Shown here one piece after another: positions 1 through 64,000 of a stretch of DNA of 64,000 nt. The notes under the pieces are model-generated. The model was given only the letters and a program-made list of their open reading frames with translations, was not told where the DNA came from and searched no databases. The translations under genes and the position numbers were made by a program. The DNA is from Pseudomonadota bacterium (GTDB lineage: Bacteria; Desulfobacterota; Desulfovibrionia; Desulfovibrionales; Desulfomicrobiaceae), in NCBI GenBank assembly GCA_018902545.1, contig JAHIQM010000006.1, forward strand, positions 1-64,000, given 5' to 3'. Every line of letters starts with the position of its first letter. Within the stretch, counting starts at the first letter, position 1.

Positions 1-114
1 AGGCTGCACTACAACTCCGTTCGCCCGCACTCAAGCCTGAACAACATGACGCCCGAACACTTCTGTCGGCAGTATGGAAAAAACTTGAACCGTGGGGAAA
101 CCCTCAAGAATTGA
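1..114 (+). pseudogene. IS3-family transposase, C-terminal fragment at window edge
   Basis: The first 37 codons read in frame 1 to a TGA at 112-114. They give the hallmark C-terminus of IS3-family OrfB (DDE rve domain): YNSVRPHSSLNNMTPEHF, the last part of the integrase core where the catalytic Glu region ends. The rest of the gene lies outside the window, so it cannot be said whether the element is intact. The stop is followed by about 26 bp that look like the terminal inverted repeat. The element lies head to tail over the end of the minus-strand gene at 31-501. Confidence 0.85.
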
Positions 115-501
115 GTGGTCCGAAGTTTCCCGGCAGGTCACCTCGTATTCTCTAGCCCACTGATCTATTATCGCCGGTGAAACAGTCCCAAGATTATTCA
201 AAGTGTCTCCCTCGATAAGAGTAAGATCGTCTTTTTTGTAATCTGAATTCGGATGAAGAGTTAAATACCACAGTTTGTCAAAGTGCTTTTGGTTGATTCT
301 TACAATGCACTCGCGACGCAAAACGTCTGCTTTAGCGTCTAATTTGTCGGCATACAAGTTAAGGCCTGTCAAAATCGTTCCAATATACAAAACTAGTATG
401 CTCAAAATTAGTAAGCTGAAAAAAAAAAATCTCCAAAGCACTGTTGTCATTGCCCATCTCTTTGTTGTTATAGTAAAATTTTTAAGCAAGTTGAGAAGCA
501 T
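31..501 (-). pseudogene. Small membrane-anchored protein truncated by IS insertion
   Basis: This 156-codon frame starts at 501 and has one strong N-terminal transmembrane helix (about residues 22-47, FFFFSLLILSILVLYIGTIL), so it is probably anchored with most of the chain outside. No family was recognised. The last ~37 residues (from VTCRETSD on) are translated from the antisense of the IS end and transposase tail. The native C-terminus is therefore gone and the present stop is fortuitous. The region is AT-rich and looks foreign, like the two genes upstream on the same strand. Confidence 0.55.
115..140 (+). repeat. Probable right terminal inverted repeat of the IS3-family element
   Basis: Just after the transposase stop the sequence TGGTCCGAAGTTTCCCGGCA runs on to GGTCA at 140. 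Read on the other strand it begins TGACCTGCCGGGAAAC. IS3-family ends commonly start with TG, often as TGACCTGC. The left end is outside the window, so the pairing and any target duplication could not be checked. Confidence 0.5.
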
Positions 502-563
502 TTTTTCCTGAAATCTCAGAGTGTCGTGATGAAAGTTAAATATTGTCTATTGATACAGTAGTT

Positions 564-1301
564 TTATTTTGTAAGAAACTTAAATGAATTTAAAAAAATA
601 TTTCCTTTATTTGTGATTGTTTCGTCTTGAGACAATATATACGTAAACGATACTCGAATCATATTATCTTTATATAGTGACATAAAGCCTTTTTCGATTG
701 CGTTTATGCCTTCGTATGTATAGCTAAATTCATATGAACATCTTGCTTCATCATTTGAATAATTTATCCAATTTAGATTATTAATTATTTTTAAATCATT
801 AAAAGTACTTAAATATTCGCGGATTGTCATTTCTGCTAGCTTTTTGTTGTTTTGACTGTATTTTGGAAACTCTGTGATTGAATACATAATATGTGAATTA
901 TCTATTTTTTCATTGGAGGAATATCCAGTTGTTACCCCATATTCTGTTTGTATTGAATTTAAATCTGGTTGTTGTGGGAAAATTGCGATGTAATTTCCAT
1001 CATTTGATGTCCATATTTTATTTGAAATTTTGCCTGTGTTGCAGCTGCTATTATTAATATAAATTTTAGAAATGTAGTCTCCATTATTGTCAAAATATGT
1101 GAAGTAATAACCAACACCTGAGTCCAAAAATTTTTTATTGTCTTCTTGCATACAAATGTTTCTAGTAATTTTTTCTTCTAAAACTTGATTAAATTTCTTT
1201 ACATCTATTTTAGATAAATCTAGGTTTACAAGCGTATATTTTATTACAAAATTTTTTTGATCGCAAAATACGCTTTCAAGGCGTGTGTCTTTGTCAATCA
1301 T
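564..1301 (-). CDS. Hypothetical protein, AT-rich island gene
   Basis: This is a 245-residue soluble-looking protein with very low GC and many Asn, Ile, Lys and Ser residues. No signal peptide or membrane segment is evident and I recognise no family. The middle alternates short beta-strand-like stretches (YYFTYFDNNGDYISKIYI), suggesting a beta-rich fold. Its start overlaps the stop of the gene at 1298-1504 by 4 bp, so the two are probably translated together. The GC content differs sharply from the core and points to recent transfer. Confidence 0.6.
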   Translation of the reverse strand: MIDKDTRLESVFCDQKNFVIKYTLVNLDLSKIDVKKFNQVLEEKITRNICMQEDNKKFLDSGVGYYFTYFDNNGDYISKIYINNSSCNTGKISNKIWTSNDGNYIAIFPQQPDLNSIQTEYGVTTGYSSNEKIDNSHIMYSITEFPKYSQNNKKLAEMTIREYLSTFNDLKIINNLNWINYSNDEARCSYEFSYTYEGINAIEKGFMSLYKDNMIRVSFTYILSQDETITNKGNIFLNSFKFLTK

Positions 1302-1504
1302 TTTTGGAAGTTGCTGGTTGCTATGTTAACAAACGCAAGCATTTCTTTTTCTATGTCATGAATATGGATTGCTGATTTTAGATTATTAACACTAGATGTT
1401 TTTTCTTCTTTGCTAGTAACGAAATTTTTGCCAATCATTTTTACGCCATCACTCGTAATAATAAAAATTATAAGAAATGATAAGGCGTTTTTAAATTTTT
1501 CCAT
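1298..1504 (-). CDS. Small hypothetical protein with N-terminal hydrophobic segment
   Basis: This predicted 68-residue protein starts at the ATG at 1504, which has AGGAA upstream at good spacing; a longer frame begins at 1558 but lacks a clear ribosome site. Residues 3-18 (KFKNALSFLIIFIITS) are hydrophobic and may be a signal anchor. The stop overlaps the next start (564-1301) by 4 bp, so it forms a translationally coupled pair with that gene. No family was recognised. Confidence 0.5.
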   Translation of the reverse strand: MEKFKNALSFLIIFIITSDGVKMIGKNFVTSKEEKTSSVNNLKSAIHIHDIEKEMLAFVNIATSNFQK

Positions 1505-1709
1505 AAAATCATTCCTCGACATATAAATAATTAAATTATTACTCAGAGTCTTATGCATTTACATATAATGTTGCAAAGCAAGGATGTTTTAAATATTTTT
1601 GTTTGACATGAACAGAATAGACCAAAGTTTAGACTAGCAAATGCACGAAAAAGCATCCTCATTGAGGACGTTTTTATATGGGAAATTAATAATGGAAATA
1701 TCAATTTAG

Positions 1710-1731
1710 AGATTGCTAGACGTAGCAATCT
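1710..1731 (-). terminator. Stem-loop downstream of the restriction-modification operon
   Basis: Perfect 9-bp arms AGATTGCTA and TAGCAATCT are separated by 4 nt. On the minus strand this falls after the last gene of the 1,749-6,223 operon and before the AT-rich gene at 1504, so it may end that transcript. There is no long U-run after it, which weakens the call. Confidence 0.4.
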
Positions 1732-1791
1732 TGTGAAATTTTATTTATTTAGAGTTTTGATTGATAATATATTATTGTTGCTCTGTCAGTA

Positions 1792-2079
1792 TCAATGCCT
1801 CGTAAATCGAATCGGTGGACTCGCTTGATCTCTTCCTGGTTCCATCTCGGGAGCTGTGCGCACCCTCCAAGCATGCTCGTTTGCCCATGCTTCAAGTGCA
1901 GGCTCATCAATTCGCGGGTAGTCAAATGTTGAAATGTGTGGTGAACGGGATGGGAACGCAAGTGCTACGTTTCTGTAATGTGTCACCAAGTCGTTTCCGC
2001 CGTGTTCCATAAGGCTCTTTTCGAGTTCGGCCCGCCACCTAGGAGCGTCTTGCTCCCATTTGTCGTACTTATTGTGCAT
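1792..2079 (-). CDS. Small hypothetical protein, last gene of the RM operon, possible C-terminal frameshift
   Basis: This 95-residue frame starts at 2079 with AGAGA upstream, 11 bp after the stop of the preceding gene. The N-terminal two thirds look coding (KWEQDAPRWRAELEKSL). The last 18 residues in this frame are low in character, whereas an overlapping frame ending at 1749 gives a more protein-like tail (NQEEIKRVHRFDLRGIDTD). The true product may continue to 1749 after a one-base shift near 1845-1860. No family was recognised. Position at the end of the operon suggests an accessory role to the RM system. Confidence 0.45.
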   Translation of the reverse strand: MHNKYDKWEQDAPRWRAELEKSLMEHGGNDLVTHYRNVALAFPSRSPHISTFDYPRIDEPALEAWANEHAWRVRTAPEMEPGRDQASPPIRFTRH

Positions 2080-2090
2080 GTTGATCTCTG

Positions 2091-2690
2091 CTAATTTTCG
2101 TCAAAATTATCGAAGTTATAAACCAATGTGTGTTCATGGTCCCAAAAAAGCCTGTCTATGGTAAAAGGCTCTCCGATAATAAATAGTCGTGGGTTTGGGC
2201 TGAGTTTTCCCATTTTAGCTTCTTCTCGGTAAAAAAAGACAAGCAATACATAAAGTGCTGCGATAGCATTTAAGGCGTTCTTTAAATTACCATCTGAAAA
2301 ATGTTCATGTCGTTCATGTTTCACATTGTTGTATGCTCGCCACCAAAGAGGTTGATGTGCGCCGCCCCAAATTATCCAGGGTTCCAGCGTAAGGCCAAAT
2401 CGCGGCATGTATACCTTGACTGAGTGAAAATATGGGTGTTGTTTTGTGATTATATCCTTGTAATGGGTAATGTTTTGTGCTCGGCGTTGAGGATTAATAG
2501 ATGTACAATACTGTTTTGCCACAACGTCAATCTCCGAGGCAGCTGCAAATAGCATTTTGCTAAGTTCTGTAGAGTAGCATTCAAAGTTTGCTGTAGTGAG
2601 CTCTATAAAACGTGCGAGATTCGCGACATCTTCTTCCAGAGCTAGGAAGTAGTTCCAATGAATCGTTGTTGGAGCCTCGTGAATGGTCAT
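2091..2690 (-). CDS. Hypothetical protein with a HEPN-like KH-R motif, RM-associated
   Basis: The start at 2690 (MTIHEAPTT) is chosen because AAAGGGA lies just upstream; an earlier start at 2717 has no such site. The protein is about 199 residues, mostly helical. It carries WWRAYNNVKHERHEHF at about residues 126-141, reminiscent of the conserved Asn/Lys-His-x-Arg helix seen in HEPN-like RNase or Abi-type domains. That resemblance is by eye only. It sits 55 bp downstream of the specificity subunit gene and may be an accessory or abortive-infection component of that operon. Confidence 0.55.
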   Translation of the reverse strand: MTIHEAPTTIHWNYFLALEEDVANLARFIELTTANFECYSTELSKMLFAAASEIDVVAKQYCTSINPQRRAQNITHYKDIITKQHPYFHSVKVYMPRFGLTLEPWIIWGGAHQPLWWRAYNNVKHERHEHFSDGNLKNALNAIAALYVLLVFFYREEAKMGKLSPNPRLFIIGEPFTIDRLFWDHEHTLVYNFDNFDEN

Positions 2691-2744
2691 TTTGTTCCCT
2701 TTAGGCGTAATAATCACAAGTTTGGTCTGCGTTGAGAGAGAAAT

Positions 2745-4250
2745 TCAAAGGCAAACTTGATCAATGCTATTTCTAGACTGCTGTCGCTCGTTGATCGTTC
2801 TTTTAATCTGCCCAGACAAACTTGCAAGCGCGCTTTGCTCCAACCGCCAAGCTGCGTCGCGTAGTCCGTTCGCTTCCAAAACCAACTTGCCAATAGCGTT
2901 AAGACCAGCTTCAGGCAGTATGGGCACAAGAACTGCTCCGATCATTTCTCGGTCAAGATGTGTTATTACTGACCCATATTGTTGCCTACGCAACAGAATC
3001 TGGCCGAAATCACTCGAAAGCCAGCAGTAAATGAAACCTGCCAGAACATCTGTCGCCCCATGCACTCGAATAGCATCTTGACTAGCCGCCCAGCCGTCCA
3101 TGTATTTTGGTATGATCTGTACCCGTCCGTTCGTGCCTGAACAGGTCGCCATGACATAGTTCGTTTTAAGCGCAATTTCGGCCATATCTTTCGTGTGTGC
3201 GCCCCGTGCAAGCCCTTTGAGCCCGATGGGTGCAACTTGAAAGAGTTGTTTGCTTGAAAGAAGTGGTATGCCGCCATTTTCAACATACACGCGCTTGCGG
3301 AATTTGGTCACGGCGTTGATGGCCCGAGTCAGAGTTTTGTCGGCAAGCGGCAGGACCTGGTGTTTGCAGGCGTCGAGATGCTGCAAAACCCATTGGGATT
3401 GGGGGCAATGGTAGCTGGCGTCCAGCCGTCTGTCCCAATGTGACGCCCGGATTTTGCCAATAACCGGTCCGCTGCCTTGCTTGGGTAAAGTCGGAAAGCC
3501 AAGATAATTCCGAAGCAGGGCGTCGGCCTCGTCGAGTTTGTCATTGGCCGCGTCACGCTTCATGGCCGCGTCCACAAAGGCGCGGCCTATGGCAATTTTT
3601 TGTATCGCGGGCAGACTCGGGATGACAACGGCTGTAAGATGAATCGGCTCGATGTGTTGGACGACCGAACCGTAGGTGAGGCCCTGAAGTTGTGCTCTAC
3701 CCCAGAATGATCGAAGAAAAGCCGCCACATAACCGGCCGTATCGCGATCCAGGGCTGTGATACGAATAGCGTCTTGAGACAAGGCCCATTCAGCCATTCG
3801 CGGGGAGGCCAAGCTGATGTTTCCTATGGTGCCAGAGCAGGACACAAGAACGGACCAAGGCTTGATGCGAAGATCTTCAAGCTTCTTGGTGTGTTTGTTA
3901 CTAAGATAACGGCCTCTTTCAGGCCGTAGCCCAATGATATCCGAGCTTGAGAGAAAGGGGACGCCATGGTCACTATTCACAAAAATTCGTGCGAAACGGA
4001 ATGCATTGTGCGCATCTTGGCATAAACCGCCATCGCCCAAGAGCGGTATTAACTGGTGAGATGAGGCCGAAAGCTCGGCCACAGCTCGTTTTGCTTCCAA
4101 AGCATAGGCCGAAGCCTCAAGCCGCAGGCTAGAACCGACGACTTCAGAAAGTTTGACCCCCACACTGCGAGACCCTAGGTGTCCACTGTGGCCATGCGTG
4201 CCGATTGGATGCGCTACATCTACCATCCCAGCACCGCCGTTTTTTTCCAT
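2745..4250 (-). CDS. Specificity (S) subunit of a Type I/IIB-like restriction-modification system
   Basis: This 501-residue protein has the two-repeat layout of HsdS. Two target-recognition halves each carry a conserved block: GVPFLSSSDIIGLRPERG with CSGTIGNISLASP at about residues 96-165, and GGIPLLSSKQLFQVAP with CSGTNGRVQIIP at about 345-415. Both are followed by SQDAIR. It would direct the methyltransferase to a bipartite DNA site. The ATG at 4250 overlaps the end of the methyltransferase gene by 31 bp; an ATG at 4226 overlapping its TAG by 7 bp is an alternative start. Confidence 0.85.
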   Translation of the reverse strand: MEKNGGAGMVDVAHPIGTHGHSGHLGSRSVGVKLSEVVGSSLRLEASAYALEAKRAVAELSASSHQLIPLLGDGGLCQDAHNAFRFARIFVNSDHGVPFLSSSDIIGLRPERGRYLSNKHTKKLEDLRIKPWSVLVSCSGTIGNISLASPRMAEWALSQDAIRITALDRDTAGYVAAFLRSFWGRAQLQGLTYGSVVQHIEPIHLTAVVIPSLPAIQKIAIGRAFVDAAMKRDAANDKLDEADALLRNYLGFPTLPKQGSGPVIGKIRASHWDRRLDASYHCPQSQWVLQHLDACKHQVLPLADKTLTRAINAVTKFRKRVYVENGGIPLLSSKQLFQVAPIGLKGLARGAHTKDMAEIALKTNYVMATCSGTNGRVQIIPKYMDGWAASQDAIRVHGATDVLAGFIYCWLSSDFGQILLRRQQYGSVITHLDREMIGAVLVPILPEAGLNAIGKLVLEANGLRDAAWRLEQSALASLSGQIKRTINERQQSRNSIDQVCL

Positions 4251-6223
4251 TCAAGGAATTCCTGGGCCACGATGGGCGTGTCGTCATCCACCCGTTTTAC
4301 AGGCTGAAGAACGCGTCGGCTGGGCTCGCCGTGGGCGTCGAACTCAAATAGCTCTGTTTCCTCGCCCTCGGTGGGAAAAAGGATCTCTTCACCTTCTTCG
4401 TTTCTGCGGTAAAGCGTATTGCCTCGTTTGTCGTGACCGATAGACTGTGTCTGCGCCATGAAAATTTCATAGTCATAGAGCTGCCCCTGGCGTTCTTCCT
4501 TGAGCATTTCTTCTTCGGTCTTTTTTTGCAGCAGAAGAACAGACGTTTGGGTGCCATTGTTGGGCTGAAAGGTGTCCGGGTGAAGGTCCACGCTGGCCAC
4601 AATTCGGCAGTGAACCATCAGCCAGTAGCGAACATATTCCAGATCTGGATTGCCCAGTATGCCGTCGGGAAGGACGATGGCCATCCGGCCTCCTGGTTTC
4701 AGCAACTGCCAGCAACGCTCAATGAACAGAATTTCGGGGGGACGGCTTCCAAAGAGATCATCGGTCATGCGCCAGCGCCCACCTTGTTTTTTCCAGACAT
4801 GCGCCAGCTTGAACTGGGACAAGGTCTCTCGGTCGGAAATGGGCAGTTTGCCACCAAACGGGGGGTTTGTGGCGATAACGTCGAAATGGCCGATTTCTTC
4901 AGGACCCCGCAACATACTGGGTGATAGGTCCAGGGGCTTGGCGAGCTTTTCCCGGAATTCAGATTCCCATTGGTGCGGGTGCAAAAGGCTGTCGGCTTGA
5001 AGGATGTTCCCGGAGCCGTCATTGTTCATGACCATGTTCATCTTGGTGGCTTTGACCAACTCTCGGTTGATGTCGAACCCGAAGAAGCAACGGCTCGCGA
5101 TATCCCGAATCTTTTCATTAATGATCTGGCGGAGCCCTTCGCTGGTCGTATTGTTGGCCATTGATTTTTTGAGACTTGCAATGACCTCATTCATGGCGAT
5201 GACCAGGAAGCCACCTGTGCCACATGATGGGTCCAGAATTCGTTCGCCAGGTTTTACGCTCAACATTCGGATGGCCATGCGTTGGACATTTCGCGGGGTG
5301 AAAAATTCGCCTCGGTCCCCGCGTAGGTTGCTCCCCACCAGTTCCTCGTAAGCCTTGCCCTTGACATCGATGTGGGTGTCCAGAAAGCTGTAACGCTGGG
5401 TTTCGCCGACGATGTAAGCCAGGGAGCGCGGCTTGAGCGTGATGAGGTCGTTGGCGGCGAAAATAGCAGGGTAGCGTTTTTTCACTTCCTCGAAAATCTT
5501 TCCAATACGCTTTTGAACGGTCAGTCGCCCGTCATTGCTGGCTTTTTCCTTGGCGGTGGCAAAGAATTCAAGGGGGTTCGGGATGTTCCGCTCATCGTGG
5601 ATTTTGCAGAAGATAACCTTGAGTAGCTCAAAAAAGGCTTTGTCCTTGGGCAGGCCATCCGTGATGTAGATGTGATCGTGACAGGTACGGAATGAAAAGA
5701 GGAGATTGTCGTCCGTCGAACGCATCAGCCTGTCGCGGGTTGGTCGATCCGTGTCGTCGATATTGCCGTCGTGGGCGGGAATGTCATTGGGCTCTTCCCA
5801 TAGGACACGCCCTTCGGCCTCGACGCGGCGAAAAACGGACTTGTGTCGTCCGTTGGTCCACATGCCCCACTGGGCGTTAGGACATGAAGACAGGTAGGAT
5901 TTGAGCTGACCTTCGCCGTCCTTCTTGTCGGATGGCTTCACCTTTTCGCTTTTACACTCGATGATGATGTCGATGGATTCTTGAAGATGCTGGGCGTTTT
6001 CAGGAAAAATGGCGATATCGACCCGCTTTGTCGCAGATCCGACCTTGATGGGAAACTCCACAGCAATCCGTTCGGGCTTGTAGCCAAGTTCTTTTACAAG
6101 ACGGCGTTCAATGTTCTGTCGCACATATTCTTCCGGCGTGTCATTGCGAATAATCCCGTCAATGAAATCGCAGAGCTTTCCGTCGGGAATCGTGGTGATG
6201 AGTTGCTGATTTTGCGATGCCAT
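4220..6223 (-). CDS. Fused restriction nuclease-adenine methyltransferase (HsdR_N + HsdM)
   Basis: This is a protein of about 667 residues; a GTG at 6232 would add three. Numbering from that GTG, residues 1-150 are an HsdR N-terminal type nuclease domain with a PD-(D/E)XK signature, D72 and E92-C-K94 (RVDIAIF then IIIECKSE). Residues 290-600 are a gamma-class N6-adenine methyltransferase with motif I DPSCGTGGF (334-342) and motif IV NPPF (456-459). Nuclease plus methylase in one chain with a separate two-TRD S subunit is the BcgI-like Type IIB arrangement. No separate hsdR or helicase gene is present. It is the first gene of a four-gene minus-strand operon. Confidence 0.85.
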   Translation of the reverse strand: MASQNQQLITTIPDGKLCDFIDGIIRNDTPEEYVRQNIERRLVKELGYKPERIAVEFPIKVGSATKRVDIAIFPENAQHLQESIDIIIECKSEKVKPSDKKDGEGQLKSYLSSCPNAQWGMWTNGRHKSVFRRVEAEGRVLWEEPNDIPAHDGNIDDTDRPTRDRLMRSTDDNLLFSFRTCHDHIYITDGLPKDKAFFELLKVIFCKIHDERNIPNPLEFFATAKEKASNDGRLTVQKRIGKIFEEVKKRYPAIFAANDLITLKPRSLAYIVGETQRYSFLDTHIDVKGKAYEELVGSNLRGDRGEFFTPRNVQRMAIRMLSVKPGERILDPSCGTGGFLVIAMNEVIASLKKSMANNTTSEGLRQIINEKIRDIASRCFFGFDINRELVKATKMNMVMNNDGSGNILQADSLLHPHQWESEFREKLAKPLDLSPSMLRGPEEIGHFDVIATNPPFGGKLPISDRETLSQFKLAHVWKKQGGRWRMTDDLFGSRPPEILFIERCWQLLKPGGRMAIVLPDGILGNPDLEYVRYWLMVHCRIVASVDLHPDTFQPNNGTQTSVLLLQKKTEEEMLKEERQGQLYDYEIFMAQTQSIGHDKRGNTLYRRNEEGEEILFPTEGEETELFEFDAHGEPSRRVLQPVKRVDDDTPIVAQEFLEWKKTAVLGW

Positions 6224-6238
6224 TCTTTTCACTAACTG

Positions 6239-6267
6239 TTGTTTAAAAATTGTTATTTCTTAAACAA
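6239..6267. promoter_or_regulatory. Inverted repeat in the RM operon upstream region
   Basis: Arms TTGTTTAA (6239-6246) and TTAAACAA (6260-6267) form a perfect 8-bp inverted repeat a few bases before the methyltransferase start, inside an AT-rich gap running to about 6520. It could be an operator or a leader hairpin controlling the RM operon. No separate controller-protein gene was recognised. The rest of 6268-6520 is AT-rich and I see no gene in it. Confidence 0.35.
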
Positions 6268-6549
6268 TTTATTCGGATTAGTGCAACAATTCATTTATGT
6301 AAGTATATATGCGCAATTTTCTCATGGTACTAATACGTATTTTTTTACATACAAGCTACTTCATATGTATTGTGCTATGAGATTTCATACGTATATATTT
6401 CTAGTTAAATGTGGAGTTGTTTTTTCGTTTCTGGGGCTATACTGAAATCCTCAAAATTAATTTCCTGTTTCAGCCCATAGTCTTATGGAACGTGGGCGCA
6501 AAAACTGTGGTTCTCGTGGCCTGCCTGACTGTTGAAAAATTCAAAATTC

Positions 6550-6674
6550 GCAGGCCGTTCAAAAATGGCGAGATGCGAGGAAGCGGAAAAAGCCAGGACG
6601 CGCAGTGTATTGCGCAGATGCGCGGTCTGGCTTTTTTCGCTGACGAAGCAGATCGCCATTTTTCAACGGCCTGC
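6550..6674. repeat. Long imperfect palindrome, MITE/REP-like
   Basis: About 125 bp fold back on themselves. GCAGGCCGTT at the left matches AACGGCCTGC at the right, with further matching blocks inside (AAAAATGGCGA with TCGCCATTTTT, GGAAAAAGCCAG with CTGGCTTTTTTCG) around a centre near 6608. It lies directly before the ribosome-binding site of the nucleotidyltransferase gene. The size and symmetry suit a non-autonomous mobile or REP-like element; no other full copy was seen in this window. Confidence 0.6.
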
Positions 6675-6691
6675 AGGGAGGTGGCGCGACG

Positions 6692-7514
6692 ATGGAGCGG
6701 AAAGGCAATCAATCGGTCGAGAGCCGCATTCGCGGCGAACTGCGACGTCTTGAACTGGTCGGACGTTACCGTGCTCTATGCCTGTGAATCAGGCAGCCGC
6801 GCATGGGGTTTTGAATCGGTGGACAGCGATTACGACGTGCGGTTCATCTACGTCAGGAAAACGCCCTGGTATCTGAGCGTTCAGCGCAAGCGCGATGTCA
6901 TCGAAAAGCCCATTGACGACGAGCTTGACATTTCCGGGTGGGACGTGACCAAGGCCCTGCAGCTTCTGCGCAGATCGAATCCGCCGCTGCTCGAATGGTT
7001 GCAATCTCCCGTGGTCTATGTCCGTAAATCCTCTTTCGCCGAGCGGATGAGAAGACTGATGGGCGAGTATTATTCCCCCATCTCATGCATGTATCACTAC
7101 CTGCACATGGCGAAGAACAATTACAGACGGTACCTGCGGGAAGAAATTGTCTGGACGAAGAAATACTTCTATGTGCTTCGTCCCATACTTGCGTGCATTT
7201 GGATCGAGAGAGGCTTCGGCGTGGTTCCCATGGAATTTGCAAAATTGGTGGAGCGCGTAGTGGAAAGCGACGAGCTTCGCCGGGAGATTGACGAGCTTCT
7301 GATCATGAAGCGTGCCGGCGCAGAGCTGCGTCGAGGGCCGCTCAATCCCGTGCTTTCGGGATTCATCGAGCAGGAACTTGTGCGTTTGAACGGCCGGCTG
7401 CAACCGCCGTCCAGAAGCAAGGATCACGCTCCGCTGGACCGGCTGTTTGTGGAAACGTTGAGAGAGGTGAACGGGGAAGGCATCGGGCCATGCGTTCAGG
7501 TGGACGACTCCTGA
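6692..7514 (+). pseudogene. RlaP/YcgL-like nucleotidyltransferase with an apparent frameshift near its N-terminus
   Basis: The body of about 250 residues (to 7514) matches the PF10127-type polymerase-beta-fold nucleotidyltransferases, with ACESGSRAWGFESVDSDYDV carrying the GS motif and catalytic Asp-x-Asp. A strong AGGGAGG site precedes the ATG at 6692. That frame reads MERKGNQSVESRIRGELRRLE, like the expected N-terminal helix, but then runs to a stop at about 6787. The catalytic part lies in another frame, so a one-base shift around 6750-6765 is needed. A TTG at about 6751 in the main frame is an alternative start with no ribosome site. Members of this family are linked to RNA repair and defence islands. 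Confidence 0.65.
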
Positions 7515-7630
7515 TAGCGGTCTTGCGCTGCCAGTTGGGCGGCGGGAGTTCGCAGGGAAAATGCGAACGGCGGTGATCAATTCGAAGCCCCTAAGGATAT
7601 CGACATCCAAGGGGGCTTCGAGGTTTTCGA

Positions 7631-7870
7631 CGTCGGAAAGTTTGACTGAACGTTGTTCTCCAGAGGCTTTCTTGCCTGGAAGCGTGTCCCGTCGCGGGCC
7701 GGGCAAGGTCTGCCGGAACTCTCTCGCGGGCCTCGTAATGCTTCCCGGCCGTGAGCTTTGGACGGCGTGCAGCGCGTTGTCCGCCACGTGGCCGGGAAGC
7801 AAATGATGCCTGGCTCGGTCAGACAGCCGACAGCCCTTGCCCGGCCCGCGCCGAAACGCTTGAGCTTGTG
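7631..7870. repeat. REP-like compound inverted repeat
   Basis: Two related halves face each other. CGGGCCGGGCAAGGTCTGCC (about 7696-7715) is nearly the reverse complement of the block GACAGCCCTTGCCCGGCCCG (about 7829-7848). Inside are GCTTCCCGGCC and GGCCGGGAAGC (near 7741 and 7790). The left flank (CGTCGGAAAGTTTGACTGAA and on to CTTGCCTGGAAGCG) recurs at 8828-8882. The right block (GATGCCTGGCTCGGTCAGAC onward) recurs at 14562 and, diverged, at 28799. A RAYT transposase remnant lies 1 kb downstream, which fits REP origin. No gene was seen in 7515-8070. Confidence 0.6.
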
Positions 7871-7950
7871 CGAACGGTCGTGCGGAAAGAAATTCGTGAA
7901 TGGGGTGCAGGGAACGTGGCCTTGTCCGTCGTCGACTTTTCATCTGGGCG

Positions 7951-7976
7951 TCATCCCCGCGAAGGCGGGGATCCAT
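7951..7976. repeat. dRS3-like short palindrome (copy 1 of 3)
   Basis: GTCATCCCCGCGAAGGCGGG followed by GATCCAT is the common proteobacterial short repeat with the CCCCGC-GAAG-GCGGGG stem. Related copies are at 28925 and 60849. Here the copy is short, without the downstream half seen in the other two. Confidence 0.6.
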
Positions 7977-8070
7977 AAAGCTGTGTATGGCCTTGCACAA
8001 GTCTTACGGGGCGTCGCTGCGCTCCATGCGCACCAAGTGACGGCTTTGCTTTTCTTGCGGTCGCGCATCC

Positions 8071-8129
8071 TTGACGGGAGTGTGTTTACCATTATAAATA
8101 TTTCGTGCAGCACGAATATTGTAAGGAGG
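8071..8129 (+). promoter_or_regulatory. Promoter, palindromic operator and RBS of the toxin-antitoxin pair
   Basis: TTGACG (8071-8076) and TATAAA (8093-8098), 16 bp apart, form a good sigma-70 promoter. Overlapping the expected start site is the palindrome CGTGCAGCACG, extended by AATATT-type flanks (8097-8120), the usual place for an autoregulatory antitoxin site. AAGGAGGG at 8123-8130 is a strong ribosome-binding site for the ATG at 8137. Sequence-based only; binding is inferred. Confidence 0.65.
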
Positions 8130-8136
8130 GCATGAT

Positions 8137-8415
8137 ATGGCAGCTATGGGACATGCTTCACAGGTTAAGGTCGTTGGGCTTAATGGCCAGATATCTTTAG
8201 GAAAACAGTATGCGGGCCGCCAGGTGTTGGTGGAAGAACGCGAACCTGGTGTTTGGCTTGTGCGGACCGCCACGGTCATTCCAGATAACGAACGGTGGTT
8301 GCATGAGCCGCGGGCGGCATCTGATCTGCAAACGGCTTTGTCATGGTCCATCACCCATCCTGCATCGGATGCCGATTCTGAAGAAATGCTCAGGCAACTG
8401 GCACATGATGAGTAG
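8137..8415 (+). CDS. Putative AbrB-type antitoxin
   Basis: This 92-residue protein has an N-terminal beta-strand pattern VVGLNGQISLGKQYAGRQVL (about residues 12-31) followed by VEEREPGVWLVRTATVIP, which resembles the swapped-hairpin AbrB/SpoVT fold of antitoxins. The C-terminus is acidic (DADSEEMLRQL), as is common for toxin-wrapping tails. Its stop overlaps the start of the next gene (ATGATGAG then TAG), typical of a toxin-antitoxin pair. It is preceded by its own promoter and a palindrome it may bind. Confidence 0.6.
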   Translation: MAAMGHASQVKVVGLNGQISLGKQYAGRQVLVEEREPGVWLVRTATVIPDNERWLHEPRAASDLQTALSWSITHPASDADSEEMLRQLAHDE

Positions 8416-8782
8416 CCGCGAAGGGCGAGTCCGCCTCGATCTCAACAACCCGGCCTTTCAAGAGCAGCTGCTTAGGTTGCAGAAAGTGGAACGCCACGCA
8501 GCTCTTGATACCCTGAACAAGGTTCGTCAGCTGACGTGGAACCAAGTGTACCGCGATCCAGGTCTGAAGTGGGAAAAGATTACTAGCATAAGACCACCTA
8601 AAGGCATAGATGCGCTCTATTCAATACGCATCACTCCGGCTCGCCGCGCCACAGCGTACCGTGACGGCGAGTTTATGCGTTTTCTGACCATCGCTCCGGA
8701 TCATGATGCGGCATATGGAAGAAATAGTGCCTATGCCGATACGAAGGGTGCTTTATCTTTGGGGTGCTACAGCGTGTCATGA
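8405..8782 (+). CDS. Putative toxin of a two-gene toxin-antitoxin module
   Basis: Starting at the ATG pair at 8405/8408 within the end of the antitoxin gene, this gives about 125 residues of basic protein. The stretch IDALYSIRITPARRATAYRD, followed by GEFMRFLTIAPDHDAAYGR, has the strand order and basic residues of small RelE/ParE-like toxins, though I cannot place it in a named family. Upstream in-frame codons to 8210 lie inside the antitoxin and are not expected to be translated. The overlap with the antitoxin stop supports coupling. Confidence 0.55.
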   Translation: MMSSREGRVRLDLNNPAFQEQLLRLQKVERHAALDTLNKVRQLTWNQVYRDPGLKWEKITSIRPPKGIDALYSIRITPARRATAYRDGEFMRFLTIAPDHDAAYGRNSAYADTKGALSLGCYSVS

Positions 8783-8827
8783 ATTTATATTCATCGAGCC
8801 CTCAGCTATTTCAACGAATATACTCAA

Positions 8828-8905
8828 CGTCGGAAAGATTGACTGAACGTTGTTCTCCAGAGGCTTTCTTGCCTGGAAGCGCGTTCCATCGCGAATCGGG
8901 CAAGG
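8828..8905. repeat. REP-like element, second copy of left half
   Basis: The stretch from CGTCGGAAAGATTGACTGAA through TCTCCAGAGGCTTTCTTGCC to GGGCAAGGCCTGCC repeats 7631-7715 with few changes. It joins directly onto the RAYT remnant reading frame at about 8911, as though the element had replaced the upstream part of that gene. Confidence 0.65.
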
Positions 8906-8910
8906 CCTGC

Positions 8911-9000
8911 CATGAGTTCGGCTATACGCAGGCGCAAGTCGCTGCCGCGTTAGGTTTGCATTATTCAACCGTGAGTAAGATTATTCAGAAATTCAGATAA
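8911..9000 (+). pseudogene. Remnant of a REP-associated tyrosine transposase (RAYT), C-terminal helix-turn-helix
   Basis: The last ~29 codons to TAA at 9000 read FGYTQAQVAAALGLHYSTVS then KIIQKFR. This is the C-terminal helix-turn-helix typical of IS200-like RAYT proteins (pattern YTQxEIAxxLGLHYSTVSxII). The catalytic Y1 domain is missing; the sequence just before is a REP-like repeat. It is a dead fragment, but it links the local repeats to a RAYT source. Confidence 0.65.
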
Positions 9001-9035
9001 CTAAAGAGTCATGATGAGATATAACCCTCGTCTTT

Positions 9036-9089
9036 CGAGGTGAGAAAATCTAATTTTTCTCGGCCGCAGGGGCACTTTCTCTTGACCTC
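9036..9089. repeat. Hairpin element, copy 1, upstream of the methyltransferase operon
   Basis: This copy starts CGAGGTGAGAAAATCTAATT and ends ACTTTCTCTTGACCTC. The ends pair with each other (GAGGT...GAGAAA with TTTCTCTTGACCTC) while GAGAAAA also pairs with the internal TTTTCTC, so two alternative folds exist. CCTCG just upstream offers a further pairing. A related copy lies at 9142-9192. Confidence 0.6.
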
Positions 9090-9141
9090 TGTCCTTTTGA
9101 TGAGTGACAATTGATTTTCGATGTTATTCAGTAGTGTTGCC

Positions 9142-9192
9142 CGAGGTGAGAAAGTCTGATTTTCTGGCTATGGGAACTTTCTCTTGACCTCG
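9142..9192. repeat. Hairpin element, copy 2
   Basis: This copy starts CGAGGTGAGAAAGTCTGATT and ends AACTTTCTCTTGACCTCG. It shares both ends and the internal alternative pairing with copy 1, about 106 bp away. The spacer between copies (9090-9141) is not conserved. It ends 83 bp before the methyltransferase start. TATACT at 9211 could be a -10 box but no well-spaced -35 was found. Confidence 0.6.
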
Positions 9193-9275
9193 CCTCTACT
9201 AATTAGAAATTATACTAGACCATTAAGTTAATAAAGACTACTTATTAGCTACTAGGTAGCTAGAAATAATAATAC

Positions 9276-10640
9276 ATGGTGATCAGCAAAACAATGATGC
9301 AGTTTGATACAAAGAGTAGCTTAGATATAGAAAAGTCTGTAGCTCAATTTTCATTATATTCAGATCAAGTTCAAGATTTACTTTTGAGAATATGTAACGG
9401 AGAGAGTAATATTTTTCCGGAAGGCTTGATTTCTAGCACAATAAACGGAAACGCAGCTGCAGCTCTTAGAAGACTTGTGCCGATTCAAATTAGGAAAAAA
9501 TTAGGTTTATTTTTTACAGATACTTATTTGTCTGACAACGTAGCAAAAATATTAGCGCCTTATCTTCGGAAGAATTCTAAAATATTAGACCCCGCATGTG
9601 GCTCAGGAAATTTGCTTTTATCTTGTGCTAAGCACTTAGAGATCGGGAAAAATCTAAATCATACCCTAAGTATTTGGTCAGATAAAATCATAGGATATGA
9701 TTTATATGATGAGTTTATTCGTGCGGCAAAATTAAGACTTATAGCACTCGCAATAAGCTATCATTTAGATGAAATCGAAGAAATTAATTATTTAAATATA
9801 GATTGTTTATTTAACAAATTGAAAACGTGTAATTTTTTTTCACAATTAAATTTTAATGAAATTGACTGTATTGTAGTGAACCCACCTTTTGGTCAAGAAT
9901 TTGCTCCTGATGGTTGCGTCTGGGGTTCTGGTATGGTGCAGATGGCAGCTTTGTTTTTTGAAAAGTTGATACGTATTGCACATAAAGATATGCGAATTGT
10001 TGCAATACTTCCAGATGTGCTACGAAGTGGAACGAGGTACAAAAAATGGCGTTCCATGATATCCTCATCTTGCAGTTCTATAGAAATAAGTGCGGGTGGG
10101 CGATTCGACAAAACCACGGATGTTGATGTATTTGTCCTTCATGCTGTACTTGGTAGGCCAATCGAAATATTCTCTGAATGGAATTTTTCACAGAGTAGAG
10201 ACAATTCAAGCCAACAAGTGGTTAACGATTATTTTAATGTTCGTGTTGGGACTGTTGTCCCGCATCGAGACCCGCTTGTCGGACCAGTATATCCATATAT
10301 ATATGCCCGATCAGCCCCATCTGGGAAAATACTTTGCCACATAGGTGAATTTCGTCCATTTTCAGGAACTGTATTTCGACCGCCTTTTGTTGTTTTGCAT
10401 CGAACATCAAGCCCGCATGATAGATCTAGATGTATCGCAACAATTGTAAATTTAGATCAAGAAGTCGCTGTTGAAAATCATTTGATTGTTTTTACTCCGC
10501 ATGATAGTTCTATTGATAGTTGCAAAAAATTATTAGATATTTTGCAGTCAAAACAGTCGTCTGAATGGTTGAATAGTCGGATTCGCTGTCGTCATTTGAC
10601 AGTGTCGTCATTGCGAGAGCTTCCGTGGTTTGACGTTTAG
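9276..10640 (+). CDS. N6-adenine DNA methyltransferase, first gene of an AT-rich candidate defence operon
   Basis: This 454-residue protein has GLFFTD (77-82), like the FxTP motif before the SAM site, motif I DPACGSGN (105-112) and motif IV NPPF (202-205), so a gamma-type amino-methyltransferase. The C-terminal third (about 280-450) probably recognises DNA, as there is no S subunit gene. A start at 9294 is possible; neither start has a strong ribosome site. It is followed after 33 bp by a DUF262 gene and then a RelA/SpoT-like gene on the same strand. GC is far below the core, so it was probably acquired. Confidence 0.85.
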   Translation: MVISKTMMQFDTKSSLDIEKSVAQFSLYSDQVQDLLLRICNGESNIFPEGLISSTINGNAAAALRRLVPIQIRKKLGLFFTDTYLSDNVAKILAPYLRKNSKILDPACGSGNLLLSCAKHLEIGKNLNHTLSIWSDKIIGYDLYDEFIRAAKLRLIALAISYHLDEIEEINYLNIDCLFNKLKTCNFFSQLNFNEIDCIVVNPPFGQEFAPDGCVWGSGMVQMAALFFEKLIRIAHKDMRIVAILPDVLRSGTRYKKWRSMISSSCSSIEISAGGRFDKTTDVDVFVLHAVLGRPIEIFSEWNFSQSRDNSSQQVVNDYFNVRVGTVVPHRDPLVGPVYPYIYARSAPSGKILCHIGEFRPFSGTVFRPPFVVLHRTSSPHDRSRCIATIVNLDQEVAVENHLIVFTPHDSSIDSCKKLLDILQSKQSSEWLNSRIRCRHLTVSSLRELPWFDV

Positions 10641-10673
10641 TAAATAATGGTAATCTAACATAATGGAAAGCAA

Positions 10674-11759
10674 ATGAAAGCAACAATTATTGATAGACGT
10701 CCGTCAACTCAAGATATTAGTTGGTTTTTGGATCTCTATAGAGTCGGTCAGTTAGATTTAAATCCAAGCTATCAACGACGCAGTGTGTGGAGCCTTAAAG
10801 ATAGAAGATACTTCCTGGACACAATATTTAGAGGCTACCCTAGTCCAGCTATTTATCTACACAAGGAAACAAGAAGTGGTGGTAAAACAATATACGCAGT
10901 CGTTGATGGGAAGCAACGACTTGAGACAATAATTCAATTTGCAGAAAACAAGATAAGTGTTGATGCTGAATTTGGTGACTCTCGACTTGATGGAAAAAAA
11001 TGGAAAAAAATTTCTGAAGAATTAGATTTGGCACGAAATTTTTGGGATTACGTAATGCCTGTTGAGTTTATTAGCGTTGGAGATAGTGGAACGCTTTTGA
11101 ATGAAGTATTTGATCGTCTGAACAGAAATTCACGAAAATTAGTTGAGCAAGAGCTTAGGCATGCCAGGTATAATGGATGGTTTATAGACTTTGTTGAAAA
11201 CGAATCAAAGAGTCAAGATTGGGTCGATCTTGGTATTGTCACGACTGCAAGAGCTAGGAGGATGCGTGACGTTCAGTTTCTTTCAGAGTTACTTATAATA
11301 TTGTTAAAGAATGATGTCGGTGGGTTTGATCAAAATGAAATTGATGAATTTTGCGCCAATTATGAAGAACCTTGCGAAACGATTCCGATGTTCGACGAAG
11401 AAGAGCTTAAGCACCGATGGACAAGCGCCAAAAGGTATCTTTTGGAGTTAGAAAAAAATAATAACGCAATCTCGACTTACTCAAAAGACTTTATAAATTT
11501 TTATACGTTGTGGTCATTGGTCGTAACAACGATTACAAATCTGCCTACTTCTTCGATTTTCTCTATTAAATACGCAGAATTTATGTGTGATGTCGCAAAA
11601 TTTAAAGATAAAACTTATCTTGAAAAAGTTATGAATAAAGAAGAAGCTCCTCAATTTTCTCAAAGTCTTAAGTATTTTCAAAATAGTATTGGAGCAAGTA
11701 CAGAGTTTCCTCAAAGAAAAGAGCGTTTAGCAGCAATTTTTTCCGTAATTTACGGATAA
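10674..11759 (+). CDS. DUF262 (GmrSD/ParB-like fold) protein
   Basis: This 361-residue protein has the DUF262 signature in the N-terminal half: NPSYQRRSVWS (30-40) and VVDGKQRLETI (76-86), the DGxQR motif that binds and hydrolyses nucleotide or DNA in GmrS, BrxU and SspE-type restriction proteins. No HNH/DUF1524 nuclease motif is visible in the C-terminal half, which is helical. It lies between the methyltransferase and the RelA/SpoT-like gene (33 bp and 11 bp gaps), strongly suggesting one transcript. Inference: the effector or NTP-sensing part of a modification-linked defence system. Confidence 0.85.
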   Translation: MKATIIDRRPSTQDISWFLDLYRVGQLDLNPSYQRRSVWSLKDRRYFLDTIFRGYPSPAIYLHKETRSGGKTIYAVVDGKQRLETIIQFAENKISVDAEFGDSRLDGKKWKKISEELDLARNFWDYVMPVEFISVGDSGTLLNEVFDRLNRNSRKLVEQELRHARYNGWFIDFVENESKSQDWVDLGIVTTARARRMRDVQFLSELLIILLKNDVGGFDQNEIDEFCANYEEPCETIPMFDEEELKHRWTSAKRYLLELEKNNNAISTYSKDFINFYTLWSLVVTTITNLPTSSIFSIKYAEFMCDVAKFKDKTYLEKVMNKEEAPQFSQSLKYFQNSIGASTEFPQRKERLAAIFSVIYG

Positions 11760-11770
11760 TTGTTTAGGTT

Positions 11771-12745
11771 ATGAAAATTTCAAAATCTGTTAGAGAAATA
11801 TATTTGAATATGGAAAATACATATTTAAAATTAAAAGAGCAAGTCGATCGAACTATAATGAATTTAAAAAATCCGAAATGGCATTATGAAAGCCGTATAA
11901 AATCAGTTGAAAGTTTTGCTTTGAAAGTAGAAAGTGGTCGATATATCAGTCAAGAAGAAATTGACGACTTATTTGCATGTACTATTGTTGTAGATAACTT
12001 GGGTTCGATGTCAAAAGCCGAGGCCATGATCAAAGATTTGTTTGTTGTACGCGAGAGGCGACCGCCAAGTGACGACTTTACGACCAAGCCTTCAGACTGC
12101 TTTCGATTTGACGACACGCGTCTCTATGTTTTCTGGAAGGATGATTCGACTGTTCGGCCTACTGGGTTCGCAAAAGCACTATTTGAAATTCAAATAAAAA
12201 CATTCTTGGGTCACGCTTGGGCTGTAGCGACGCATGACTTGACTTATAAAACTGACGAAAAAAGTTGGTCAAAAGAGCGCATTGCTTACCAAATAAAGGC
12301 GATGCTAGAGCATGCGGAAGTATCGATTCAAGCAGCTACAATACTTTCAAGCACTGTAAATTTAAAAAAGACTAACGAGACATCAAGTCGCATATCAAGT
12401 CTTATCAATCTTTTATTAGAGTTATGGCCAGGATCAGCTCTTCCCAATGATAAAAAACGTTTAGCTGAAAATATTGATAACCTCCTTAAAAATATCAATC
12501 TTAGTCAAGAAGAACTCCGACAAATTTTAGAAAAAGAAACATTCATTGGAAAAGGGGTTAATACATTAAATATTTCTCCTTATGGTACAATTGTTCAGTC
12601 GATAATAAATCAGAATCCTGAAATAATAATTCAATATCTTAAAAAAAAGAGTAAAAAATTTAAAATATTCATTCCAGACGAGATTGTCATTCCTGGGTAT
12701 GAAGATGTAACAATTTTTAATAATGCAGTACGTTTAAAAAATTAG
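11771..12745 (+). CDS. RelA/SpoT-fold nucleotidyltransferase-like protein, divergent
   Basis: This 324-residue protein has recognisable pieces of the (p)ppGpp synthetase fold: SRIKSVESFALK (41-52, the R-x-K-S ATP loop), DDLFACTIVV (65-74), FEIQIKTFLGHAWAVATHDL (138-157, the E-x-Q-I-R/K-T helix with catalytic Glu) and LTYK. The Gly-Tyr segment that stacks the acceptor nucleotide is not evident (KPSDCFRF instead), and the usual Arg of DxxGxR is Thr. It may therefore use another substrate, as do toxSAS or CapRel-type toxins, or be only a binding domain. Residues 200-324 form a helical C-terminal part of unknown role. Confidence 0.75.
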   Translation: MKISKSVREIYLNMENTYLKLKEQVDRTIMNLKNPKWHYESRIKSVESFALKVESGRYISQEEIDDLFACTIVVDNLGSMSKAEAMIKDLFVVRERRPPSDDFTTKPSDCFRFDDTRLYVFWKDDSTVRPTGFAKALFEIQIKTFLGHAWAVATHDLTYKTDEKSWSKERIAYQIKAMLEHAEVSIQAATILSSTVNLKKTNETSSRISSLINLLLELWPGSALPNDKKRLAENIDNLLKNINLSQEELRQILEKETFIGKGVNTLNISPYGTIVQSIINQNPEIIIQYLKKKSKKFKIFIPDEIVIPGYEDVTIFNNAVRLKN

Positions 12746-12823
12746 ACTTATTTTTTTAATGTTATAATAAATTTTGATATGTAGTTCTGTTCCATTGAGA
12801 TGAGTTAAAGAACGAATTGTGCG

Positions 12824-14263
12824 TCAAACAAGATTAAGGGATTTCCATAGACCTGCGTGAATTACCATTTGATGATTACGATTGAAAGAAGCGCTTCTCT
12901 TACGATGTTGCCACGCATATCTGTCAGAATCTTGCCCAGTTTTCCAGGCATTGCCAATCCATGACGTCCGAAACATCTCCTTTGCTATTGACTCAACTTC
13001 GGTCTCACTCTTTGCAAATTGCTTTTGAATCTTTGTACTGAATTCGGTAAACGAAAAATCGCGTCCTAATTCTGTTAAAATTCCAGGTAATTCTGCTCTC
13101 ACTTGCTCATCAACTAGGCCAACCAGTGCGTCACTCAACTCCTGTTGAAACCAGTCTGAGTAGTTGTTGAGTGCTGAAAGAACATCATTGGTATTGAATG
13201 GTGGGGACTTTTTAAAACGCTGAAGTTCACGGAAAAAACTAATTAAATCTCGTGGTAGATATCTTGTATTATCTAACACAAATCCAACAGAGTCTCTTTT
13301 ATGAATTTGTTTTGGAAACCATGCTGCCCATAATTGAGGGGCAGATCTCACTTCGCCTGCCAGTGAGGCTCGCTTCTCTAAAATTCTAAATAAACTTGTA
13401 TGCAATGGTGACCTTGAATTATCGTACCATTTAAGGCTAATTCCATTATCGTTTATTCGTTTAGTCAAATTAGGGTCTGGGACCAACATCAATATTTCAT
13501 CTCTCACAAGAATTATTACTTTAGCATTTATTTTTCTTTCAATGAAAAAATTATTTAACAGACGTGAGGCATTGATAAGGTCGGCAATATATCCTGCATT
13601 ACTGCGTCCATTTCTTATTGGATGATCAAGTCCATCAATTACTAGATAATACTTTGATTCTGCTCCATTTATTCTGCTCAAAACACTTTTTATTGATTCT
13701 ACTACAGCAGCTGGATTCTTGACTTTAAACTGTTCCTCATCAACCTTTTCCCCGGACAGCTCGGTCATTACAGATTTGATATTGGAGAAAATTCCTCGTC
13801 TACTGGTGTACTGAACTATACTGATGAGACTATCTGATGATGCGAGGCCGTATTTCTTGAGAGAGGTGTGAAAATCTATCAGTTCTCGATTGCTATCGCG
13901 GACAGATTCATCACTCAAAAATAACGGGACCAAGCGGATGGCTAGCAACATTTGCCATACTGTGATTGCTCCACCGATACTTACACCCTTCTCAGCCCCA
14001 GTTTTTTCAAGCAAATTGAATTCAAATTGCTCAAGTTCATCAGCAGATACGAAAAGATTCCACTTAGTTTTAGAGCAAAGTTGCAGCTTTGATGAAAGTG
14101 CGCTTTTACCAGCGCCTTTTGGACCAATCACCAAAAATTTTTCTGGTAATTCTATTTCTTCTAAGATATTATCGATATCTACAAATGCATTTTCAATTAA
14201 CTCTGGAGCATGTAATTTTTCTTCTTGTGCATCTGTATATCTAAAATTAATTTTATTAAACAA
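12824..14263 (-). CDS. P-loop ATPase of the Sll1717-like family
   Basis: This 479-residue protein carries Walker A GPKGAGKS (47-54) and a Walker B-like YYLVIDGLDH with the STAND/AAA look (a DGLDH after four hydrophobics). The rest is helical. It starts with TTG at 14263, supported by AGAGGAA about 8 nt upstream. It converges on the methyltransferase-DUF262-RelA/SpoT operon, 78 bp between stops. Such ATPases are common in defence islands, often with a role as sensor or motor; no fused effector domain was seen. AT-rich like the facing operon. Confidence 0.7.
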   Translation of the reverse strand: MFNKINFRYTDAQEEKLHAPELIENAFVDIDNILEEIELPEKFLVIGPKGAGKSALSSKLQLCSKTKWNLFVSADELEQFEFNLLEKTGAEKGVSIGGAITVWQMLLAIRLVPLFLSDESVRDSNRELIDFHTSLKKYGLASSDSLISIVQYTSRRGIFSNIKSVMTELSGEKVDEEQFKVKNPAAVVESIKSVLSRINGAESKYYLVIDGLDHPIRNGRSNAGYIADLINASRLLNNFFIERKINAKVIILVRDEILMLVPDPNLTKRINDNGISLKWYDNSRSPLHTSLFRILEKRASLAGEVRSAPQLWAAWFPKQIHKRDSVGFVLDNTRYLPRDLISFFRELQRFKKSPPFNTNDVLSALNNYSDWFQQELSDALVGLVDEQVRAELPGILTELGRDFSFTEFSTKIQKQFAKSETEVESIAKEMFRTSWIGNAWKTGQDSDRYAWQHRKRSASFNRNHQMVIHAGLWKSLNLV

Positions 14264-14561
14264 TTTTATATTCCTCTAAAAAATTACTTTTATTTCTCTT
14301 GGCATGAACTATTGCGAGCAAGAGGGAAAGGGTTCGAGTCTGTCGTGGACTTGCCTCTGGATGTCGGAACAAATATATAACTTTATTATTATAAATTTTT
14401 TTGAATTACAAGAAATTATTTCGAAACATCACCGCTTACTCATTAAATCGTTCGAGAATGGCGCGGTTCAGATCTTAACTCTTGAATTATACGTCTTCTA
14501 ACCATCTCCAATCACAGTACCTAGCCAACAAAATCATGTGCACGCGTCCGGATAGTAAAAG
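14264..14561. other. AT-rich gap between island ATPase and repeat
   Basis: About 300 bp of AT-rich sequence upstream of the ATPase gene. It should hold that gene's promoter, but no clear -35/-10 pair was found. A short frame at 14304-14501 has no ribosome site and no recognisable content. I see no RNA gene here. Confidence 0.4.
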
Positions 14562-14625
14562 ATGCCTCGGCTCGGTCAAACAGCCGACAGACCTTGCCCG
14601 GCCCGCGACGGAACGCTTGAGCCTG
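14562..14625. repeat. REP-like element, copy of the right block
   Basis: GATGCCTCGGCTCGGTCAAA and CCGACAGACCTTGCCCGGCC through AACGCTTGAGCCTGTG match 7805-7868. It marks the border where base composition changes from the AT-rich island to the GC-rich core, just before hrpB. Confidence 0.6.
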
Positions 14626-14713
14626 TGTGGAGGGGTGTGGAGGGAGAAATAAATGTAAGGGGTGCAGGGGACGAGTCCCCGTGGGACGTGTCCCGCCCGC
14701 CGGAGGCATTTCT

Positions 14714-17194
14714 TTATTTTGGCGTCATGGCCTTCTTGGTTTTGGCTGTGGGCATGGCTGTGGCTGGGTCTTCGGGCCAGGGGTGTTTGGGGTAGCGGCC
14801 TCGCATTTCGGCGCGCACGAGGGGATAGGCGTTTTTCCAGAACGAGGGCAGGTCGCGGGTGACTTGCAGGGGGCGTCCGGCGGGGGAGAGCAGGTGCAGG
14901 ACCAGGGCGTGGCGTCCGTCTGCCAGGGTGGGGGTGGTGGCGGAACCGAACATTTCCTGCAATTTGACCGGCAGGACGGGGCCGGACTCGGGGCTGTAGT
15001 CGATTTTGCGTTTCGCCCCTGTCGGCACGGCCATGAATTCGGGTGCAAGGCGGTCAAGTTCGCGTAATTTTTCCCATCCCACCAGCGCCTTGAGCGCCTG
15101 CAACAGTGCTATTTTGTTGAGGTCCGTACCGGAGCGTGCGCCGGTTGCGAAGGGTCCCAGCCATTGAGTGACGCTTTCAAGGAGCGCCTGGTCGGACATG
15201 TCGGGCCAGGTTTTCTGATCGAGGCTGCGCAGGAACCGAACCCGGTCCCGCAGGTTGTGGCATTCGTCGGTCCAGGTCAGACGCGAGAGATCCTTTTGTC
15301 CGTGCAGCAAGGCGCGGGTCATGGTTTCCGGGTCGGCGGCCAGATTTTCTTCTTTTACGCAGAGCGCATCGAGCATGATTTTGCGCAGGCAGATGACGCG
15401 GTCTTTGACCGGGTCCAGGGAGACTTCCTCGACGGCGCGCAGCTGGTCTCCAAAATGTTTTTCCAATTCACCAGGCGAAACCGGGGCAGACTGCCAGATT
15501 TTTGCTCCGGCCGCGTCTCCGTCCAGATCGGCGATGGCCAGAAATTCATGCCCGGCCAGGGTGCTTGGCCCCGGCCAGACTGCTTTGCGGCCGCTGGTCA
15601 GGCGGTAGGAGCCATCCTCCTGGCGGCGGGCGATGCGGTCCGGGTAGGCCAGGGCGGTGAGGATTCCGGCGGCTTCGGGGTCGGGCTGTTCCAGACTGAC
15701 GGACGCGAGCCGAGCGATCTGTTCCATGCTGGCGCGCAGGGTGTCTTTGCGGGAAAGGGAATGGGGATGAATGCGGAGCGTATCGCGCAGATCCGAGGAG
15801 CCGCGCATGCTCCGGCCCGGCTCACCCAGGATTGCGGCCAGATAGGCGGCGGTGGGGGCGAGGCCGTATTTTCTGGCCGTGAGCACCATGTGTCCCAGGC
15901 GCGGATGCAGGGGCAGAAGCGCCAATTCACGGCCGTGGGGGGTAATGCGTCCCTTGTCGTCCACGGCATTGAGGCTTTGCAGCAGATGCAGCGCGCTTTT
16001 GTAATGTCCGGCCGGGGGCGGTGTGAGCCAGGACAGGGTGTCCGGATTGACCGCGCCCCACAGGGCCAGGTCAAGCACCAACGGAGCCAGGTCGGCTTCG
16101 AGCATCTCCGGGGCGGGGAAGGATTTGCGGCTGACTTCGTCGGCCTGGTCCCAGATCCGGAAGCAGACGCCGGGCCCGGTGCGTCCGGCCCGGCCCCGGC
16201 GCTGGGTCACGGTGGCCATGGCGGCCGGTTCGGTGATCAGCACCGTCATGGAACTTTTGGGGTCGAAGCGCGGTAGCCGGGAGAGTCCGCTGTCGATGAC
16301 GATGCGAACGCCTTCGATGGTCAGGGATGTCTCGGCGATGGCCGTGGCCAGGACGATCTTGCGCGTGCCGGGAGCGGGCGGGGCGATGGCCTTGTCCTGC
16401 TCGGTGGCGGTCAGGGCCCCAAGCAGGGGGTGAATTTCGACTCCGGCTCCGGGGTTTTCGAGCAGCTCCGCCGTGCGCCGGATTTCGCGGGCTCCGGGCA
16501 GAAAGGCCAGGATGCTGCCTTGCTCCGTGGCCAGGGCGTGGCGGATAGCGCGGGACATGCGCTCTTCCAGGAAGCGCCCGGACAAGCGCAGATAGCGGGT
16601 TTCCACTTCGTAAGGTTGGCCGGGGCATTCAATGATCCGGCACGGCGCGATCAGGTCGGCCACGGCACTTACGTCCAAAGTGGCGGACATGACCACTAGG
16701 CGCAGATCCGGGCGCAGCGCTGCGCGGACCTCAAGGCACAGGGCCAGGCCCAAGTCGGCCTGCAGGCTGCGTTCGTGGTATTCGTCAAAAATGACGCAGC
16801 CGTATCCCGAGAGTTCCGGATCGTGCTGCAGCATGCGGGTCAGGATGCCCTCGGTTACGACCTCTATCCTTGTGGCGCTTGAAACCCGGATGTCGAGACG
16901 GGTGCGGTAGCCCACGCGTTCTCCGGCCTTCTCGCCAAGCAGGCCCGCCATGTGCCGGGCAGCGGCCCGCGCGGCCAGACGCCGGGGTTCGAGCATGAGG
17001 ATCTTGTTCTTGCCCAGCCAAGGCGAGGCAAGCAATGCCAGGGGGATGCGCGTGGTCTTTCCGCTGCCGGGCGGTGCATGCACAAGACACGCGGTCCCCG
17101 TGGCCAGCGTGTCCGCGAGCTCGGTCAGGACGGCGTCAATGGGAAGCGGCGTCAAATCGGGCATGGGAGCCGGATCACGCCGGGATGCGGTCAT
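14714..17194 (-). CDS. hrpB: ATP-dependent helicase HrpB (DEAH/RHA family)
   Basis: At 826 residues this is the usual HrpB length. Walker A PPGSGKTTRIPLALL is near residue 41, the DExH box FDEYHERS near 137, SATLD near 170 and the motif VI stretch QRRGRAGRTGPG near 330. The C-terminal HrpB domain follows. The role in bacteria is unclear beyond nucleic-acid-stimulated ATPase activity. It is the last gene of a minus-strand cluster lpd-maf-pgpA-hrpB; the gap to pgpA is 3 bp, so it is co-transcribed. An internal start at 17164 is possible. It begins the core genome after the island. Confidence 0.92.
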   Translation of the reverse strand: MTASRRDPAPMPDLTPLPIDAVLTELADTLATGTACLVHAPPGSGKTTRIPLALLASPWLGKNKILMLEPRRLAARAAARHMAGLLGEKAGERVGYRTRLDIRVSSATRIEVVTEGILTRMLQHDPELSGYGCVIFDEYHERSLQADLGLALCLEVRAALRPDLRLVVMSATLDVSAVADLIAPCRIIECPGQPYEVETRYLRLSGRFLEERMSRAIRHALATEQGSILAFLPGAREIRRTAELLENPGAGVEIHPLLGALTATEQDKAIAPPAPGTRKIVLATAIAETSLTIEGVRIVIDSGLSRLPRFDPKSSMTVLITEPAAMATVTQRRGRAGRTGPGVCFRIWDQADEVSRKSFPAPEMLEADLAPLVLDLALWGAVNPDTLSWLTPPPAGHYKSALHLLQSLNAVDDKGRITPHGRELALLPLHPRLGHMVLTARKYGLAPTAAYLAAILGEPGRSMRGSSDLRDTLRIHPHSLSRKDTLRASMEQIARLASVSLEQPDPEAAGILTALAYPDRIARRQEDGSYRLTSGRKAVWPGPSTLAGHEFLAIADLDGDAAGAKIWQSAPVSPGELEKHFGDQLRAVEEVSLDPVKDRVICLRKIMLDALCVKEENLAADPETMTRALLHGQKDLSRLTWTDECHNLRDRVRFLRSLDQKTWPDMSDQALLESVTQWLGPFATGARSGTDLNKIALLQALKALVGWEKLRELDRLAPEFMAVPTGAKRKIDYSPESGPVLPVKLQEMFGSATTPTLADGRHALVLHLLSPAGRPLQVTRDLPSFWKNAYPLVRAEMRGRYPKHPWPEDPATAMPTAKTKKAMTPK

Positions 17195-17197
17195 GGG

Positions 17198-17686
17198 CTA
17201 GACCAGGACGCGGAACGTGAGCAGCGCCACCATGGCGTAGAGTCCCGCGAGGCCGTCATCAATCATGATCCCCCATCCGCCGGGCAGCCAGCGCTCCGAG
17301 GCCCGCACCGGCCATGGTTTGGCAATGTCGAAGAGGCGGAAGAGCAGGAAGGCCGGGATGATCCACAGCGCGTCCGCAGCGGCCAGGGGCAGGACCGTGA
17401 TCCACATCCCCCAGAGTTCGTCAATGACCACGCAGGAAGGGTCCTTGTGCTTAAGGGCCCGCTCGGCCCGCCCGGCACACCAACTGCCCAGAGGGAAGAG
17501 CAGCAGCAGGACCAGAAGGCGGCCCCAGAAGGGCAGAGGCAGAAAAAGAAAGGGGGCGAGGATGGCCGCGACCAGGGAACCCCAGGTGCCCGGAGCCCAC
17601 CGCATGCGTCCGGCCGGGCCCAAGGTGGCCAGGTTCAGCACCAGCGTATCCATCATGTTTTCAAGACGGGATGATTTTTCAGGCAT
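17198..17686 (-). CDS. pgpA: Phosphatidylglycerophosphatase A
   Basis: This is an integral membrane enzyme of about 162 residues that removes phosphate from phosphatidylglycerophosphate to give phosphatidylglycerol. GTWGSL near the N-terminus, then CVVIDELWGMWI and FRLFDIAKPWPV, are PgpA signature motifs, with three or four hydrophobic helices. The ATG at 17686 overlaps the maf stop (ATGCCTGA) and has GGAG just upstream, so it is preferred over an in-frame start at 17755 that would run deep into maf. Confidence 0.88.
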   Translation of the reverse strand: MPEKSSRLENMMDTLVLNLATLGPAGRMRWAPGTWGSLVAAILAPFLFLPLPFWGRLLVLLLLFPLGSWCAGRAERALKHKDPSCVVIDELWGMWITVLPLAAADALWIIPAFLLFRLFDIAKPWPVRASERWLPGGWGIMIDDGLAGLYAMVALLTFRVLV

Positions 17687-18305
17687 CAGCCACTCCGATG
17701 GCTCCGATTTCAAGCAGAAAATTGAGGACCGAGCGCAGCGGCAGACCGACAACATTAGTGTAGGACCCCTGCACCTCGTCCACCAAAAAAGCGCCGATGC
17801 CCTGGATGCCGTAGGCCCCGGCCTTGTCCATGGGCTCTTTTGTATTGATATAGGCCTGCAGCATCTCGCGGGAATTGTCGGCCATGTGCACGCGGGTGGT
17901 CACCGTGCGGCACAGCGAAACGCCGTCTCGCTGGCGCAGCACGCAAAAGCCGGTCATGACTTCGTGCCAGCGGCCCGAGAGGGAGGTGAGCATGTCCAGC
18001 GCGTCCTCGGCGTCTTTGGGTTTGCCCAGAATGTTCGCGCCCTGGACCACGATGGTGTCAGCGCTCACGACCACCTTGTCCGGGTGTCTGATCGCGATGT
18101 CCTGGCCTTTGATGCGGGCCATGCGCGCCGCGTAGTCTGCCGGGGCTTCCTCCGGCTCCGGGTCGGGTTCTTTCAAGGCGCTGGGTACGACCTCAAAATA
18201 CAGCCCCTGACCGGCCAGCAGGGCCTGACGCCGGGGCGAGGCCGAGGCCAGGACCAGGGGCAAGAGGGCGCGAAAGGGCCCTTGGCTCAGCGGATCGTGG
18301 TTCAT
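17679..18305 (-). CDS. maf: Maf-like nucleoside triphosphate pyrophosphatase
   Basis: This 208-residue protein opens, after a short lead, with LASASPRRQALLAGQGL (about 19-35), the Maf/HAM1 nucleotide-binding loop. VVSADTIVV (about 82-90) and the later ESYTNV-like SYTNVVGLPL complete the family pattern. It hydrolyses non-canonical or methylated NTPs (dTTP/UTP type) and may also affect septum formation. It overlaps lpd by 4 bp upstream and pgpA by 8 bp downstream, so the cluster is tightly coupled. Confidence 0.9.
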   Translation of the reverse strand: MNHDPLSQGPFRALLPLVLASASPRRQALLAGQGLYFEVVPSALKEPDPEPEEAPADYAARMARIKGQDIAIRHPDKVVVSADTIVVQGANILGKPKDAEDALDMLTSLSGRWHEVMTGFCVLRQRDGVSLCRTVTTRVHMADNSREMLQAYINTKEPMDKAGAYGIQGIGAFLVDEVQGSYTNVVGLPLRSVLNFLLEIGAIGVADA

Positions 18306-19663
18306 CTGTCCTCCTGCGGGGCGATGAGTGCGTCGCGCAGGGTTTCGTCCAGGGTGGGATGGGCGAAGATATGTTCGTGCGCAGTATGGGTTGTCCAGCG
18401 ATCGCGAACCATGATCTCGGCCAGGGTGACCAGATGCGATGCCCCGTGTCCGACGGCGGTTACGCCATGCACCACGCCGTCCACCCAGGCGATTTTGACC
18501 AGCCCCTGGGCCTGGCCGTGGGCCTGGGAGATGGGATTGGCCCCGAGGTTGGCGCGGGAGATTTTTACGGCCTTGCCTTGAGCCGCCAGTTCGGCGGCGG
18601 TGTGCCCGGAGCGCATGACCTCGATGGAACCATAGATGCAGCCAGGGATGGGACCGGGATTGTATGGCGCGACCGTTTCACCCAGGGCGTGCAGCACGGC
18701 GTAGCGCCCCTGGTGCTCGGCCGCGTGGGCCAGGAGCGTGCGGCCGTTGACGTCGCCGATGGCATAGATGCCGGGCTGCGCCTGCAAAAAGTCGTCGGTG
18801 GTGATCCAGCCCGCGCCAGTCATGGAAACGCCGGCGTTGCCGAGTTCGAGTCCCGGGGTGTTCGGTTTGCGGCCAACCGCGACCAGCGCCTTCTGGGCCT
18901 GGATTTTCGTGCCGTCCTCCAACTGCACCAGGACCGATTCGCCTTCATTGGAGAGCCCGGCCACGCGTTTGCCGGTGACGATGTTCCATTTTTTGCGCTT
19001 GAGCATCCCGCTTAAGGTCTGCGCGATTTCCTCGTCTTCGGCAGGGGCGATGCGGGGGGCGGCTTCGATGATATGGATCGCCGTGCCCAGGCGGTGCCAG
19101 AAGTCGGCCATTTCAAGACCGATGGCCCCGGCGCCGATGATCGCCAGACTGGCGGGCGCTTCGTCAAGGTCCAGAAGATCCGTGGAGTCGAGAATCCGCG
19201 TATGGTCTGGTTCAAGCCCCGGAAACCAGTTCGTGGAGGAGCCCGTGGCGATGACCAGCGTCGTGAAGCGTAAGGTCTGTTCGGTCTCGCCGCTGACACG
19301 CACCGTGTTTTTGTCCAGCAGGGAGGCTTGACCTTGGACCAGGGCGACCCCATGTTGGTTCAGGCAGCAGCCCATAGCCTTGTGGGTCGCCGCGACAAAG
19401 GCGTTTTTGCGTTTCTTGAGCGCGCCCATGTCCATCTGCACGGAGCCGCTGCACAGTCGCAAGCGCGACTGGGCGTGCAATCCCTCCAGATGGGACGTGG
19501 CTCCGAGATAGAGTTTGGTGGGGATGCATCCCCAGTTGAGGCAGGTTCCTCCGAGGTGCTCTTTCTCGATGAGGGCGACCGTTTTTCCTCTTTGACTGGC
19601 GAGCAGAGCTGCGGCATAACCGCCCGGACCCGCTCCTATGACAATGATGTCAAAATGGCTCAT
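18302..19663 (-). CDS. lpdA: Dihydrolipoyl dehydrogenase-like FAD disulfide oxidoreductase
   Basis: This 453-residue protein begins with the FAD-binding GAGPGGYAAA. GGTCLNWGCIPTK (about 38-50) holds the redox-active Cys pair of lipoamide dehydrogenase, followed by an NAD-binding GAGAIGLEMADFW (about 176) and a C-terminal dimerisation domain ending AHPTLDETL. It would oxidise dihydrolipoyl groups of 2-oxoacid dehydrogenase or glycine cleavage complexes; no E2 or H-protein gene is adjacent, so its partner is unknown. First gene of the minus-strand lpd-maf-pgpA-hrpB cluster. Confidence 0.9.
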   Translation of the reverse strand: MSHFDIIVIGAGPGGYAAALLASQRGKTVALIEKEHLGGTCLNWGCIPTKLYLGATSHLEGLHAQSRLRLCSGSVQMDMGALKKRKNAFVAATHKAMGCCLNQHGVALVQGQASLLDKNTVRVSGETEQTLRFTTLVIATGSSTNWFPGLEPDHTRILDSTDLLDLDEAPASLAIIGAGAIGLEMADFWHRLGTAIHIIEAAPRIAPAEDEEIAQTLSGMLKRKKWNIVTGKRVAGLSNEGESVLVQLEDGTKIQAQKALVAVGRKPNTPGLELGNAGVSMTGAGWITTDDFLQAQPGIYAIGDVNGRTLLAHAAEHQGRYAVLHALGETVAPYNPGPIPGCIYGSIEVMRSGHTAAELAAQGKAVKISRANLGANPISQAHGQAQGLVKIAWVDGVVHGVTAVGHGASHLVTLAEIMVRDRWTTHTAHEHIFAHPTLDETLRDALIAPQEDR

Positions 19664-19890
19664 GTGAATTTCCGTATGGGCTTAAATGATGGTCGAATGA
19701 ACGAAACACTTGAGCCTAATCGGAAGCAGGGCGGAACTCAACCCTTGGCGCTGCCTGCGTGCTTCGGCCGAATCCAAGCTGGACAGGAGTCCGGCCTTTT
19801 TATTTGGCGGAGCGGTTCGAGAGTGAACGGAAGCTAATTTTTTAGGAATTGCTGATTACCTTTCCGCCAAAGTGGAAAGGATATGGAGAT

Positions 19891-20667
19891 ATGATGCAGG
19901 AGAATTTGAAGAACAAGGGCGGGGTCAAGCGCAAGGGAGTCGCCTCGCTCTTTGACGATTACGAGATCAAGGATCTCTTTCGCCGGTATATCCAACTGCT
20001 GATCGTGGTCGAGGTGCTCATCTTTCTGGTCTGCTGGGTGTATCAGCTGGGTCTCGACCAGGTCGCGGCGACGGGCACTCCAGTGGACGTGCCCTTTCCC
20101 TGGAAAGCGTATTTTCTGGTCTCCTTTTCTGCCCCGGTAGCCGTGACCTTTCTAATCGGTATTGTTGTCGTGGCCTTCAATTCCTTTCTGTACGGACAGA
20201 AGCGAGGACTCGTTTTCAAGGAGACGTCAGCCGAGGGCGGCATGGGTAAAATCGCGCGAGCGGCCAACTTCTGTTTTCAACTGCCTTTCCTGCTCACCCT
20301 CCTGCTGCTGGGCATATTTATCGGGGTGGCCTATAATATTGGCGCGATCATGGAATATCTGGCCCGCTTTGGAGAGGCCGCGGCCAAGGTCGTGCTCATA
20401 GGGCTGGGCTGCGCCTTGGTGGCCGGTACCATTTTTGGCGTCGTGCGCATGGTCCTCAATTATAAATTGCGCAAGAAGAACATGGAGTACGATTACAAGC
20501 GCGAAGTCATGGATCGCCTGGGCATCGCCATTCTTGACGAACGCACCATGATTGACAGCCAGGGCAAAGTGCTTGGGCCAAAGCATATTGACGTCACCAG
20601 TTCAAGTTCGGCAGTCTTGCCTCCTGCTCCCACGGTCGCCGCCAACGATAAACCGGATAACCCCTGA
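19891..20667 (+). CDS. Hypothetical four-helix membrane protein
   Basis: This protein of about 258 residues starts at the ATG at 19891 (MMQENLKN), with AAGGA 9 nt upstream; an in-frame start at 19849 lacks a ribosome site. It has four hydrophobic segments (RYIQLLIVVEVLIFLVCWVY, then AYFLVSFSAPVAVTFLIGIV, FLLTLLLLGIFIGVAYNIGA and VVLIGLGCALVAGTIFGVV) and a basic N-terminus. The C-terminal 60 residues are soluble and end in a Pro/Ala/Ser tail. I recognise no family. It stands alone upstream of hmc, separated by a strong stem-loop. Confidence 0.7.
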   Translation: MMQENLKNKGGVKRKGVASLFDDYEIKDLFRRYIQLLIVVEVLIFLVCWVYQLGLDQVAATGTPVDVPFPWKAYFLVSFSAPVAVTFLIGIVVVAFNSFLYGQKRGLVFKETSAEGGMGKIARAANFCFQLPFLLTLLLLGIFIGVAYNIGAIMEYLARFGEAAAKVVLIGLGCALVAGTIFGVVRMVLNYKLRKKNMEYDYKREVMDRLGIAILDERTMIDSQGKVLGPKHIDVTSSSSAVLPPAPTVAANDKPDNP

Positions 20668-20775
20668 CCTGATCCCGCAGCGCATGGTTTTGGGGTCTCT
20701 CAAAATCAAAAAAAGCTCCGCCGGGTTGTGTCAGAACAGTCCCTGTCCGGTATTTCCGCTCCCGAATAATCACGT

Positions 20776-20807
20776 CCAGAATCCCCGCCAAAGTGCGGGG
20801 ATTCTGG
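20776..20807. terminator. Strong stem-loop after the membrane-protein gene
   Basis: Perfect 13-bp arms CCAGAATCCCCGC and GCGGGGATTCTGG enclose a 6-nt loop, followed by TTATCT. It lies about 110 bp after the stop at 20667 and probably ends that transcript. The core resembles the dRS3-like repeats elsewhere in the window. Confidence 0.65.
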
Positions 20808-20852
20808 TTATCTAATCTTGCCGCAATCGCTCGTGAAAAAAGTGATTAGCTA

Positions 20853-20953
20853 TTGACTGAAAAGTCATGATTCTATACCTCAGAGGTCGGAATAGATCAT
20901 ACCGAATTAGTCTGCTTTTGGGGAAGCTTTTTTGACAAGGCTTGAAGCAGACT
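20853..20953 (+). promoter_or_regulatory. Candidate promoter and structured leader of the hmc operon
   Basis: TTGACT at 20853 and TATACC at 20874 are only 15 bp apart, so the promoter call is weak. ACCTCAGAGGT (20877-20887) is a short perfect palindrome in the place an operator for the Rrf2-type regulator could occupy. Downstream AGTCTGCTT (20909-20917) and AAGCAGACT (20945-20953) form a 9-bp stem with further inner pairing. The remaining leader to 21064 is GC-rich, without a gene. Confidence 0.35.
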
Positions 20954-21064
20954 TTCATCGGTTTGCGGCTGTTTCGGTTTGAGGAAGGTGCTGGGGGGCG
21001 CAGCCTCCGGGCTTGGGAGGTTTCCGGAATTTTCCGGAGCGGATTTCAACAAAGGAATTTTCAC

Positions 21065-22636
21065 ATGGAGAAGGGACGACCAATGCTGCGATGGGTTGGA
21101 ATCCTGTGCGTAAGCATGGCTGTGGCTGGATTCGGTCTGAACGCTCTTGGGGGAAAACAGGGTTCGATCAAAGCGAACGCGATGGGCTCGGATCTCATCA
21201 TCATCGACACGCTCGAGAAGTTCGGCAAACTCGATTATCCTGTGGTCCGGTTTGAGCATGACAAGCACACCAAGGCCGTCGAGGGCAAGTGCGAATCCTG
21301 CCACACGGTGACCGGAAACACGGTCACGGCCAAGTTCAAGCGTCAGGAAGACACGAATGCTGCGGAAATCAAGGCAATTTATCACGACAACTGTCTCAAG
21401 TGTCATGACGACACGACCAAGGCCGGCAAGAAAAGCGGCCCTGGCAGCGAAGAGTGCCGCACTTGTCACGCCGGGCCTGCGGAAACGTCGCGCACGCCGA
21501 TCACGTTTGATAAATCTCTGCATTACCGCCATTCGTCTTCAAAATTGATGCTTCCTGTTCCCGGGCAGAAGGAGAATTGCTCCAAATGCCACGTCGAGGA
21601 CAAGCCTGAAGCACGCAATCTTTCTTTTGCCGAAAACAAGGACCTGGCTCACGAGAGATGCATGTCCTGCCACATGGAAGTCGCCAAGACGCTTGAGCCC
21701 AGCGGCCCCGTCGACTGTGCCGGTTGCCATGACGCCACCGTCCGCGCCGGGTTCAAGAAGGTCGCGGATGTGCCCAGGCTCGAAGCCGGTCAGACCGATT
21801 ACGCCCTGCTCATGGCCACACTGGCCGCACCCGCATCTGATCCAACGCTCGTGAAGCCCGCATCTGAGCCCACGATCGTCAATGCCGTGCCCTTCAATCA
21901 CAAGTTGCATGAGGAAAAGAACGAGAACTGCTCGGTCTGCCACCACACTGCATCCACCAAGGGCGTGGTGTCCTGTGCGCAGTGTCACACCTCCCTGGGC
22001 AAGGAAGAGGGCGGATTTGTGACCATGGAACAGGCCATGCACCGTGTGACCGCGCAGTCCAGCTGCGTGGGATGTCATACCCAGCTGCATACCAAACCCG
22101 AATGCTCCGGTTGCCACACCTTCATGGGCAGAACCGGTCAGGGTACCGAGTCAAGCTGCGTCAAGTGCCATGTCGAGATCACTGCCGGAACAGAGCTTGT
22201 CGAAAGCAAGATCGCCCGGAACAACACCGCCGCGATGCTCATGAATTCCCGCGTCAAGACCGACCCCGAAATCAAGGTGAATGAAATCCCCGAGATAATT
22301 GAGATCGGTGTGCTGGCCAATGAATATCAGCCCAGCAAGTTCCCGCATCGCAAGATCGTGCAGAAGATCATGGAAGGCATGAAGGACAGCTCCATGGCGG
22401 CGTATTTTCACTCCAGCCCCAACGCTGTCTGTTCCGGTTGCCACCACAATAGTCCTGCGTCCGCCAATCCCCCCAAATGCGTCAGCTGTCACGGCAAGGT
22501 CGCTGATTGGAAGGATGGCACCAAGCCGGACCTGAAGACCGCCTACCATCAGCAATGCATTGGTTGTCATAGCGAAATGGGCATCCAGAAGCCGGCGGCC
22601 ACTGCCTGCGCGGAATGTCATGCCGTAAAGCAATAA
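21065..22636 (+). CDS. hmcA: High-molecular-weight cytochrome c HmcA
   Basis: This is a periplasmic multiheme cytochrome of about 523 residues including a signal peptide (MLRWVGILCVSMAVAGFGLN). I count 15 CxxCH heme motifs, with many paired His for bis-His ligation. Desulfovibrio HmcA is described with 16 hemes. It takes electrons from hydrogenase via tetraheme cytochrome c3 and passes them to the membrane Hmc subunits. The ATG at 21065 has AAAGGAA upstream; an earlier in-frame start at 20942 lies within the leader hairpin. First gene of hmcABCDEF. Confidence 0.93.
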   Translation: MEKGRPMLRWVGILCVSMAVAGFGLNALGGKQGSIKANAMGSDLIIIDTLEKFGKLDYPVVRFEHDKHTKAVEGKCESCHTVTGNTVTAKFKRQEDTNAAEIKAIYHDNCLKCHDDTTKAGKKSGPGSEECRTCHAGPAETSRTPITFDKSLHYRHSSSKLMLPVPGQKENCSKCHVEDKPEARNLSFAENKDLAHERCMSCHMEVAKTLEPSGPVDCAGCHDATVRAGFKKVADVPRLEAGQTDYALLMATLAAPASDPTLVKPASEPTIVNAVPFNHKLHEEKNENCSVCHHTASTKGVVSCAQCHTSLGKEEGGFVTMEQAMHRVTAQSSCVGCHTQLHTKPECSGCHTFMGRTGQGTESSCVKCHVEITAGTELVESKIARNNTAAMLMNSRVKTDPEIKVNEIPEIIEIGVLANEYQPSKFPHRKIVQKIMEGMKDSSMAAYFHSSPNAVCSGCHHNSPASANPPKCVSCHGKVADWKDGTKPDLKTAYHQQCIGCHSEMGIQKPAATACAECHAVKQ

Positions 22637-22670
22637 CCTGCCCGGAAGGTCGCAATAACGAGGAGCTACT

Positions 22671-23729
22671 ATGAAACGCAGAAAATTCATTGGCATGCTG
22701 GCTGGCGCAGGGGCCTGTTTGGCCGCGTCTTCGGCCTCAGCCGGTGGAACACATCATTTTACAGGATATCCCGAGAGCTTTGGGGTACTCTTTGACAGCA
22801 CCAAGTGCATCGGCTGCAGAAAATGCGAGGCCGCGTGCAACAAGGTCAACGAACTGCCCGCGCCATCGGTGCCCTTCGATGACCTGACGGTCATGGACAA
22901 GAGGCGGCGTACGCATCACGACACCTATACCGTAGTTAACAAGTATCAGATCGGCGACAAGCCGGTGTATCGCAAGCAGCAGTGCAACCATTGCCTGGAA
23001 CCGGCCTGCGCCTCGGCCTGTTTTGTCGGCGCCTTTGTCAAAGACAAGACCGGAGCGGTGAGCCACGATGAGTCCAAATGTGTTGGCTGTCGGTACTGCA
23101 TGATAGCCTGTCCCTTTGAGGTTCCGGCTTACGAATATCACGATCCCATCACTCCCCGTGTTCGCAAGTGCACCATGTGCCAGCCGCGCATCGAAGAGGG
23201 CAAGCTTCCGGGCTGTGTCGAAGAATGCCCCAAGGGTGCCCTGATCTTTGCTCGCCGCGAGGATCTGCTGAACATCGCCCGCGAGCGCATCCGCAAGCAT
23301 CCCGGCATCTACGTCAATCATATCTATGGTGAGCGCGAGATGGGCGGGACGAGCTGGATGTACATCTCCGGCGTGCGCTTTGAACAAATCGGCATGCGTG
23401 AGGATCTTGGCATCACTCCCGCACCGCAGTTCACTTCCGGCGCGCTGTCAGTTGTCCCGGCCATTGTAGGCCTGTGGCCGGTGTTGTTGACCGGCGCTTA
23501 TGCCCTGACCAAGCGTCGGGAAAAGATCGCCGAGGAAGAGCAGCATCACGCCGTGGCCGAGGCTGTTGCCCAGGCCCAGGAAGAAGCTGCGAAGAAGGCG
23601 AAGGCGGCCATGGACAAAGCGGAACGCGACAAGCAGGCCGCCATCGATCGTGAAGTGAAAAAAGCGCTCAAGGAAGCGGAGGAGGCCCGTTTGAAAGCCG
23701 AAGCCCCCGCTGAACCGGGCGAGCAATAA
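22671..23729 (+). CDS. hmcB: Hmc complex iron-sulfur protein HmcB
   Basis: This 352-residue protein begins with a twin-arginine export motif RRKFIG and a hydrophobic stretch. Four [4Fe-4S] clusters are predicted from cysteine runs at about residues 46-56 ([11 protein letters not shown]), 105-117, 137-147 ([11 protein letters not shown]) and 167-186. A membrane helix at about 258-278 anchors it, and residues 285-352 are a charged Ala/Lys/Glu coiled coil. It links HmcA to the membrane subunits HmcC and HmcE. Located 34 bp after hmcA. Confidence 0.92.
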
Positions 23730-23741
23730 GGAGTAGTGTTG

Positions 23742-24911
23742 ATGTCTGACCACACCACACCAAACAAGACGTTCTGGACTACGGCGAACATAATTACTGC
23801 CGTCATCCTGGTCATCGGACTGATTCTGACCGTCAAGCGTTTCACCATGGGGCTTGGATCGGTAACCAATCTGTCCGACGACAACCCCTGGGGCATCTGG
23901 ATCGGCTTTGACCTGCTCTGCGGCGTCGCCCTGGCCGCCGGCGGATACACGACCTCCGCGGCCGTGTACCTCTTCGGCATGAAGAAATACCATTCTGCGG
24001 TGCGCCCGGCCATCACCACGGCGTTCCTGGGCTACTCGTTCGTCGTATTCGCCCTGCTGTACGATCTCGGCCGCTATTACCGGCTGCCCTATCCGCTGAC
24101 CATCTTCCCCGGCCCCACCTCCTTCCTCTTTGAGGTAGGTTTGTGTGTGGCTCTGTACCTGACCGTTCTGGCCATCGAATTCTCGCCCGCGCTCTGGGAA
24201 ACCTTGCGTTGGAAGAAACTGCGGTTTTGGGCGCATAGCCTGACCCTGGTGCTGACCATCTTCGGTGTCGTCCTGTCCACCCTGCACCAGTCTTCCCTGG
24301 GCGGGTTGTACCTGATCGCTCCTTCGAAGCTGCATCCCCTGTGGTACTCGCCGTATCTGGCGATGTTCTTCTTCATCTCAAGCATTCCGGCCGGCCTCTC
24401 CATGGTCATCTTTGAGGGTCGCCTTTCGCACAAGTACCTGCATCACAAGATGGACCAGACCCACATCGACGAAGCACCGGGCGTGGCCCTCGGTTTTTCC
24501 AAGGCAGCGGCGGTGGTGCTTTTCGCCTACTTCACCCTGAAGTGGATCGGCGTGGCCCTGGACAACAACTGGCATCACCTGGCCACGGGCTGGGGCGCAT
24601 GGTTCCTGGTTGAGATGTTCGGCTTCGTGCTCCTGCCGTGTCTGATGTATGCGGTCGCAGCACGCGAGAAGAACCTGAACATGGCCTTCTACGCCTCCGT
24701 TGTCGCGGTGCTGGGCATCATTCTCAATCGTCTGAACATCTCGCTGGTGGCCTTCAACTGGCAGCTGCCAGCCGAAGCCCGCTATCTCCCCTCCTGGGAA
24801 GAGATCATGATCACCGTATTCATCGTCACCCTTGAAATCACCGTGTTGCGGATCTGCCTGAATAAGCTGCCGATCCTGCATGAACACCCTGAATTCAAGG
24901 GCGCGCACTAA
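23742..24911 (+). CDS. hmcC: Hmc integral membrane subunit HmcC (NrfD/PsrC family)
   Basis: This protein of about 389 residues has some ten hydrophobic helices and the NrfD-family look (WGIWIGFDLLCGVALAAGGY near residue 45, GRYYRLPYPLTIFPGPTSFL near 109). It probably exchanges quinol electrons or couples HmcB to charge movement. The ATG at 23742 has AAGGAG 8 nt upstream; a GTG at 23736 is the alternative. Located 12 bp after hmcB. Confidence 0.92.
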   Translation: MSDHTTPNKTFWTTANIITAVILVIGLILTVKRFTMGLGSVTNLSDDNPWGIWIGFDLLCGVALAAGGYTTSAAVYLFGMKKYHSAVRPAITTAFLGYSFVVFALLYDLGRYYRLPYPLTIFPGPTSFLFEVGLCVALYLTVLAIEFSPALWETLRWKKLRFWAHSLTLVLTIFGVVLSTLHQSSLGGLYLIAPSKLHPLWYSPYLAMFFFISSIPAGLSMVIFEGRLSHKYLHHKMDQTHIDEAPGVALGFSKAAAVVLFAYFTLKWIGVALDNNWHHLATGWGAWFLVEMFGFVLLPCLMYAVAAREKNLNMAFYASVVAVLGIILNRLNISLVAFNWQLPAEARYLPSWEEIMITVFIVTLEITVLRICLNKLPILHEHPEFKGAH

Positions 24912-24923
24912 AGGAGGCTTAAA

Positions 24924-25073
24924 ATGGAATTCATGACCTATCATGACTTCATGTTCTGGACCAAGGGCATGGCCTTTGTCGGCATGGGTATTGGTCTGGT
25001 GGCGTTCGTGGCCTTCTGGCTGTTCTTGACCGACAGGGACGAGGACAAGTTCGCAGACACGGAAGAAGAATAG
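24924..25073 (+). CDS. hmcD: Small Hmc membrane subunit HmcD
   Basis: A 49-residue gene, easily missed: MEFMTYHDFMFWTKG, then one transmembrane helix (GMGIGLVAFVAFWLFL), then an acidic tail DRDEDKFADTEEE. AAGGAGG sits just upstream of the ATG. Its size and place between hmcC and hmcE match the roughly 47-residue HmcD of Desulfovibrio. It is a structural or accessory part of the complex. Confidence 0.88.
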   Translation: MEFMTYHDFMFWTKGMAFVGMGIGLVAFVAFWLFLTDRDEDKFADTEEE

Positions 25074-25108
25074 GCTCGGTCTTTATCCGACCACTGAAGG
25101 AGTAATCT

Positions 25109-25783
25109 ATGTATGAGATATTGACTGGTCCGCTGCTCTGGATTGCCTTTGCGGTATTCTTTGTCGGCTTGACCACCCGGGTGGTGCTGTATTTCAAGGG
25201 TCTCGACTGGAGACTCGATCGCGTGGCCTACAAGCCGCATATGAACTACGGCATCAAAGGCGCGTTCAGGTCCGTGTATCGCTGGCTGGTGCCCTTCGGG
25301 ACGCACGGCTGGCGGGCCAAACCCATCTTCACGATCATGTTCTTCGCCTTCCACATCGGGCTGGTGATCGTGCCCCTGTTTCTGGAAGGGCACGCTGTCA
25401 TGATCAGAAACGGTCTGGGCATCGACTGGCCGGCCATGCCGCAGCTGCTGGCGGACATCCTGGCCATTGCGGCCTTCCTGGCCGGGCTCGGCATTGCCCT
25501 GCGCCGCCTGCTTTTGCCTGAGGTGCGCATCCTGACCGACATCAAGGACGTTATGCTCCTGGTGCTGGTCCTCACCCTGCTGGGCTCCGGCATCATCGCC
25601 ACCTACCACACCGCTAACTATTCGTTCTGGATCACCCTGCACGTCCTGTGCGGCGTGCTAGTGCTGCTCACCGCTCCCTTCACCAAGCTGGCCCACATTG
25701 CGCTCTTTTTCTGCACGCGCATTCAGATCGGCATGGATTTCGGGATCAAGCGCGGCGGAATGAAGTCCAATTTTGACTGGTAA
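25109..25783 (+). CDS. hmcE: Hmc cytochrome b-like membrane subunit HmcE
   Basis: This 224-residue protein has five hydrophobic helices and a NarI/DsrM-like plan. Possible heme b histidines are visible in [11 protein letters not shown] (helix 2 region) and [13 protein letters not shown] near the C-terminus. It would accept electrons across the membrane and pass them to the cytoplasmic HmcF. The ATG at 25109 follows AAGGAG. It lies between hmcD and hmcF with 35-bp and 17-bp gaps. Confidence 0.9.
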
Positions 25784-25800
25784 GCCAAGAGGAATACAAT

Positions 25801-27183
25801 ATGCCCGAAGGTACAATTTGTAATAAGAGGCCCGTTGCCACTCGAGAGGACCTTGATGCCCTCTTGGCCGACGGCAACGGCAAGAAATACTACGCGGAAA
25901 TGGAAGAACTGGATGTGGATGTCGAGAAGCTCTGGGCGACCATTCAGAAGACCATGAAATCACGAACTAAAACTTGGCTGGAGATCTGCGCCCATTGCGG
26001 ACTCTGCGCCGACAGCTGCTTTCTGTACAGTGTCAACGAGCGCGATCCCAAACAGGTGCCCTCGTACAAGATCCAGTCCACCCTGGGTGAGATCGTCAAG
26101 AAGAAGGGCAATGTGACCAACGAGTTCATGCGCATGTGCATGGACACGGCCTGGTCCAAGTGTACCTGTTGCAACCGTTGCGGTACGTTCTGTCCCTACG
26201 GTATCGACATGGGCGTCATGTTCAGCTACCTGCGCGGACTGCTCCATTCCCAGGGATTCGTGCCGTGGGAACTGAAGATCGGCGCAGGCATGCATCGCCT
26301 TTTCAGGGCCCAGATGGACGTCACCGTCGAGGAGTTTGTCGATACCTGCGAGTGGATGGTTGACGAAGCCCTGGAGGAATGGCCTTGCCTGGAAATTCCC
26401 ATCGACAAGGAAGACGCCGATATCGTCTACATGATCAACGCCCGCGAGGCCAAGCATTACCCTGAAGACATCGTTGAGGCGGCCATCCTGTTCCATGTAG
26501 CCGGAGAAAATTGGACCATGCCCTCTGAGGGTTGGGAAATGACCAGTTTGTCCCTGTTTGCCGGCGACTGGGAAGCCTGCAAGATGCAGGTCGAAACCGT
26601 GTACGGTGCCATGGAGCGTCTGCGCCCCAAACGTATGGTTGCCACTGAATGCGGGCATGCCTATCGCGCCACCGTCATTGAAGGCCCGTACTGGGCCGGC
26701 AGACCCGATGGACAGCCGCCCGTGGAATGCATCCACTACGTCGAATGGGTGGCCGAAGCCCTGGAGACCGGCAAACTGGTGATCGATCCGACCAAGAGAA
26801 TCAAGGAACCGGTCACCCTGCAGGACTCATGCAACTACGTACGTAATGCGGGGCTGCGTGACTGCGGACGCATCATAATGAAACACATCGCCGAAGACTT
26901 CCGCGAGATGTCCCCCAACAAAGAACACAACTATTGTTGCGGCGGCGGTGGCGGATTTAATGGCATTGGGCGCTATCGGAAGCAGCGCAACACCGCCCTG
27001 AAGATGAAGCGTGAGCAGATTCTGGATACCGGCGTCAAATTCGTTATTGCTCCGTGCCATAACTGCTGGGACGCCATTCGCGATCTGGAAGAAGAATTCG
27101 AAATTGGTATCCGCTGGAGCTTCCTGAAGCCGATTCTGATCAAGATGCTGGTGATTCCGGAACATCTCCTGCCGCAGGAATAA
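25801..27183 (+). CDS. hmcF: Hmc cytoplasmic iron-sulfur protein HmcF (HdrD-like)
   Basis: This 460-residue protein has two [4Fe-4S] motifs, [11 protein letters not shown] (63-73) and [14 protein letters not shown] (121-134). Two CCG-type segments follow ([10 protein letters not shown] near 342 and [10 protein letters not shown] near 380), as in heterodisulfide reductase HdrD/DsrK. No signal peptide is present, so it faces the cytoplasm, where it may reduce a thiol/disulfide partner. It is the last gene of the hmc operon before a stem-loop. Confidence 0.92.
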
Positions 27184-27190
27184 GTCTGAC

Positions 27191-27223
27191 AACGGTGCGC
27201 CGCGCTGGGCGCGGCGTACCGTT
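27191..27223 (+). terminator. Stem-loop after hmcF
   Basis: AACGGT-CGCCGCGC pairs with GCGCGGCG-ACCGTT around a short loop. It lies 8 bp after the hmcF stop, with only a weak T stretch after it. It would end or reduce transcription into rrf2. Confidence 0.6.
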
Positions 27224-27546
27224 CTAAAGCGTTTCCGGCATTCTTGGCGATACGTTCAGAGCATCGTGATGTGGCTTGGTTACTGCTTCAAGTCGGGAAA
27301 TAGCGAAAGCCTCTCCAGCGGCCATGGGTTCGGCACGGGCAGGCTGATTTGCTATCGCCCAGGTGAATCCACGTGGTCAGGCTGGACGGCGGTGGGGCGG
27401 AAGCAACCATATTGCCTTTCCCCTTGCCGATCACCCCTCGAATATCTGTCGTGACACGCCTGGATTTTGTTCTTACCGGCACGCTTTAGACTGGTTGCTG
27501 TTCTGTCCTGTATGGGAAACGAGCTCTTGGAATTTTGGAGGACCGG
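27224..27546 (+). other. Gap between hmcF and rrf2
   Basis: About 320 bp without a convincing gene. In Desulfovibrio vulgaris a response-regulator gene rrf1 lies at this position; none is found here. ATAGCGAAAGCCT (near 27300) can pair imperfectly with AGGCTGATTTGCTAT (near 27341), giving a roughly 55-nt fold of unknown meaning. The rrf2 promoter should be in this stretch but no clear boxes were found. Confidence 0.4.
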
Positions 27547-27966
27547 ATGCGTTTGACCACAAAGAGCAAGTATGGAACTCGTCTGCTGCTAGATATCGCC
27601 ATCAATGACGAGAAAGGTTGGGTCAATACGACAGATATCGCCAGGCGTCAGAATATCTCTCAAAAATATATAGAGAAGCTGATAGCGGGGTTGCGGCGCA
27701 GTGGGTTTATCAAGAGTAAGCGCGGCCCCTTAGGCGGACACAAGCTGGCCAAATCTCCTTTTGAAATCACGGTCGGAGATGTGGTCCGCATTTTGGAGGC
27801 CGGCGACACGTCGAGCAAGTGTTCCGATTGCGACACAGGTTGTGATGAATGCTCCCAACGTGATGAATGCCTCATTCAGTTTGTATGGATCGAGGCGCAC
27901 AATGTTCTCATGAAAAGCCTCGACTCACACAGACTGGGCGACCTGATCAAACACCGGCACCCCTGA
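27547..27966 (+). CDS. rrf2: Rrf2-family transcriptional regulator
   Basis: This 139-residue winged-helix regulator (MRLTTKSKYGTRLLLDIAIN; recognition region IARRQNISQKYIEKLIAGLR at about 31-50; RGPLGGHKLAK wing) has a C-terminal Cys-rich stretch C-x2-C-x3-C-x2-C-x5-C at about 98-114. Family members such as IscR and NsrR bind [2Fe-2S] through three Cys, so this one may sense redox or iron-sulfur state. In Desulfovibrio, Rrf2 represses hmc. The ATG at 27547 follows GGAGG; it is chosen over a TTG at 27535. Confidence 0.9.
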   Translation: MRLTTKSKYGTRLLLDIAINDEKGWVNTTDIARRQNISQKYIEKLIAGLRRSGFIKSKRGPLGGHKLAKSPFEITVGDVVRILEAGDTSSKCSDCDTGCDECSQRDECLIQFVWIEAHNVLMKSLDSHRLGDLIKHRHP

Positions 27967-28042
27967 ACGCCTTTGGTCTCCCATTTAAAGCCCCGCTAAG
28001 CGGGCGCGCAAGACGATTCGGGGCACTTTTCGAAGGATCCGA

Positions 28043-28621
28043 TCAGGATCGTCTTCCCATAATCAAATCCTCCTGAGTTCTCTTTGGCACATAGTGTGCC
28101 CCCGTTTCATCCCGATAATATCTGATTGAGCCGTCTTGCGGCACATCCACGATGCGCACATCCTCCACCGGCTTGCCGAGCGCCAGCACCAGACCGATTT
28201 CGAGTTCCTGGTCCAAAGAGAAGTGTGCGCGCAGTTTTTCGCGGTCTATGGCCCCGAGCATACATCCGCCGAGGCCCTTTTCAACCGCGCCAAGCAGCAT
28301 GGTCTGAGCTGTGATGCCGAGGTCGAACTTGGCGAAATCCCAGTCCTTGGCCGTGTTGAGCATAATGATGTACGCTGAAGGGCGCTCCGTCGGGGCAGGA
28401 CCGTCCCAGTCTTTCAGATAGGCGGCCCATTTCAGGCAGTCAAAGATGGCGTCGTTGTCTTTTCTTGAGGTGCTCAGGAGGAAACGCAGGGGCTGCTTGT
28501 TGGCCGCCGAGGGGCAGATTCTGGCCAGGGCCACGAGTTCTTCGAGGGTGGCCATGGGGATGGCGACGGAGTTGTCGAATCTGCGGTAGCTGCGATTTTT
28601 AAGGACTAGGTTTTTAAGCAT
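28043..28621 (-). CDS. Nitroreductase-family FMN protein
   Basis: This protein of about 192 residues starts at the ATG at 28621 (MLKNLVLKNRSYRRFD), which has AAGGAGG just upstream; a longer frame to 28783 runs into a REP-like repeat. SYRRFD and ICPSAANKQPLRFLL (FMN phosphate and ring contacts) plus GLGGCMLGAI are typical of the NADH oxidase/nitroreductase fold. The substrate is not predictable. Single-gene unit, convergent with rrf2. Confidence 0.85.
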   Translation of the reverse strand: MLKNLVLKNRSYRRFDNSVAIPMATLEELVALARICPSAANKQPLRFLLSTSRKDNDAIFDCLKWAAYLKDWDGPAPTERPSAYIIMLNTAKDWDFAKFDLGITAQTMLLGAVEKGLGGCMLGAIDREKLRAHFSLDQELEIGLVLALGKPVEDVRIVDVPQDGSIRYYRDETGAHYVPKRTQEDLIMGRRS

Positions 28622-28684
28622 GGGGGCCTCCTTGTGGGGGGTACAAAAAAATAAGAGTTGTGTTTGGGCAAAGAGCGGCGGGTC

Positions 28685-28842
28685 GGTCCGTGGCCAGGGC
28701 CGGGCCAAAACTCCCTCGCTGGCCTCGTAGAGCCGCATCATTGCTGGCACGAACACAGTATGGCGCTTTTGGCGGGGGAGCAATGATGCGGCAAACGATG
28801 CCTGGCTCGGTCAGACAGTCGGCCCGGCCCTGGCCACGAACC
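28685..28842. repeat. REP-like long inverted repeat upstream of the nitroreductase gene
   Basis: The left arm GTGGCCAGGGCCGGGCC (within 28685-28706) and right arm GGCCCGGCCCTGGCCAC (within 28821-28842) pair. Inside, GCCGCATCATTGCT (28732-28745) pairs with AGCAATGATGCGGC (28779-28792). The block ATGCCTGGCTCGGTCAGACA near 28799 is shared with the elements at 7805 and 14562. This places the island's repeat family in the core as well. Confidence 0.65.
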
Positions 28843-28921
28843 GGCCCGCCTTGAGCTTTGTGCGGCAGAAATTTTTTTGCCTGTGTTTGAGTTCACTGCA
28901 AAAAGTCGCGAAGGAACCTCA

Positions 28922-29004
28922 GCGTCATTCCCGCGAAGGCGGGAATCCATTCTTTTCAAATAGTTAAAAGACATTGACCCTCTTTTTAAGGGGATGACGA
29001 TTTT
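28922..29004. repeat. dRS3-like element (copy 2), with AGTTAAAA spacer and ATGACG end
   Basis: CGTCATTCCCGCGAAGGCGG with AATCCATTCTTTTCA is followed by ATAGTTAAAAGACATTG and AGGGGATGACGATTTTTTGC. Both ends (CGTCATTCCC and GGGGATGACG) are reverse complements of each other, so the whole is about an 80-bp element with terminal inverted repeats. The copy at 60849 has the same order. It lies directly after the tgt stop. Confidence 0.65.
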
Positions 29005-29016
29005 TTGCAGAGATAT

Positions 29017-30824
<1,808 letters not shown>

Positions 30825-30903
30825 GTGCGGTCAGGTCTGAAGACGCCGAGCCTTGCCTGACAGTTTTTTTCGGCAACCTCAAGTTTTTTGCATGGAGGCA
30901 AAC

Positions 30904-31233
30904 ATGGAACAGATTCTGGTCTACATGACGGCCCCTGGCCAGGAATCGGCGCAACAAATCGGTGAAGCCCTGCTCGAAGCGCGTCTGGCCGCCTGCGTGA
31001 ACATCCTGCCGCAGGTGCGGTCCATGTACTGGTGGGAAGGGGCGATCCAGCGCGATACCGAAGTGATTGTCCTGGCCAAGACCGTAGCGGAGCTTTTCGA
31101 GCCGCTCAAGGCTTGCGTTCTCGGGCTGCATCCTTATGAAGTACCTTGCGTGGTGGCCGTGAGCCTGGATCATGGCCACGAGCCGTTTTTGAGGTGGATC
31201 GCGGAGCAGACCCGCGCCCATTCGGGGCAATGA
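30904..31233 (+). CDS. cutA: CutA-like divalent-cation tolerance protein
   Basis: This 109-residue protein starts at the ATG at 30904 with GGAGG upstream; longer in-frame starts at 30892 or 30853 are less likely. The pattern ILVYMTAPG, AACVNILPQVRSMYWWEG, and HPYEVPCVVAV is the CutA trimer signature. The exact role is unsettled (copper tolerance or signal-like binding). It is followed by miaB after 78 bp on the same strand. Confidence 0.92.
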   Translation: MEQILVYMTAPGQESAQQIGEALLEARLAACVNILPQVRSMYWWEGAIQRDTEVIVLAKTVAELFEPLKACVLGLHPYEVPCVVAVSLDHGHEPFLRWIAEQTRAHSGQ

Positions 31234-31311
31234 CCCCCAAAATCAGTTGACTGGCTGAAAAAAACGTTCATAGCAATGCGCAACGCAAAGCAGAGGAGGC
31301 GACCCTTTTCC

Positions 31312-32646
31312 GTGAGGTTTCACATACTGACTTTTGGCTGCCAGATGAACGTGGCCGACGGGGACTGGCTGACCCAGTCTCTGGTCTCCAGAGGCTGGAC
31401 CGAGACGGCGGAGTCCGACGCCCAGGTTTACGTGGTCACGACCTGCAGCGTGCGGGAGAAGCCCGAACAGAAGGTGTATTCCCTGCTCGGCCGGCTGAAG
31501 GCTTACGTTGACCGCGACCCGGACGTGTTCGTGGCCGTGGGCGGCTGCGTCGCCCAGCAGATCGGCGAGGAATTCTGGAACCGTTTTCCTTTCGTCCGGC
31601 TGGTCTTCGGCACCGACGGCACGGCCATGGTGCCTCAGGCCCTGGAACGACTGGTCGCCGATCCGGCCCTGCGGGTCAGCCTGCTTGATTTCCTGGACCA
31701 TTACCCGGAGCGGGAACAGCCCGAGGGCGGGGCTGTCCAGGCCCAGGCCTTTGTGAACATCATGCAGGGCTGTGATAATTTTTGTACCTATTGCATAGTG
31801 CCGTTCACCCGGGGGCGGCAGAAATCGCGCGCTGCAGGCGCCGTGGTGGCCGAATGCGAGGCCCTGATGCAGCGCGGAGCCCGTGAACTGACCCTCTTGG
31901 GGCAGAACGTGAACAGTTACGGCCAGGACAAGCACGGGGACGGAACATCTTTTGCTGACCTGCTGGGCAGGATTGCCGCTATCCCGGGTTTGCTGCGTCT
32001 CAAGTTTACGACATCGCATCCCAAAGACATCGCTCCGGAGGTCGTGACGGCTTTCGGTGCCTTGCCCAGCCTCTGCCCGCAGCTGCACCTGCCCGTGCAG
32101 TCCGGGTCCGACGCGGTCCTGAAGGCCATGGGGCGCAAGTACACGCGGGCCCGCTATCTGCAAACCGTGCGGGATTTGCGCCAGGCGTGCCCGCACATCG
32201 CCCTGACCACGGACATCATCGTGGGTTTTCCGGGGGAGACGGTTCGGGATTTTGAGGATACCCTGGAGCTCATGCGCGAGGTCGGCTTCGAGTCGAGCTT
32301 CTCCTTCAAGTATTCGGATCGGCCGGGAGTACGGGCCGAGAAGATGGACTTCAAGGTGCCCGAAGAGGAGAAGGCCAGGCGTTTGGCCATTCTGCAGGAG
32401 CTGCAGGACCGGATGACCTTGGAAAGCCTTGCCGCGCAGGTGGGGTCGGAGACGGACGTTCTGGTCGAGGGGCAGAGCAGGATGCAGGACGGCGAGCATG
32501 TTTTTTGGAGAGGCCGCGACGGGGGCGGACGGATCGTCAATTTTTCTTCCCCCGCGCCCGACCTGACGGGCAGAATGGTTCGCGTGCGCATCGTGGACGC
32601 GAAGAAACACTCCCTCACGGGAGAGATTCGAGGTGAGCCGTGGTAG
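31312..32646 (+). CDS. miaB: tRNA-2-methylthio-N6-dimethylallyladenosine synthase MiaB
   Basis: This radical-SAM methylthiotransferase of about 444 residues adds the methylthio group at A37 of tRNAs that read U-starting codons. The UPF0004 domain carries FGCQMN, CSVREK and GGCVAQQ cysteines; the radical SAM site is CDNFCTYC; a TRAM domain ends the protein. The GTG at 31312 (MRFHILTFGCQMN) fits family N-termini and has AGGAGG about 12 nt upstream; an ATG at 31276 would add 12 basic residues. Overlaps the next gene by 7 bp. Confidence 0.92.
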   Translation: MRFHILTFGCQMNVADGDWLTQSLVSRGWTETAESDAQVYVVTTCSVREKPEQKVYSLLGRLKAYVDRDPDVFVAVGGCVAQQIGEEFWNRFPFVRLVFGTDGTAMVPQALERLVADPALRVSLLDFLDHYPEREQPEGGAVQAQAFVNIMQGCDNFCTYCIVPFTRGRQKSRAAGAVVAECEALMQRGARELTLLGQNVNSYGQDKHGDGTSFADLLGRIAAIPGLLRLKFTTSHPKDIAPEVVTAFGALPSLCPQLHLPVQSGSDAVLKAMGRKYTRARYLQTVRDLRQACPHIALTTDIIVGFPGETVRDFEDTLELMREVGFESSFSFKYSDRPGVRAEKMDFKVPEEEKARRLAILQELQDRMTLESLAAQVGSETDVLVEGQSRMQDGEHVFWRGRDGGGRIVNFSSPAPDLTGRMVRVRIVDAKKHSLTGEIRGEPW

Positions 32647-33134
32647 ACATGATGGTTTTCGGATTGGCCCTGGACGAGGATTCGCAGATGCCGATCCTGA
32701 TACTCAAGGATACGTCGGAAGATATCATATTTCCCATCTGGATCGGTGCCATGGAGGCCATGTCCATTTCCATGGCGCTAAACAAGGTTGCTGTACCCAG
32801 ACCCATGACCCATGACCTGATCCTGACCATACTGGAAAAGATGGAGACCAAACTTACGGCGGTGGAGATCATCTCCATTCACGAAGGCACGTATTATGCC
32901 GAACTCGTGCTTGAGGGCGAGTCCGGTGAGCGCCGCGTCGATTGCAGGCCCTCGGACTCCATCGCCCTGGCCCTGCGGGCCGAGGTGCCCATCCGTGTGT
33001 CGCCGGAGGTCATCGCCTTGAACAAGACCCTGCAGAAAGGCGCGTTTCAGGAGGTTGTTACGGGCGAGGACAGCGAGAAGTGGACGGATATCCTCTCCAA
33101 GTACAGCCTGGACGACCTCAAGTACAAGATGTGA
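32640..33134 (+). CDS. DUF151 bifunctional nuclease-family protein
   Basis: This 164-residue protein starts with GTG at 32640 inside the end of miaB. Motifs ILILKDTSEDIIFPIWIGAM, RPMTHDLI and DCRPSDSIALALRAEVPI are the DUF151 (BFN) signature. Members act as RNase/DNase or as folding-related factors in other organisms; the role here is open. Translational overlap with miaB suggests co-expression with tRNA modification. Confidence 0.88.
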   Translation: MVDMMVFGLALDEDSQMPILILKDTSEDIIFPIWIGAMEAMSISMALNKVAVPRPMTHDLILTILEKMETKLTAVEIISIHEGTYYAELVLEGESGERRVDCRPSDSIALALRAEVPIRVSPEVIALNKTLQKGAFQEVVTGEDSEKWTDILSKYSLDDLKYKM

Positions 33135-33141
33135 CCGAAGC

Positions 33142-33795
33142 GTGATCGATTTGCACACCCATTCGAGCTTCAGCGACGGGGAGCTCATCCCGGCCGAATT
33201 GGCCCGCCGGGCCAAGGTGGCCGGATACCGTGCCATCGCCATCACCGACCACGCCGACGCCTCGAACATGGGTTTCGTACTGCCGCGATTGGCCGCCATG
33301 GCGCGGGAGTACTCCATCTACATGGACCTGATCATTGTGCCCGGAGTGGAGCTGACCCATGTACCGCCCGCCCTCCTGGATCAGGAGGTGCGCCGGGCCC
33401 GTGATCTTGGCGCGGGGATAGTCGTGGTCCACGGTGAAACCATTGTCGAGCCCGTGGACGTGGGGACCAATCTCGCGGCCATCGAGGCCGGGGCAGACGT
33501 GCTGGCGCATCCGGGGCTGATCACGCCGGAGGAGGTCCGCCTGGCGGCGGAAAAGGGCGTGCTGCTTGAGATCACCACCCGCTCGGGACATGCCTACACC
33601 AACGGCCATGTCCTGGCCCTGGCGCGCAGGCACGGGGCGAAAATGGTGGTCAACAACGATGCCCATGCCCCCCGGGATCTGGTCGGGGCGGATCTGCGCA
33701 GCAAGATTGCGTTTGGTTGCGGCATGACTCTGGATGAATACCGGCAGGCAGATGGCCATGCCTGGGCTCTTGTGTCCCGGTTCCTTTCCCTGTAG
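33142..33795 (+). CDS. PHP-domain phosphoesterase
   Basis: This protein of about 217 residues begins at GTG 33142 with IDLHTHSSFSDGEL, the first PHP metal site (HxH). ITDHADAS is the second, and HPGLITPEE, NNDAHAP (near 177) supply later ligands. PHP proteins are metal-dependent phosphoesterases; family context here gives no substrate. An earlier in-frame start at 33055 lies within the DUF151 gene and is rejected. It lies between DUF151 and tolQ. Confidence 0.85.
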   Translation: MIDLHTHSSFSDGELIPAELARRAKVAGYRAIAITDHADASNMGFVLPRLAAMAREYSIYMDLIIVPGVELTHVPPALLDQEVRRARDLGAGIVVVHGETIVEPVDVGTNLAAIEAGADVLAHPGLITPEEVRLAAEKGVLLEITTRSGHAYTNGHVLALARRHGAKMVVNNDAHAPRDLVGADLRSKIAFGCGMTLDEYRQADGHAWALVSRFLSL

Positions 33796-33850
33796 TGAAC
33801 CGAAAATTTGTTGTGCCCTCTCTAATCTCGTAGTGTAAAAGGTGACAGTT

Positions 33851-34642
33851 ATGGACGCAGTAGCTCAGACAGGTGTTGTTGAGCAGATGAATGTTACGCA
33901 GCCTCTCGACCCGGCTCAAGCCCTCGGTGCCGCCACGCAACTGGGCGGTATGTCGGAGATGGGCTTGTGGGATATGATGGTAAACGCAACTGTGGTTGTG
34001 CAGGGAGTCATGCTCCTTTTGGCAGTCATGTCGCTCATCAGCTGGTCGATCATTTTCTATAAAATAATCCAGATCAATCTGGGTCGGCGCAAGGCGCTTC
34101 ATGAAAGAGCCCTGTTCCAGAACGCGACGAACCTGGCCGACGGAGTGCAGACCCTGCGCGAACAGGGCAATTCGGCTCTGTATCCCATCGCCAAGAGGGG
34201 CTTGATGGAGTTTCGTCGTCTGGAGCAGTCCGTCATCCACCCCAACCTGAAGTTCCGCGTCGCCGGGGACAACCTGCGCCGGGTACTCGAACAGGGGGTC
34301 AGCGAAGGGCTCGGGGAGATGTCCAGGTCCTTGTCATTTCTGGCCACCTGCGCCAACGCGGCTCCGTTCATCGGCCTTTTCGGCACGGTCTGGGGCATCA
34401 TGAATTCCTTTCATGCCATCGGACAGATGAAAACGGCGGCGCTGGCTGCGGTTGCGCCCGGCATCTCCGAAGCGCTGGTGGCCACGGCCATCGGCCTGGC
34501 CGTGGCCATCCCGGCGACCATCGCCTACAACACCTTTCTGGGCATGATCCACACCGTGCAGACGGAGATGGAATGCTTTGCCAGCGAATTTTTGAATCGC
34601 GCCCAGCTTGAACTTCCGTGGATGAACAAGCGGAGTGAATAA
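33851..34642 (+). CDS. tolQ: TolQ/ExbB proton-channel subunit
   Basis: This inner-membrane protein of about 263 residues has one helix near 45-67 ([20 protein letters not shown]) and two later helices around [20 protein letters not shown] and [20 protein letters not shown], the MotA/TolQ/ExbB pattern. It uses proton flow with TolR to energise TolA. The ATG at 33851 follows AAGGTGA; a GTG at 33842 is possible. First of five tol-pal genes with 3- to 40-bp gaps. Confidence 0.92.
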
Positions 34643-34645
34643 ACC

Positions 34646-35053
34646 ATGCAGGTAAATTCGGGAAAAGGTTTTCTGGCGGAGATCAACGTCACGCCCTTTG
34701 TGGATGTCATGTTGGTGCTGCTCATCATTTTCATGGTGACGGCCCCCATGCTGACCCAGGGTGTGGAAGTGGATCTGCCCGAAACCAGGGCAGTGGAAAC
34801 CCTGCCCGAGGACAGCGACACAGTGGTGTTGCAGGTGCTCAAGGACGGGACCATCAAACTGGACAAGTACGAGGTCAAGGTTGAAGAATTGGGTAATTAT
34901 CTCAAGCGTATGGAATTTCAACCAGGAAAGCTGCTCTATCTGCAGGCCGACAAGGACGTTGCCTATGGCGTGGTCGTCAAGGTGATGGCGGAGGTCAGGG
35001 CTGCTGGCGTGCAGAAGCTTGGAGTCGTGGCGGAACCTGAGGAAGAGAACTAG
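34646..35053 (+). CDS. tolR: TolR/ExbD proton-channel subunit
   Basis: This 135-residue protein has an N-terminal helix with the conserved membrane Asp ([20 protein letters not shown], about 12-31) that carries protons. The soluble periplasmic domain follows. The gap to tolQ is 3 bp and the ATG is directly in the tolQ end region, so it is translationally linked. It pairs with TolQ to drive TolA. Confidence 0.93.
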
Positions 35054-35067
35054 GATAAGGCGTAGAA

Positions 35068-36027
35068 GTGTTCAATTCGCTGCGTCACTTCAGTTGGGTT
35101 TTCTCCATCGCGCTGCATCTGCTCGTGCTGGTTGGCGGCGCGTACGTGTCCACGGGCACCCACATCAAACTTAATCTGGAAAAGAGAATGTACGAGGTCG
35201 ACCTGGTCGGACCTCCCAACAAGGGCAAGCCGGGCGCCAAAAGCGTGCCCAGGCAGGCGACTCCCGGCGATACGGCGCCGCAGAAGGCCGCTCCCAAGGA
35301 CGCGGCGGAAGTGAAGGCCCCGCAGGACCCGAAAAAGCCCGAGATAAAAGCTGCGCCCAGTGAAACGGCCAAGCCAATTCCTCTAGATACAGCCAACGCC
35401 ACCAAGGTGGCCGAAGCGAAGCCCGAGCCCAAGAAGCCCGAGCCCAAGAAGGAAGAGCCGAAAAAGGAAGAGCCGAAAAAGGAAGAGCCCAAGAAGCAGG
35501 AACCCAAAAAGGAAGAGCCCAAAGCCGAGAAGAAGCCGACCAAAGAGGAAATCCTGGCCCAGGCCTTGGGTGAGGCGACCAAGACCGCCAAGAAGGAAGG
35601 CACGGACGGGGCGGCCAAGGGCAGCGCCACGGGTGGTTCCAAGGATGCCCTGGCCGACGCGTTGGCGGATTTGGGGCGCGAAGTGTCCGGGCGCGGCACG
35701 CGCGGAGACGGCACGGCCGAGGACGGAGACGGCGAGGGCGTGTCTTCGGGCAGCCTTGATCAATTTTACGCCACCCAGGTCATCCGGGCCATTCGTCAGA
35801 ATTGGAGATTTCCGAGACTTTCGAATATAGTCCTGGCAACCACGGTGGAGCTACGGGTGAACAAGTCCGGGGAAATCCTGGCTGCGCGCATGATGAACGG
35901 GTCCGGACGGTCCGACTTTGACGCATCGGTAATGCGTGCCATCGAGGATACCAAGAAGCTGCCTCCCTTGCCTGAGACACTGGACGCAACACTGGTCATA
36001 ACTTTTTACAATACGGAAAATGGATAG
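35068..36027 (+). CDS. tolA: TolA/TonB-like envelope-spanning protein
   Basis: This 319-residue protein has a short N-terminal membrane anchor, then a long Pro/Lys/Glu repeat region (repeated KKEEP units around residues 115-155), then a C-terminal TonB_C/TolA domain near 230-319 (YATQVIRAIRQNWRFPRL). It links the inner-membrane TolQR motor to Pal. Start GTG at 35068 with AAGG upstream. The repeats lie at the DNA level too, with duplicated GAAGAGCC-type units, so length could vary among strains. Confidence 0.85.
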   Translation: MFNSLRHFSWVFSIALHLLVLVGGAYVSTGTHIKLNLEKRMYEVDLVGPPNKGKPGAKSVPRQATPGDTAPQKAAPKDAAEVKAPQDPKKPEIKAAPSETAKPIPLDTANATKVAEAKPEPKKPEPKKEEPKKEEPKKEEPKKQEPKKEEPKAEKKPTKEEILAQALGEATKTAKKEGTDGAAKGSATGGSKDALADALADLGREVSGRGTRGDGTAEDGDGEGVSSGSLDQFYATQVIRAIRQNWRFPRLSNIVLATTVELRVNKSGEILAARMMNGSGRSDFDASVMRAIEDTKKLPPLPETLDATLVITFYNTENG

Positions 36028-36036
36028 GAGACCGTC

Positions 36037-37356
36037 TTGATCAGGAAAATACTCCTTCTACTGGCTTTCATGCTCACAACCGCCGCCCCAGTTTCGGCGG
36101 CAGGCGTGCTCAATATCGATATCTACGGCCCTGGTCAGTCCCGGGTCAACCTCTTCGTGGCCGAGGCCCTGGCCAAGGACGGCGCAGGCCCGCTTGGCGC
36201 CATTCCGGGCAATGCTCCGGCGGAACTGCAACAGCGCATCCATGCCAATTGCGCCTTCCTGCCTTTTTTCAACATGCTCACTGGCAAGGACATCGTCGGC
36301 GGCCCCAACCCCGGCGGTTATGTGGCGCAGAGCATCGATTTCAACAAGTTCCAACTCTCGCGCAACGACGTGCTGGTCACCGCAGCCTGGGCCCCGCGCC
36401 CCGGCGGAGTCGGAGAGGTCGAACTGCGCGCCTATGAGGTCTACACGAAGCGCCTCATCGTTGGCAAAGGGTATGGCGTGGCGAGCAGCCAGCAAATCCC
36501 CGAGGTTGCTGCCCGTTTTTGCGCGGATCTGATGGAGGCCCTGACCGGCCAGGGAGACTTCTTCCGTTCCAATATCGCCTTCGTCAAGAAAGAGGGCCAG
36601 CGCAAGCAGATTTACATGGCCACGGCCCAGGGGCTCAATCTGCAGAAGATCACCAATCTGGACGGCATCGCCGTCAGCCCGGCCTGGTCACACGATGGCC
36701 AGAAGCTGGCGTTCGTGTTTCTGGACAAACGCTATCACAATCTGGGCATCTGGGACCGGCAGACCAGGACTTTGCAAAAGAAGAGACTCCCCGGGAACAC
36801 GCTCATCGCCCCGTCCTTCACCAAGTCCGGCAATGTGGCTATCAGCCTTGACATGCGTGGCAATCCGGACATTTACGAGCTTAATTCCGAACTTAAGGTA
36901 GTGCGAACCCTGGAAGAGAACTGGGGTATCGACATCAGTCCGGACTTTGACCGGTCCGGAGAGAAAATGGTTTTTGTCTCCAATAGATTGGGCAATCCGC
37001 ACGTGTTTCTGAAAAATTTGGTGACCGGCGAGACAAAGCGCATTTCCCTGACCGGAAAGTACAACACCGGCCCGAGCATCAGTCCTGACGGAACCCAGGT
37101 CGTTTTCGCGCAGATGGTGAACGGAAAACACAAGTTATTTCTGGTAGATTTGCCATCCGGTCGCGAACGACAGTTGACATTTGGGCCCGGTAGTGATGAA
37201 GATCCCACTTGGTCCCCTGATGGTTATTTCATCGCATTTGCGTCGAGCAGGTCCGGCCCGAGCCAGATCTACCTGACCACCAAGCATGGGGACGAACCAA
37301 TTTTGATTCCAACCGGACCGGGGGAGGCGTCTTCTCCAGCCTGGGGGAAATTATAA
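36037..37356 (+). CDS. tolB: Tol-Pal system beta-propeller protein TolB
   Basis: This 439-residue periplasmic protein has an N-terminal signal peptide (ILLLLAFMLTTAAPVSAAG) and then the TolB N-domain, followed by propeller blades of WSHDGQKLAFV and WSPDGYFIAFAS type. It binds Pal. It starts with TTG at 36037, supported by AGGAG 9 nt upstream. It lies 9 bp after tolA. Confidence 0.93.
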   Translation: MIRKILLLLAFMLTTAAPVSAAGVLNIDIYGPGQSRVNLFVAEALAKDGAGPLGAIPGNAPAELQQRIHANCAFLPFFNMLTGKDIVGGPNPGGYVAQSIDFNKFQLSRNDVLVTAAWAPRPGGVGEVELRAYEVYTKRLIVGKGYGVASSQQIPEVAARFCADLMEALTGQGDFFRSNIAFVKKEGQRKQIYMATAQGLNLQKITNLDGIAVSPAWSHDGQKLAFVFLDKRYHNLGIWDRQTRTLQKKRLPGNTLIAPSFTKSGNVAISLDMRGNPDIYELNSELKVVRTLEENWGIDISPDFDRSGEKMVFVSNRLGNPHVFLKNLVTGETKRISLTGKYNTGPSISPDGTQVVFAQMVNGKHKLFLVDLPSGRERQLTFGPGSDEDPTWSPDGYFIAFASSRSGPSQIYLTTKHGDEPILIPTGPGEASSPAWGKL

Positions 37357-37395
37357 TGGCAGAGGCGTGTTTTATTGTCGTTTACGGAGGAAGTT

Positions 37396-37935
37396 ATGAA
37401 GAAGTTAGGCGTTTTTGGATTGATCGTTTTGGTTTTTTGTTTGGCCATGGCTGGCGGTTGCTCCAAAAAAGTGAGCTCCACCCCGGCAGGTGCCACAGCA
37501 GCTGGTGCCGGTGACGGTTCCGGTGCTCAGGGTGGTTTGACTGCAGAGCAGCTCGAAGCGCAGCGCCTTGCTGAAATTCAGCGTCAGGCAATTGAGAAGA
37601 TCGGTGCAGACAAGATTTATTTTGCTTTTGATTCCAATGAGTTGACTCAGGAATCTCGCCAGGTTCTGACGGAGAAGGCCGAACTGCTGAAGGCCAATCC
37701 CGCTCTGTCCCTGCTGGTTGAAGGACATTGCGACGAGCGTGGAACCAACGAGTACAACTTGGCTCTGGGCGAACGCAGAGCCCGTGCTACCTACGAATTC
37801 CTGGTTCTGCTCGGCATTGATGCCTCCAAGCTGCAGATCATCAGCTACGGCGAAGAATACCCGGCCGTTCAGGGTTCCAACGAAGAAGCTTGGGCCAAGA
37901 ACAGACGCGCCGAATTCAAGGCCAGCGCAAACTAG
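37396..37935 (+). CDS. pal: Peptidoglycan-associated lipoprotein Pal
   Basis: This protein of about 179 residues starts at the ATG at 37396 (MKKLGVFG) with GGAGG upstream. The signal ends in a lipobox-like MAGGC. The OmpA-like domain has KIYFAFDSNELT, LLVEGHCDERGTNEYNLALG and RRAEF, binding diaminopimelate of peptidoglycan. It anchors the outer membrane and completes the tol-pal cluster, followed by a clear terminator. Confidence 0.94.
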   Translation: MKKLGVFGLIVLVFCLAMAGGCSKKVSSTPAGATAAGAGDGSGAQGGLTAEQLEAQRLAEIQRQAIEKIGADKIYFAFDSNELTQESRQVLTEKAELLKANPALSLLVEGHCDERGTNEYNLALGERRARATYEFLVLLGIDASKLQIISYGEEYPAVQGSNEEAWAKNRRAEFKASAN

Positions 37936-37975
37936 TTTTGACGATTCAAAAAGCGGGAGATTCTCCCCTTTTTTT

Positions 37976-38003
37976 AAAGCCCCGGTTCTGCCGGGGCTTT
38001 TTT
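37976..38003 (+). terminator. Rho-independent terminator of the tol-pal operon
   Basis: AAAGCCCCGG and CCGGGGCTTT are 10-bp perfect arms with a TTCTG loop, followed by TTT. It lies about 40 bp after the pal stop, a textbook layout. Confidence 0.88.
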
Positions 38004-38045
38004 CGTGGTGGGACGTATGGGAAGAATAGCAAGAATAGGACGTAT

Positions 38046-38284
38046 AGGACAAATAGGACGTTATACGACACCTATGGCGCCTATGTACTGAATGCCCGAG
38101 AGTTCATTCTTAACTCATAAGTCCTATAAGACCCATAAGTCCCATTGCCCCCATTAGGACAAATAGGACGTATACGACACCTATGGCGCCTATGTACCGA
38201 ATACCCGAGAGCGCATTCTTAACTCATAAGTCCCATAAGTCCCATAAGACCCATAGGCCCCATTGACCTATAAGTCCCATTCTC
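38046..38284. repeat. Tandem 110-bp repeat with short CATAAGTCC units
   Basis: AGGACAAATAGGACG at 38046 begins a unit that starts again at 38156, about 110 bp later, with few changes (CGACACCTATGGCGCCTATG and CATTCTTAACTCATAAGTCC occur in both). Between and after the copies lie short CCATAAGTCC/ACCCATAAG units. Dyad-like TATGGCGCC/GGCGCC pieces are present. No gene was recognised in this stretch between pal and opgH. It is not a CRISPR: the units have no unique spacers. Confidence 0.7.
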
Positions 38285-40381
38285 TCAATCAAGCCTGACC
38301 TTCCAGCGTTCTTCCAGCACATCCTGCGGCAATTCCCAGATATATTCATGAAGTGTCTTCATGCGCTCGGCGTCGTAGAGCAGTTCCTTTTTTTCCTTCT
38401 TGTTCAGCGCCTGAGGGCCGTGCTGCATGGCCTTGCTTAGGATCGCGTCGCGGCGCTGCTCGATTACCGGGGCCAGGGTGCGCGGGCCGCGCAGCAGGCT
38501 GCGGTGCAGGGTGTTCACTGCCGGGATCACGGCGGCCCGGAGGAACCCTTCCTCGGGCGGCAGGCCGAAGCTGGTCCTGTCCTGGGCGGTGGCGTTCAGG
38601 TAGGCGTTTATATCCTCGTACTCGCGGGGCAGGCGGACCTCCTCGGGAGTCATGAAGATGCGCATTTTGCGGTACAAACGGCCCAGTTCGGCACGGCTGG
38701 TGAGCATGGAGACCGGAATGGAGAGCAGCAGGGAAATGACCAGAGGCGAACTCCACCAGAAAAAGACCCGGTTGATCTGAAACATAGCCACTCCCCAGAT
38801 AAGGCCCAGCAGCGTTCCGCCGCCATGGAAACGCAGGGCGTCCCAGAAGCGCGTGCCTTCGTCGTCGCGCTGCTGGGTGCCCCAGCCGATGCCCATGCCC
38901 AGGAGGGTCAGGAATACGTATTTGCTGTGGAAGAGCATGCGCACCGGTGCCAGCAGCGTGGACAGCACGATCTCCGTCATGATGCTCCCGCACAGGGCGA
39001 AAAATCCGCCGAACTGTTTGCGGCGTCCCTTGATGAGCGCGAGGAGCAGGGCGCAAACCTTGGGCAGGAAGAGGACCATGGCCGTGCCCGCCAGGAGTAG
39101 CAGGGCGGGCGTTGGGTCCCAGACGGGCCAGACGGGGAAGAGGGACTTGGCGGGGGCGAAGTAGTCGGGCTGGATCAGGGCCTCGGAGACAGCTGCCGCC
39201 GTGGCCAGGGCCAGGAACAAAAACCAGAGCAGGGCCGAACCATAGGCCATGACGCCGTTCAAGAACAGGGCGCGGTGGCCAGGAAAGATGCCGCTCGTGA
39301 ACACCAGACGCAGGTGCTGCAGGTTGCCCTGGCACCAGCGGCGGTCACGTTTGAGTTCGTTCAAAAGGTTGGGCGGCACTTCTTCGTAACTGCCTTCCAG
39401 ATCATAGGCCAGCCAGACCGAATACCCGGCGCGGCGCATGAGCGCCGATTCCACGAAGTCGTGGGAAAGGATGTCTCCTCCCAGGGGCGGCTTGCCCGGC
39501 AAACGGCTCAGTGCGCAGTGCTTGATGAACGGCTTGACCCGGATGATGGCGTTGTGGCCCCAGAACTGGGCGTCACCCAGGAACCAGTGGTGCAGTCCGG
39601 CCGCGTACATGGGACCGTAAGCCCTGTTGGCGAACTGCTGGGCGCGGGCGATGAGGGTTTCGCGTCCGGTGCAGGCCGGGGCGGTCTGCAGGATGCCCAC
39701 GTTTCGCCTGCGCTCCATGATGCGCACCATGCGGATGAGCGTCTCTCCGGACATGACCGAGTCGGCGTCGAAGACGATCATGTAAGTGTATTGGGCACCG
39801 TAGCGCCGACAGAAGTCGGCGACATTGCCGCTTTTGCGCTTCAAGTTGACGCGTCTGCGGCGGTAGAAAATATGGCCATGGGCGGAGAGTTCGTTGCACA
39901 GGCTGTTCCAGGCCGCCTCTTCCTGCACCCAGCGGTCGGGGTCGCTTGAATCGCTCAGGATGTGGATGTCGAATCTGTCTGCAGCCCCGAGTCTGGCCAG
40001 GGATCGCCACACCGCCTGGATTCCGGCCATGATTCTTTCCGGGTCTTCGTTGCAGACAGGAAAAAGGATGGCGGTTTTGACGTGAGGGCGGATGGGCGCG
40101 TCGAGTTCTCCGCGCGAACGGGTCACGGCAAAGCGGTCATCTTTTTTTAGCAGGGTCCAGAACCCGGCCAGGGCGGTCCAGAGTCCCAGAGAAATCCAGA
40201 TAAAGAGTATGCAGTAGACGAAAATGATGCTCGCTTCCAGGATCGTGGTGCCGCGATGTGGGAGCAGCGCACCCATCACGCTGGCGGCGACCAGAGCCGG
40301 AGTGAGGACAAGAATGAGGAGCAGCAATCTGCGGCGGCTGGCGATCTTGCGCCAAGGTTCGTTCAAAAATTCGCGTTTCAT
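38285..40381 (-). CDS. opgH: Glucan biosynthesis glucosyltransferase OpgH
   Basis: This membrane glucosyltransferase of about 698 residues polymerises UDP-glucose into the osmoregulated periplasmic glucan backbone. An N-terminal pair of helices (LLLLILVLTPALVAASVMG, GLWTALAGFWTLL) is followed by a GT2 domain with VFDADSVM and the RDRRWCQGN (QxxRW) motif, then several C-terminal helices. The ATG at 40381 (MKREFLNEPWRKI) is chosen to match the first helix; a frame to 40450 exists. The E. coli protein has a longer cytoplasmic N-terminus. Confidence 0.88.
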   Translation of the reverse strand: MKREFLNEPWRKIASRRRLLLLILVLTPALVAASVMGALLPHRGTTILEASIIFVYCILFIWISLGLWTALAGFWTLLKKDDRFAVTRSRGELDAPIRPHVKTAILFPVCNEDPERIMAGIQAVWRSLARLGAADRFDIHILSDSSDPDRWVQEEAAWNSLCNELSAHGHIFYRRRRVNLKRKSGNVADFCRRYGAQYTYMIVFDADSVMSGETLIRMVRIMERRRNVGILQTAPACTGRETLIARAQQFANRAYGPMYAAGLHHWFLGDAQFWGHNAIIRVKPFIKHCALSRLPGKPPLGGDILSHDFVESALMRRAGYSVWLAYDLEGSYEEVPPNLLNELKRDRRWCQGNLQHLRLVFTSGIFPGHRALFLNGVMAYGSALLWFLFLALATAAAVSEALIQPDYFAPAKSLFPVWPVWDPTPALLLLAGTAMVLFLPKVCALLLALIKGRRKQFGGFFALCGSIMTEIVLSTLLAPVRMLFHSKYVFLTLLGMGIGWGTQQRDDEGTRFWDALRFHGGGTLLGLIWGVAMFQINRVFFWWSSPLVISLLLSIPVSMLTSRAELGRLYRKMRIFMTPEEVRLPREYEDINAYLNATAQDRTSFGLPPEEGFLRAAVIPAVNTLHRSLLRGPRTLAPVIEQRRDAILSKAMQHGPQALNKKEKKELLYDAERMKTLHEYIWELPQDVLEERWKVRLD

Positions 40382-40497
40382 TGCATCTCGTGCTGAATCG
40401 GCCTGGGCATGGCGTGAACCTGTACCCCTGGCGTGAAGATAACCGAGCAAAAGCCTCGGACGGGTGATCCTCTATCCTTCATTCCCTGCCCTGCGCA

Positions 40498-40992
40498 TTA
40501 TCCGGAGGATGAGCCAAGCAGGTACAGTCCGCCAAGCAGCAGGACGTACAGCAGGAAGTCGATCAGGCATGTGTTGAAAAAATGTGCCGACATGTTCCAC
40601 AGTGGACGCCAGGCACGCAGATAAATTTTCACCCAGGGCCTTCTGTCCATCTCCTCGGGTTTCATGTGCACGCGCGTGAGCGGCGGCCCGGGCACAACGA
40701 AAAGAGGGATGGGTTGTTCGGCCAAGAGGGCCCTCAGGATGGTCATGGCCCGCGCTTCGGCCTGGGCGGGGTTGTTGCCCGGGTCGTTTGCCAGTTCGGT
40801 CAGCGTGGCCAGTGCCAGTTCGTGGCGGCTCCGTTCGGGCAGGGGCAGGTGGCGCAGGTAGGCCGCGATGCGCCGCCCCGCTGCCTCCAGCCGCGCCTCA
40901 AGGACCGAGGCTGCGGTTTCCACAGGGGGCTGATAGACGCCAGAAATGCCGCTGCCATAGGGCGAGGTCTTATCCATGGGTTTGCTCTTCAT
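40498..40992 (-). CDS. Small tail-anchored protein between opgG and opgH
   Basis: This protein of about 164 residues starts where the opgG TGA overlaps an ATG (TGATG at 40990-40994); other in-frame starts are at 41016 and 40977. The chain is helical and soluble for about 125 residues, then ends in a membrane helix (TCLIDFLLYVLLLGGLYLLG) near the C-terminus. It is not an E. coli opg product; it may replace the N-terminal cytoplasmic part of OpgH or link OpgG and OpgH. Function unknown. Confidence 0.7.
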   Translation of the reverse strand: MKSKPMDKTSPYGSGISGVYQPPVETAASVLEARLEAAGRRIAAYLRHLPLPERSRHELALATLTELANDPGNNPAQAEARAMTILRALLAEQPIPLFVVPGPPLTRVHMKPEEMDRRPWVKIYLRAWRPLWNMSAHFFNTCLIDFLLYVLLLGGLYLLGSSSG

Positions 40993-42542
40993 CAGATTCT
41001 GATGGCGTAGGTCCAAGTCTCGGTCAGCGGGGTGACGCCATGCTGCAGGACCGCACGCATCTCGATGTACGGCCTCTTGTCGGGCAGGACCCGCGACAGG
41101 GCGGAGGCCAAATCGTGCTCGATTTCGAACACCAATCGCCAGTTACCGTTGACAGGATTCTTGTAGACACTTTTCTCCAGGAGCTTGCCGCCCATCCCGA
41201 CCCAGACGTTGGCGTCCAGGGCCGCGTCATCTGGCAGGTCTTCAAGTTTCCCGCCGTGAAATTCCAGGACGAACAATCTGGAGTTGATTTTTTTGCCTTT
41301 GCCCGTGCGCGTGAACACGACCTGGCCTTCCGGCGACGCCACGCGCTTGGGTGGAGCCCAGCGGAGTTTGTAGTCAAAGACTATGGGTTGCAAGAGTTCG
41401 AAATTGCTTTGCGGAGTCCAGAAGGTGACGATGTTGTCGTGAATTTCCTCTGGTGAGGGGATTTGGACCAGGTGCAGTTTTCCGGGGCCCCAGTCGCCCT
41501 TGGGCTCGACCCACGCACTGGGCCTGGCTTCGTACTTCGCTTCAAGATCAAGGTAGTTGTCGTAGTCCGTATCGCGCTGCATGAGGCCCATGCCCCGGAT
41601 GTTTGGCGCGTCGAAGACGTTGACGGTCAGGGACTTGGGGTTCTGCAGCGGCCGCCAGATCCATTCGCCGTTCTCGAACGTGGCCATGAGTCCATCGGAA
41701 TCATGGACTTCGGACCTGAAATCGTCGCTGTAGCGGGGGTTGGAGTTCTCCCCGAAGATGTACATGCTGGTCAGGGGGGCGATGCCCAGTTTGGCTACCG
41801 GTTCGCGCAAAAAGAGGATCGATTCCACGTCCAGCACGGTTTCCGCTCCCGTCGTGGTTTCGAAGCGGTAGGCTCCGGTGACGCGGCGGGAGTCGAGCAG
41901 GGCGTAGATGACGATGGTCTTGTCTTTCTTGCCGGGCTTGACGATCCAGAACTCCTTGAAAAAGGGGAATTCTTCGCCGGAGGGTTCCGCTGTGTCCACG
42001 GCCAGGCCCCGGGCGGACAGTCCGTAGTTCTGTCCCTTGCCCACGGCCCTGAAATAGCTGGCTCCGAGAAAGACCAGGAATTCGTCAAGATAGTTCTTGG
42101 TGTTGATGGCCGTGTGCACGCGAAATCCGGCGTAGCCCATGTCGGCAGGAATCTGCGCCGCAAAACTGTTTTGCCCGTAAATGAAGGACTCGGTGTCAAA
42201 GGCCAGGCGGGTCGGCACGTTCTTTTCCAGCACGTTGATGGCCACCGTGCGGTCATAAAAGAGACCGGGGTGGAAAAATTGCAGCTCGAAAGGCAGTTTC
42301 TCGTCACGCCACAGGCTCTTGTCCTGGACAAAACGGATGTCGCGCCATTGATCGTATGAGATCGACTTCAAGACCTCGGGCACTTGGCCTGCGCTATCCT
42401 CGAAAGGCCTGGTCGCCAGTTCCCGCGCCATGGACGCGACATCTTGCAGGCCGAAAGAAGGCGCTTGGGCGGAGGCGAGGGTCGCGGAAAGAAAAAGGAT
42501 CAGCGCGGCCGTAAGACCGTACAACCCATATCGTCTGAACAT
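40992..42542 (-). CDS. opgG: Glucan biosynthesis protein G
   Basis: This periplasmic protein of about 516 residues has a signal peptide (YGLYGLTAALILFLSATLAS). FGLQDVASMARELATRPFED and SYDQWRDIRF are the OpgG/OpgD N-terminal pattern; the C-terminal half has a beta-sandwich look. It is needed to make osmoregulated periplasmic glucan. The ATG at 42542 has AGGAG upstream; the frame to 42617 lacks one. First gene of opgG-orf-opgH. Confidence 0.9.
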   Translation of the reverse strand: MFRRYGLYGLTAALILFLSATLASAQAPSFGLQDVASMARELATRPFEDSAGQVPEVLKSISYDQWRDIRFVQDKSLWRDEKLPFELQFFHPGLFYDRTVAINVLEKNVPTRLAFDTESFIYGQNSFAAQIPADMGYAGFRVHTAINTKNYLDEFLVFLGASYFRAVGKGQNYGLSARGLAVDTAEPSGEEFPFFKEFWIVKPGKKDKTIVIYALLDSRRVTGAYRFETTTGAETVLDVESILFLREPVAKLGIAPLTSMYIFGENSNPRYSDDFRSEVHDSDGLMATFENGEWIWRPLQNPKSLTVNVFDAPNIRGMGLMQRDTDYDNYLDLEAKYEARPSAWVEPKGDWGPGKLHLVQIPSPEEIHDNIVTFWTPQSNFELLQPIVFDYKLRWAPPKRVASPEGQVVFTRTGKGKKINSRLFVLEFHGGKLEDLPDDAALDANVWVGMGGKLLEKSVYKNPVNGNWRLVFEIEHDLASALSRVLPDKRPYIEMRAVLQHGVTPLTETWTYAIRI

Positions 42543-42779
42543 GCTTGGACTCCTGCTGTGTGCGTTGCCACCCCAATGGGATCGGGCATTTTCGGTATTT
42601 CCACTTGTGCTTTTCAATGCCGCTCGTCAAGAGCAAAGAATGGCGCTGCGAGTTCACGGCCTGCGCGGACTCCGCGTGGCGAGCAGGCTTATGATTCTAT
42701 CGAGGATAGGGAAAAGAGGGAAGAAAGTGGCCCGACCGAATTTTTGACGGAGGGAGGCCGCTCCGGCCGGGCCGAGGGG

Positions 42780-44360
42780 TCAGGACTGCTCGCGGCGGTG
42801 ATCAACCCGCCCTTTGGCGATAAGTTCTTCGAGATTGAATTTGCGGACCCGGTAGCCCATCTGGCGCGGGGTGAGGTTGAGTTCCCGCGCCGCCTTGTAC
42901 TGGATCCAGGCGTTGCGCTTTAGCGCGGCCAAGACCTCCCGGCGCTCGGTTTCCTTGAGCGACTGGCAACGGGTTTCTTGGGCGGAGGGTTCAGGAGCGG
43001 GTCGCGCCGATGCGGGGCGATGCACCTCCTGGGTGAGGAACCCGCGCACAAGCTCGGGCTCCACCGGCTTGTCCTCGGTCAGGATCACCAGACGCTCAAC
43101 CAGATTTTCCAGTTCGCGCACGTTGCCGGGCCAGTCGTAGGCCAGCAGCAGATCTAGGGTACTGGCGGTCAGGGTCAGACTGCGTCCGTACTCGCGTTCC
43201 ATTTCCTTTTGAAAATGATTCAAGAGGCGCGGGATGTCCTCCTTGCGTTCCCGTACCGACGGCACGTGCACCGGGAAGACGTTCAGTCGGTAATAGAGAT
43301 CCTCGCGAAACAGACCCTGACCGACGAAGACTTCCAGATTGCGGTTGGTGGCGCTGATGATGCGCACATCGACCTTGCGGGTCTTGTTGCTGCCGATGCG
43401 TTCGAATTCGCGTTCCTGCAGCACGCGGAGCAGCTTGGATTGCAGGGCAAGGGGCAGTTCGCCGATTTCGTCTAGGAAAATCGTGCCCAGGTGCGCGTCT
43501 TCAAAGCGGCCCGGCTTGGCGCTGTTGGCTCCGGTGAAGGCCCCCTTTTCGTAGCCGAAGAGTTCGGCTTCAAGCAGGTTTTCCGGGATGGCGGCGCAGT
43601 TGACCTTGATGAAGGGGTGGGTCTTGCGGTCGGAAAGCTCGTGGATGATGCGCCCGATCAGGGTTTTGCCCGTGCCCGATTCACCCAGCAGCAGCACGGT
43701 GGCCTTGGTTATGGCGACTTTGGCCACATATTGCTCCACTTCGAGCATGGCTTGGCTCTTGCCCACGATGTAGGGGCCGTGGTTTTCGCGCGCGATCTGG
43801 TACTTGAGCGACGTGTTTTCCTGTTTGAGGGCCGCCTCCCTCTTTTTTACTTTTTCGTTCAGGCTGAGGAACTGCGAGATGAGCGTGGCCACCACGGTCA
43901 GGAATTCCGTGTCGGCATCGAGTTGCGCCTGGCCGGTGAAGACCCGGTCCACGTTCATCACTCCAATGGGAGTACTGTGCAGCAGGATGGGCACGCCGAC
44001 AAAGGAGATGCGTTCGCTGCTGATGCGCCGGGTTCCCGTCTTGTCGAGAAATAGGGGTTCAAGGGAGATGTCCGGAACCACATATGGCTTTGCCGTGCGG
44101 AAAATGATCCCCGTGATTCCTTCGTCCATTCGATAGACGCCGCGCTGTTTTTCCAGGGCCGAGAGCCCATAGGAAGTGGAGATGGCCAAACGGCCCGAAA
44201 GAGGGTCGTACAGAGTGACCGTGGCCCTGCGCATGCTCATGGTGTCGGACAGGATTTTCAGAATTGATTCCAGAGCGCTTTCGAGGTCCAGGGCCTGATC
44301 GATGACCTTGCTGATGGCCAGCAGGACGCGCAATTCGGTGGAACAGGTTGGGGTGCTCAT
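42780..44360 (-). CDS. NifA-type sigma-54-dependent transcriptional activator
   Basis: This protein of about 526 residues has three parts. A GAF sensor spans residues 20-170, a central AAA+ domain has Walker A GESGTGKT, GAFTGA (sigma-54 contact) and the DEIGELPLALQ Walker B, and a C-terminal helix-turn-helix reads ARELNLTPRQMGYRVRKF. The layout matches NifA. No nif gene is in the window, so the regulon is unknown. Start ATG at 44360. It is a single-gene unit on the minus strand. Confidence 0.85.
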   Translation of the reverse strand: MSTPTCSTELRVLLAISKVIDQALDLESALESILKILSDTMSMRRATVTLYDPLSGRLAISTSYGLSALEKQRGVYRMDEGITGIIFRTAKPYVVPDISLEPLFLDKTGTRRISSERISFVGVPILLHSTPIGVMNVDRVFTGQAQLDADTEFLTVVATLISQFLSLNEKVKKREAALKQENTSLKYQIARENHGPYIVGKSQAMLEVEQYVAKVAITKATVLLLGESGTGKTLIGRIIHELSDRKTHPFIKVNCAAIPENLLEAELFGYEKGAFTGANSAKPGRFEDAHLGTIFLDEIGELPLALQSKLLRVLQEREFERIGSNKTRKVDVRIISATNRNLEVFVGQGLFREDLYYRLNVFPVHVPSVRERKEDIPRLLNHFQKEMEREYGRSLTLTASTLDLLLAYDWPGNVRELENLVERLVILTEDKPVEPELVRGFLTQEVHRPASARPAPEPSAQETRCQSLKETERREVLAALKRNAWIQYKAARELNLTPRQMGYRVRKFNLEELIAKGRVDHRREQS

Positions 44361-44616
44361 GGGGGCTATGAAGCAACAAGGATGCCGCAATGGTCAACGG
44401 GAGCGAAGCTATGATATGCCCAATGCTTTGGTGCCGGAAGGATACATAAAATTATTTAGTATCAGACTGTTAGACTTAAAAGATGTGCCTTGAAGATTGG
44501 GCTGCATGGAAGGAATCATCAGAATCGATAGCTGTACGCGGCTTTAATTTACTTTTTTGTAATTTCATTCCGAATTGTTGGCAACCTATTTGGGTATATT
44601 TAACAAAATTGATTAA

Positions 44617-45996
44617 TTATTTTATCGACACATCCGCGGTTCCAGCCCCCAGGCATTGCGCTGGTTCGATATCGCGCAGCAATCTGGTGTCGGTAGTGGG
44701 GTCGAACGCCTTTCGGAGCGTCTCCAGGCAAGCGGACATGGCCGCAAGCTTGGGGTGGTCATGGGGAAAGCTCGGGTTCGCATGAGCATTGTCGAGGGCA
44801 TCGAGCACGTACCTGACGGTGATGTTGGCGCTGTCGCGGGCTGGCTGCAACTGGGGCGTTTCGTCGCCTTCGGGCTGAACCCGGAGCAGGAGGTGCGCGT
44901 TAACCAGCATATCTATCATTTCGGAGGCTTCACTGCGGGACATGTCAAACTCCGAGGCAATGATTTCTTCGCTTATGCTCGGTTCATCGCGATGAAAGCG
45001 TTGCACGATCTCATGGCAGACGGCCAGCGCCAGGAGCCTGGTTTGAGCCATGCTCCGCTCGCGCCATTTCGGCTCTGCCGCGACGGTGTCTGAATGGGGA
45101 AAGAAGTGGGCGATCTCAGCGCCGAAAAGAACGATATGCCAACTCAGTTGCAGCCAGATCAAAAAGAGGGGCAGGGCCGCGAAGCTGCCGTAAATGGCAT
45201 TGTAGCTGGCCACGTTGATCTGAAAAGCGATGTAGCTGACCTGCAGGAGTTGGTACGCCGATCCGGCCAGGATGCCTGCCAGCAGCGCGCCTCCAACCTG
45301 GACACGGGTATTGGGCATGATCAGGTAGAGCAGGCTGAAAAGGGTCCAGAGCAGCAGGTAGGGGGCGAAGCCCAAACCCAGCGAGACGGCCGGATCAAGC
45401 ACGCCGGGCAAGCCGACTTGAGAGGAAATGGCTCGCACCTGGGATGCGATGAAGACCGTGGCGCTGCCGGACAAGATCAGGAGCATGGGCGCGATGAGCA
45501 TGATGGCCAGGTAGTCGCTCAGCTTGCGCGACATCGAGCGCGAGGGCACAGCCCATATTCGATTGAAATTGTGTTCGATTCTGCCAAGAACCCTGGTCAC
45601 GGACCAGAACAGGACAATGACGCCGATGCCGGCGATGAGCCCGCCCTTGGTGTTGTTAAGCAGGTTGCGGGCGAAGGCGATGACCTGCAGGACCACCTCC
45701 TGTTGCGCGGCAAAATTGCGGAGCAGCTCTTTTTCGAGCAGCTGTTCAAGTCCGAAGCCCTTGGCGACGCCAAAAGCCATGGCCGCGACTGGCACCAGAG
45801 ACAGGAGGGTGTAGAAGGTCAGGGCGGATGCCTGTAGAGAGCCCTGGCGGTTATGAAAATCGCGGGCCGCGAAGATGAGGGTCCGCAGCAGACGGATCAC
45901 GAACCACGGTGCGGGCGTGTTTTCGCGCCGGGCATGGACGATGGACCTCGACACGAAGTCCTCGCCCCTGGCCAAGAGCTTGTTGATGTATTCCAT
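44617..45996 (-). CDS. YihY/BrkB-family membrane protein
   Basis: This 459-residue protein has about six hydrophobic helices in residues 40-300 with the family motif RDFHNRQGSLQASALTFYTL (about 49-68) and LIWLQLSWHIVLFGAEIAHF (about 276-295). A cytoplasmic C-terminal region carries a winged-helix-like MSRSEASEMIDMLVNAHLLL. Function unproven; the family is sometimes called RNase BN-like in error. An AT-rich 225-bp gap with no gene separates it from the regulator. Confidence 0.82.
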   Translation of the reverse strand: MEYINKLLARGEDFVSRSIVHARRENTPAPWFVIRLLRTLIFAARDFHNRQGSLQASALTFYTLLSLVPVAAMAFGVAKGFGLEQLLEKELLRNFAAQQEVVLQVIAFARNLLNNTKGGLIAGIGVIVLFWSVTRVLGRIEHNFNRIWAVPSRSMSRKLSDYLAIMLIAPMLLILSGSATVFIASQVRAISSQVGLPGVLDPAVSLGLGFAPYLLLWTLFSLLYLIMPNTRVQVGGALLAGILAGSAYQLLQVSYIAFQINVASYNAIYGSFAALPLFLIWLQLSWHIVLFGAEIAHFFPHSDTVAAEPKWRERSMAQTRLLALAVCHEIVQRFHRDEPSISEEIIASEFDMSRSEASEMIDMLVNAHLLLRVQPEGDETPQLQPARDSANITVRYVLDALDNAHANPSFPHDHPKLAAMSACLETLRKAFDPTTDTRLLRDIEPAQCLGAGTADVSIK

Positions 45997-46120
45997 GGGT
46001 GCACGTCCGTTTTGTTTTCAGTTTGGCGATTAATACCAATCCTGTGGCCACAACGGGCAGCGGTGTCAACCGGGGAGCGCGTAATGGGGGGGCACAAGGG
46101 ATGATTTCGTCGTTGCACCA

Positions 46121-46156
46121 AAAAAAGCCAAGGCCTTGCGCGGGGCAAGGCCTTGG
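46121..46156 (-). terminator. Rho-independent terminator of hcp
   Basis: CCAAGGCCTTGC and GCAAGGCCTTGG form 12-bp perfect arms. Reading on the minus strand the stem is followed by a run of seven T (TTTTTTT). It lies 25 bp after the hcp stop codon. Confidence 0.88.
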
Positions 46157-46180
46157 TAATGGACGGATGTCGGGCTGAGA

Positions 46181-47788
46181 TCAGCCGAGGATGGCTTTTA
46201 AGTCTTCGTCCGGGGTGGTCAGGGGCCTTATGTCGAAGTTTTCGACCAGCACATTCAGCACCGTCGGAGTGATGAAGGCGGGCAGGGTGGGCCCGAGGCG
46301 GATGCCCTTGATGCCGAGGGACAGGAGCGTCAGCAGGATGGCCACGGCTTTTTGCTCGTACCAGGACAGCACCATGGACAGGGGCAGGTCGTTCACGCCG
46401 CAATTGAAGGCACCGGCCAGGGCCGAGGCGATCTGGATGGCGGAGTAGGCGTCGTTGCACTGCCCGATGTCCAGCAGGCGCGGGATGCCGCCGATGTCGC
46501 CCAGCTTCTTGTCGAAGAAGCGGAACTTGCCGCAGGCCAGGGTCAGCACGATGCAGTCGGTGGGAACTTTCTCCACGAATTCGGTGTAGTAGTTGCGGCC
46601 GGGCTTGGCTCCGTCGCAACCTGCGACCAGGAAGAAGTGACGGATGTCACCGCTCTTGACCGCCGCGATGACCTTGTCGGCAACGCCAAGCACAGCGTTG
46701 CGGGCGAACCCGGTCAGCACGGAACCCTTGTCCTCGTCGGCCGTAAAACCGGGCATTTCAAGAGCCTTTGCGATGACCTGGGAAAAATCCTTGCCCACAT
46801 GAGTTACGCCGGGCCAGCCGACAAGGCCAGTGGTGTAGATGTTGCCATGGTAGGACTCGACCGGCTTCTGGATGCAGTTGGTGGTCATCAGGATCGCGCC
46901 GGGGAATTCGGCGAATTCCTCCTGCTGGTTCTGCCAGGCCGTGCCGTAGTGGCCGTGGAAGTGCGGGTGTTTTTTGAGCTCCGGATAGCCGTGGCAGGGC
47001 AGCATCTCGCCGTGGGTGTAGATGTGTATGCCCTTGCCCGCAGTCTGCTCCAGCAGCAGGGCCAAGTCTTTCAAGTCGTGGCCGGAAACGAGGATGGCCT
47101 TGCCTTTCTTGGGTCCGAGCGGAACTTCCGTGGGCACGGGGTGGCCATAGGTGCCGGTATTGCCGCCGTCGAGGAGCTCCATGGCTTTGAGGTTGATCTG
47201 CCCGCACTCCATGCACAGCGCGACCAGTTCGTCCACGCCGAGGTTTTCGAGGCTCTTGACCAGGGCGCGCTGCACGAATTCGTACACGCTCTCGTCCTCA
47301 TGGCCGAGAATGGCGGCGTGATCGGCGTAGGCGGCGACGCCTTTGAGCCCATAGATGAGAATCTGCTTGAGGGAACGCAGGTCCTCGTGAGCTTCCAGGG
47401 CCTCGGAGATGCCGTGCTGTTCGCCCTGGGCGACCAGGCCTTCCAGGGTCTCGGCCGGGGTGAAGGTGGCGGCGGGGGAGTCCACGCTGACGCCGGTCCG
47501 GACTTTGAGAGCCTCGCGGTGGCCCACGGCGTCATTGATGAGCGTCTGAAATCTGGCCGGGTCGAAGTCCACGTTGGTCAGGGTCGAGAAGACGCCTTCG
47601 TTGATGAAGCGGTTCACGGCTGGGTCGGACACGCCCTTGGCCCGGGCCTGTGTCGTGATCTGGGAGAGTCCCTGAAGAGCGTAGATAAGAAGATCCTGCA
47701 GGGCCGCGACGTCGGGCTGCTTGCCGCAAACGCCGATCTTGGTGCAGCCGGTTCCTTTGGCTGTCTGTTCACACTGGTTGCAAAACAT
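46181..47788 (-). CDS. hcp: Hybrid cluster protein (hydroxylamine/NO-related reductase), class I
   Basis: This 535-residue protein begins MFCNQCEQTAKGTGCTKIGV. The Cys at 3, 6, 15 and 21 hold a [4Fe-4S] cluster as in Desulfovibrio Hcp (C-x2-C-x8-C-x5-C). Later conserved pieces include THGEMLPCHGYPELKK and CDGAKPGRNYYTEF, near hybrid-cluster ligands. It reduces hydroxylamine in vitro and probably detoxifies or signals nitric oxide. It faces the divergent oxidoreductase pair at 47992-49570 across a region with an FNR-like site. Confidence 0.94.
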   Translation of the reverse strand: MFCNQCEQTAKGTGCTKIGVCGKQPDVAALQDLLIYALQGLSQITTQARAKGVSDPAVNRFINEGVFSTLTNVDFDPARFQTLINDAVGHREALKVRTGVSVDSPAATFTPAETLEGLVAQGEQHGISEALEAHEDLRSLKQILIYGLKGVAAYADHAAILGHEDESVYEFVQRALVKSLENLGVDELVALCMECGQINLKAMELLDGGNTGTYGHPVPTEVPLGPKKGKAILVSGHDLKDLALLLEQTAGKGIHIYTHGEMLPCHGYPELKKHPHFHGHYGTAWQNQQEEFAEFPGAILMTTNCIQKPVESYHGNIYTTGLVGWPGVTHVGKDFSQVIAKALEMPGFTADEDKGSVLTGFARNAVLGVADKVIAAVKSGDIRHFFLVAGCDGAKPGRNYYTEFVEKVPTDCIVLTLACGKFRFFDKKLGDIGGIPRLLDIGQCNDAYSAIQIASALAGAFNCGVNDLPLSMVLSWYEQKAVAILLTLLSLGIKGIRLGPTLPAFITPTVLNVLVENFDIRPLTTPDEDLKAILG

Positions 47789-47857
47789 GTTGGCTCCATG
47801 GTTGGGGTGATGTTGTTTCCGTTGAGAAGGGGTTTATGCTTCGGCGCGAATGCGGGC

Positions 47858-47873
47858 TTTGATCCAGATCAAA
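47858..47873. promoter_or_regulatory. FNR/HcpR-type operator between hcp and the divergent oxidoreductase
   Basis: TTTGATCCAGATCAAA is a perfect palindrome with 6-bp arms and a 4-bp centre. It contains TTGATNNNNATCAA, the FNR consensus. It lies 70 bp upstream of the hcp start and about 120 bp upstream of the divergent gene at 47992. HcpR, a CRP/FNR-type regulator, controls hcp in sulfate reducers; which protein binds here is inference. Confidence 0.7.
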
Positions 47874-47991
47874 AAACACGAGTTTTCATGAGCCATCGGG
47901 CGCGGCCTTTGTGAATGATTGCTCTTTCTTGACAAAGACGGGCAGCCGGAACAGACGATGCGCATACGCTCGTAACGATAATGGAGTGCCC

Positions 47992-49068
47992 ATGGACCCG
48001 ATGAATTTCAATTTTCTGTGTTCCGAACCGGCCGCGCCCAATGGTCGCAGCGTCGGGATCATCGGCGCGGGCCCCTCGGGGCTGGCCGCCACGGGTTACC
48101 TGTCTTGCCTCGGCTATCAGGTGGAGGTCTACGACAAGCTGCCCAAGCCGGGCGGGCTCATGCTTTTCGGCATTCCGGGGCATCGCATCCCCAAGGAGCG
48201 CATTGACCTGGGCGCACGCAAACTGGAACGCAAGGGCGGGGTCATCTTTCACACCCACACCAAGATCTGTTGCAGCGGTCCCCTGCATGACGAGGAGGGT
48301 GATCATTTCTGCCGCGAGATTCTGGGTTTTGGCGACATGGTCAAGAAGCACGACGCCATCATGATCTGCACCGGTTCGTGGAGGTCGCGCAAGCTGGGCA
48401 TCCCCGGCGAGAACCTGTCCGGGGTCTTTTCGGGCCTGGAATTTCTTTTTCCCATCCGTGCCGTCAAATACAGCGCGCCCAACGTCAAGCTGCCCGACGT
48501 CGCGGGAAAGACCTTGGCTGTCATCGGTGCGGGGCATTCGGCCGTGGACGTGGCCCACAGCGCGGTTCATCTCGGCGCGGCCAAGGTATATCTCATTTAT
48601 CGGCGCACGAGTCGTGAAGCGCCGTGCGGAGCTTTCGAGATCGAGCAGCTGCGCCAGATGGGCGTAGAGTGGCTGGATCGCACCACGCCGCTTCAGGTCC
48701 TGGGCGGCAGCAAGGTCGAGGGCCTGGAGATTTCCAGGCCCGGTCAGAATGAGGCGGAGGTCTCGGTCCTGCCCGTGGATCTTGTGGTCACCGCCATCGG
48801 CGAGACGGCCACCCCGCCGTTCGCCAAGGAGCTGGGCCTTGAGAACGTGCGCAAAGGCGAAGTGCGCTGGCTGCACATGACGGCCATCGAAAACGTGTTC
48901 GTGGCCGGCGACGCCCTAAGCGGCCCGAGCAAGATCGGCAAGGCGGTCTACAGCGGCCTGCGCGCGGCCCGTTCCCTGGCCAACTGGCTGGATTTGAAGG
49001 CCCAGGACAGGCTCGATGCCTACGATTATAACGATCTTGTGACCAACGAAGCGGGATTCAGGAGCTGA
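47992..49068 (+). CDS. FAD/NAD(P)-binding oxidoreductase, GltD/NfnB-like, Hcp-linked
   Basis: This 358-residue protein has VGIIGAGPSGLAATGYLS at the N-terminus (FAD), then PGGLMLFGIPGHRIPK. A second dinucleotide site AVIGAGHSAVDVAHSAVHLG is near 180, and VFVAGDALSG ends the fold. It resembles the small subunit of glutamate synthase or NfnB without the N-terminal iron-sulfur domain. The ATG at 47992 follows GGAG; an upstream in-frame start at 47911 is unlikely. It is divergent from hcp and followed by a ferredoxin after 1 bp, so both probably supply electrons to Hcp. Confidence 0.85.
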   Translation: MDPMNFNFLCSEPAAPNGRSVGIIGAGPSGLAATGYLSCLGYQVEVYDKLPKPGGLMLFGIPGHRIPKERIDLGARKLERKGGVIFHTHTKICCSGPLHDEEGDHFCREILGFGDMVKKHDAIMICTGSWRSRKLGIPGENLSGVFSGLEFLFPIRAVKYSAPNVKLPDVAGKTLAVIGAGHSAVDVAHSAVHLGAAKVYLIYRRTSREAPCGAFEIEQLRQMGVEWLDRTTPLQVLGGSKVEGLEISRPGQNEAEVSVLPVDLVVTAIGETATPPFAKELGLENVRKGEVRWLHMTAIENVFVAGDALSGPSKIGKAVYSGLRAARSLANWLDLKAQDRLDAYDYNDLVTNEAGFRS

Positions 49069-49069
49069 C

Positions 49070-49570
49070 ATGAGCGGGCAGAAGACACTTTATATCGACT
49101 ACAGCCTGTGCATCGGCTGCGAAACCTGTGAATATGTGTGCCGCTTTACCAACGACACCTCGCGCATTCACATGACCCGCACCATCGACGGGGTCATGGT
49201 ACCGCTGTATTGCCAGCACTGCGAAAATCCCAAGTGCGCCAACGCCTGTCCGCGCGGGGCGCTGAAGAGGGACAAGGATGGCGCGCTCATCCTGCAATCC
49301 ATGCTTTGCCGGGGCTGCCAGACCAAAAACTGCATCCTGGCCTGTCCGCACAGCGCCATGTTCGAGACCGATCGCGGGGTCATGGTTGCCAAGTGCGACA
49401 TGTGCGCCCAGCGCCGTCAGGTCGGTATGGGTCCGGCCTGCGTGGAAATGTGCCCCTGCGCGGCCATCCGCTACGTGGATCGCGACGAAATCTCCGCCCT
49501 GGAAACGGAAAAGTCCAAGCTGGCCCATCAGAAGGTGCTTGATCACCTGAAGCTGCCGGGAAAAGATTAA
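49070..49570 (+). CDS. Four-cluster ferredoxin, HycB/DmsB type
   Basis: This 166-residue protein has four cysteine groups: CIGCETCEYVC (about 11-21), CQHCENPKCANAC (about 49-61), CRGCQTKNCILAC (about 81-93) and CDMCAQRR with CVEMCPC (about 110-131). These fit four [4Fe-4S] clusters. It begins 1 bp after the oxidoreductase stop and is in the same transcript. It would carry electrons between that flavoprotein and Hcp. No signal peptide, so cytoplasmic. Confidence 0.88.
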   Translation: MSGQKTLYIDYSLCIGCETCEYVCRFTNDTSRIHMTRTIDGVMVPLYCQHCENPKCANACPRGALKRDKDGALILQSMLCRGCQTKNCILACPHSAMFETDRGVMVAKCDMCAQRRQVGMGPACVEMCPCAAIRYVDRDEISALETEKSKLAHQKVLDHLKLPGKD

Positions 49571-49663
49571 CGGCCCCTGCCTTGGCATGAACCGTAAGAC
49601 CCCATTTCAAGAAAATTTGGGGCCGATGCGGACGAAGATAGGTGATAGCTTTTTTTCCGCAGC

Positions 49664-50719
49664 TCAGTCCTTCATTCCTTTTTTCACTGACTTTACGAGC
49701 CGCCCAAAGGACTTGTCTTTTTTTCGTTTGTCCAGCGACGACATCTCAAAATATTCCGATTCCTTCCTGAGTTTGACGTAATTGGCGTAGCGCTCTTCCT
49801 GCAGCTCTCCGCGCTGGATGGCGGCACGGACGGCGCAGCCGGGCTCGTGCCGGTGCGTGCAGTCGGCGTACCGGCAGGCAGTGGCCAGGGCGGTCATCTC
49901 TGCAAAACCCATGTCGATGCCGTCTGCGGCCCCGAGGACGCCAAGCTCCCGCATGCCGGGCGTGTCGATGAGCATGGCGCCGGATTCAAGCTGGATGAGC
50001 TGGCGGCGGGTCGTCGTGTGGGTGCCTTCGCCCGTGGCACTGACGGTCCGGGTTGCGTAGGCGTCCAGACCCACGAGGCGGTTGACCAGCGTCGTCTTGC
50101 CAACGCCCGAGGAGCCGAGCAGACAGCAGGTTTTTCCCGGGGCAAGGGCGCCTCGGAGTTCGCCAAGTCCGGTGCCGGTTACGCTGCTCAGGGCGATGAT
50201 GCGGGCCGTGGTCACGGAGGCGATGATCCCAAGCCTGTGTTTGAGTTCCTCCTCGGTCAGCAGGTCCGTTTTGGTCAAAAGGATAACCGGTTCCACTTGC
50301 CCGTCCGCGGCCATGATCAGGTACCGCTCCAGCCGGTTGGGATTGAAATCGAAATGGCCTGACTGGACAATGAAGGCGATGTCGACGTTGGCGGCGATCA
50401 TCTGCTGATCTACTGTGCCGCCTGCGGCTCTGCGCCGCAGGTAGGTCTTGCGTGGAAAAACCTGGTGAATGATGGCGGCCCTGCCATTGTCGTAATATTG
50501 CGCCGTGACCCAGTCCCCGACGCTTGGCAGATCCGTCGTCCGGTCGCTCTGGTACGACAGCTTGCCGGATAGCTCCGCCGGTACTTCGCCCGATTCGTTT
50601 CTGAGGCAGTACGAGCCGCGATCGACCGCGCAGACGCGGGCGATGGCACAGCCCTCGGGCTGTGATTCAGGGGCATGGGCCGTAAACCATGGGTCGAAGC
50701 CGAGGTCATGGAGTGTCAT
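49664..50719 (-). CDS. rsgA: Ribosome small-subunit-dependent GTPase A
   Basis: This 351-residue circularly permuted GTPase has an OB fold at the N-terminus (SVGDWVTAQY), then TKTDLL (G4), GSSGVGKTTLVNRLVG (G1) and DTPGMRELG (G3) in the permuted order. The C-terminal zinc knuckle C-x4-C-x-H-x5-C is visible (CRYADCTHRHEPGC). It checks late 30S assembly. Single-gene unit on the minus strand. Confidence 0.94.
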   Translation of the reverse strand: MTLHDLGFDPWFTAHAPESQPEGCAIARVCAVDRGSYCLRNESGEVPAELSGKLSYQSDRTTDLPSVGDWVTAQYYDNGRAAIIHQVFPRKTYLRRRAAGGTVDQQMIAANVDIAFIVQSGHFDFNPNRLERYLIMAADGQVEPVILLTKTDLLTEEELKHRLGIIASVTTARIIALSSVTGTGLGELRGALAPGKTCCLLGSSGVGKTTLVNRLVGLDAYATRTVSATGEGTHTTTRRQLIQLESGAMLIDTPGMRELGVLGAADGIDMGFAEMTALATACRYADCTHRHEPGCAVRAAIQRGELQEERYANYVKLRKESEYFEMSSLDKRKKDKSFGRLVKSVKKGMKD

Positions 50720-50832
50720 GGTCTTTTCAAAGGTTCAGGTTGATGGAAGGGTGGGCCGCTCCGGCTTTCTGGCCGGAAATAATCCTGTCCGGGGACATGA
50801 CGCAAGAGATGGGGGCCGGGATGAACGGATTG

Positions 50833-50866
50833 AAGGGGCGCGGCCGAAGAGTCGGTCGCGCCCCTT
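50833..50866 (-). terminator. Stem-loop after the SPFH gene
   Basis: AAGGGGCGCG and CGCGCCCCTT pair over 10 bp. On the minus strand it lies just downstream of the SPFH stop at 50895. The T-run is short, so efficiency is uncertain. Confidence 0.6.
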
Positions 50867-50894
50867 GAAGTGGTGTAAGGCGGGGTCGTCTGCG

Positions 50895-51755
50895 TTATTT
50901 GCCGAGCGTGCCCATGATGCCGCGCACTGCCGCAGGCAGGTCGGCGGGCAGAACGATGACCTTGGAGTTGTTGTTCTCGGCCATCTTGCGCATGGCGTCC
51001 ACGTAGCGCTGGCCCAGCAGGAAGACCAGCGGCAGTTCGCCGCCCTTGGTTGCCTCGGCAACCTTGGCGATGGCCTCCCGGTCCGCTTCGGCCAGCACGA
51101 CCTTGGCCTCGGCATCGCGGCGGGATGCTTCCAGGCGGCCGTCGGCCTGCAGGATGGCCGCCGATTTGTCGCCCTCGGCCCTGGTGACCGTGGCGCGTCT
51201 GGCGCGCTCGGCCGCGGCCTGTTCTTCCATGGCGTGCTGCATGGTGTCGGAGGGGTTGATGTCCTGGATTTCCACGGTCTTGAGCGTGATGCCCCAGTCC
51301 GAGATGTCATCGGAAATGGTTTCTTTGAGTCTGGCCTTGATCCTGTCGCGGGAGGACAGGGCATCGTCGAGGTCCATTTCGCCGACAATGGATCTGAGCG
51401 AGGTCTGCACCAGGGTCTGGATGGCCATGCGGTAGTCTTCCACCCCGTACACCGCTTTTTCCGGGGACACGATGTTGATGTAGGCCACTGCGTTGGTGAT
51501 GATGACCGCGTTGTCGCGGGTGATGACCTCCTGGGAGGGGATGTCCATGACGATGTCCTTTGTCGTCACCTTGTAGGCCACGGTGTCCATGTACGGAATG
51601 ATGATGTTCAGACCCGGGCCCAGTGTGCTGTGGTACTTGCCCAGGCGCTGAACCACGAACTTGAAGCCCTGGGGCACGATGCGCACGCCCATGCTGATGG
51701 TGATGATGACCAAGAGAAGCAGAAAAATGACTACGGTTAGCCCTGGACTGAACAT
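50895..51755 (-). CDS. SPFH/band-7 (stomatin-like) membrane protein
   Basis: This 286-residue protein has one N-terminal helix (LTVVIFLLLLVIITISMGV) followed by the SPFH domain (VPQGFKFVVQRLGKYHSTLG, YRMAIQTLVQTSLRSIVGEM). A coiled coil of Ala/Glu repeats at about 165-230 and a C-terminal segment complete the QmcA/stomatin pattern. These form membrane scaffolds, usually with NfeD; the nfeD-like gene is directly upstream, 9 bp away. Confidence 0.9.
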   Translation of the reverse strand: MFSPGLTVVIFLLLLVIITISMGVRIVPQGFKFVVQRLGKYHSTLGPGLNIIIPYMDTVAYKVTTKDIVMDIPSQEVITRDNAVIITNAVAYINIVSPEKAVYGVEDYRMAIQTLVQTSLRSIVGEMDLDDALSSRDRIKARLKETISDDISDWGITLKTVEIQDINPSDTMQHAMEEQAAAERARRATVTRAEGDKSAAILQADGRLEASRRDAEAKVVLAEADREAIAKVAEATKGGELPLVFLLGQRYVDAMRKMAENNNSKVIVLPADLPAAVRGIMGTLGK

Positions 51756-51764
51756 GATGATCTC

Positions 51765-52229
51765 CTAGAGGGATTGTTTGGTGTTTTTCGGGGCGACCAC
51801 AAGTGTGTTGCCCGACACGTCGCGAATCTGGACCCGGTCACCCAGTTGTACCGGTTCGTCACAGATAAAGGACCACTCGTCGGATCCGAGCAGAGGTTTG
51901 GAGAAGCGCACGACGCCGCGCCGGTCGCCCTCGGGTGTGCTGATGACCTGGCCGGTTTCGCCCAGGAGCGCCTCGCGGGACATGCCGGCGCGGGTCTTGT
52001 CGACCATGCGCGGTTTCATGACCAGAAACCAGAACGTGGTCAAAAGTGCGGAGAATGTGCCCCAGAGCAACAATTGCATGGTCAGGCTCACGTCCGGGGC
52101 AAACCAGAGCAGACCGCCCACGGCCAGCGCGCCCAGTCCGAACCAGAAAATGGTGAAGCTCGGGATGAAGAGCTCGGCGATGATGAGAATCATGCCGAAG
52201 ACAAGCCAATGCCAGTACTGAAGGTCCAT
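51765..52229 (-). CDS. NfeD-family membrane protein
   Basis: This 154-residue protein has three or four helices in the first 85 residues (YWHWLVFGMILIIAELFIPS, TIFWFGLGALAVGGLLWFA, TMQLLLWGTFSALLTTFWFL) and a C-terminal OB-fold soluble part. This is the short NfeD1b type that partners with SPFH proteins. It is the first of the two-gene operon, ending 9 bp before the SPFH start. Confidence 0.88.
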   Translation of the reverse strand: MDLQYWHWLVFGMILIIAELFIPSFTIFWFGLGALAVGGLLWFAPDVSLTMQLLLWGTFSALLTTFWFLVMKPRMVDKTRAGMSREALLGETGQVISTPEGDRRGVVRFSKPLLGSDEWSFICDEPVQLGDRVQIRDVSGNTLVVAPKNTKQSL

Positions 52230-52500
52230 GAATGTGCTCCCGATGGTGATTCGTATCCGCCAGATCGAATGCTAGCAGGGTCGAGTTCGCAAATCCAGCG
52301 TCATATTATCCGAACGCCACGTTTAGCGGCCAGTCAAGGGCCGGGCGGCCGAAAGGGCTCCGCCGCATATTGACAACTTCCACTCTTTTCGCATAGCCGT
52401 TTCGCAGCTTATCGAATGTGTTCCCTCAGCGGAACGGATTGTTCGGTATTGCAGTATTTTCAGTCGTTCAGCGCATCTTCATCGTCAACCGGAATCATCC

Positions 52501-53268
52501 ATGGCAGGCAAGGACAACAGTTCCGAGACATTGGCCAAAGGCCTCTTCATTCTGGATATTTTCGGCGATGACGACGTCGGCTATACGCTCGCCCAGATTT
52601 CCCGCCGTACGGGCATCAACAAGACTTCCATATACAGGTACGTCAACACCTTCTGCGACCTCGGCTTTTTAAAGCGCGACGATCGCACCGGCCTCTACCG
52701 GCTCGGTGTGCGCATGCTGGCCCTGGCCAACGCCATGCTCGAAAAAAGCGAGCTGGAGCGGGCCGTCAAGATTCAGGTCGATGCGGCCCATGAACGCCAT
52801 GGGGTGCATATCGACGTGGGCCTCTTGTCAGGGGACTCCATCTACCTGATCTACCGCCGCGAATCCCAGGACACCAAGGCGTTCCGTTCATTCAGTTACG
52901 GTTCCGAGCCCTATTACCTGGCCGCAGGCAAGGCGGCCATGGCCTACATGGCCGACGAGGAACTCCGCGCCCTTGTCTCGCGCCTGGATCTGACTCCCAA
53001 GACCGACAAGACCATCGTTTCCGAGGCGGATCTGCTGGATGATCTGCGGCAGTCCGTGCAGCGCGGCTATGCCCGCAACCGGGAGGAATTCGTGCCGGGG
53101 CTCATCGCCATTGGCGCCCCGCTCTACAGCCTGCGCACGGGAAAGGTTGTGGGCGGGGTGAGCTTTGATTCCTCCACCGATCGCTTCTCCATGGAGGAAT
53201 TCGAGCAGCGTTTCGCGGGCTATCTGGTGGAGTTGGCGAAGAAAATTTCCGCAGTGGTATCCTGGTAA
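52501..53268 (+). CDS. IclR-family transcriptional regulator
   Basis: This 255-residue protein has an N-terminal winged helix (TLAQISRRTGINKTSIYRYV, about 26-45) and an IclR effector domain (about 80-250, with SFSYGSEPYYLAAGKAAMAY and ARNREEFVPGLIAIGAPLY). It sits 195 bp upstream of livJ on the same strand and may control amino-acid uptake. The effector is unknown. A 270-bp gap before it holds no gene that I recognise. Confidence 0.9.
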   Translation: MAGKDNSSETLAKGLFILDIFGDDDVGYTLAQISRRTGINKTSIYRYVNTFCDLGFLKRDDRTGLYRLGVRMLALANAMLEKSELERAVKIQVDAAHERHGVHIDVGLLSGDSIYLIYRRESQDTKAFRSFSYGSEPYYLAAGKAAMAYMADEELRALVSRLDLTPKTDKTIVSEADLLDDLRQSVQRGYARNREEFVPGLIAIGAPLYSLRTGKVVGGVSFDSSTDRFSMEEFEQRFAGYLVELAKKISAVVSW

Positions 53269-53463
53269 ATCTTGGAGTATCATTGCAGCGGAACCTTTGC
53301 GGGTTCCATTTTGGACGAGGAAAAAGGGAAGCCGGAGGCGTTGGGTTTCCGGCTTCATGGCAGGCTTTCGGCACTGTCCGAAGCCAAACGGCTGCCGGTG
53401 TGCGTGGTGCGCAGGGCGCGGCGTGCTCGCCGGAATTCAACGTTCACCCTGGAGGAGTTTTTG

Positions 53464-54600
53464 ATGAAACGACTTGGAGTACTGTGCATGGTTTTGGCCA
53501 TGGTTTGCGGCTTTGCCGGCATGGCCCTGGCGTCCGACACCGTTCGCGTCGGCGTGTTTCTGCCCCTGACCGGCCAGAACGCCTTTGGCGGGCAGCTTGA
53601 ACTGGAAGGCGTGCAGATGGCCCACAAGGAAATGGGCGAGGTTCTCGGCAAGAAGGTCGAGCTGTTCGTGGTTGACAACAAGTCCGACAAGGTTGAATCC
53701 GCCAACGCGGTCAAGCGCTTGATCGAAAAGGAAAAAGTTCAGGCCATCATCGGCACCTACGGTTCTTCCCTGGCCATGGCCGGTGGTGAAGTGTCCGAAA
53801 AGGCCGGCATCCCGCAGGTCGGCACCAGCTGCACCAACCCGCTGGTCACCCAGGGCAAGAAGTACATCTTCCGCGTGTGCTTCATCGACCCCTTCCAGGG
53901 CGCCGGTGCGGCCACCTATGCTTTCCGTGATCTGGGTCTGAAGAAGGCCGCCCTGTTGATCGACGTGGCCAACGACTACTCCGTGGGTCTGGCCAGCTTC
54001 TTCAACAAGTCCTTCACCAAGCTGGGCGGCGAGATCGTGTCCACCCTGAACTACCAGTCCGGCGACCAGGATTTCACTGCCCAGTTGCAGGAAATCATGA
54101 GCAAGCAGCCTGACGTGCTCTTCATTCCCTCCTACTTCGCTGAAGGCGCCATCATCATGAAGCAGGCTCAGGAGCTGGGCGCCACGTTCCAGATCATGGG
54201 CGGCGACGCCATGGACAACCCCGAGATCACCGCAATTGGCGGTTCCGCCGTGGAAGGTTTCATTCACACCACCTTCCCCTACGATCCCTCCATGCCCGAC
54301 ATGAATCCCGTGGCCCAGAAGTTCACCGCCGAGTGGACCAAGATCAATCCCGACAAGGATCCCAACGTCAATGCCGCGCTGGGCTATGACGCGTACATGA
54401 TCATCATGGACGCTATCACCCGCGCCGGCTCCGCCGAGCCCCAGGCCATCCGCGACGCGCTGGCCGCCACCAAGGACTTTGTCGGCGTGACGGGCATGAC
54501 CACCATCAACGAAACCCACGACGCCGAAAAGCCCGTCGGTCTGGTCAAGATCATTGATGGCAAGAAGACCTACGTTGGTGCCATCACTCCCGAACTCTAA
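53464..54600 (+). CDS. livJ: Branched-chain amino-acid ABC transporter, substrate-binding protein
   Basis: This protein of about 378 residues has a signal peptide (RLGVLCMVLAMVCGFAGMAL, then ASD). The mature protein matches Leu/Ile/Val-binding periplasmic proteins (VGVFLPLTGQNAFGG, VQAIIGTYGSSLAMAGGEVS). The ATG at 53464 has GGAGGAG upstream; a longer frame to 53272 continues from the IclR end and is not expected to be used. A strong stem-loop follows, then livHMGF. Confidence 0.92.
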   Translation: MKRLGVLCMVLAMVCGFAGMALASDTVRVGVFLPLTGQNAFGGQLELEGVQMAHKEMGEVLGKKVELFVVDNKSDKVESANAVKRLIEKEKVQAIIGTYGSSLAMAGGEVSEKAGIPQVGTSCTNPLVTQGKKYIFRVCFIDPFQGAGAATYAFRDLGLKKAALLIDVANDYSVGLASFFNKSFTKLGGEIVSTLNYQSGDQDFTAQLQEIMSKQPDVLFIPSYFAEGAIIMKQAQELGATFQIMGGDAMDNPEITAIGGSAVEGFIHTTFPYDPSMPDMNPVAQKFTAEWTKINPDKDPNVNAALGYDAYMIIMDAITRAGSAEPQAIRDALAATKDFVGVTGMTTINETHDAEKPVGLVKIIDGKKTYVGAITPEL

Positions 54601-54623
54601 TACCCAAACGTCCCTCTCGGGGC

Positions 54624-54656
54624 AAAGGCGGCAGGGGGAATCCCCTGCCGCCTTTT
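54624..54656 (+). terminator. Stem-loop between livJ and livH
   Basis: AAAGGCGGCAGGGG pairs with CCCCTGCCGCCTTT over 14 bp, followed by TTTT. It lies in the 72-bp gap after livJ and probably lets livJ be made in excess over the permease genes, as in other binding-protein operons. Confidence 0.8.
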
Positions 54657-54672
54657 CAGACAAGGAACGTCC

Positions 54673-55566
54673 ATGACTCTGGCAACATTCATACAACACT
54701 TCCTGAACAGCCTGACCTTGGGCAGCCTCTACGCGCTCATCGCCATCGGTTACACCATGGTCTACGGTATTTTGAGGCTGATCAACTTCGCACACAGCGA
54801 AATCTTCATGCTCGGGGCCTATTTCGTGTTCTGGGGCATTACCCTTTTTCACCTGCCCTGGGCCGCGGCCATGGTCGTCTCGATCATCTCCGTCGCGGGC
54901 ATCGGCATCCTGGTCGATCGCGTAGCCTACCGTCCATTGCGCGACGCACCACGCATCTCGGCCCTGATCAGCGCCATCGGCGTCTCCTTTTTTCTACAGA
55001 ACGTGGCCATCGTGTTCTTCCAGGCCATTCCGCGCCAGGTGTACCGCCCGCAATGGCTGGAACAGCCCATGCTGTGGGGCGACGTGCGCGTTTTGCCCCT
55101 GACCCTTTTCGTGCCGCTGCTGTCGTTTTGCCTGATGATGGTTCTGGTCTACATTGTCTATCACACCAAGGCCGGGCTCGGCATGCGGGCCATCAGCAAG
55201 GATATTGAGACGAGCTACCTCATGGGCGTACCCGTGAACAAGGTCATCGCCCTGACCTTTGGCATCGGCTCGGCCCTGGCTGCCGCGAGCGGCATCATGT
55301 GGGCCCTTCGGTATCCGCAATTACAGCCCATCATGGGCGCCATTCCCGGTTTCAAGGCCTTCATCGCGGCCGTTGTCGGCGGCATTGGGTCCATTCAGGG
55401 CGCGGTCATCGGCGGCCTGCTGCTGGGTTTCATTGAAATCATGACCGTGGCGTTTTTTCCGGATCTGGCAGGCTACCGTGACGCGTTCGCCTTCATCCTG
55501 CTCATCTGCGTGCTGCTGATCAAGCCGACCGGCATCATGGGCGTCAAGACGGAGGACAAGGTCTGA
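54673..55566 (+). CDS. livH: Branched-chain amino-acid ABC transporter permease LivH
   Basis: This 297-residue permease has about eight hydrophobic helices and the N-terminal LTLGSLYALIAIGYTMVYGI typical of LivH. EAA-like features occur near GVPVNKVIALTFGIGSALAA. It forms the membrane channel with LivM. Its end overlaps the livM start (TGATG). Confidence 0.93.
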   Translation: MTLATFIQHFLNSLTLGSLYALIAIGYTMVYGILRLINFAHSEIFMLGAYFVFWGITLFHLPWAAAMVVSIISVAGIGILVDRVAYRPLRDAPRISALISAIGVSFFLQNVAIVFFQAIPRQVYRPQWLEQPMLWGDVRVLPLTLFVPLLSFCLMMVLVYIVYHTKAGLGMRAISKDIETSYLMGVPVNKVIALTFGIGSALAAASGIMWALRYPQLQPIMGAIPGFKAFIAAVVGGIGSIQGAVIGGLLLGFIEIMTVAFFPDLAGYRDAFAFILLICVLLIKPTGIMGVKTEDKV

Positions 55567-56603
55567 TGAACCGCAACACAATCATTCTTCTCAACCTCGT
55601 GTTGGTGGCCTGCCTGGGCCTATTTTTGTGGTGGGCCGAGCGGTCCCTGGACGGCTACAAGATTCAGATTCTGAACCTCATCGCCGTGAACATCATCCTG
55701 GCCCTGTCCCTTAATCTCATCTACGGATTCACGGGCATGTTCAGCCTGGGGCATGCGGGGTTCATGGCCATCGGGGCCTATGTCTGCTCAATACTGATCA
55801 TGACGCCGGACCAGAAGGCCACGCTGTTCATCCTGCAGGCAGCCTTTCCCCTGGTGGAGAATGCCCACGCCCCCTTTCTGGTGGCTGTGATCGCCGGGGG
55901 ACTCGTGGCAGCCCTCTTCGGCATGGTCATCGGTGCGCCGCTCCTGCGCCTGGGTGACGACTATCTGGGCATCGCGACCCTCGGTTTTGCTGAGATCGTG
56001 CGCGTCATCGGCAATAACATCCCGCGCGTGACCAACGGGGCTCTGGGTTTCAAGGGCATCCCGGATCACGCCAACCTGTGGTGGAACTTCGGTTGGTGCC
56101 TGCTGACCCTCTATTTCGTCATTCGCATCGTGAACAGCAACACGGGCAACGTCTTCAAGGCCATCCGTGACGACGAGACTGCGGCCAAGGCCATGGGCAT
56201 CAACGTCTTTAAGATGAAGCTGTTGTCTTTCACCTTTGGCGCTTTTTTCGCCGGGGTGGGCGGGGCGTTGCTGGCGAGTCTGTTGACCACCATCGACCCC
56301 AAGATGTTCCTCTTCACCCTGACCTTCAGCGTCCTCATGATCGTGGTTACCGGCGGACTCGGCTCCATCACCGGGTCCATTCTGGCGGGCATAGGCATTA
56401 CCGTGATGCTGGAATGGCTTCGGTTCGTGGAAAACCCCATCACCATCGGGGACTGGAGCATGAATGGCATCCCCGGTATGCGGATGGTCGTCTTTTCGCT
56501 GGTACTCATCCTGGTCATTCTCTTCAGACGTGAGGGGATCATGGGCATGCGTGAGATCACCTGGGACGGCATTGCCCGGTTCATGAAGAGAGGTAAGGCA
56601 TGA
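55566..56603 (+). CDS. livM: Branched-chain amino-acid ABC transporter permease LivM
   Basis: This 345-residue permease has about ten helices. ALSLNLIYGFTGMFSLGHAG, followed by FMAIGAY, and the later AGVGGALLASL are the usual LivM blocks. Its end overlaps the livG start by 4 bp. It pairs with LivH in the channel. Confidence 0.93.
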   Translation: MNRNTIILLNLVLVACLGLFLWWAERSLDGYKIQILNLIAVNIILALSLNLIYGFTGMFSLGHAGFMAIGAYVCSILIMTPDQKATLFILQAAFPLVENAHAPFLVAVIAGGLVAALFGMVIGAPLLRLGDDYLGIATLGFAEIVRVIGNNIPRVTNGALGFKGIPDHANLWWNFGWCLLTLYFVIRIVNSNTGNVFKAIRDDETAAKAMGINVFKMKLLSFTFGAFFAGVGGALLASLLTTIDPKMFLFTLTFSVLMIVVTGGLGSITGSILAGIGITVMLEWLRFVENPITIGDWSMNGIPGMRMVVFSLVLILVILFRREGIMGMREITWDGIARFMKRGKA

Positions 56604-57379
56604 GCACGATTCTCGAAACCAGAAATCTGACCATGCGCTTCGGTGGCCTGGTCGCCGTGTCGGATTTTAGCGCCAGCGTCCCCCAGGGCAGCATTACCGG
56701 GCTCATCGGCCCCAACGGCGCGGGCAAGACGACCTGCTTCAACATGGTCACCGGTTTTTATCGGCCCACCGAAGGCCAGGTCTTCTTCGAAGGCCAGGAT
56801 CTGACCGGCAAGAACCCGCATCAGGTCTGCCAGGCCGGCATCGCCCGCACCTTTCAGAACATCCGTCTGTTCGGCAATGAAACCGCCCTTGAGAACGTCA
56901 TGATCGGCAGTTTCGTGCGCCAGCGCACGGGCTGGCTCCAGGCCGTGCTCATGACCCCCATGGCCCTGCGCGAGGATATTGAGATCCGTAAGCGTTCCAT
57001 GGAACTGCTCGAAGTCGTGGGCCTTGGCTCCATCGCGAACGAAAAGGCCAACAGCCTGCCCTACGGTGCCCAGCGGCGTCTGGAAATCGCCCGCGCTCTG
57101 GCCACGGGGCCGCGATTCCTGCTCCTCGACGAGCCTGCGGCGGGCATGAACCCCCAGGAGTCCATGGAACTGATGGACTTCATCCGCACCATTCGCACCC
57201 GCTTCGACCTGACCATCCTGCTCATCGAGCACGACATGAAAGTAGTCATGGGCGTGTGCGAGCACATGTGGGTTCTGGACTACGGAGTGACCATCGCCGA
57301 AGGCGGCCCTGAATCCATCCAGTCCAATCCCAAGGTCATTGAAGCCTATCTGGGTGAGGAGTACGTGAATTATGCTTAA
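56600..57379 (+). CDS. livG: Branched-chain amino-acid ABC transporter ATPase LivG
   Basis: This 259-residue ATPase has Walker A GPNGAGKT (about 38-45), the LivG-type insert (FYRPTEGQVFFEGQDLTGKN), LPYGAQRRLEIARALA as signature and LLLDEPAAGMNPQE as Walker B. LivG lacks the canonical LSGGQ, as is normal for the family. Overlaps livF by 8 bp. Confidence 0.94.
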   Translation: MSTILETRNLTMRFGGLVAVSDFSASVPQGSITGLIGPNGAGKTTCFNMVTGFYRPTEGQVFFEGQDLTGKNPHQVCQAGIARTFQNIRLFGNETALENVMIGSFVRQRTGWLQAVLMTPMALREDIEIRKRSMELLEVVGLGSIANEKANSLPYGAQRRLEIARALATGPRFLLLDEPAAGMNPQESMELMDFIRTIRTRFDLTILLIEHDMKVVMGVCEHMWVLDYGVTIAEGGPESIQSNPKVIEAYLGEEYVNYA

Positions 57380-58076
57380 GATCAGCGACCTGCATGTCTA
57401 TTACGGGGGTATCCACGCCTTGAAGGGGATTTCCCTCGATGTGCCCACGGGCCAGATCGTGACCCTCATCGGCGCCAACGGGGCGGGCAAGAGCAGTACG
57501 CTCAGGGCCATCTCCGGGCTGATCAAGAACAAGAAGGGAACTATCGTCTACAACGACCGCGATATCACCACCCTCGACCCGGTGGAGATCGTCAAGAGCG
57601 GCATTGTCATGTCTCCCGAGGGGCGGCGCATCTTCCCGCATCTCTCGGTGACCGAGAACCTGTACCTGGGGGCTTTCAGCCGCAGCGACAAGGACGGCAT
57701 CGAGCGCGACAAGGAGTGGGTCTTCGACCTCTTCCCGCGCATGCGCGAGCGCCAGAACCAGAAGGGCGGCACCCTGTCCGGCGGTGAGCAGCAGATGCTG
57801 GCCGTGGCCCGGGCGCTGATGAGCGCCCCCGACGTGGTCATGCTCGACGAACCGTCCCTGGGATTGGCTCCGCTCCTGGTCAGGGACGTGTTCGAGATCA
57901 TCAAAGTCATCAACGCCCAGGGCAAGACCGTGGTCCTGGTCGAGCAGAACGCGTTTGCGGCCCTCAAGGTGGCCCATCACGCCTACGTGCTCGAAACGGG
58001 AGTCATCGTGCTGCAGGGCACGGGCGAGGAACTCCTGAACGACGAACGTGTCATCCAGGCCTACCTGGGGGGCTAA
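57372..58076 (+). CDS. livF: Branched-chain amino-acid ABC transporter ATPase LivF
   Basis: This 234-residue ATPase has Walker A GANGAGKS (about 35-42), the LSGGEQQMLAVARALM signature and VMLDEPSLGLAP Walker B. It works with LivG to drive uptake. It ends the liv operon before a terminator at 58134. Confidence 0.94.
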   Translation: MLKISDLHVYYGGIHALKGISLDVPTGQIVTLIGANGAGKSSTLRAISGLIKNKKGTIVYNDRDITTLDPVEIVKSGIVMSPEGRRIFPHLSVTENLYLGAFSRSDKDGIERDKEWVFDLFPRMRERQNQKGGTLSGGEQQMLAVARALMSAPDVVMLDEPSLGLAPLLVRDVFEIIKVINAQGKTVVLVEQNAFAALKVAHHAYVLETGVIVLQGTGEELLNDERVIQAYLGG

Positions 58077-58133
58077 AGCCGGGCCCGCAAAGCCTTCAGA
58101 CCATGCCCGTCCGGTTTTTTGGGTTCACCGCAC

Positions 58134-58166
58134 GCCCTCCCTCTCTCTTGAGACGGAGGGCTTTTT
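58134..58166 (+). terminator. Rho-independent terminator of the liv operon
   Basis: GCCCTCC (58134-58140) and GGAGGGC (58155-58161) form the stem, followed by TTTTTC. It lies about 57 bp after the livF stop. Confidence 0.8.
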
Positions 58167-58279
58167 CTTGCCTGCGGCGCTGTTCATCCATCGCTCCAGG
58201 CGGTTTGGGTATGGCCAAATTGGGCTTCTCATGCAGGGCGCAAACGGATAGGGTGCATCTCCGATGCGTTCGGGCAAGG

Positions 58280-58327
58280 GCTTGGCCCGCCTGCCGCAAG
58301 GCCACGGGACTCTTTGGCGGGCCAAGC
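58280..58327 (+). promoter_or_regulatory. Strong hairpin in the leader of nfnAB
   Basis: GCTTGGCCCGCC (58280-58291) and GGCGGGCCAAGC (58316-58327) form a perfect 12-bp stem with a 24-nt loop. It lies 53 bp before the nfnA start. There is no T-run after it, so it is more likely a leader structure or small repeat than a terminator. The rest of 58167-58380 has no gene. Confidence 0.4.
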
Positions 58328-58380
58328 GGCACGTTTAGAGTTCCGTCCCGCATCGTCATGCATGCAAGGGGGAGACACTT

Positions 58381-59214
58381 ATGTTCAAGATAGTCAGGCG
58401 AGAGGAGATGTCCGGCGGAACGGTCATCCTGAATGAAATCGAGGCGCCGCGTATCGCCGCCAAGGCCCGTCCGGGCCAGTTTCTCATCCTGAAGGCCAAC
58501 GAGAATGGCGAGCGCATCCCGCTGACCATGGCCGAGACGGATCCGGTCAAGGGGACCGTGACGGTCATTTATATGGTGGTCGGCAAGAGTACGGAGCTTT
58601 TTTCGCGCCTGCAGGTCGGAGATTTTTTCCAGAACGTCATCGGCCCTCTGGGTCAGCCCACGCACATCGAGAGCGGCAAGAATGTGGTCTGCGTTGGCGG
58701 TGGGACCGGAGTGGCGGTGCTGCATCCCATCGCCCGGGGCATGAAGGAAGCCGGTAGCCGGGTGACGACCATCATCGGAGCCCGCAACAAAGACCTGCTC
58801 ATTCTCGAAGACAAGATGCGCCTGGCCTCCCACGAACTGCACATCTGCACCGACGACGGCAGCCACGGCCGTAAGGGTTTCGTGACCGAAGTGCTCAAGG
58901 AACTCCTGCAGCAGGGCGGGATCGATCAGGTGGTGGCCATCGGCCCCGTGCCGATGATGAAGTTCGTTTCCCTGCTGACCAAGGAGTTCGGCGTCCCGAC
59001 CCTGGTCAGCCTCAATCCGATCATGATCGACGGCACGGGCATGTGCGGCGGTTGCCGGGTCACCGTGGGCGGGGAAACCAAGTTCGGGTGCGTGGACGGC
59101 CCGGAATTTGACGGGCACCAGGTCAATTTCGACGAGCTGATGCTGCGCCTGCAGGCCTATACGGAGCAGGAAAAGCTCAGCCGTCACATGTGTAAATGCG
59201 AGGGGGAACGCTAG
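58381..59214 (+). CDS. nfnA: NfnA, small subunit of NAD-dependent ferredoxin:NADP oxidoreductase (SudB)
   Basis: This 277-residue protein has a ferredoxin-reductase fold: N-terminal FAD barrel (ARPGQFLILKANENGERIPL) then a NAD part (NVVCVGGGTGVAVLHPIARG). The C-terminal MCGGCRVTVGG and FGCVDGPEFDGHQV carry [2Fe-2S] cysteines. With NfnB it bifurcates electrons between NADH, NADPH and ferredoxin; older annotations call it sulfide dehydrogenase subunit B. It starts after a GGGGGA site. Directly joined to nfnB. Confidence 0.9.
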   Translation: MFKIVRREEMSGGTVILNEIEAPRIAAKARPGQFLILKANENGERIPLTMAETDPVKGTVTVIYMVVGKSTELFSRLQVGDFFQNVIGPLGQPTHIESGKNVVCVGGGTGVAVLHPIARGMKEAGSRVTTIIGARNKDLLILEDKMRLASHELHICTDDGSHGRKGFVTEVLKELLQQGGIDQVVAIGPVPMMKFVSLLTKEFGVPTLVSLNPIMIDGTGMCGGCRVTVGGETKFGCVDGPEFDGHQVNFDELMLRLQAYTEQEKLSRHMCKCEGER

Positions 59215-60615
59215 ATGGGGGACGGTAGCAAGAAGTCACGGCAGGCCATGCCGGAACAGGATCCCAAGGTTCGGGCCCGGAATTTCGAGGAAGTGCCGCT
59301 TGGCTACACCCCGGAGTTGGCGGTGGCCGAGGCGGGGCGTTGCCTGCAGTGCAAGAACCCGCTCTGTGTGCAGGGCTGCCCGGTCGGGGTCGATATTCCG
59401 GCCTTTATCAACCATATCGCCGACGGAAAATTCGACCAGGCCATCGGCAAGATATGGGAGCGCAACAGTCTGCCGGCAGTCTGCGGACGGGTCTGCCCGC
59501 AGGAGATCCAGTGTGAGGGCAACTGCATCCTCGGCCGCAAGGGCGAACCCGTGGCCATCGGCAACCTGGAGCGTTTCGCGGCGGACTGGGAGCGGGCCCA
59601 GCAGGTCTGCGAGTTGCCGCAGCGCGAGAAGTCCACGGGCAAGAAGGTGGCCGTGGTCGGCTCCGGACCGTCCGGTCTGACCGTGGCCGGAGACCTGATT
59701 TTAAAAGGGCACGAGGTCACCATTTTCGAGGCTTTTCACAAGCCCGGCGGAGTGCTGGTCTACGGCATCCCCGAGTTCCGGCTGCCCAAGGACATCGTCG
59801 CCTCGGAAGTGTCCTGCCTGCAGACCCAGGGCGTGAAAATCGAGTGTGACGTGGTCGTGGGACGCACCGAGACGGTGGACGAACTCTTTGAGCTTGGTTT
59901 TGACGCCGTGTACCTTGGTGTCGGTGCGGGTCTGCCCCGGTTCATGAACATTCCCGGCGAAAACCTGATCGGGGTGCTTTCGGCCAATGAATACCTGACC
60001 CGGGCCAATCTGATGAAAGCCTATCTTTTCCCGCAGGTGGACACGCCCATCCCTCAGGGCCGTCATGTGGTGGTACTGGGCGGGGGCAATGTGGCCATGG
60101 ACAGCGCCCGTACGGCCATGCGCCTCGGCGCTGACAAGGTCAGCATCGTTTACCGCCGGTCAAGGGCGGAGATGCCAGCGCGTAGCGCCGAGATCCATCA
60201 CGCCGAGGAAGAGGGGCTCCATTTCGAGCTGCTGTCCAACCCGGTACGCTACATCGGGGACGAGAAAGGACGGCTCAAAGGCGTTGAATGCGTGCGCATG
60301 GAACTCGGTGAGCCCGACAGTTCGGGACGCAGGCGTCCGGTGGCCGTCCCTGGCTCGGAGTTCATCATTGACTGCGATCTGGCTATCGTGGCCATCGGTT
60401 CCGGGGCCAACCCGCTCCTGACCCGCTCCACCCCGGATCTGCCCCTGGCCAGGAACGGATACATCCTTGCCAATCCCATGACCGGCAAGACCGGCAAAAA
60501 AGCGGTCTGGGCCGGAGGCGACATCGTCACCGGAGCCGCCACGGTCATCCTGGCCATGGGCGCGGGCAGAAAGGCGGCGGACTCCATCCACGAATACCTG
60601 ACCTGGGGTTGGTAG
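59215..60615 (+). CDS. nfnB: NfnB, large subunit of NAD-dependent ferredoxin:NADP oxidoreductase (GltA/SudA family)
   Basis: This 466-residue protein has two N-terminal [4Fe-4S] cluster regions: CLQCKNPLCVQGCPVGVDIP, and CGRVCPQEIQCEGNCILG. An FAD-binding GSGPSGLTVAGDL is near 147 and an NADP-binding GGGNVAMDSARTAM near 288. It matches the glutamate synthase small-subunit family. The start codon follows the nfnA stop immediately. No gltB glutamate synthase large gene is adjacent, which favours the Nfn role. Confidence 0.9.
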   Translation: MGDGSKKSRQAMPEQDPKVRARNFEEVPLGYTPELAVAEAGRCLQCKNPLCVQGCPVGVDIPAFINHIADGKFDQAIGKIWERNSLPAVCGRVCPQEIQCEGNCILGRKGEPVAIGNLERFAADWERAQQVCELPQREKSTGKKVAVVGSGPSGLTVAGDLILKGHEVTIFEAFHKPGGVLVYGIPEFRLPKDIVASEVSCLQTQGVKIECDVVVGRTETVDELFELGFDAVYLGVGAGLPRFMNIPGENLIGVLSANEYLTRANLMKAYLFPQVDTPIPQGRHVVVLGGGNVAMDSARTAMRLGADKVSIVYRRSRAEMPARSAEIHHAEEEGLHFELLSNPVRYIGDEKGRLKGVECVRMELGEPDSSGRRRPVAVPGSEFIIDCDLAIVAIGSGANPLLTRSTPDLPLARNGYILANPMTGKTGKKAVWAGGDIVTGAATVILAMGAGRKAADSIHEYLTWGW

Positions 60616-60656
60616 AACCGATGTCATAGAAAGATTGCGCATTTGGCCTGATAGAA

Positions 60657-60714
60657 CGCTGCCCCCGGCAGGTTGTTGCGGATAGATTTCCGCCGCACCC
60701 TGCCGGGGGCAGCG
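60657..60714 (+). terminator. Long stem-loop after nfnB
   Basis: CGCTGCCCCCGGCAGG (60657-60672) and CCTGCCGGGGGCAGCG (60699-60714) form a perfect 16-bp stem, with a 26-nt loop that has an inner TGCGG/CCGCA pairing. It lies about 40 bp after the nfnB stop and is followed by ACGTTTTAG. Confidence 0.75.
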
Positions 60715-60848
60715 ACGTTTTAGCTGCACCGCACGATTTGCCAGGGCCAGGGGGGCGACTACCGGATAACTTTGAGTGTCGCGCGCCGCCAATTTCCAAA
60801 TCCAAACTCAAAAGACATCACCGCAAAAGTTTCGAACGATTCCGAGTG

Positions 60849-60935
60849 TCATTACCGCAAAGGCGGGAATCCATTTTTTTCAGACAGTTAAAAAAGCGAA
60901 GTTCTCCTTCTTCTAGGGGATGACGACTTTTTGCT
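60849..60935. repeat. dRS3-like element (copy 3), same structure as 28922-29004
   Basis: GTCATTACCGCAAAGGCGGG with AATCCATTTTTTTCA is followed by GACAGTTAAAAAAGCG and TAGGGGATGACGACTTTTTG. The order and ends match copy 2, with variation in the middle. It lies in the gap between nfnB and the TAXI-TRAP genes. Confidence 0.65.
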
Positions 60936-61553
60936 GTGACGTCTCAAAAGGGGCGCTGCTCATCGCCTACTCCAAGCAATACAAAATGGTCTGTATCAAG
61001 TGAACAATTTTCATTTTTTGTGTTGTTATGTTGCAGCATGACGATGAATATTCACGATTAATGAAAAAATCGATTATCGAGTCGATTTTTTCCGGAAAAT
61101 CGGACTCATTTTGCAGCGGATAGATGCTGTTTTTTGAAGTATAATTGAGTGGTTTTGTGAAATTGCGTTTGTGATATTTATATATAATATCAAATTTCTA
61201 TAATTTTTCAATTCAAAAATTTAACTTTGTAGAGGTTGTAATCGCAATTTTTGAATTAGTGCATTTTGATAAATTTATCACGAGCGTAAGCTGTTTGTGC
61301 AAACAGTTTAAATGGTGCGTTTTTTCGTTCATTTGCGAAAAAAAAGGATGATTTTTTTATAAAATCTTGCAGCGAACTTTGTCCGCGCGTAGGGAAATTC
61401 AAATAAATTTAACCGTTGGAGGGTATTTAATTTTTTTGAACATTCCATTGCGGCCTAGTGCCGCACGGGTTTTTTGTGAAGTCGGGAACGAGAAAACCAA
61501 CAGTGGTATGTATCAACGTTACATTTTTTGAAAAACATCATGAGGAGTGGGTA
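60936..61553 (+). promoter_or_regulatory. AT-rich structured region upstream of the TAXI-TRAP operon
   Basis: About 600 bp with no gene recognised. It holds three stem-loops: AAAAAATCGA/TCGATTTTTT (61064-61091, terminator-like), the perfect palindrome CTGTTTGTGCAAACAG (61291-61306, operator-like), and TTTTTTCG/CGAAAAAA (61320-61343). The drop in GC is striking against its neighbours. No clear sigma-70 or sigma-54 boxes were found, so the promoter is unplaced. Confidence 0.4.
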
Positions 61554-62537
61554 ATGAAAAAAATCGTCGTATTGGGCTCAATGCTGATTGCATGCCTGTT
61601 GTTTTCCGGATTGGCGGAAGCAAAAGCCACTAAAATCAAGTGGGGTGCGACGAGTACCCGCTCTGGATTGTATGCAAACACGGTCGCCCAGGCTGCGCTT
61701 GTGAATCAAACTTTTCCTGAAATTGAGATTACTGTGGTTGAAACCGGGGGGTATGTCGAAAATCTGGTGCGCACCCAGAAGAAAACCATTCATCTCGGCC
61801 CCGCCAGCGCCGCGGCCGCCTACGCAGCCTACGCCGGGATCATCGACTATGAGGGGAAGCAGCTTGCCGACCTTCGTTCCCTGTGGGGCGGATATGTGAC
61901 TCCGATTCACATCGTCACTTCCAAAAAGAGCGGTGTTACCCGTATCGAGGATCTGAACGGCGTCAGCTTTGCCATGAATCCCGGAACCACCTCCGGGCGA
62001 CTGATCGAACTGCTTTTCGATGCGTTGGATATCAAGCCTGACTACAAGATGATGGGCATTGGCGCCAGCGTCGATGCCATGAAGGGCGGCGTGGTTGAGG
62101 GATGGATGAAGGCCGGGTTTAAAGACGCGGCAATCATGGATATCGAATCGACCATGGACATCAATGTTCTGACGGTGACTCAGGAAATGATCGACAAGAT
62201 GAATGCCAAGTATCCCGCTCATGGTCTAATGATGACTATTCCGACCGGACTTTTCAATGCGGTCACCGCCGAGCAGTTGAGTTTCGCTTATGTGGTCAGC
62301 GACTTTGTCCACAAGGATGTCCCGGATGAGGTTGTCGAGAAGATTCTCAAGGCCACTTATGACAAACGTGAGGAATTGGTCAGCAATATCGCAACCCTCC
62401 GTGAGGGACGTTTTGCCGAGATGTATGATGTCGCCATCGAATATAATCTGGCGGTGCCCTTTCATCCTGCGGCAGCAAAATTCTACCAAGAGACTTTAGG
62501 CGTTACCATTCCGGAAAAACTTCTGCCGCCTAAATGA
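61554..62537 (+). CDS. TAXI-family TRAP transporter solute-binding protein
   Basis: This protein of about 327 residues has a signal peptide (VVLGSMLIACLLFSGLAEA). The body fits the TAXI family (WGATSTRSGLYANTVAQAAL, then IHLGPASAAAAYAAYAG, GVSFAMNPGTTSGRLIELLF), which binds a ligand for a proton or sodium-driven TRAP permease. The ligand is unknown. The ATG at 61554 has GAGGAG upstream; an earlier in-frame start at 61458 has no such site. First gene of a three-gene unit with 62614-63000 and the fused permease. Confidence 0.88.
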   Translation: MKKIVVLGSMLIACLLFSGLAEAKATKIKWGATSTRSGLYANTVAQAALVNQTFPEIEITVVETGGYVENLVRTQKKTIHLGPASAAAAYAAYAGIIDYEGKQLADLRSLWGGYVTPIHIVTSKKSGVTRIEDLNGVSFAMNPGTTSGRLIELLFDALDIKPDYKMMGIGASVDAMKGGVVEGWMKAGFKDAAIMDIESTMDINVLTVTQEMIDKMNAKYPAHGLMMTIPTGLFNAVTAEQLSFAYVVSDFVHKDVPDEVVEKILKATYDKREELVSNIATLREGRFAEMYDVAIEYNLAVPFHPAAAKFYQETLGVTIPEKLLPPK

Positions 62538-62613
62538 TGCATCCCTCACGATGTGAGATATGGCAAGTGGTTGAATTGGAGTGCTTTCCTTATGCATACT
62601 GGAGGACATAACG

Positions 62614-63000
62614 ATGATGAAGAAATGGTTGCCTAGGGCCGCTTTAGCGATGATCGCCGCGTCGTTTCTGGTTTTGAGTTTCAGTCTCGTAGAAATTGCC
62701 ACAGCGGGGAGTAAGGCTGCGGTTGCCATTGACCCGCCGTCCGGAAAAAAAGCTACAGTTATCACGATAACTGGGACCGGCTTTGCGCCTCAGGAAGAGG
62801 TTGACGTCGTTATCACCCTTGGCCCCGGACAAAGAGTCGGTTTGGGAACGGAAAAAGTCGAGATGATCGTGACCGATGACCAAGGTGGGTTTTCCGTCCC
62901 GTCGGCCATTCCGATGAACGCCAAGCCGGGTACATACCCTATCGATGTGGAAGGCAGTAAAGGGTCCGTGTTCAGCACGAGCATTGTCGTAACCGAATAG
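62614..63000 (+). CDS. Small exported protein with an IPT/TIG-like domain
   Basis: This 128-residue protein has a signal peptide (AALAMIAASFLVLSFSLVEI, cleaved near ATAGS). The mature 95 residues begin AAVAIDPPSGKKATVITITG, followed by TGFAPQEEVDV, the start of an IPT/TIG immunoglobulin-like fold. The ATG pair at 62614 follows GGAGG. It lies between the binding protein and the TRAP permease. It may bind the ligand or the binding protein; this is a guess. Confidence 0.7.
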   Translation: MMKKWLPRAALAMIAASFLVLSFSLVEIATAGSKAAVAIDPPSGKKATVITITGTGFAPQEEVDVVITLGPGQRVGLGTEKVEMIVTDDQGGFSVPSAIPMNAKPGTYPIDVEGSKGSVFSTSIVVTE

Positions 63001-63026
63001 TACGGCAAGCGGATAAGATGGATCAC

Positions 63027-63075
63027 GAGAAGCCCTGGTTGTTCGGTGTGTTGCGCCATCGACCTGGGCTTCTCC
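63027..63075 (+). terminator. Stem-loop after the small exported protein gene
   Basis: GAGAAGCCC (63027-63035) and GGGCTTCTC (63066-63074) form a 9-bp stem with a 30-nt loop, but there is no T-run. It may reduce read-through into the permease. The remaining gap to 63330 holds no gene that I recognise. Confidence 0.45.
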
Positions 63076-63330
63076 ATGCAAAGATGTCTATTTCTTTGCC
63101 GGACCGCCGAAAACGATCGGTACATGGTGCGGCCCTTATCTGTCGAACGGAAGAGCCTCGGCCTGTAAGTCCGGGCGTGAGTCGAGCGGCTGTTGCCCGG
63201 GATAAAGGGCGGGCGTTGAGTGCCGCTACAACACGCTTCTCATTGCACTGCCCTTGTGTCTGAATCCGCCTCGATGTTTCGGTTGGCGGTTCGAAACTTC
63301 GATTATCATTTGTTCAAATCAAGGTGGCCC

Positions 63331-64000
63331 ATGCGTAATTTAAAAGGCTGGTCAAAAATTTGTGTAGCAATAATGGCAGGAATATGGAGTGTGTTCCTTG
63401 TCTACACTGCAATAACAATTGCACTGCATCCAATCTTGCAGGGATCTATTTCACTCTGTTTTGGATTAGCTATAGTTTTTCTCATGTATCCATTTTCACA
63501 AAATGCTCGTCTATATGAAAGTTCAGAAAAACACTTGTTGAAAACATTGATTTACGGTTCCAAAACGAGTCCATCGGTTTTGGACGTTGTGTGTATTGTG
63601 TTTAGCGTGTTCCCATGCCTTTATATCATGTTTTCCTGGGAATCGATTGCTCGCAGTGCAGGGTACTACGAAGACTATCAATTGGTTCTTGGCTTTGCTC
63701 TCATTATCGGCTTGCTTGAGGCAACCCGGCGCTCTCTTGGAAACTCCATTCCCATTCTTATGCTTTGTTTCTTGGGCTATGCACTTTTCGGTGAACACAT
63801 CCCCGGCATGTTCGGGCATGCCGGCTTCCAGGGAACCGAAATTCTCTACCAGCTTTTTCTGATGCAGGAAGGCATCTGGGGCTTGCTGACCGACATGACC
63901 AGCAAGCTGATTGCCCTCTTTGTCCTCTTCGGGCCAGTGCTGTTCGCCACCGGGGTCGGCAAGACCTTCATGGACATCGCCATGCTCTTCGGCGGACGCA
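63331..64000 (+). CDS. TRAP transporter fused permease (DctQM type), partial at window end
   Basis: The ATG at 63331 (MRNLKGWSKICVAIMAG) opens a frame that stays open to the window end, giving 223 codons. It has several hydrophobic helices (VAIMAGIWSVFLVYTAITIA, then ISLCFGLAIVFLMYPF and LVLGFALIIGLLEATRRSLG). The last part, SKLIALFVLFGPVLFATGVG then KTFMDIAMLFGGR, is typical of fused TAXI-type permeases. It would use an ion gradient to import the solute bound by the TAXI protein. The C-terminal end lies outside the window. Confidence 0.88.
   Translation, partial: MRNLKGWSKICVAIMAGIWSVFLVYTAITIALHPILQGSISLCFGLAIVFLMYPFSQNARLYESSEKHLLKTLIYGSKTSPSVLDVVCIVFSVFPCLYIMFSWESIARSAGYYEDYQLVLGFALIIGLLEATRRSLGNSIPILMLCFLGYALFGEHIPGMFGHAGFQGTEILYQLFLMQEGIWGLLTDMTSKLIALFVLFGPVLFATGVGKTFMDIAMLFGGR

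Follow-up and report, generated by a model that had tools for sequence, protein, structure and literature searches.

A probable BcgI-like restriction-modification gene pair with a HEPN-like neighbour in a Desulfomicrobiaceae genome

The window, the whole stretch of 64,000 nucleotides that was analysed, encodes a fused nuclease-methyltransferase (RM) and a specificity subunit (S). Judged from its sequence, this pair is predicted to be a widespread type of BcgI-like defence enzyme that both cuts and marks DNA, and we put the probability that RM and S act as a stand-alone Type IIB-like restriction-modification enzyme at roughly 75%. The domain content, the intact catalytic residues in the register of BsaXI, the duplicated S and the conserved gene pair are all present. 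The features of the locus are listed in Table 1. The open reading frames that the first-pass annotation gave for RM, S and two small genes (2091-2690, or 2091-2717 from the upstream GTG, and 1792-2079) are where it placed them.

Table 1. Features of the RM-S locus and its surroundings
Feature	Position	Strand	Description
RM subunit	4220..6232	(-)	PD-(D/E)XK nuclease-N6-adenine methyltransferase fusion; HSDR_N_2 + gamma-class methyltransferase, NPPF 456-459; GTG start at 6232 gives 670 aa, alternative ATG at 6223 gives 667 aa
RM nuclease domain	5780..6136	(-)	HSDR_N_2, residues 33-151; catalytic candidates E59, D72, E92, K94
S (specificity) subunit	2745..4250	(-)	501 aa; halves homologous to each other; ORF overlap with the end of RM
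P0003	2091..2717	(-)	Small HEPN-like protein; 208 aa from GTG 2717, 199 aa from ATG 2690
Orphan ORF	1792..2079	(-)	95 aa; no relative found
Terminator-like hairpin and T run	1654..1670	(-)	Downstream of the 95-aa ORF; consensus match only

The RM and S genes

RM carries in one chain an N-terminal PD-(D/E)XK nuclease domain and a gamma-class methyltransferase with an NPPF/Y motif, as is expected of a Type IIB enzyme. Pfam assigns HSDR_N_2 with an E-value of 1.2e-24 and N6_Mtase, residues 288-583, with an E-value of 4.2e-31. The nuclease domain had been proposed from D72 and E92-C-K94 (numbering of the 670-aa version); these residues are found in the sequence and are conserved among the relatives of RM. 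All six key positions are intact in 79 of the 80 genome relatives (84 of 92 across all rows), which fits selection for catalysis.

The second component is a separate S with two target recognition halves. Within S, residues 43-235 and 275-467 form a tandem repeat of 32% identity (E 9e-30), and the halves of the S family align with each other with a probability of 100% in hhalign. S adjoins RM in 78 of the 80 genome relatives, the remaining two contigs ending before it, and the two open reading frames overlap in 77 of these 78. It also accompanies RM in all 13 viral RM loci. No neighbour family other than RM and S occurs in more than 15 loci. The RM family is cross-phylum and numbers 273 relatives from one scan. 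For the RM tree, 12 rows were dropped (L015, L017-L022, L024, L046, L073, L093 and L094) and 17 were added, with L017-L019 back in as MADS rows. No curated model specific to this RM-S family was found in the libraries searched, and profile searches pull toward MADS.

Comparison with Type IIB enzymes

The PDB relative that ranks first for RM is RM.BsaXI, which belongs to the Type IIB enzymes (E-value 3.7e-36). Residues D72, E92 and K94 align with D90, E105 and K107 of BsaXI, and alanine mutants of these three lost cleavage according to the accessible text of PMC11997821. The nuclease stretch itself aligns weakly with BsaXI, at 8.4 bits, and its assignment leans on Pfam and the motif register. 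E59 as the counterpart of BsaXI E73 is a guess, since E73 lies in an alignment insert. RM is 670 aa long here versus 916 in BsaXI, and homology between the two is confident for residues 182-580 only; BsaXI is the sequence compared, and BcgI is likened by description.

As described in the accessible parts of PMC4081073, PMC3874165 and PMC11997821, the BsaXI/BcgI group shares with the present pair an RM fusion of an N-terminal PD-(D/E)XK domain and an NPPF methyltransferase, a separate S with two recognition halves, and the lack of a helicase in the pair. The reading of a fused nuclease-methyltransferase plus a two-TRD S as a Type IIB architecture is supported, and the nuclease residues agree with the ones examined by mutation in BsaXI. 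Likewise, no hsdR was recognised by reading among the open reading frames of 1-22 kb, in agreement with the first-pass annotation. There is no ATP-dependent translocase within the RM-S pair or between its genes, and only RM and S recur widely in relatives. The window begins at a contig end, so genes past position 1 are out of view. A HrpB-like helicase, identified by reading, is encoded as a separate gene at 14714-17194.

In brief, we suggest that two RM chains would bind one S chain, and that each of the two recognition domains of S would read one half of a bipartite DNA sequence. The methyltransferase would mark one adenine per half-site on the host chromosome. At an unmarked site the N-terminal nuclease would cut on both sides at a fixed distance without a helicase, and the likely role of the pair would be phage defence.

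The nuclease activity of RM is predicted from sequence, and RM could instead be a modification-only or regulatory enzyme in which the PD-(D/E)XK domain is present and unused for cutting. MAD2 shows that nuclease decay is possible in the superfamily; the retention of all six key residues in nearly every genome relative makes this reading quite improbable here.

Comparison with MADS

The closest curated profiles of the pair, at near full length, are MAD2 (630 bits over residues 16-661) and MAD5 (311 bits) of MADS. The pair could accordingly be a MADS-type methylation module that was parted from its effector genes and whose nuclease domain does not cut, but both matches lie under the curated cut-offs of 720 and 400 bits, respectively. 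MAD2 reached 1013-1035 bits in all three real MADS loci, MAD5 reached 500-503 bits in the two tested and MAD7 644 bits in the one tested, and mad6 was found in the two tested. In the three real loci, MAD2 and MAD5 are separated by one or two genes and the nuclease motif is degenerate (E92 to I and K94 to R), whereas in the window RM and S overlap with no gene between them and the motif is intact. Of the five further proteins of the window that were scanned (P0003-P0007), P0007 alone had a MADS match, a weak one of methyltransferase type (38 bits versus the cut-off of 720; 54.8 bits in a second profile scan), in a window that ends at the contig end. Two stand-alone relatives of RM score 627 and 641 bits on the MAD2 model, so the RM of the window looks like a member of a sister family of MAD2. 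Cut-offs, nuclease motif and gene order led us to reject MADS as the identity of RM-S, and we regard a parted MADS module as very improbable.

The nuclease motif, intact in stand-alone members and lost by MAD2 in the three loci read, offers a simple discriminator between the two. The contrast is also a hint at how MADS may have arisen.

The small genes downstream of S

P0003 lies behind S on the same strand, at a distance of 27 nt if it starts at the GTG and of 54 nt if it starts at the ATG. It has no match in Pfam, PADLOC or NCBIfam and nothing convincing in the PDB by sequence. Its family (n=13) gave chance-level Pfam matches, each in one of the 13 members, including Abi_C with an E-value of 0.18. 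A relation of the 199-residue protein to HEPN had been proposed from a KHER stretch. This stretch is real and lies within the most conserved part of the family, and the predicted fold is HEPN-like: 16 of the best 20 structure matches are HEPN folds, with Z from 8.7 to 5.0, values that the alignment tool rates as no more than intermediate for helical proteins. Among the solved structures aligned, those of the HEPN superfamily (HepT, Csm6 and archaeal HEPN) resemble P0003 above the others. A Foldseek search returned nothing at E <= 0.001. Given the resemblance in predicted fold, the outcome that the first-pass annotation named as refuting its view, a lack of any relation to HEPN or Abi folds, did not occur.

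Unlike HEPN proteins, P0003 has the conserved motif W-W-x-x-[YN]-[NT]-x-x-K-[HY]-x-R, which is without the conserved R of R-x4-6-H. R127 is unconserved in alignments of 13 and 14 rows, and H134 is Y in three copies from the genus. P0003 as a canonical HEPN RNase was rejected on this ground. A test of genomic context likewise spoke against P0003 being a constant component of the system. The 95-aa ORF has no match in Pfam, PADLOC or NCBIfam, and further searches found no relative. Terminator-like sites in the region number 12 versus 6.8 expected from shuffles.

The first-pass annotation raised the possibility of a second effector, and P0003 could be an integral one, an RNase kept inactive by RM-S and freed when restriction fails. 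A restrained RNase of this sort is a published proposal for PrrC-like genes and further HEPN neighbours of RM genes. The gene follows S closely on its strand, the terminator-like site comes only beyond the next ORF, the predicted fold is HEPN-like, and HEPN-motif, DUF3644 or PIN-like genes occupy the same slot in 16 of 78 relatives' loci. Against this reading stand the unconserved R and the variable H134, the Foldseek result and the genomic context of the family. Of 28 loci that carry P0003 relatives, 26 lack any match to RM or S, and the genus copies adjoin genes read as nuo. Conversely, a P0003 relative is present in only one of 80 RM loci, at about 7 kb from RM, and P0003 is absent from the stretch examined around L025 and L026, the nearest relatives of RM. 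The GC content is 0.41 for P0003 versus 0.53 for RM and S. With the R missing and the family not tied to RM genes, a dedicated second effector at this locus is unsupported, and we consider it unlikely. Because its relatives mostly sit away from RM genes, P0003 is probably a passenger, that is, a separately acquired accessory gene rather than a required subunit.

The gene slot behind S

In the 16 loci mentioned above the toxin-like third gene, of HEPN-motif, DUF3644 or PIN-like type, is no more than 20 nt from S. On all four viral contigs found independently, RM-S is again followed by a HEPN-motif gene. In one family of third genes, cluster 5, the R and H of R-x4-6-H are invariant in nine of nine rows, which reach down to 24% identity and of which two look identical. 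The fold model of cluster 5 has a pLDDT of 83.2 (the other four models at most 66); its structure matches cover only a beta-rich insert, with no HEPN entry among the matches listed. The cluster 5 profile, run without a positive control, gave no matches in 395 genomes of the phylum of the window, and the plasmid version of the gene was not found in phages. The PIN assignment is based on the sub-threshold Pfam match of one member (E 0.007, 17.1 versus 32 bits). In viral contigs the PIN-like protein has one relative, L149, which does not neighbour RM-S among the genes listed.

Nine plasmid relatives of RM were checked for the slot, and in their annotation no HEPN or PIN gene stands behind S. Three of the nine are without a separate annotated S. 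A kinase gene is located directly behind S in two and further on in one; to our reading, these kinase-bearing relatives look like MADS.

The linkage of HEPN and RM genes in general is already published. The accessible text of PMC3710099 describes HEPN genes in or beside R-M operons, PrrC and others, for at least 16 HEPN clades, and the arrangement here, with an RNase-type gene next to R-M genes, is comparable. What differs here is that a Type IIB-like pair forms the R-M part and that, in relatives, several unrelated gene families fill the slot after S. We speculate, as a possible though doubtful reading, that the MADS-related RM-S family may be a DNA-sensing core and that an exchangeable effector behind S would be restrained or triggered by RM-S, P0003 being one recruit. 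The effector types in this reading are HEPN-motif, PIN-like, DUF3644, AbiGi and AAA-type genes, among others.

It is the gene slot behind S that draws most interest here. It provides a natural set of operons of RM plus an RNase-type gene, in which the backup design published for HEPN neighbours of RM genes may be probed.

Organization of the locus

The locus consists of four ORFs in succession on the minus strand, according to the ORF listing of the window. In brief, they encode a 670-aa nuclease-methyltransferase fusion (RM), a 501-aa specificity subunit (S), a 208-aa protein and a 95-aa protein. The third gene probably starts at ATG 2690 (199 aa), which is preceded by AAAGGGA as read from the sequence and lies 54 nt beyond the S stop. 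The 95-aa ORF had no match outside its own locus in Pfam, PADLOC, NCBIfam or the loci of relatives. Position 1 of the window is the contig start.

Features of the locus
Feature	Position	Strand	Remark
RM	6232-4220	minus	
S	4250-2745	minus	
208-aa ORF	2717-2091	minus	
95-aa ORF	2079-1792	minus	
Terminator-like hairpin	1670-1654		beyond the fourth (95-aa) ORF

Divergent from the RM gene, 6411-7514 (+) encodes an RlaP-family nucleotidyltransferase (E 2.3e-91). Three tightly spaced genes at 9276-12745 (+) encode an N6-adenine methyltransferase (454 aa), a GmrSD_N protein (361 aa) and a RelA_SpoT-domain protein (324 aa); their GC is 0.34-0.37 versus 0.60 for window 15-60 kb, and they look like a separate defence cassette. 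A 479-aa protein at 12824-14263 (-) gave sub-threshold AAA/ATPase matches alone in Pfam.

The RM and S proteins

RM residues 33-151 match Pfam HSDR_N_2 (E 1.2e-24) and residues 288-583 match N6_Mtase (E 4.2e-31). In a profile search S hits models of specificity subunits of both Type I and Type II; its residues 43-235 and 275-467 share 32% identity (E 9e-30), so that the halves are homologous, and hhalign of the halves at family level gave 100%. The top PDB match of RM by phmmer is RM.BsaXI (E 3.7e-36; main match 182-580). The nuclease region gave a weak additional stretch of 8.4 bits, within which D72, E92 and K94, counted along the alignment, correspond to BsaXI D90, E105 and K107. E59 may be the counterpart of BsaXI E73, at a place where the alignment has an insert. 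According to PMC11997821, alanine at E73, D90, E105 or K107 inactivates BsaXI cleavage, and the wider Type IIB family described there conserves all four residues. Another contig of the same genome carries a fragment of ~54 codons (G000:C18:7261-7422) that shares 65% identity with the beginning of the RM protein. Its reading frame is interrupted by stops, and it may be left over from a second RM copy.

One scan of GTDB species genomes gave 273 RM relatives. The best 80 of the 273 were analysed; they come from many phyla and share 54-85% identity across almost their full length. E35, E59, D72, E92, K94 and Q109 are all kept in 79 of these 80 genome loci, the exception (L046) being a shortened ORF, and in 84 of 92 aligned RM rows; the remaining seven exceptions are three proteins of the MADS methylation module, two rows with E59->Q alone and two incomplete rows. 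S stands beside RM in 78 of the 80 loci, on the same strand in 78/78. It is the immediate neighbour of RM in 77, and the two ORFs overlap in 77, the overlap being approximate as longest-ORF starts were used. In the two loci without S (L046 and L069) the contig ends at most ~430 bases from RM. S also adjoins RM in 13/13 viral loci. The commonest recurring neighbour family besides these two occurs in 15 loci; the single member read (in L054) is by our own reading a small helix-turn-helix protein. We therefore regard RM plus S as the unit.

The nearest curated profiles are those of MADS, MAD2 for RM (630 bits, cut-off 720) and MAD5 for S (311 bits, cut-off 400). Two stand-alone RM relatives score similarly against MAD2 (641 and 627 bits). 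Three loci from the phylum of the window are real MADS, with MAD2 at 1013-1035 bits in 3/3 and, among those tested, MAD5 at 500-503 bits in 2/2, MAD7 at 644 in 1/1 and mad6 in 2/2. Their nuclease motif is I-C-R in all three loci, whereas the window RM has E-C-K, and one or two genes separate MAD2 from S, whereas the window RM and S overlap. With both scores below cut-off and motif and gene order different, we rejected MADS as the identity of the pair. In a quick tree MADS falls on its own side with full support, but it served as the outgroup and is joined by long branches.

The 208-aa protein

Pfam, PADLOC and NCBIfam gave no name for the 208-aa protein, and Pfam gave none for its family. Its AlphaFold model (14 sequences) has pLDDT 84.9, and Foldseek with this model found no match at E <= 0.001. 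With VIA-align, HEPN, HepT or Csm6 entries make up 16 of the best 20 rows (Z 8.7 to 5.0, middling for helical proteins by the tool's own warning). Twelve of these labels come from the listing, and 7bxo is one that we take to be a HEPN-type entry. According to PMC3710099, 1wwp and 2q00 are HEPN; 2jpu is the same target as 2q00. The remaining four rows (1wty, 1ufb, 3mfn, 3c18) are listed without a HEPN name, and the first clearly unrelated fold is catenin (Z 5.0). The family shares the motif W-W-x-x-[YN]-[NT]-x-x-K-[HY]-x-R, from which some members deviate at the bracketed positions. In both family alignments K133 is invariant and R127 variable; H134 is invariant in 14/14 rows of one and Y in 3/13 of the other. 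The predicted fold is HEPN-like, and the active site, judged from these alignments, is changed from HEPN.

Relatives occur in three other genomes of the genus and as a second copy in the own genome (4/22 family genomes, own included), in six further genomes of the phylum (7/395, own included), on six plasmids and 13 viral contigs, and in one phage record. The genus copies (L105-L108; four genomes, own included) adjoin genes read as a nuo operon, and three have Y at the H134 place. By blastp over 3.8 to 18 kb per locus, 26 of 28 loci of relatives lack an RM or S match, L129 being counted although the relative itself was not relocated there. In L087, RM-S lies ~7 kb from the relative; in L164, a 1041-aa neighbour gave a weak RM/S match (62 bits). 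Upstream neighbours vary, e.g. BrnA antitoxin (L013) and a DUF4145 protein (L012). GC is 0.41 for the 208-aa gene versus 0.53 for RM and S. The 208-aa protein family is free-living.

The gene behind S in relatives

Among the 78 genome loci with S, five end at S; in 22 the following gene lies on the opposite strand, and a same-strand gene follows at >20 nt in 24 and at <=20 nt in 27. These are raw tallies from this slot alone, inflated by near-copies (L052 and L053 are 99% identical; L063 and L073 are alike), and may not exceed those of an ordinary defence-island neighbourhood. The 27 close genes, assigned from one to three scanned members per cluster, are eight PIN-like, seven of the HEPN-motif family cluster 5, two AAA_15/AAA_21, one each of DUF3644, T5orf172, carbon-nitrogen hydrolase and sub-threshold metallo-beta-lactamase, and six without family (the scan covered two of the six), some short ones maybe spurious ORFs. 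The DUF3644 gene is also PADLOC PDC-S19 (E 3e-147), and according to PMC3710099 a HEPN family overlaps DUF3644. One viral locus (L140) has AbiGi behind S (2.4e-38, gap 6). Nine plasmid RM relatives have no annotated HEPN or PIN gene there. Two loci carry a pair of unassigned genes behind S, alike by eye (L089 11455-13075, 344+198 aa; L142 6881-8525, 333+217 aa).

Cluster 5 (~260 aa) is the strongest case. Its R-x4-H is invariant in 9/9 rows, down to 24% identity. Cluster 5 has no Pfam or PADLOC name, fold searches with its model gave no HEPN match among the matches listed, and its profile had no match in 395 genomes of the phylum. An independent search found it directly behind RM and S on 4/4 viral contigs, of which L131 and L132 are apparently one sequence and L133 has the gene split into two ORFs; the RM of L131/L132 is just 30% identical to the window RM. 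A Klebsiella plasmid has the order RM-S-cluster 5. In 464 of 465 plasmid records the match covers <80% of the third gene; the single such record examined (NZ_CP103606.1, Klebsiella) has a 417-nt ORF at 97107-97523, with RM and S absent. There a DUF262 pair follows the partial gene, as in the full-length plasmid. RM, S and third gene are all present in 3/5426 complete E. coli genomes (99.8% identity), and two further records hold the last 10% of this stretch alone. Mapped on the quick tree, the label for cluster 5 takes five changes and that for PIN one.

Proposed function

HEPN genes beside R-M systems, with a proposed role as backup, are already published (PMC3710099). Among the matches listed, from open-access literature without most subscription journals, there was no report of an RM-S-HEPN operon of this kind. 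The RM-S pair belongs to an already known kind of system. How its observed, conserved parts work together we infer by analogy with BcgI and BsaXI (PMC4081073, PMC3874165 and PMC11997821): two RM chains and one S would form an (RM)2S complex. This complex would methylate one adenine per half of a bipartite site and would cut unmethylated DNA on both sides, at a fixed distance from the site. The closest relatives of the window RM among the best 80 of 273 come from Rhodocyclaceae (L025, 85%) and Pontibacterium (L026, 83%), which suggests that RM has been transferred between distant hosts.
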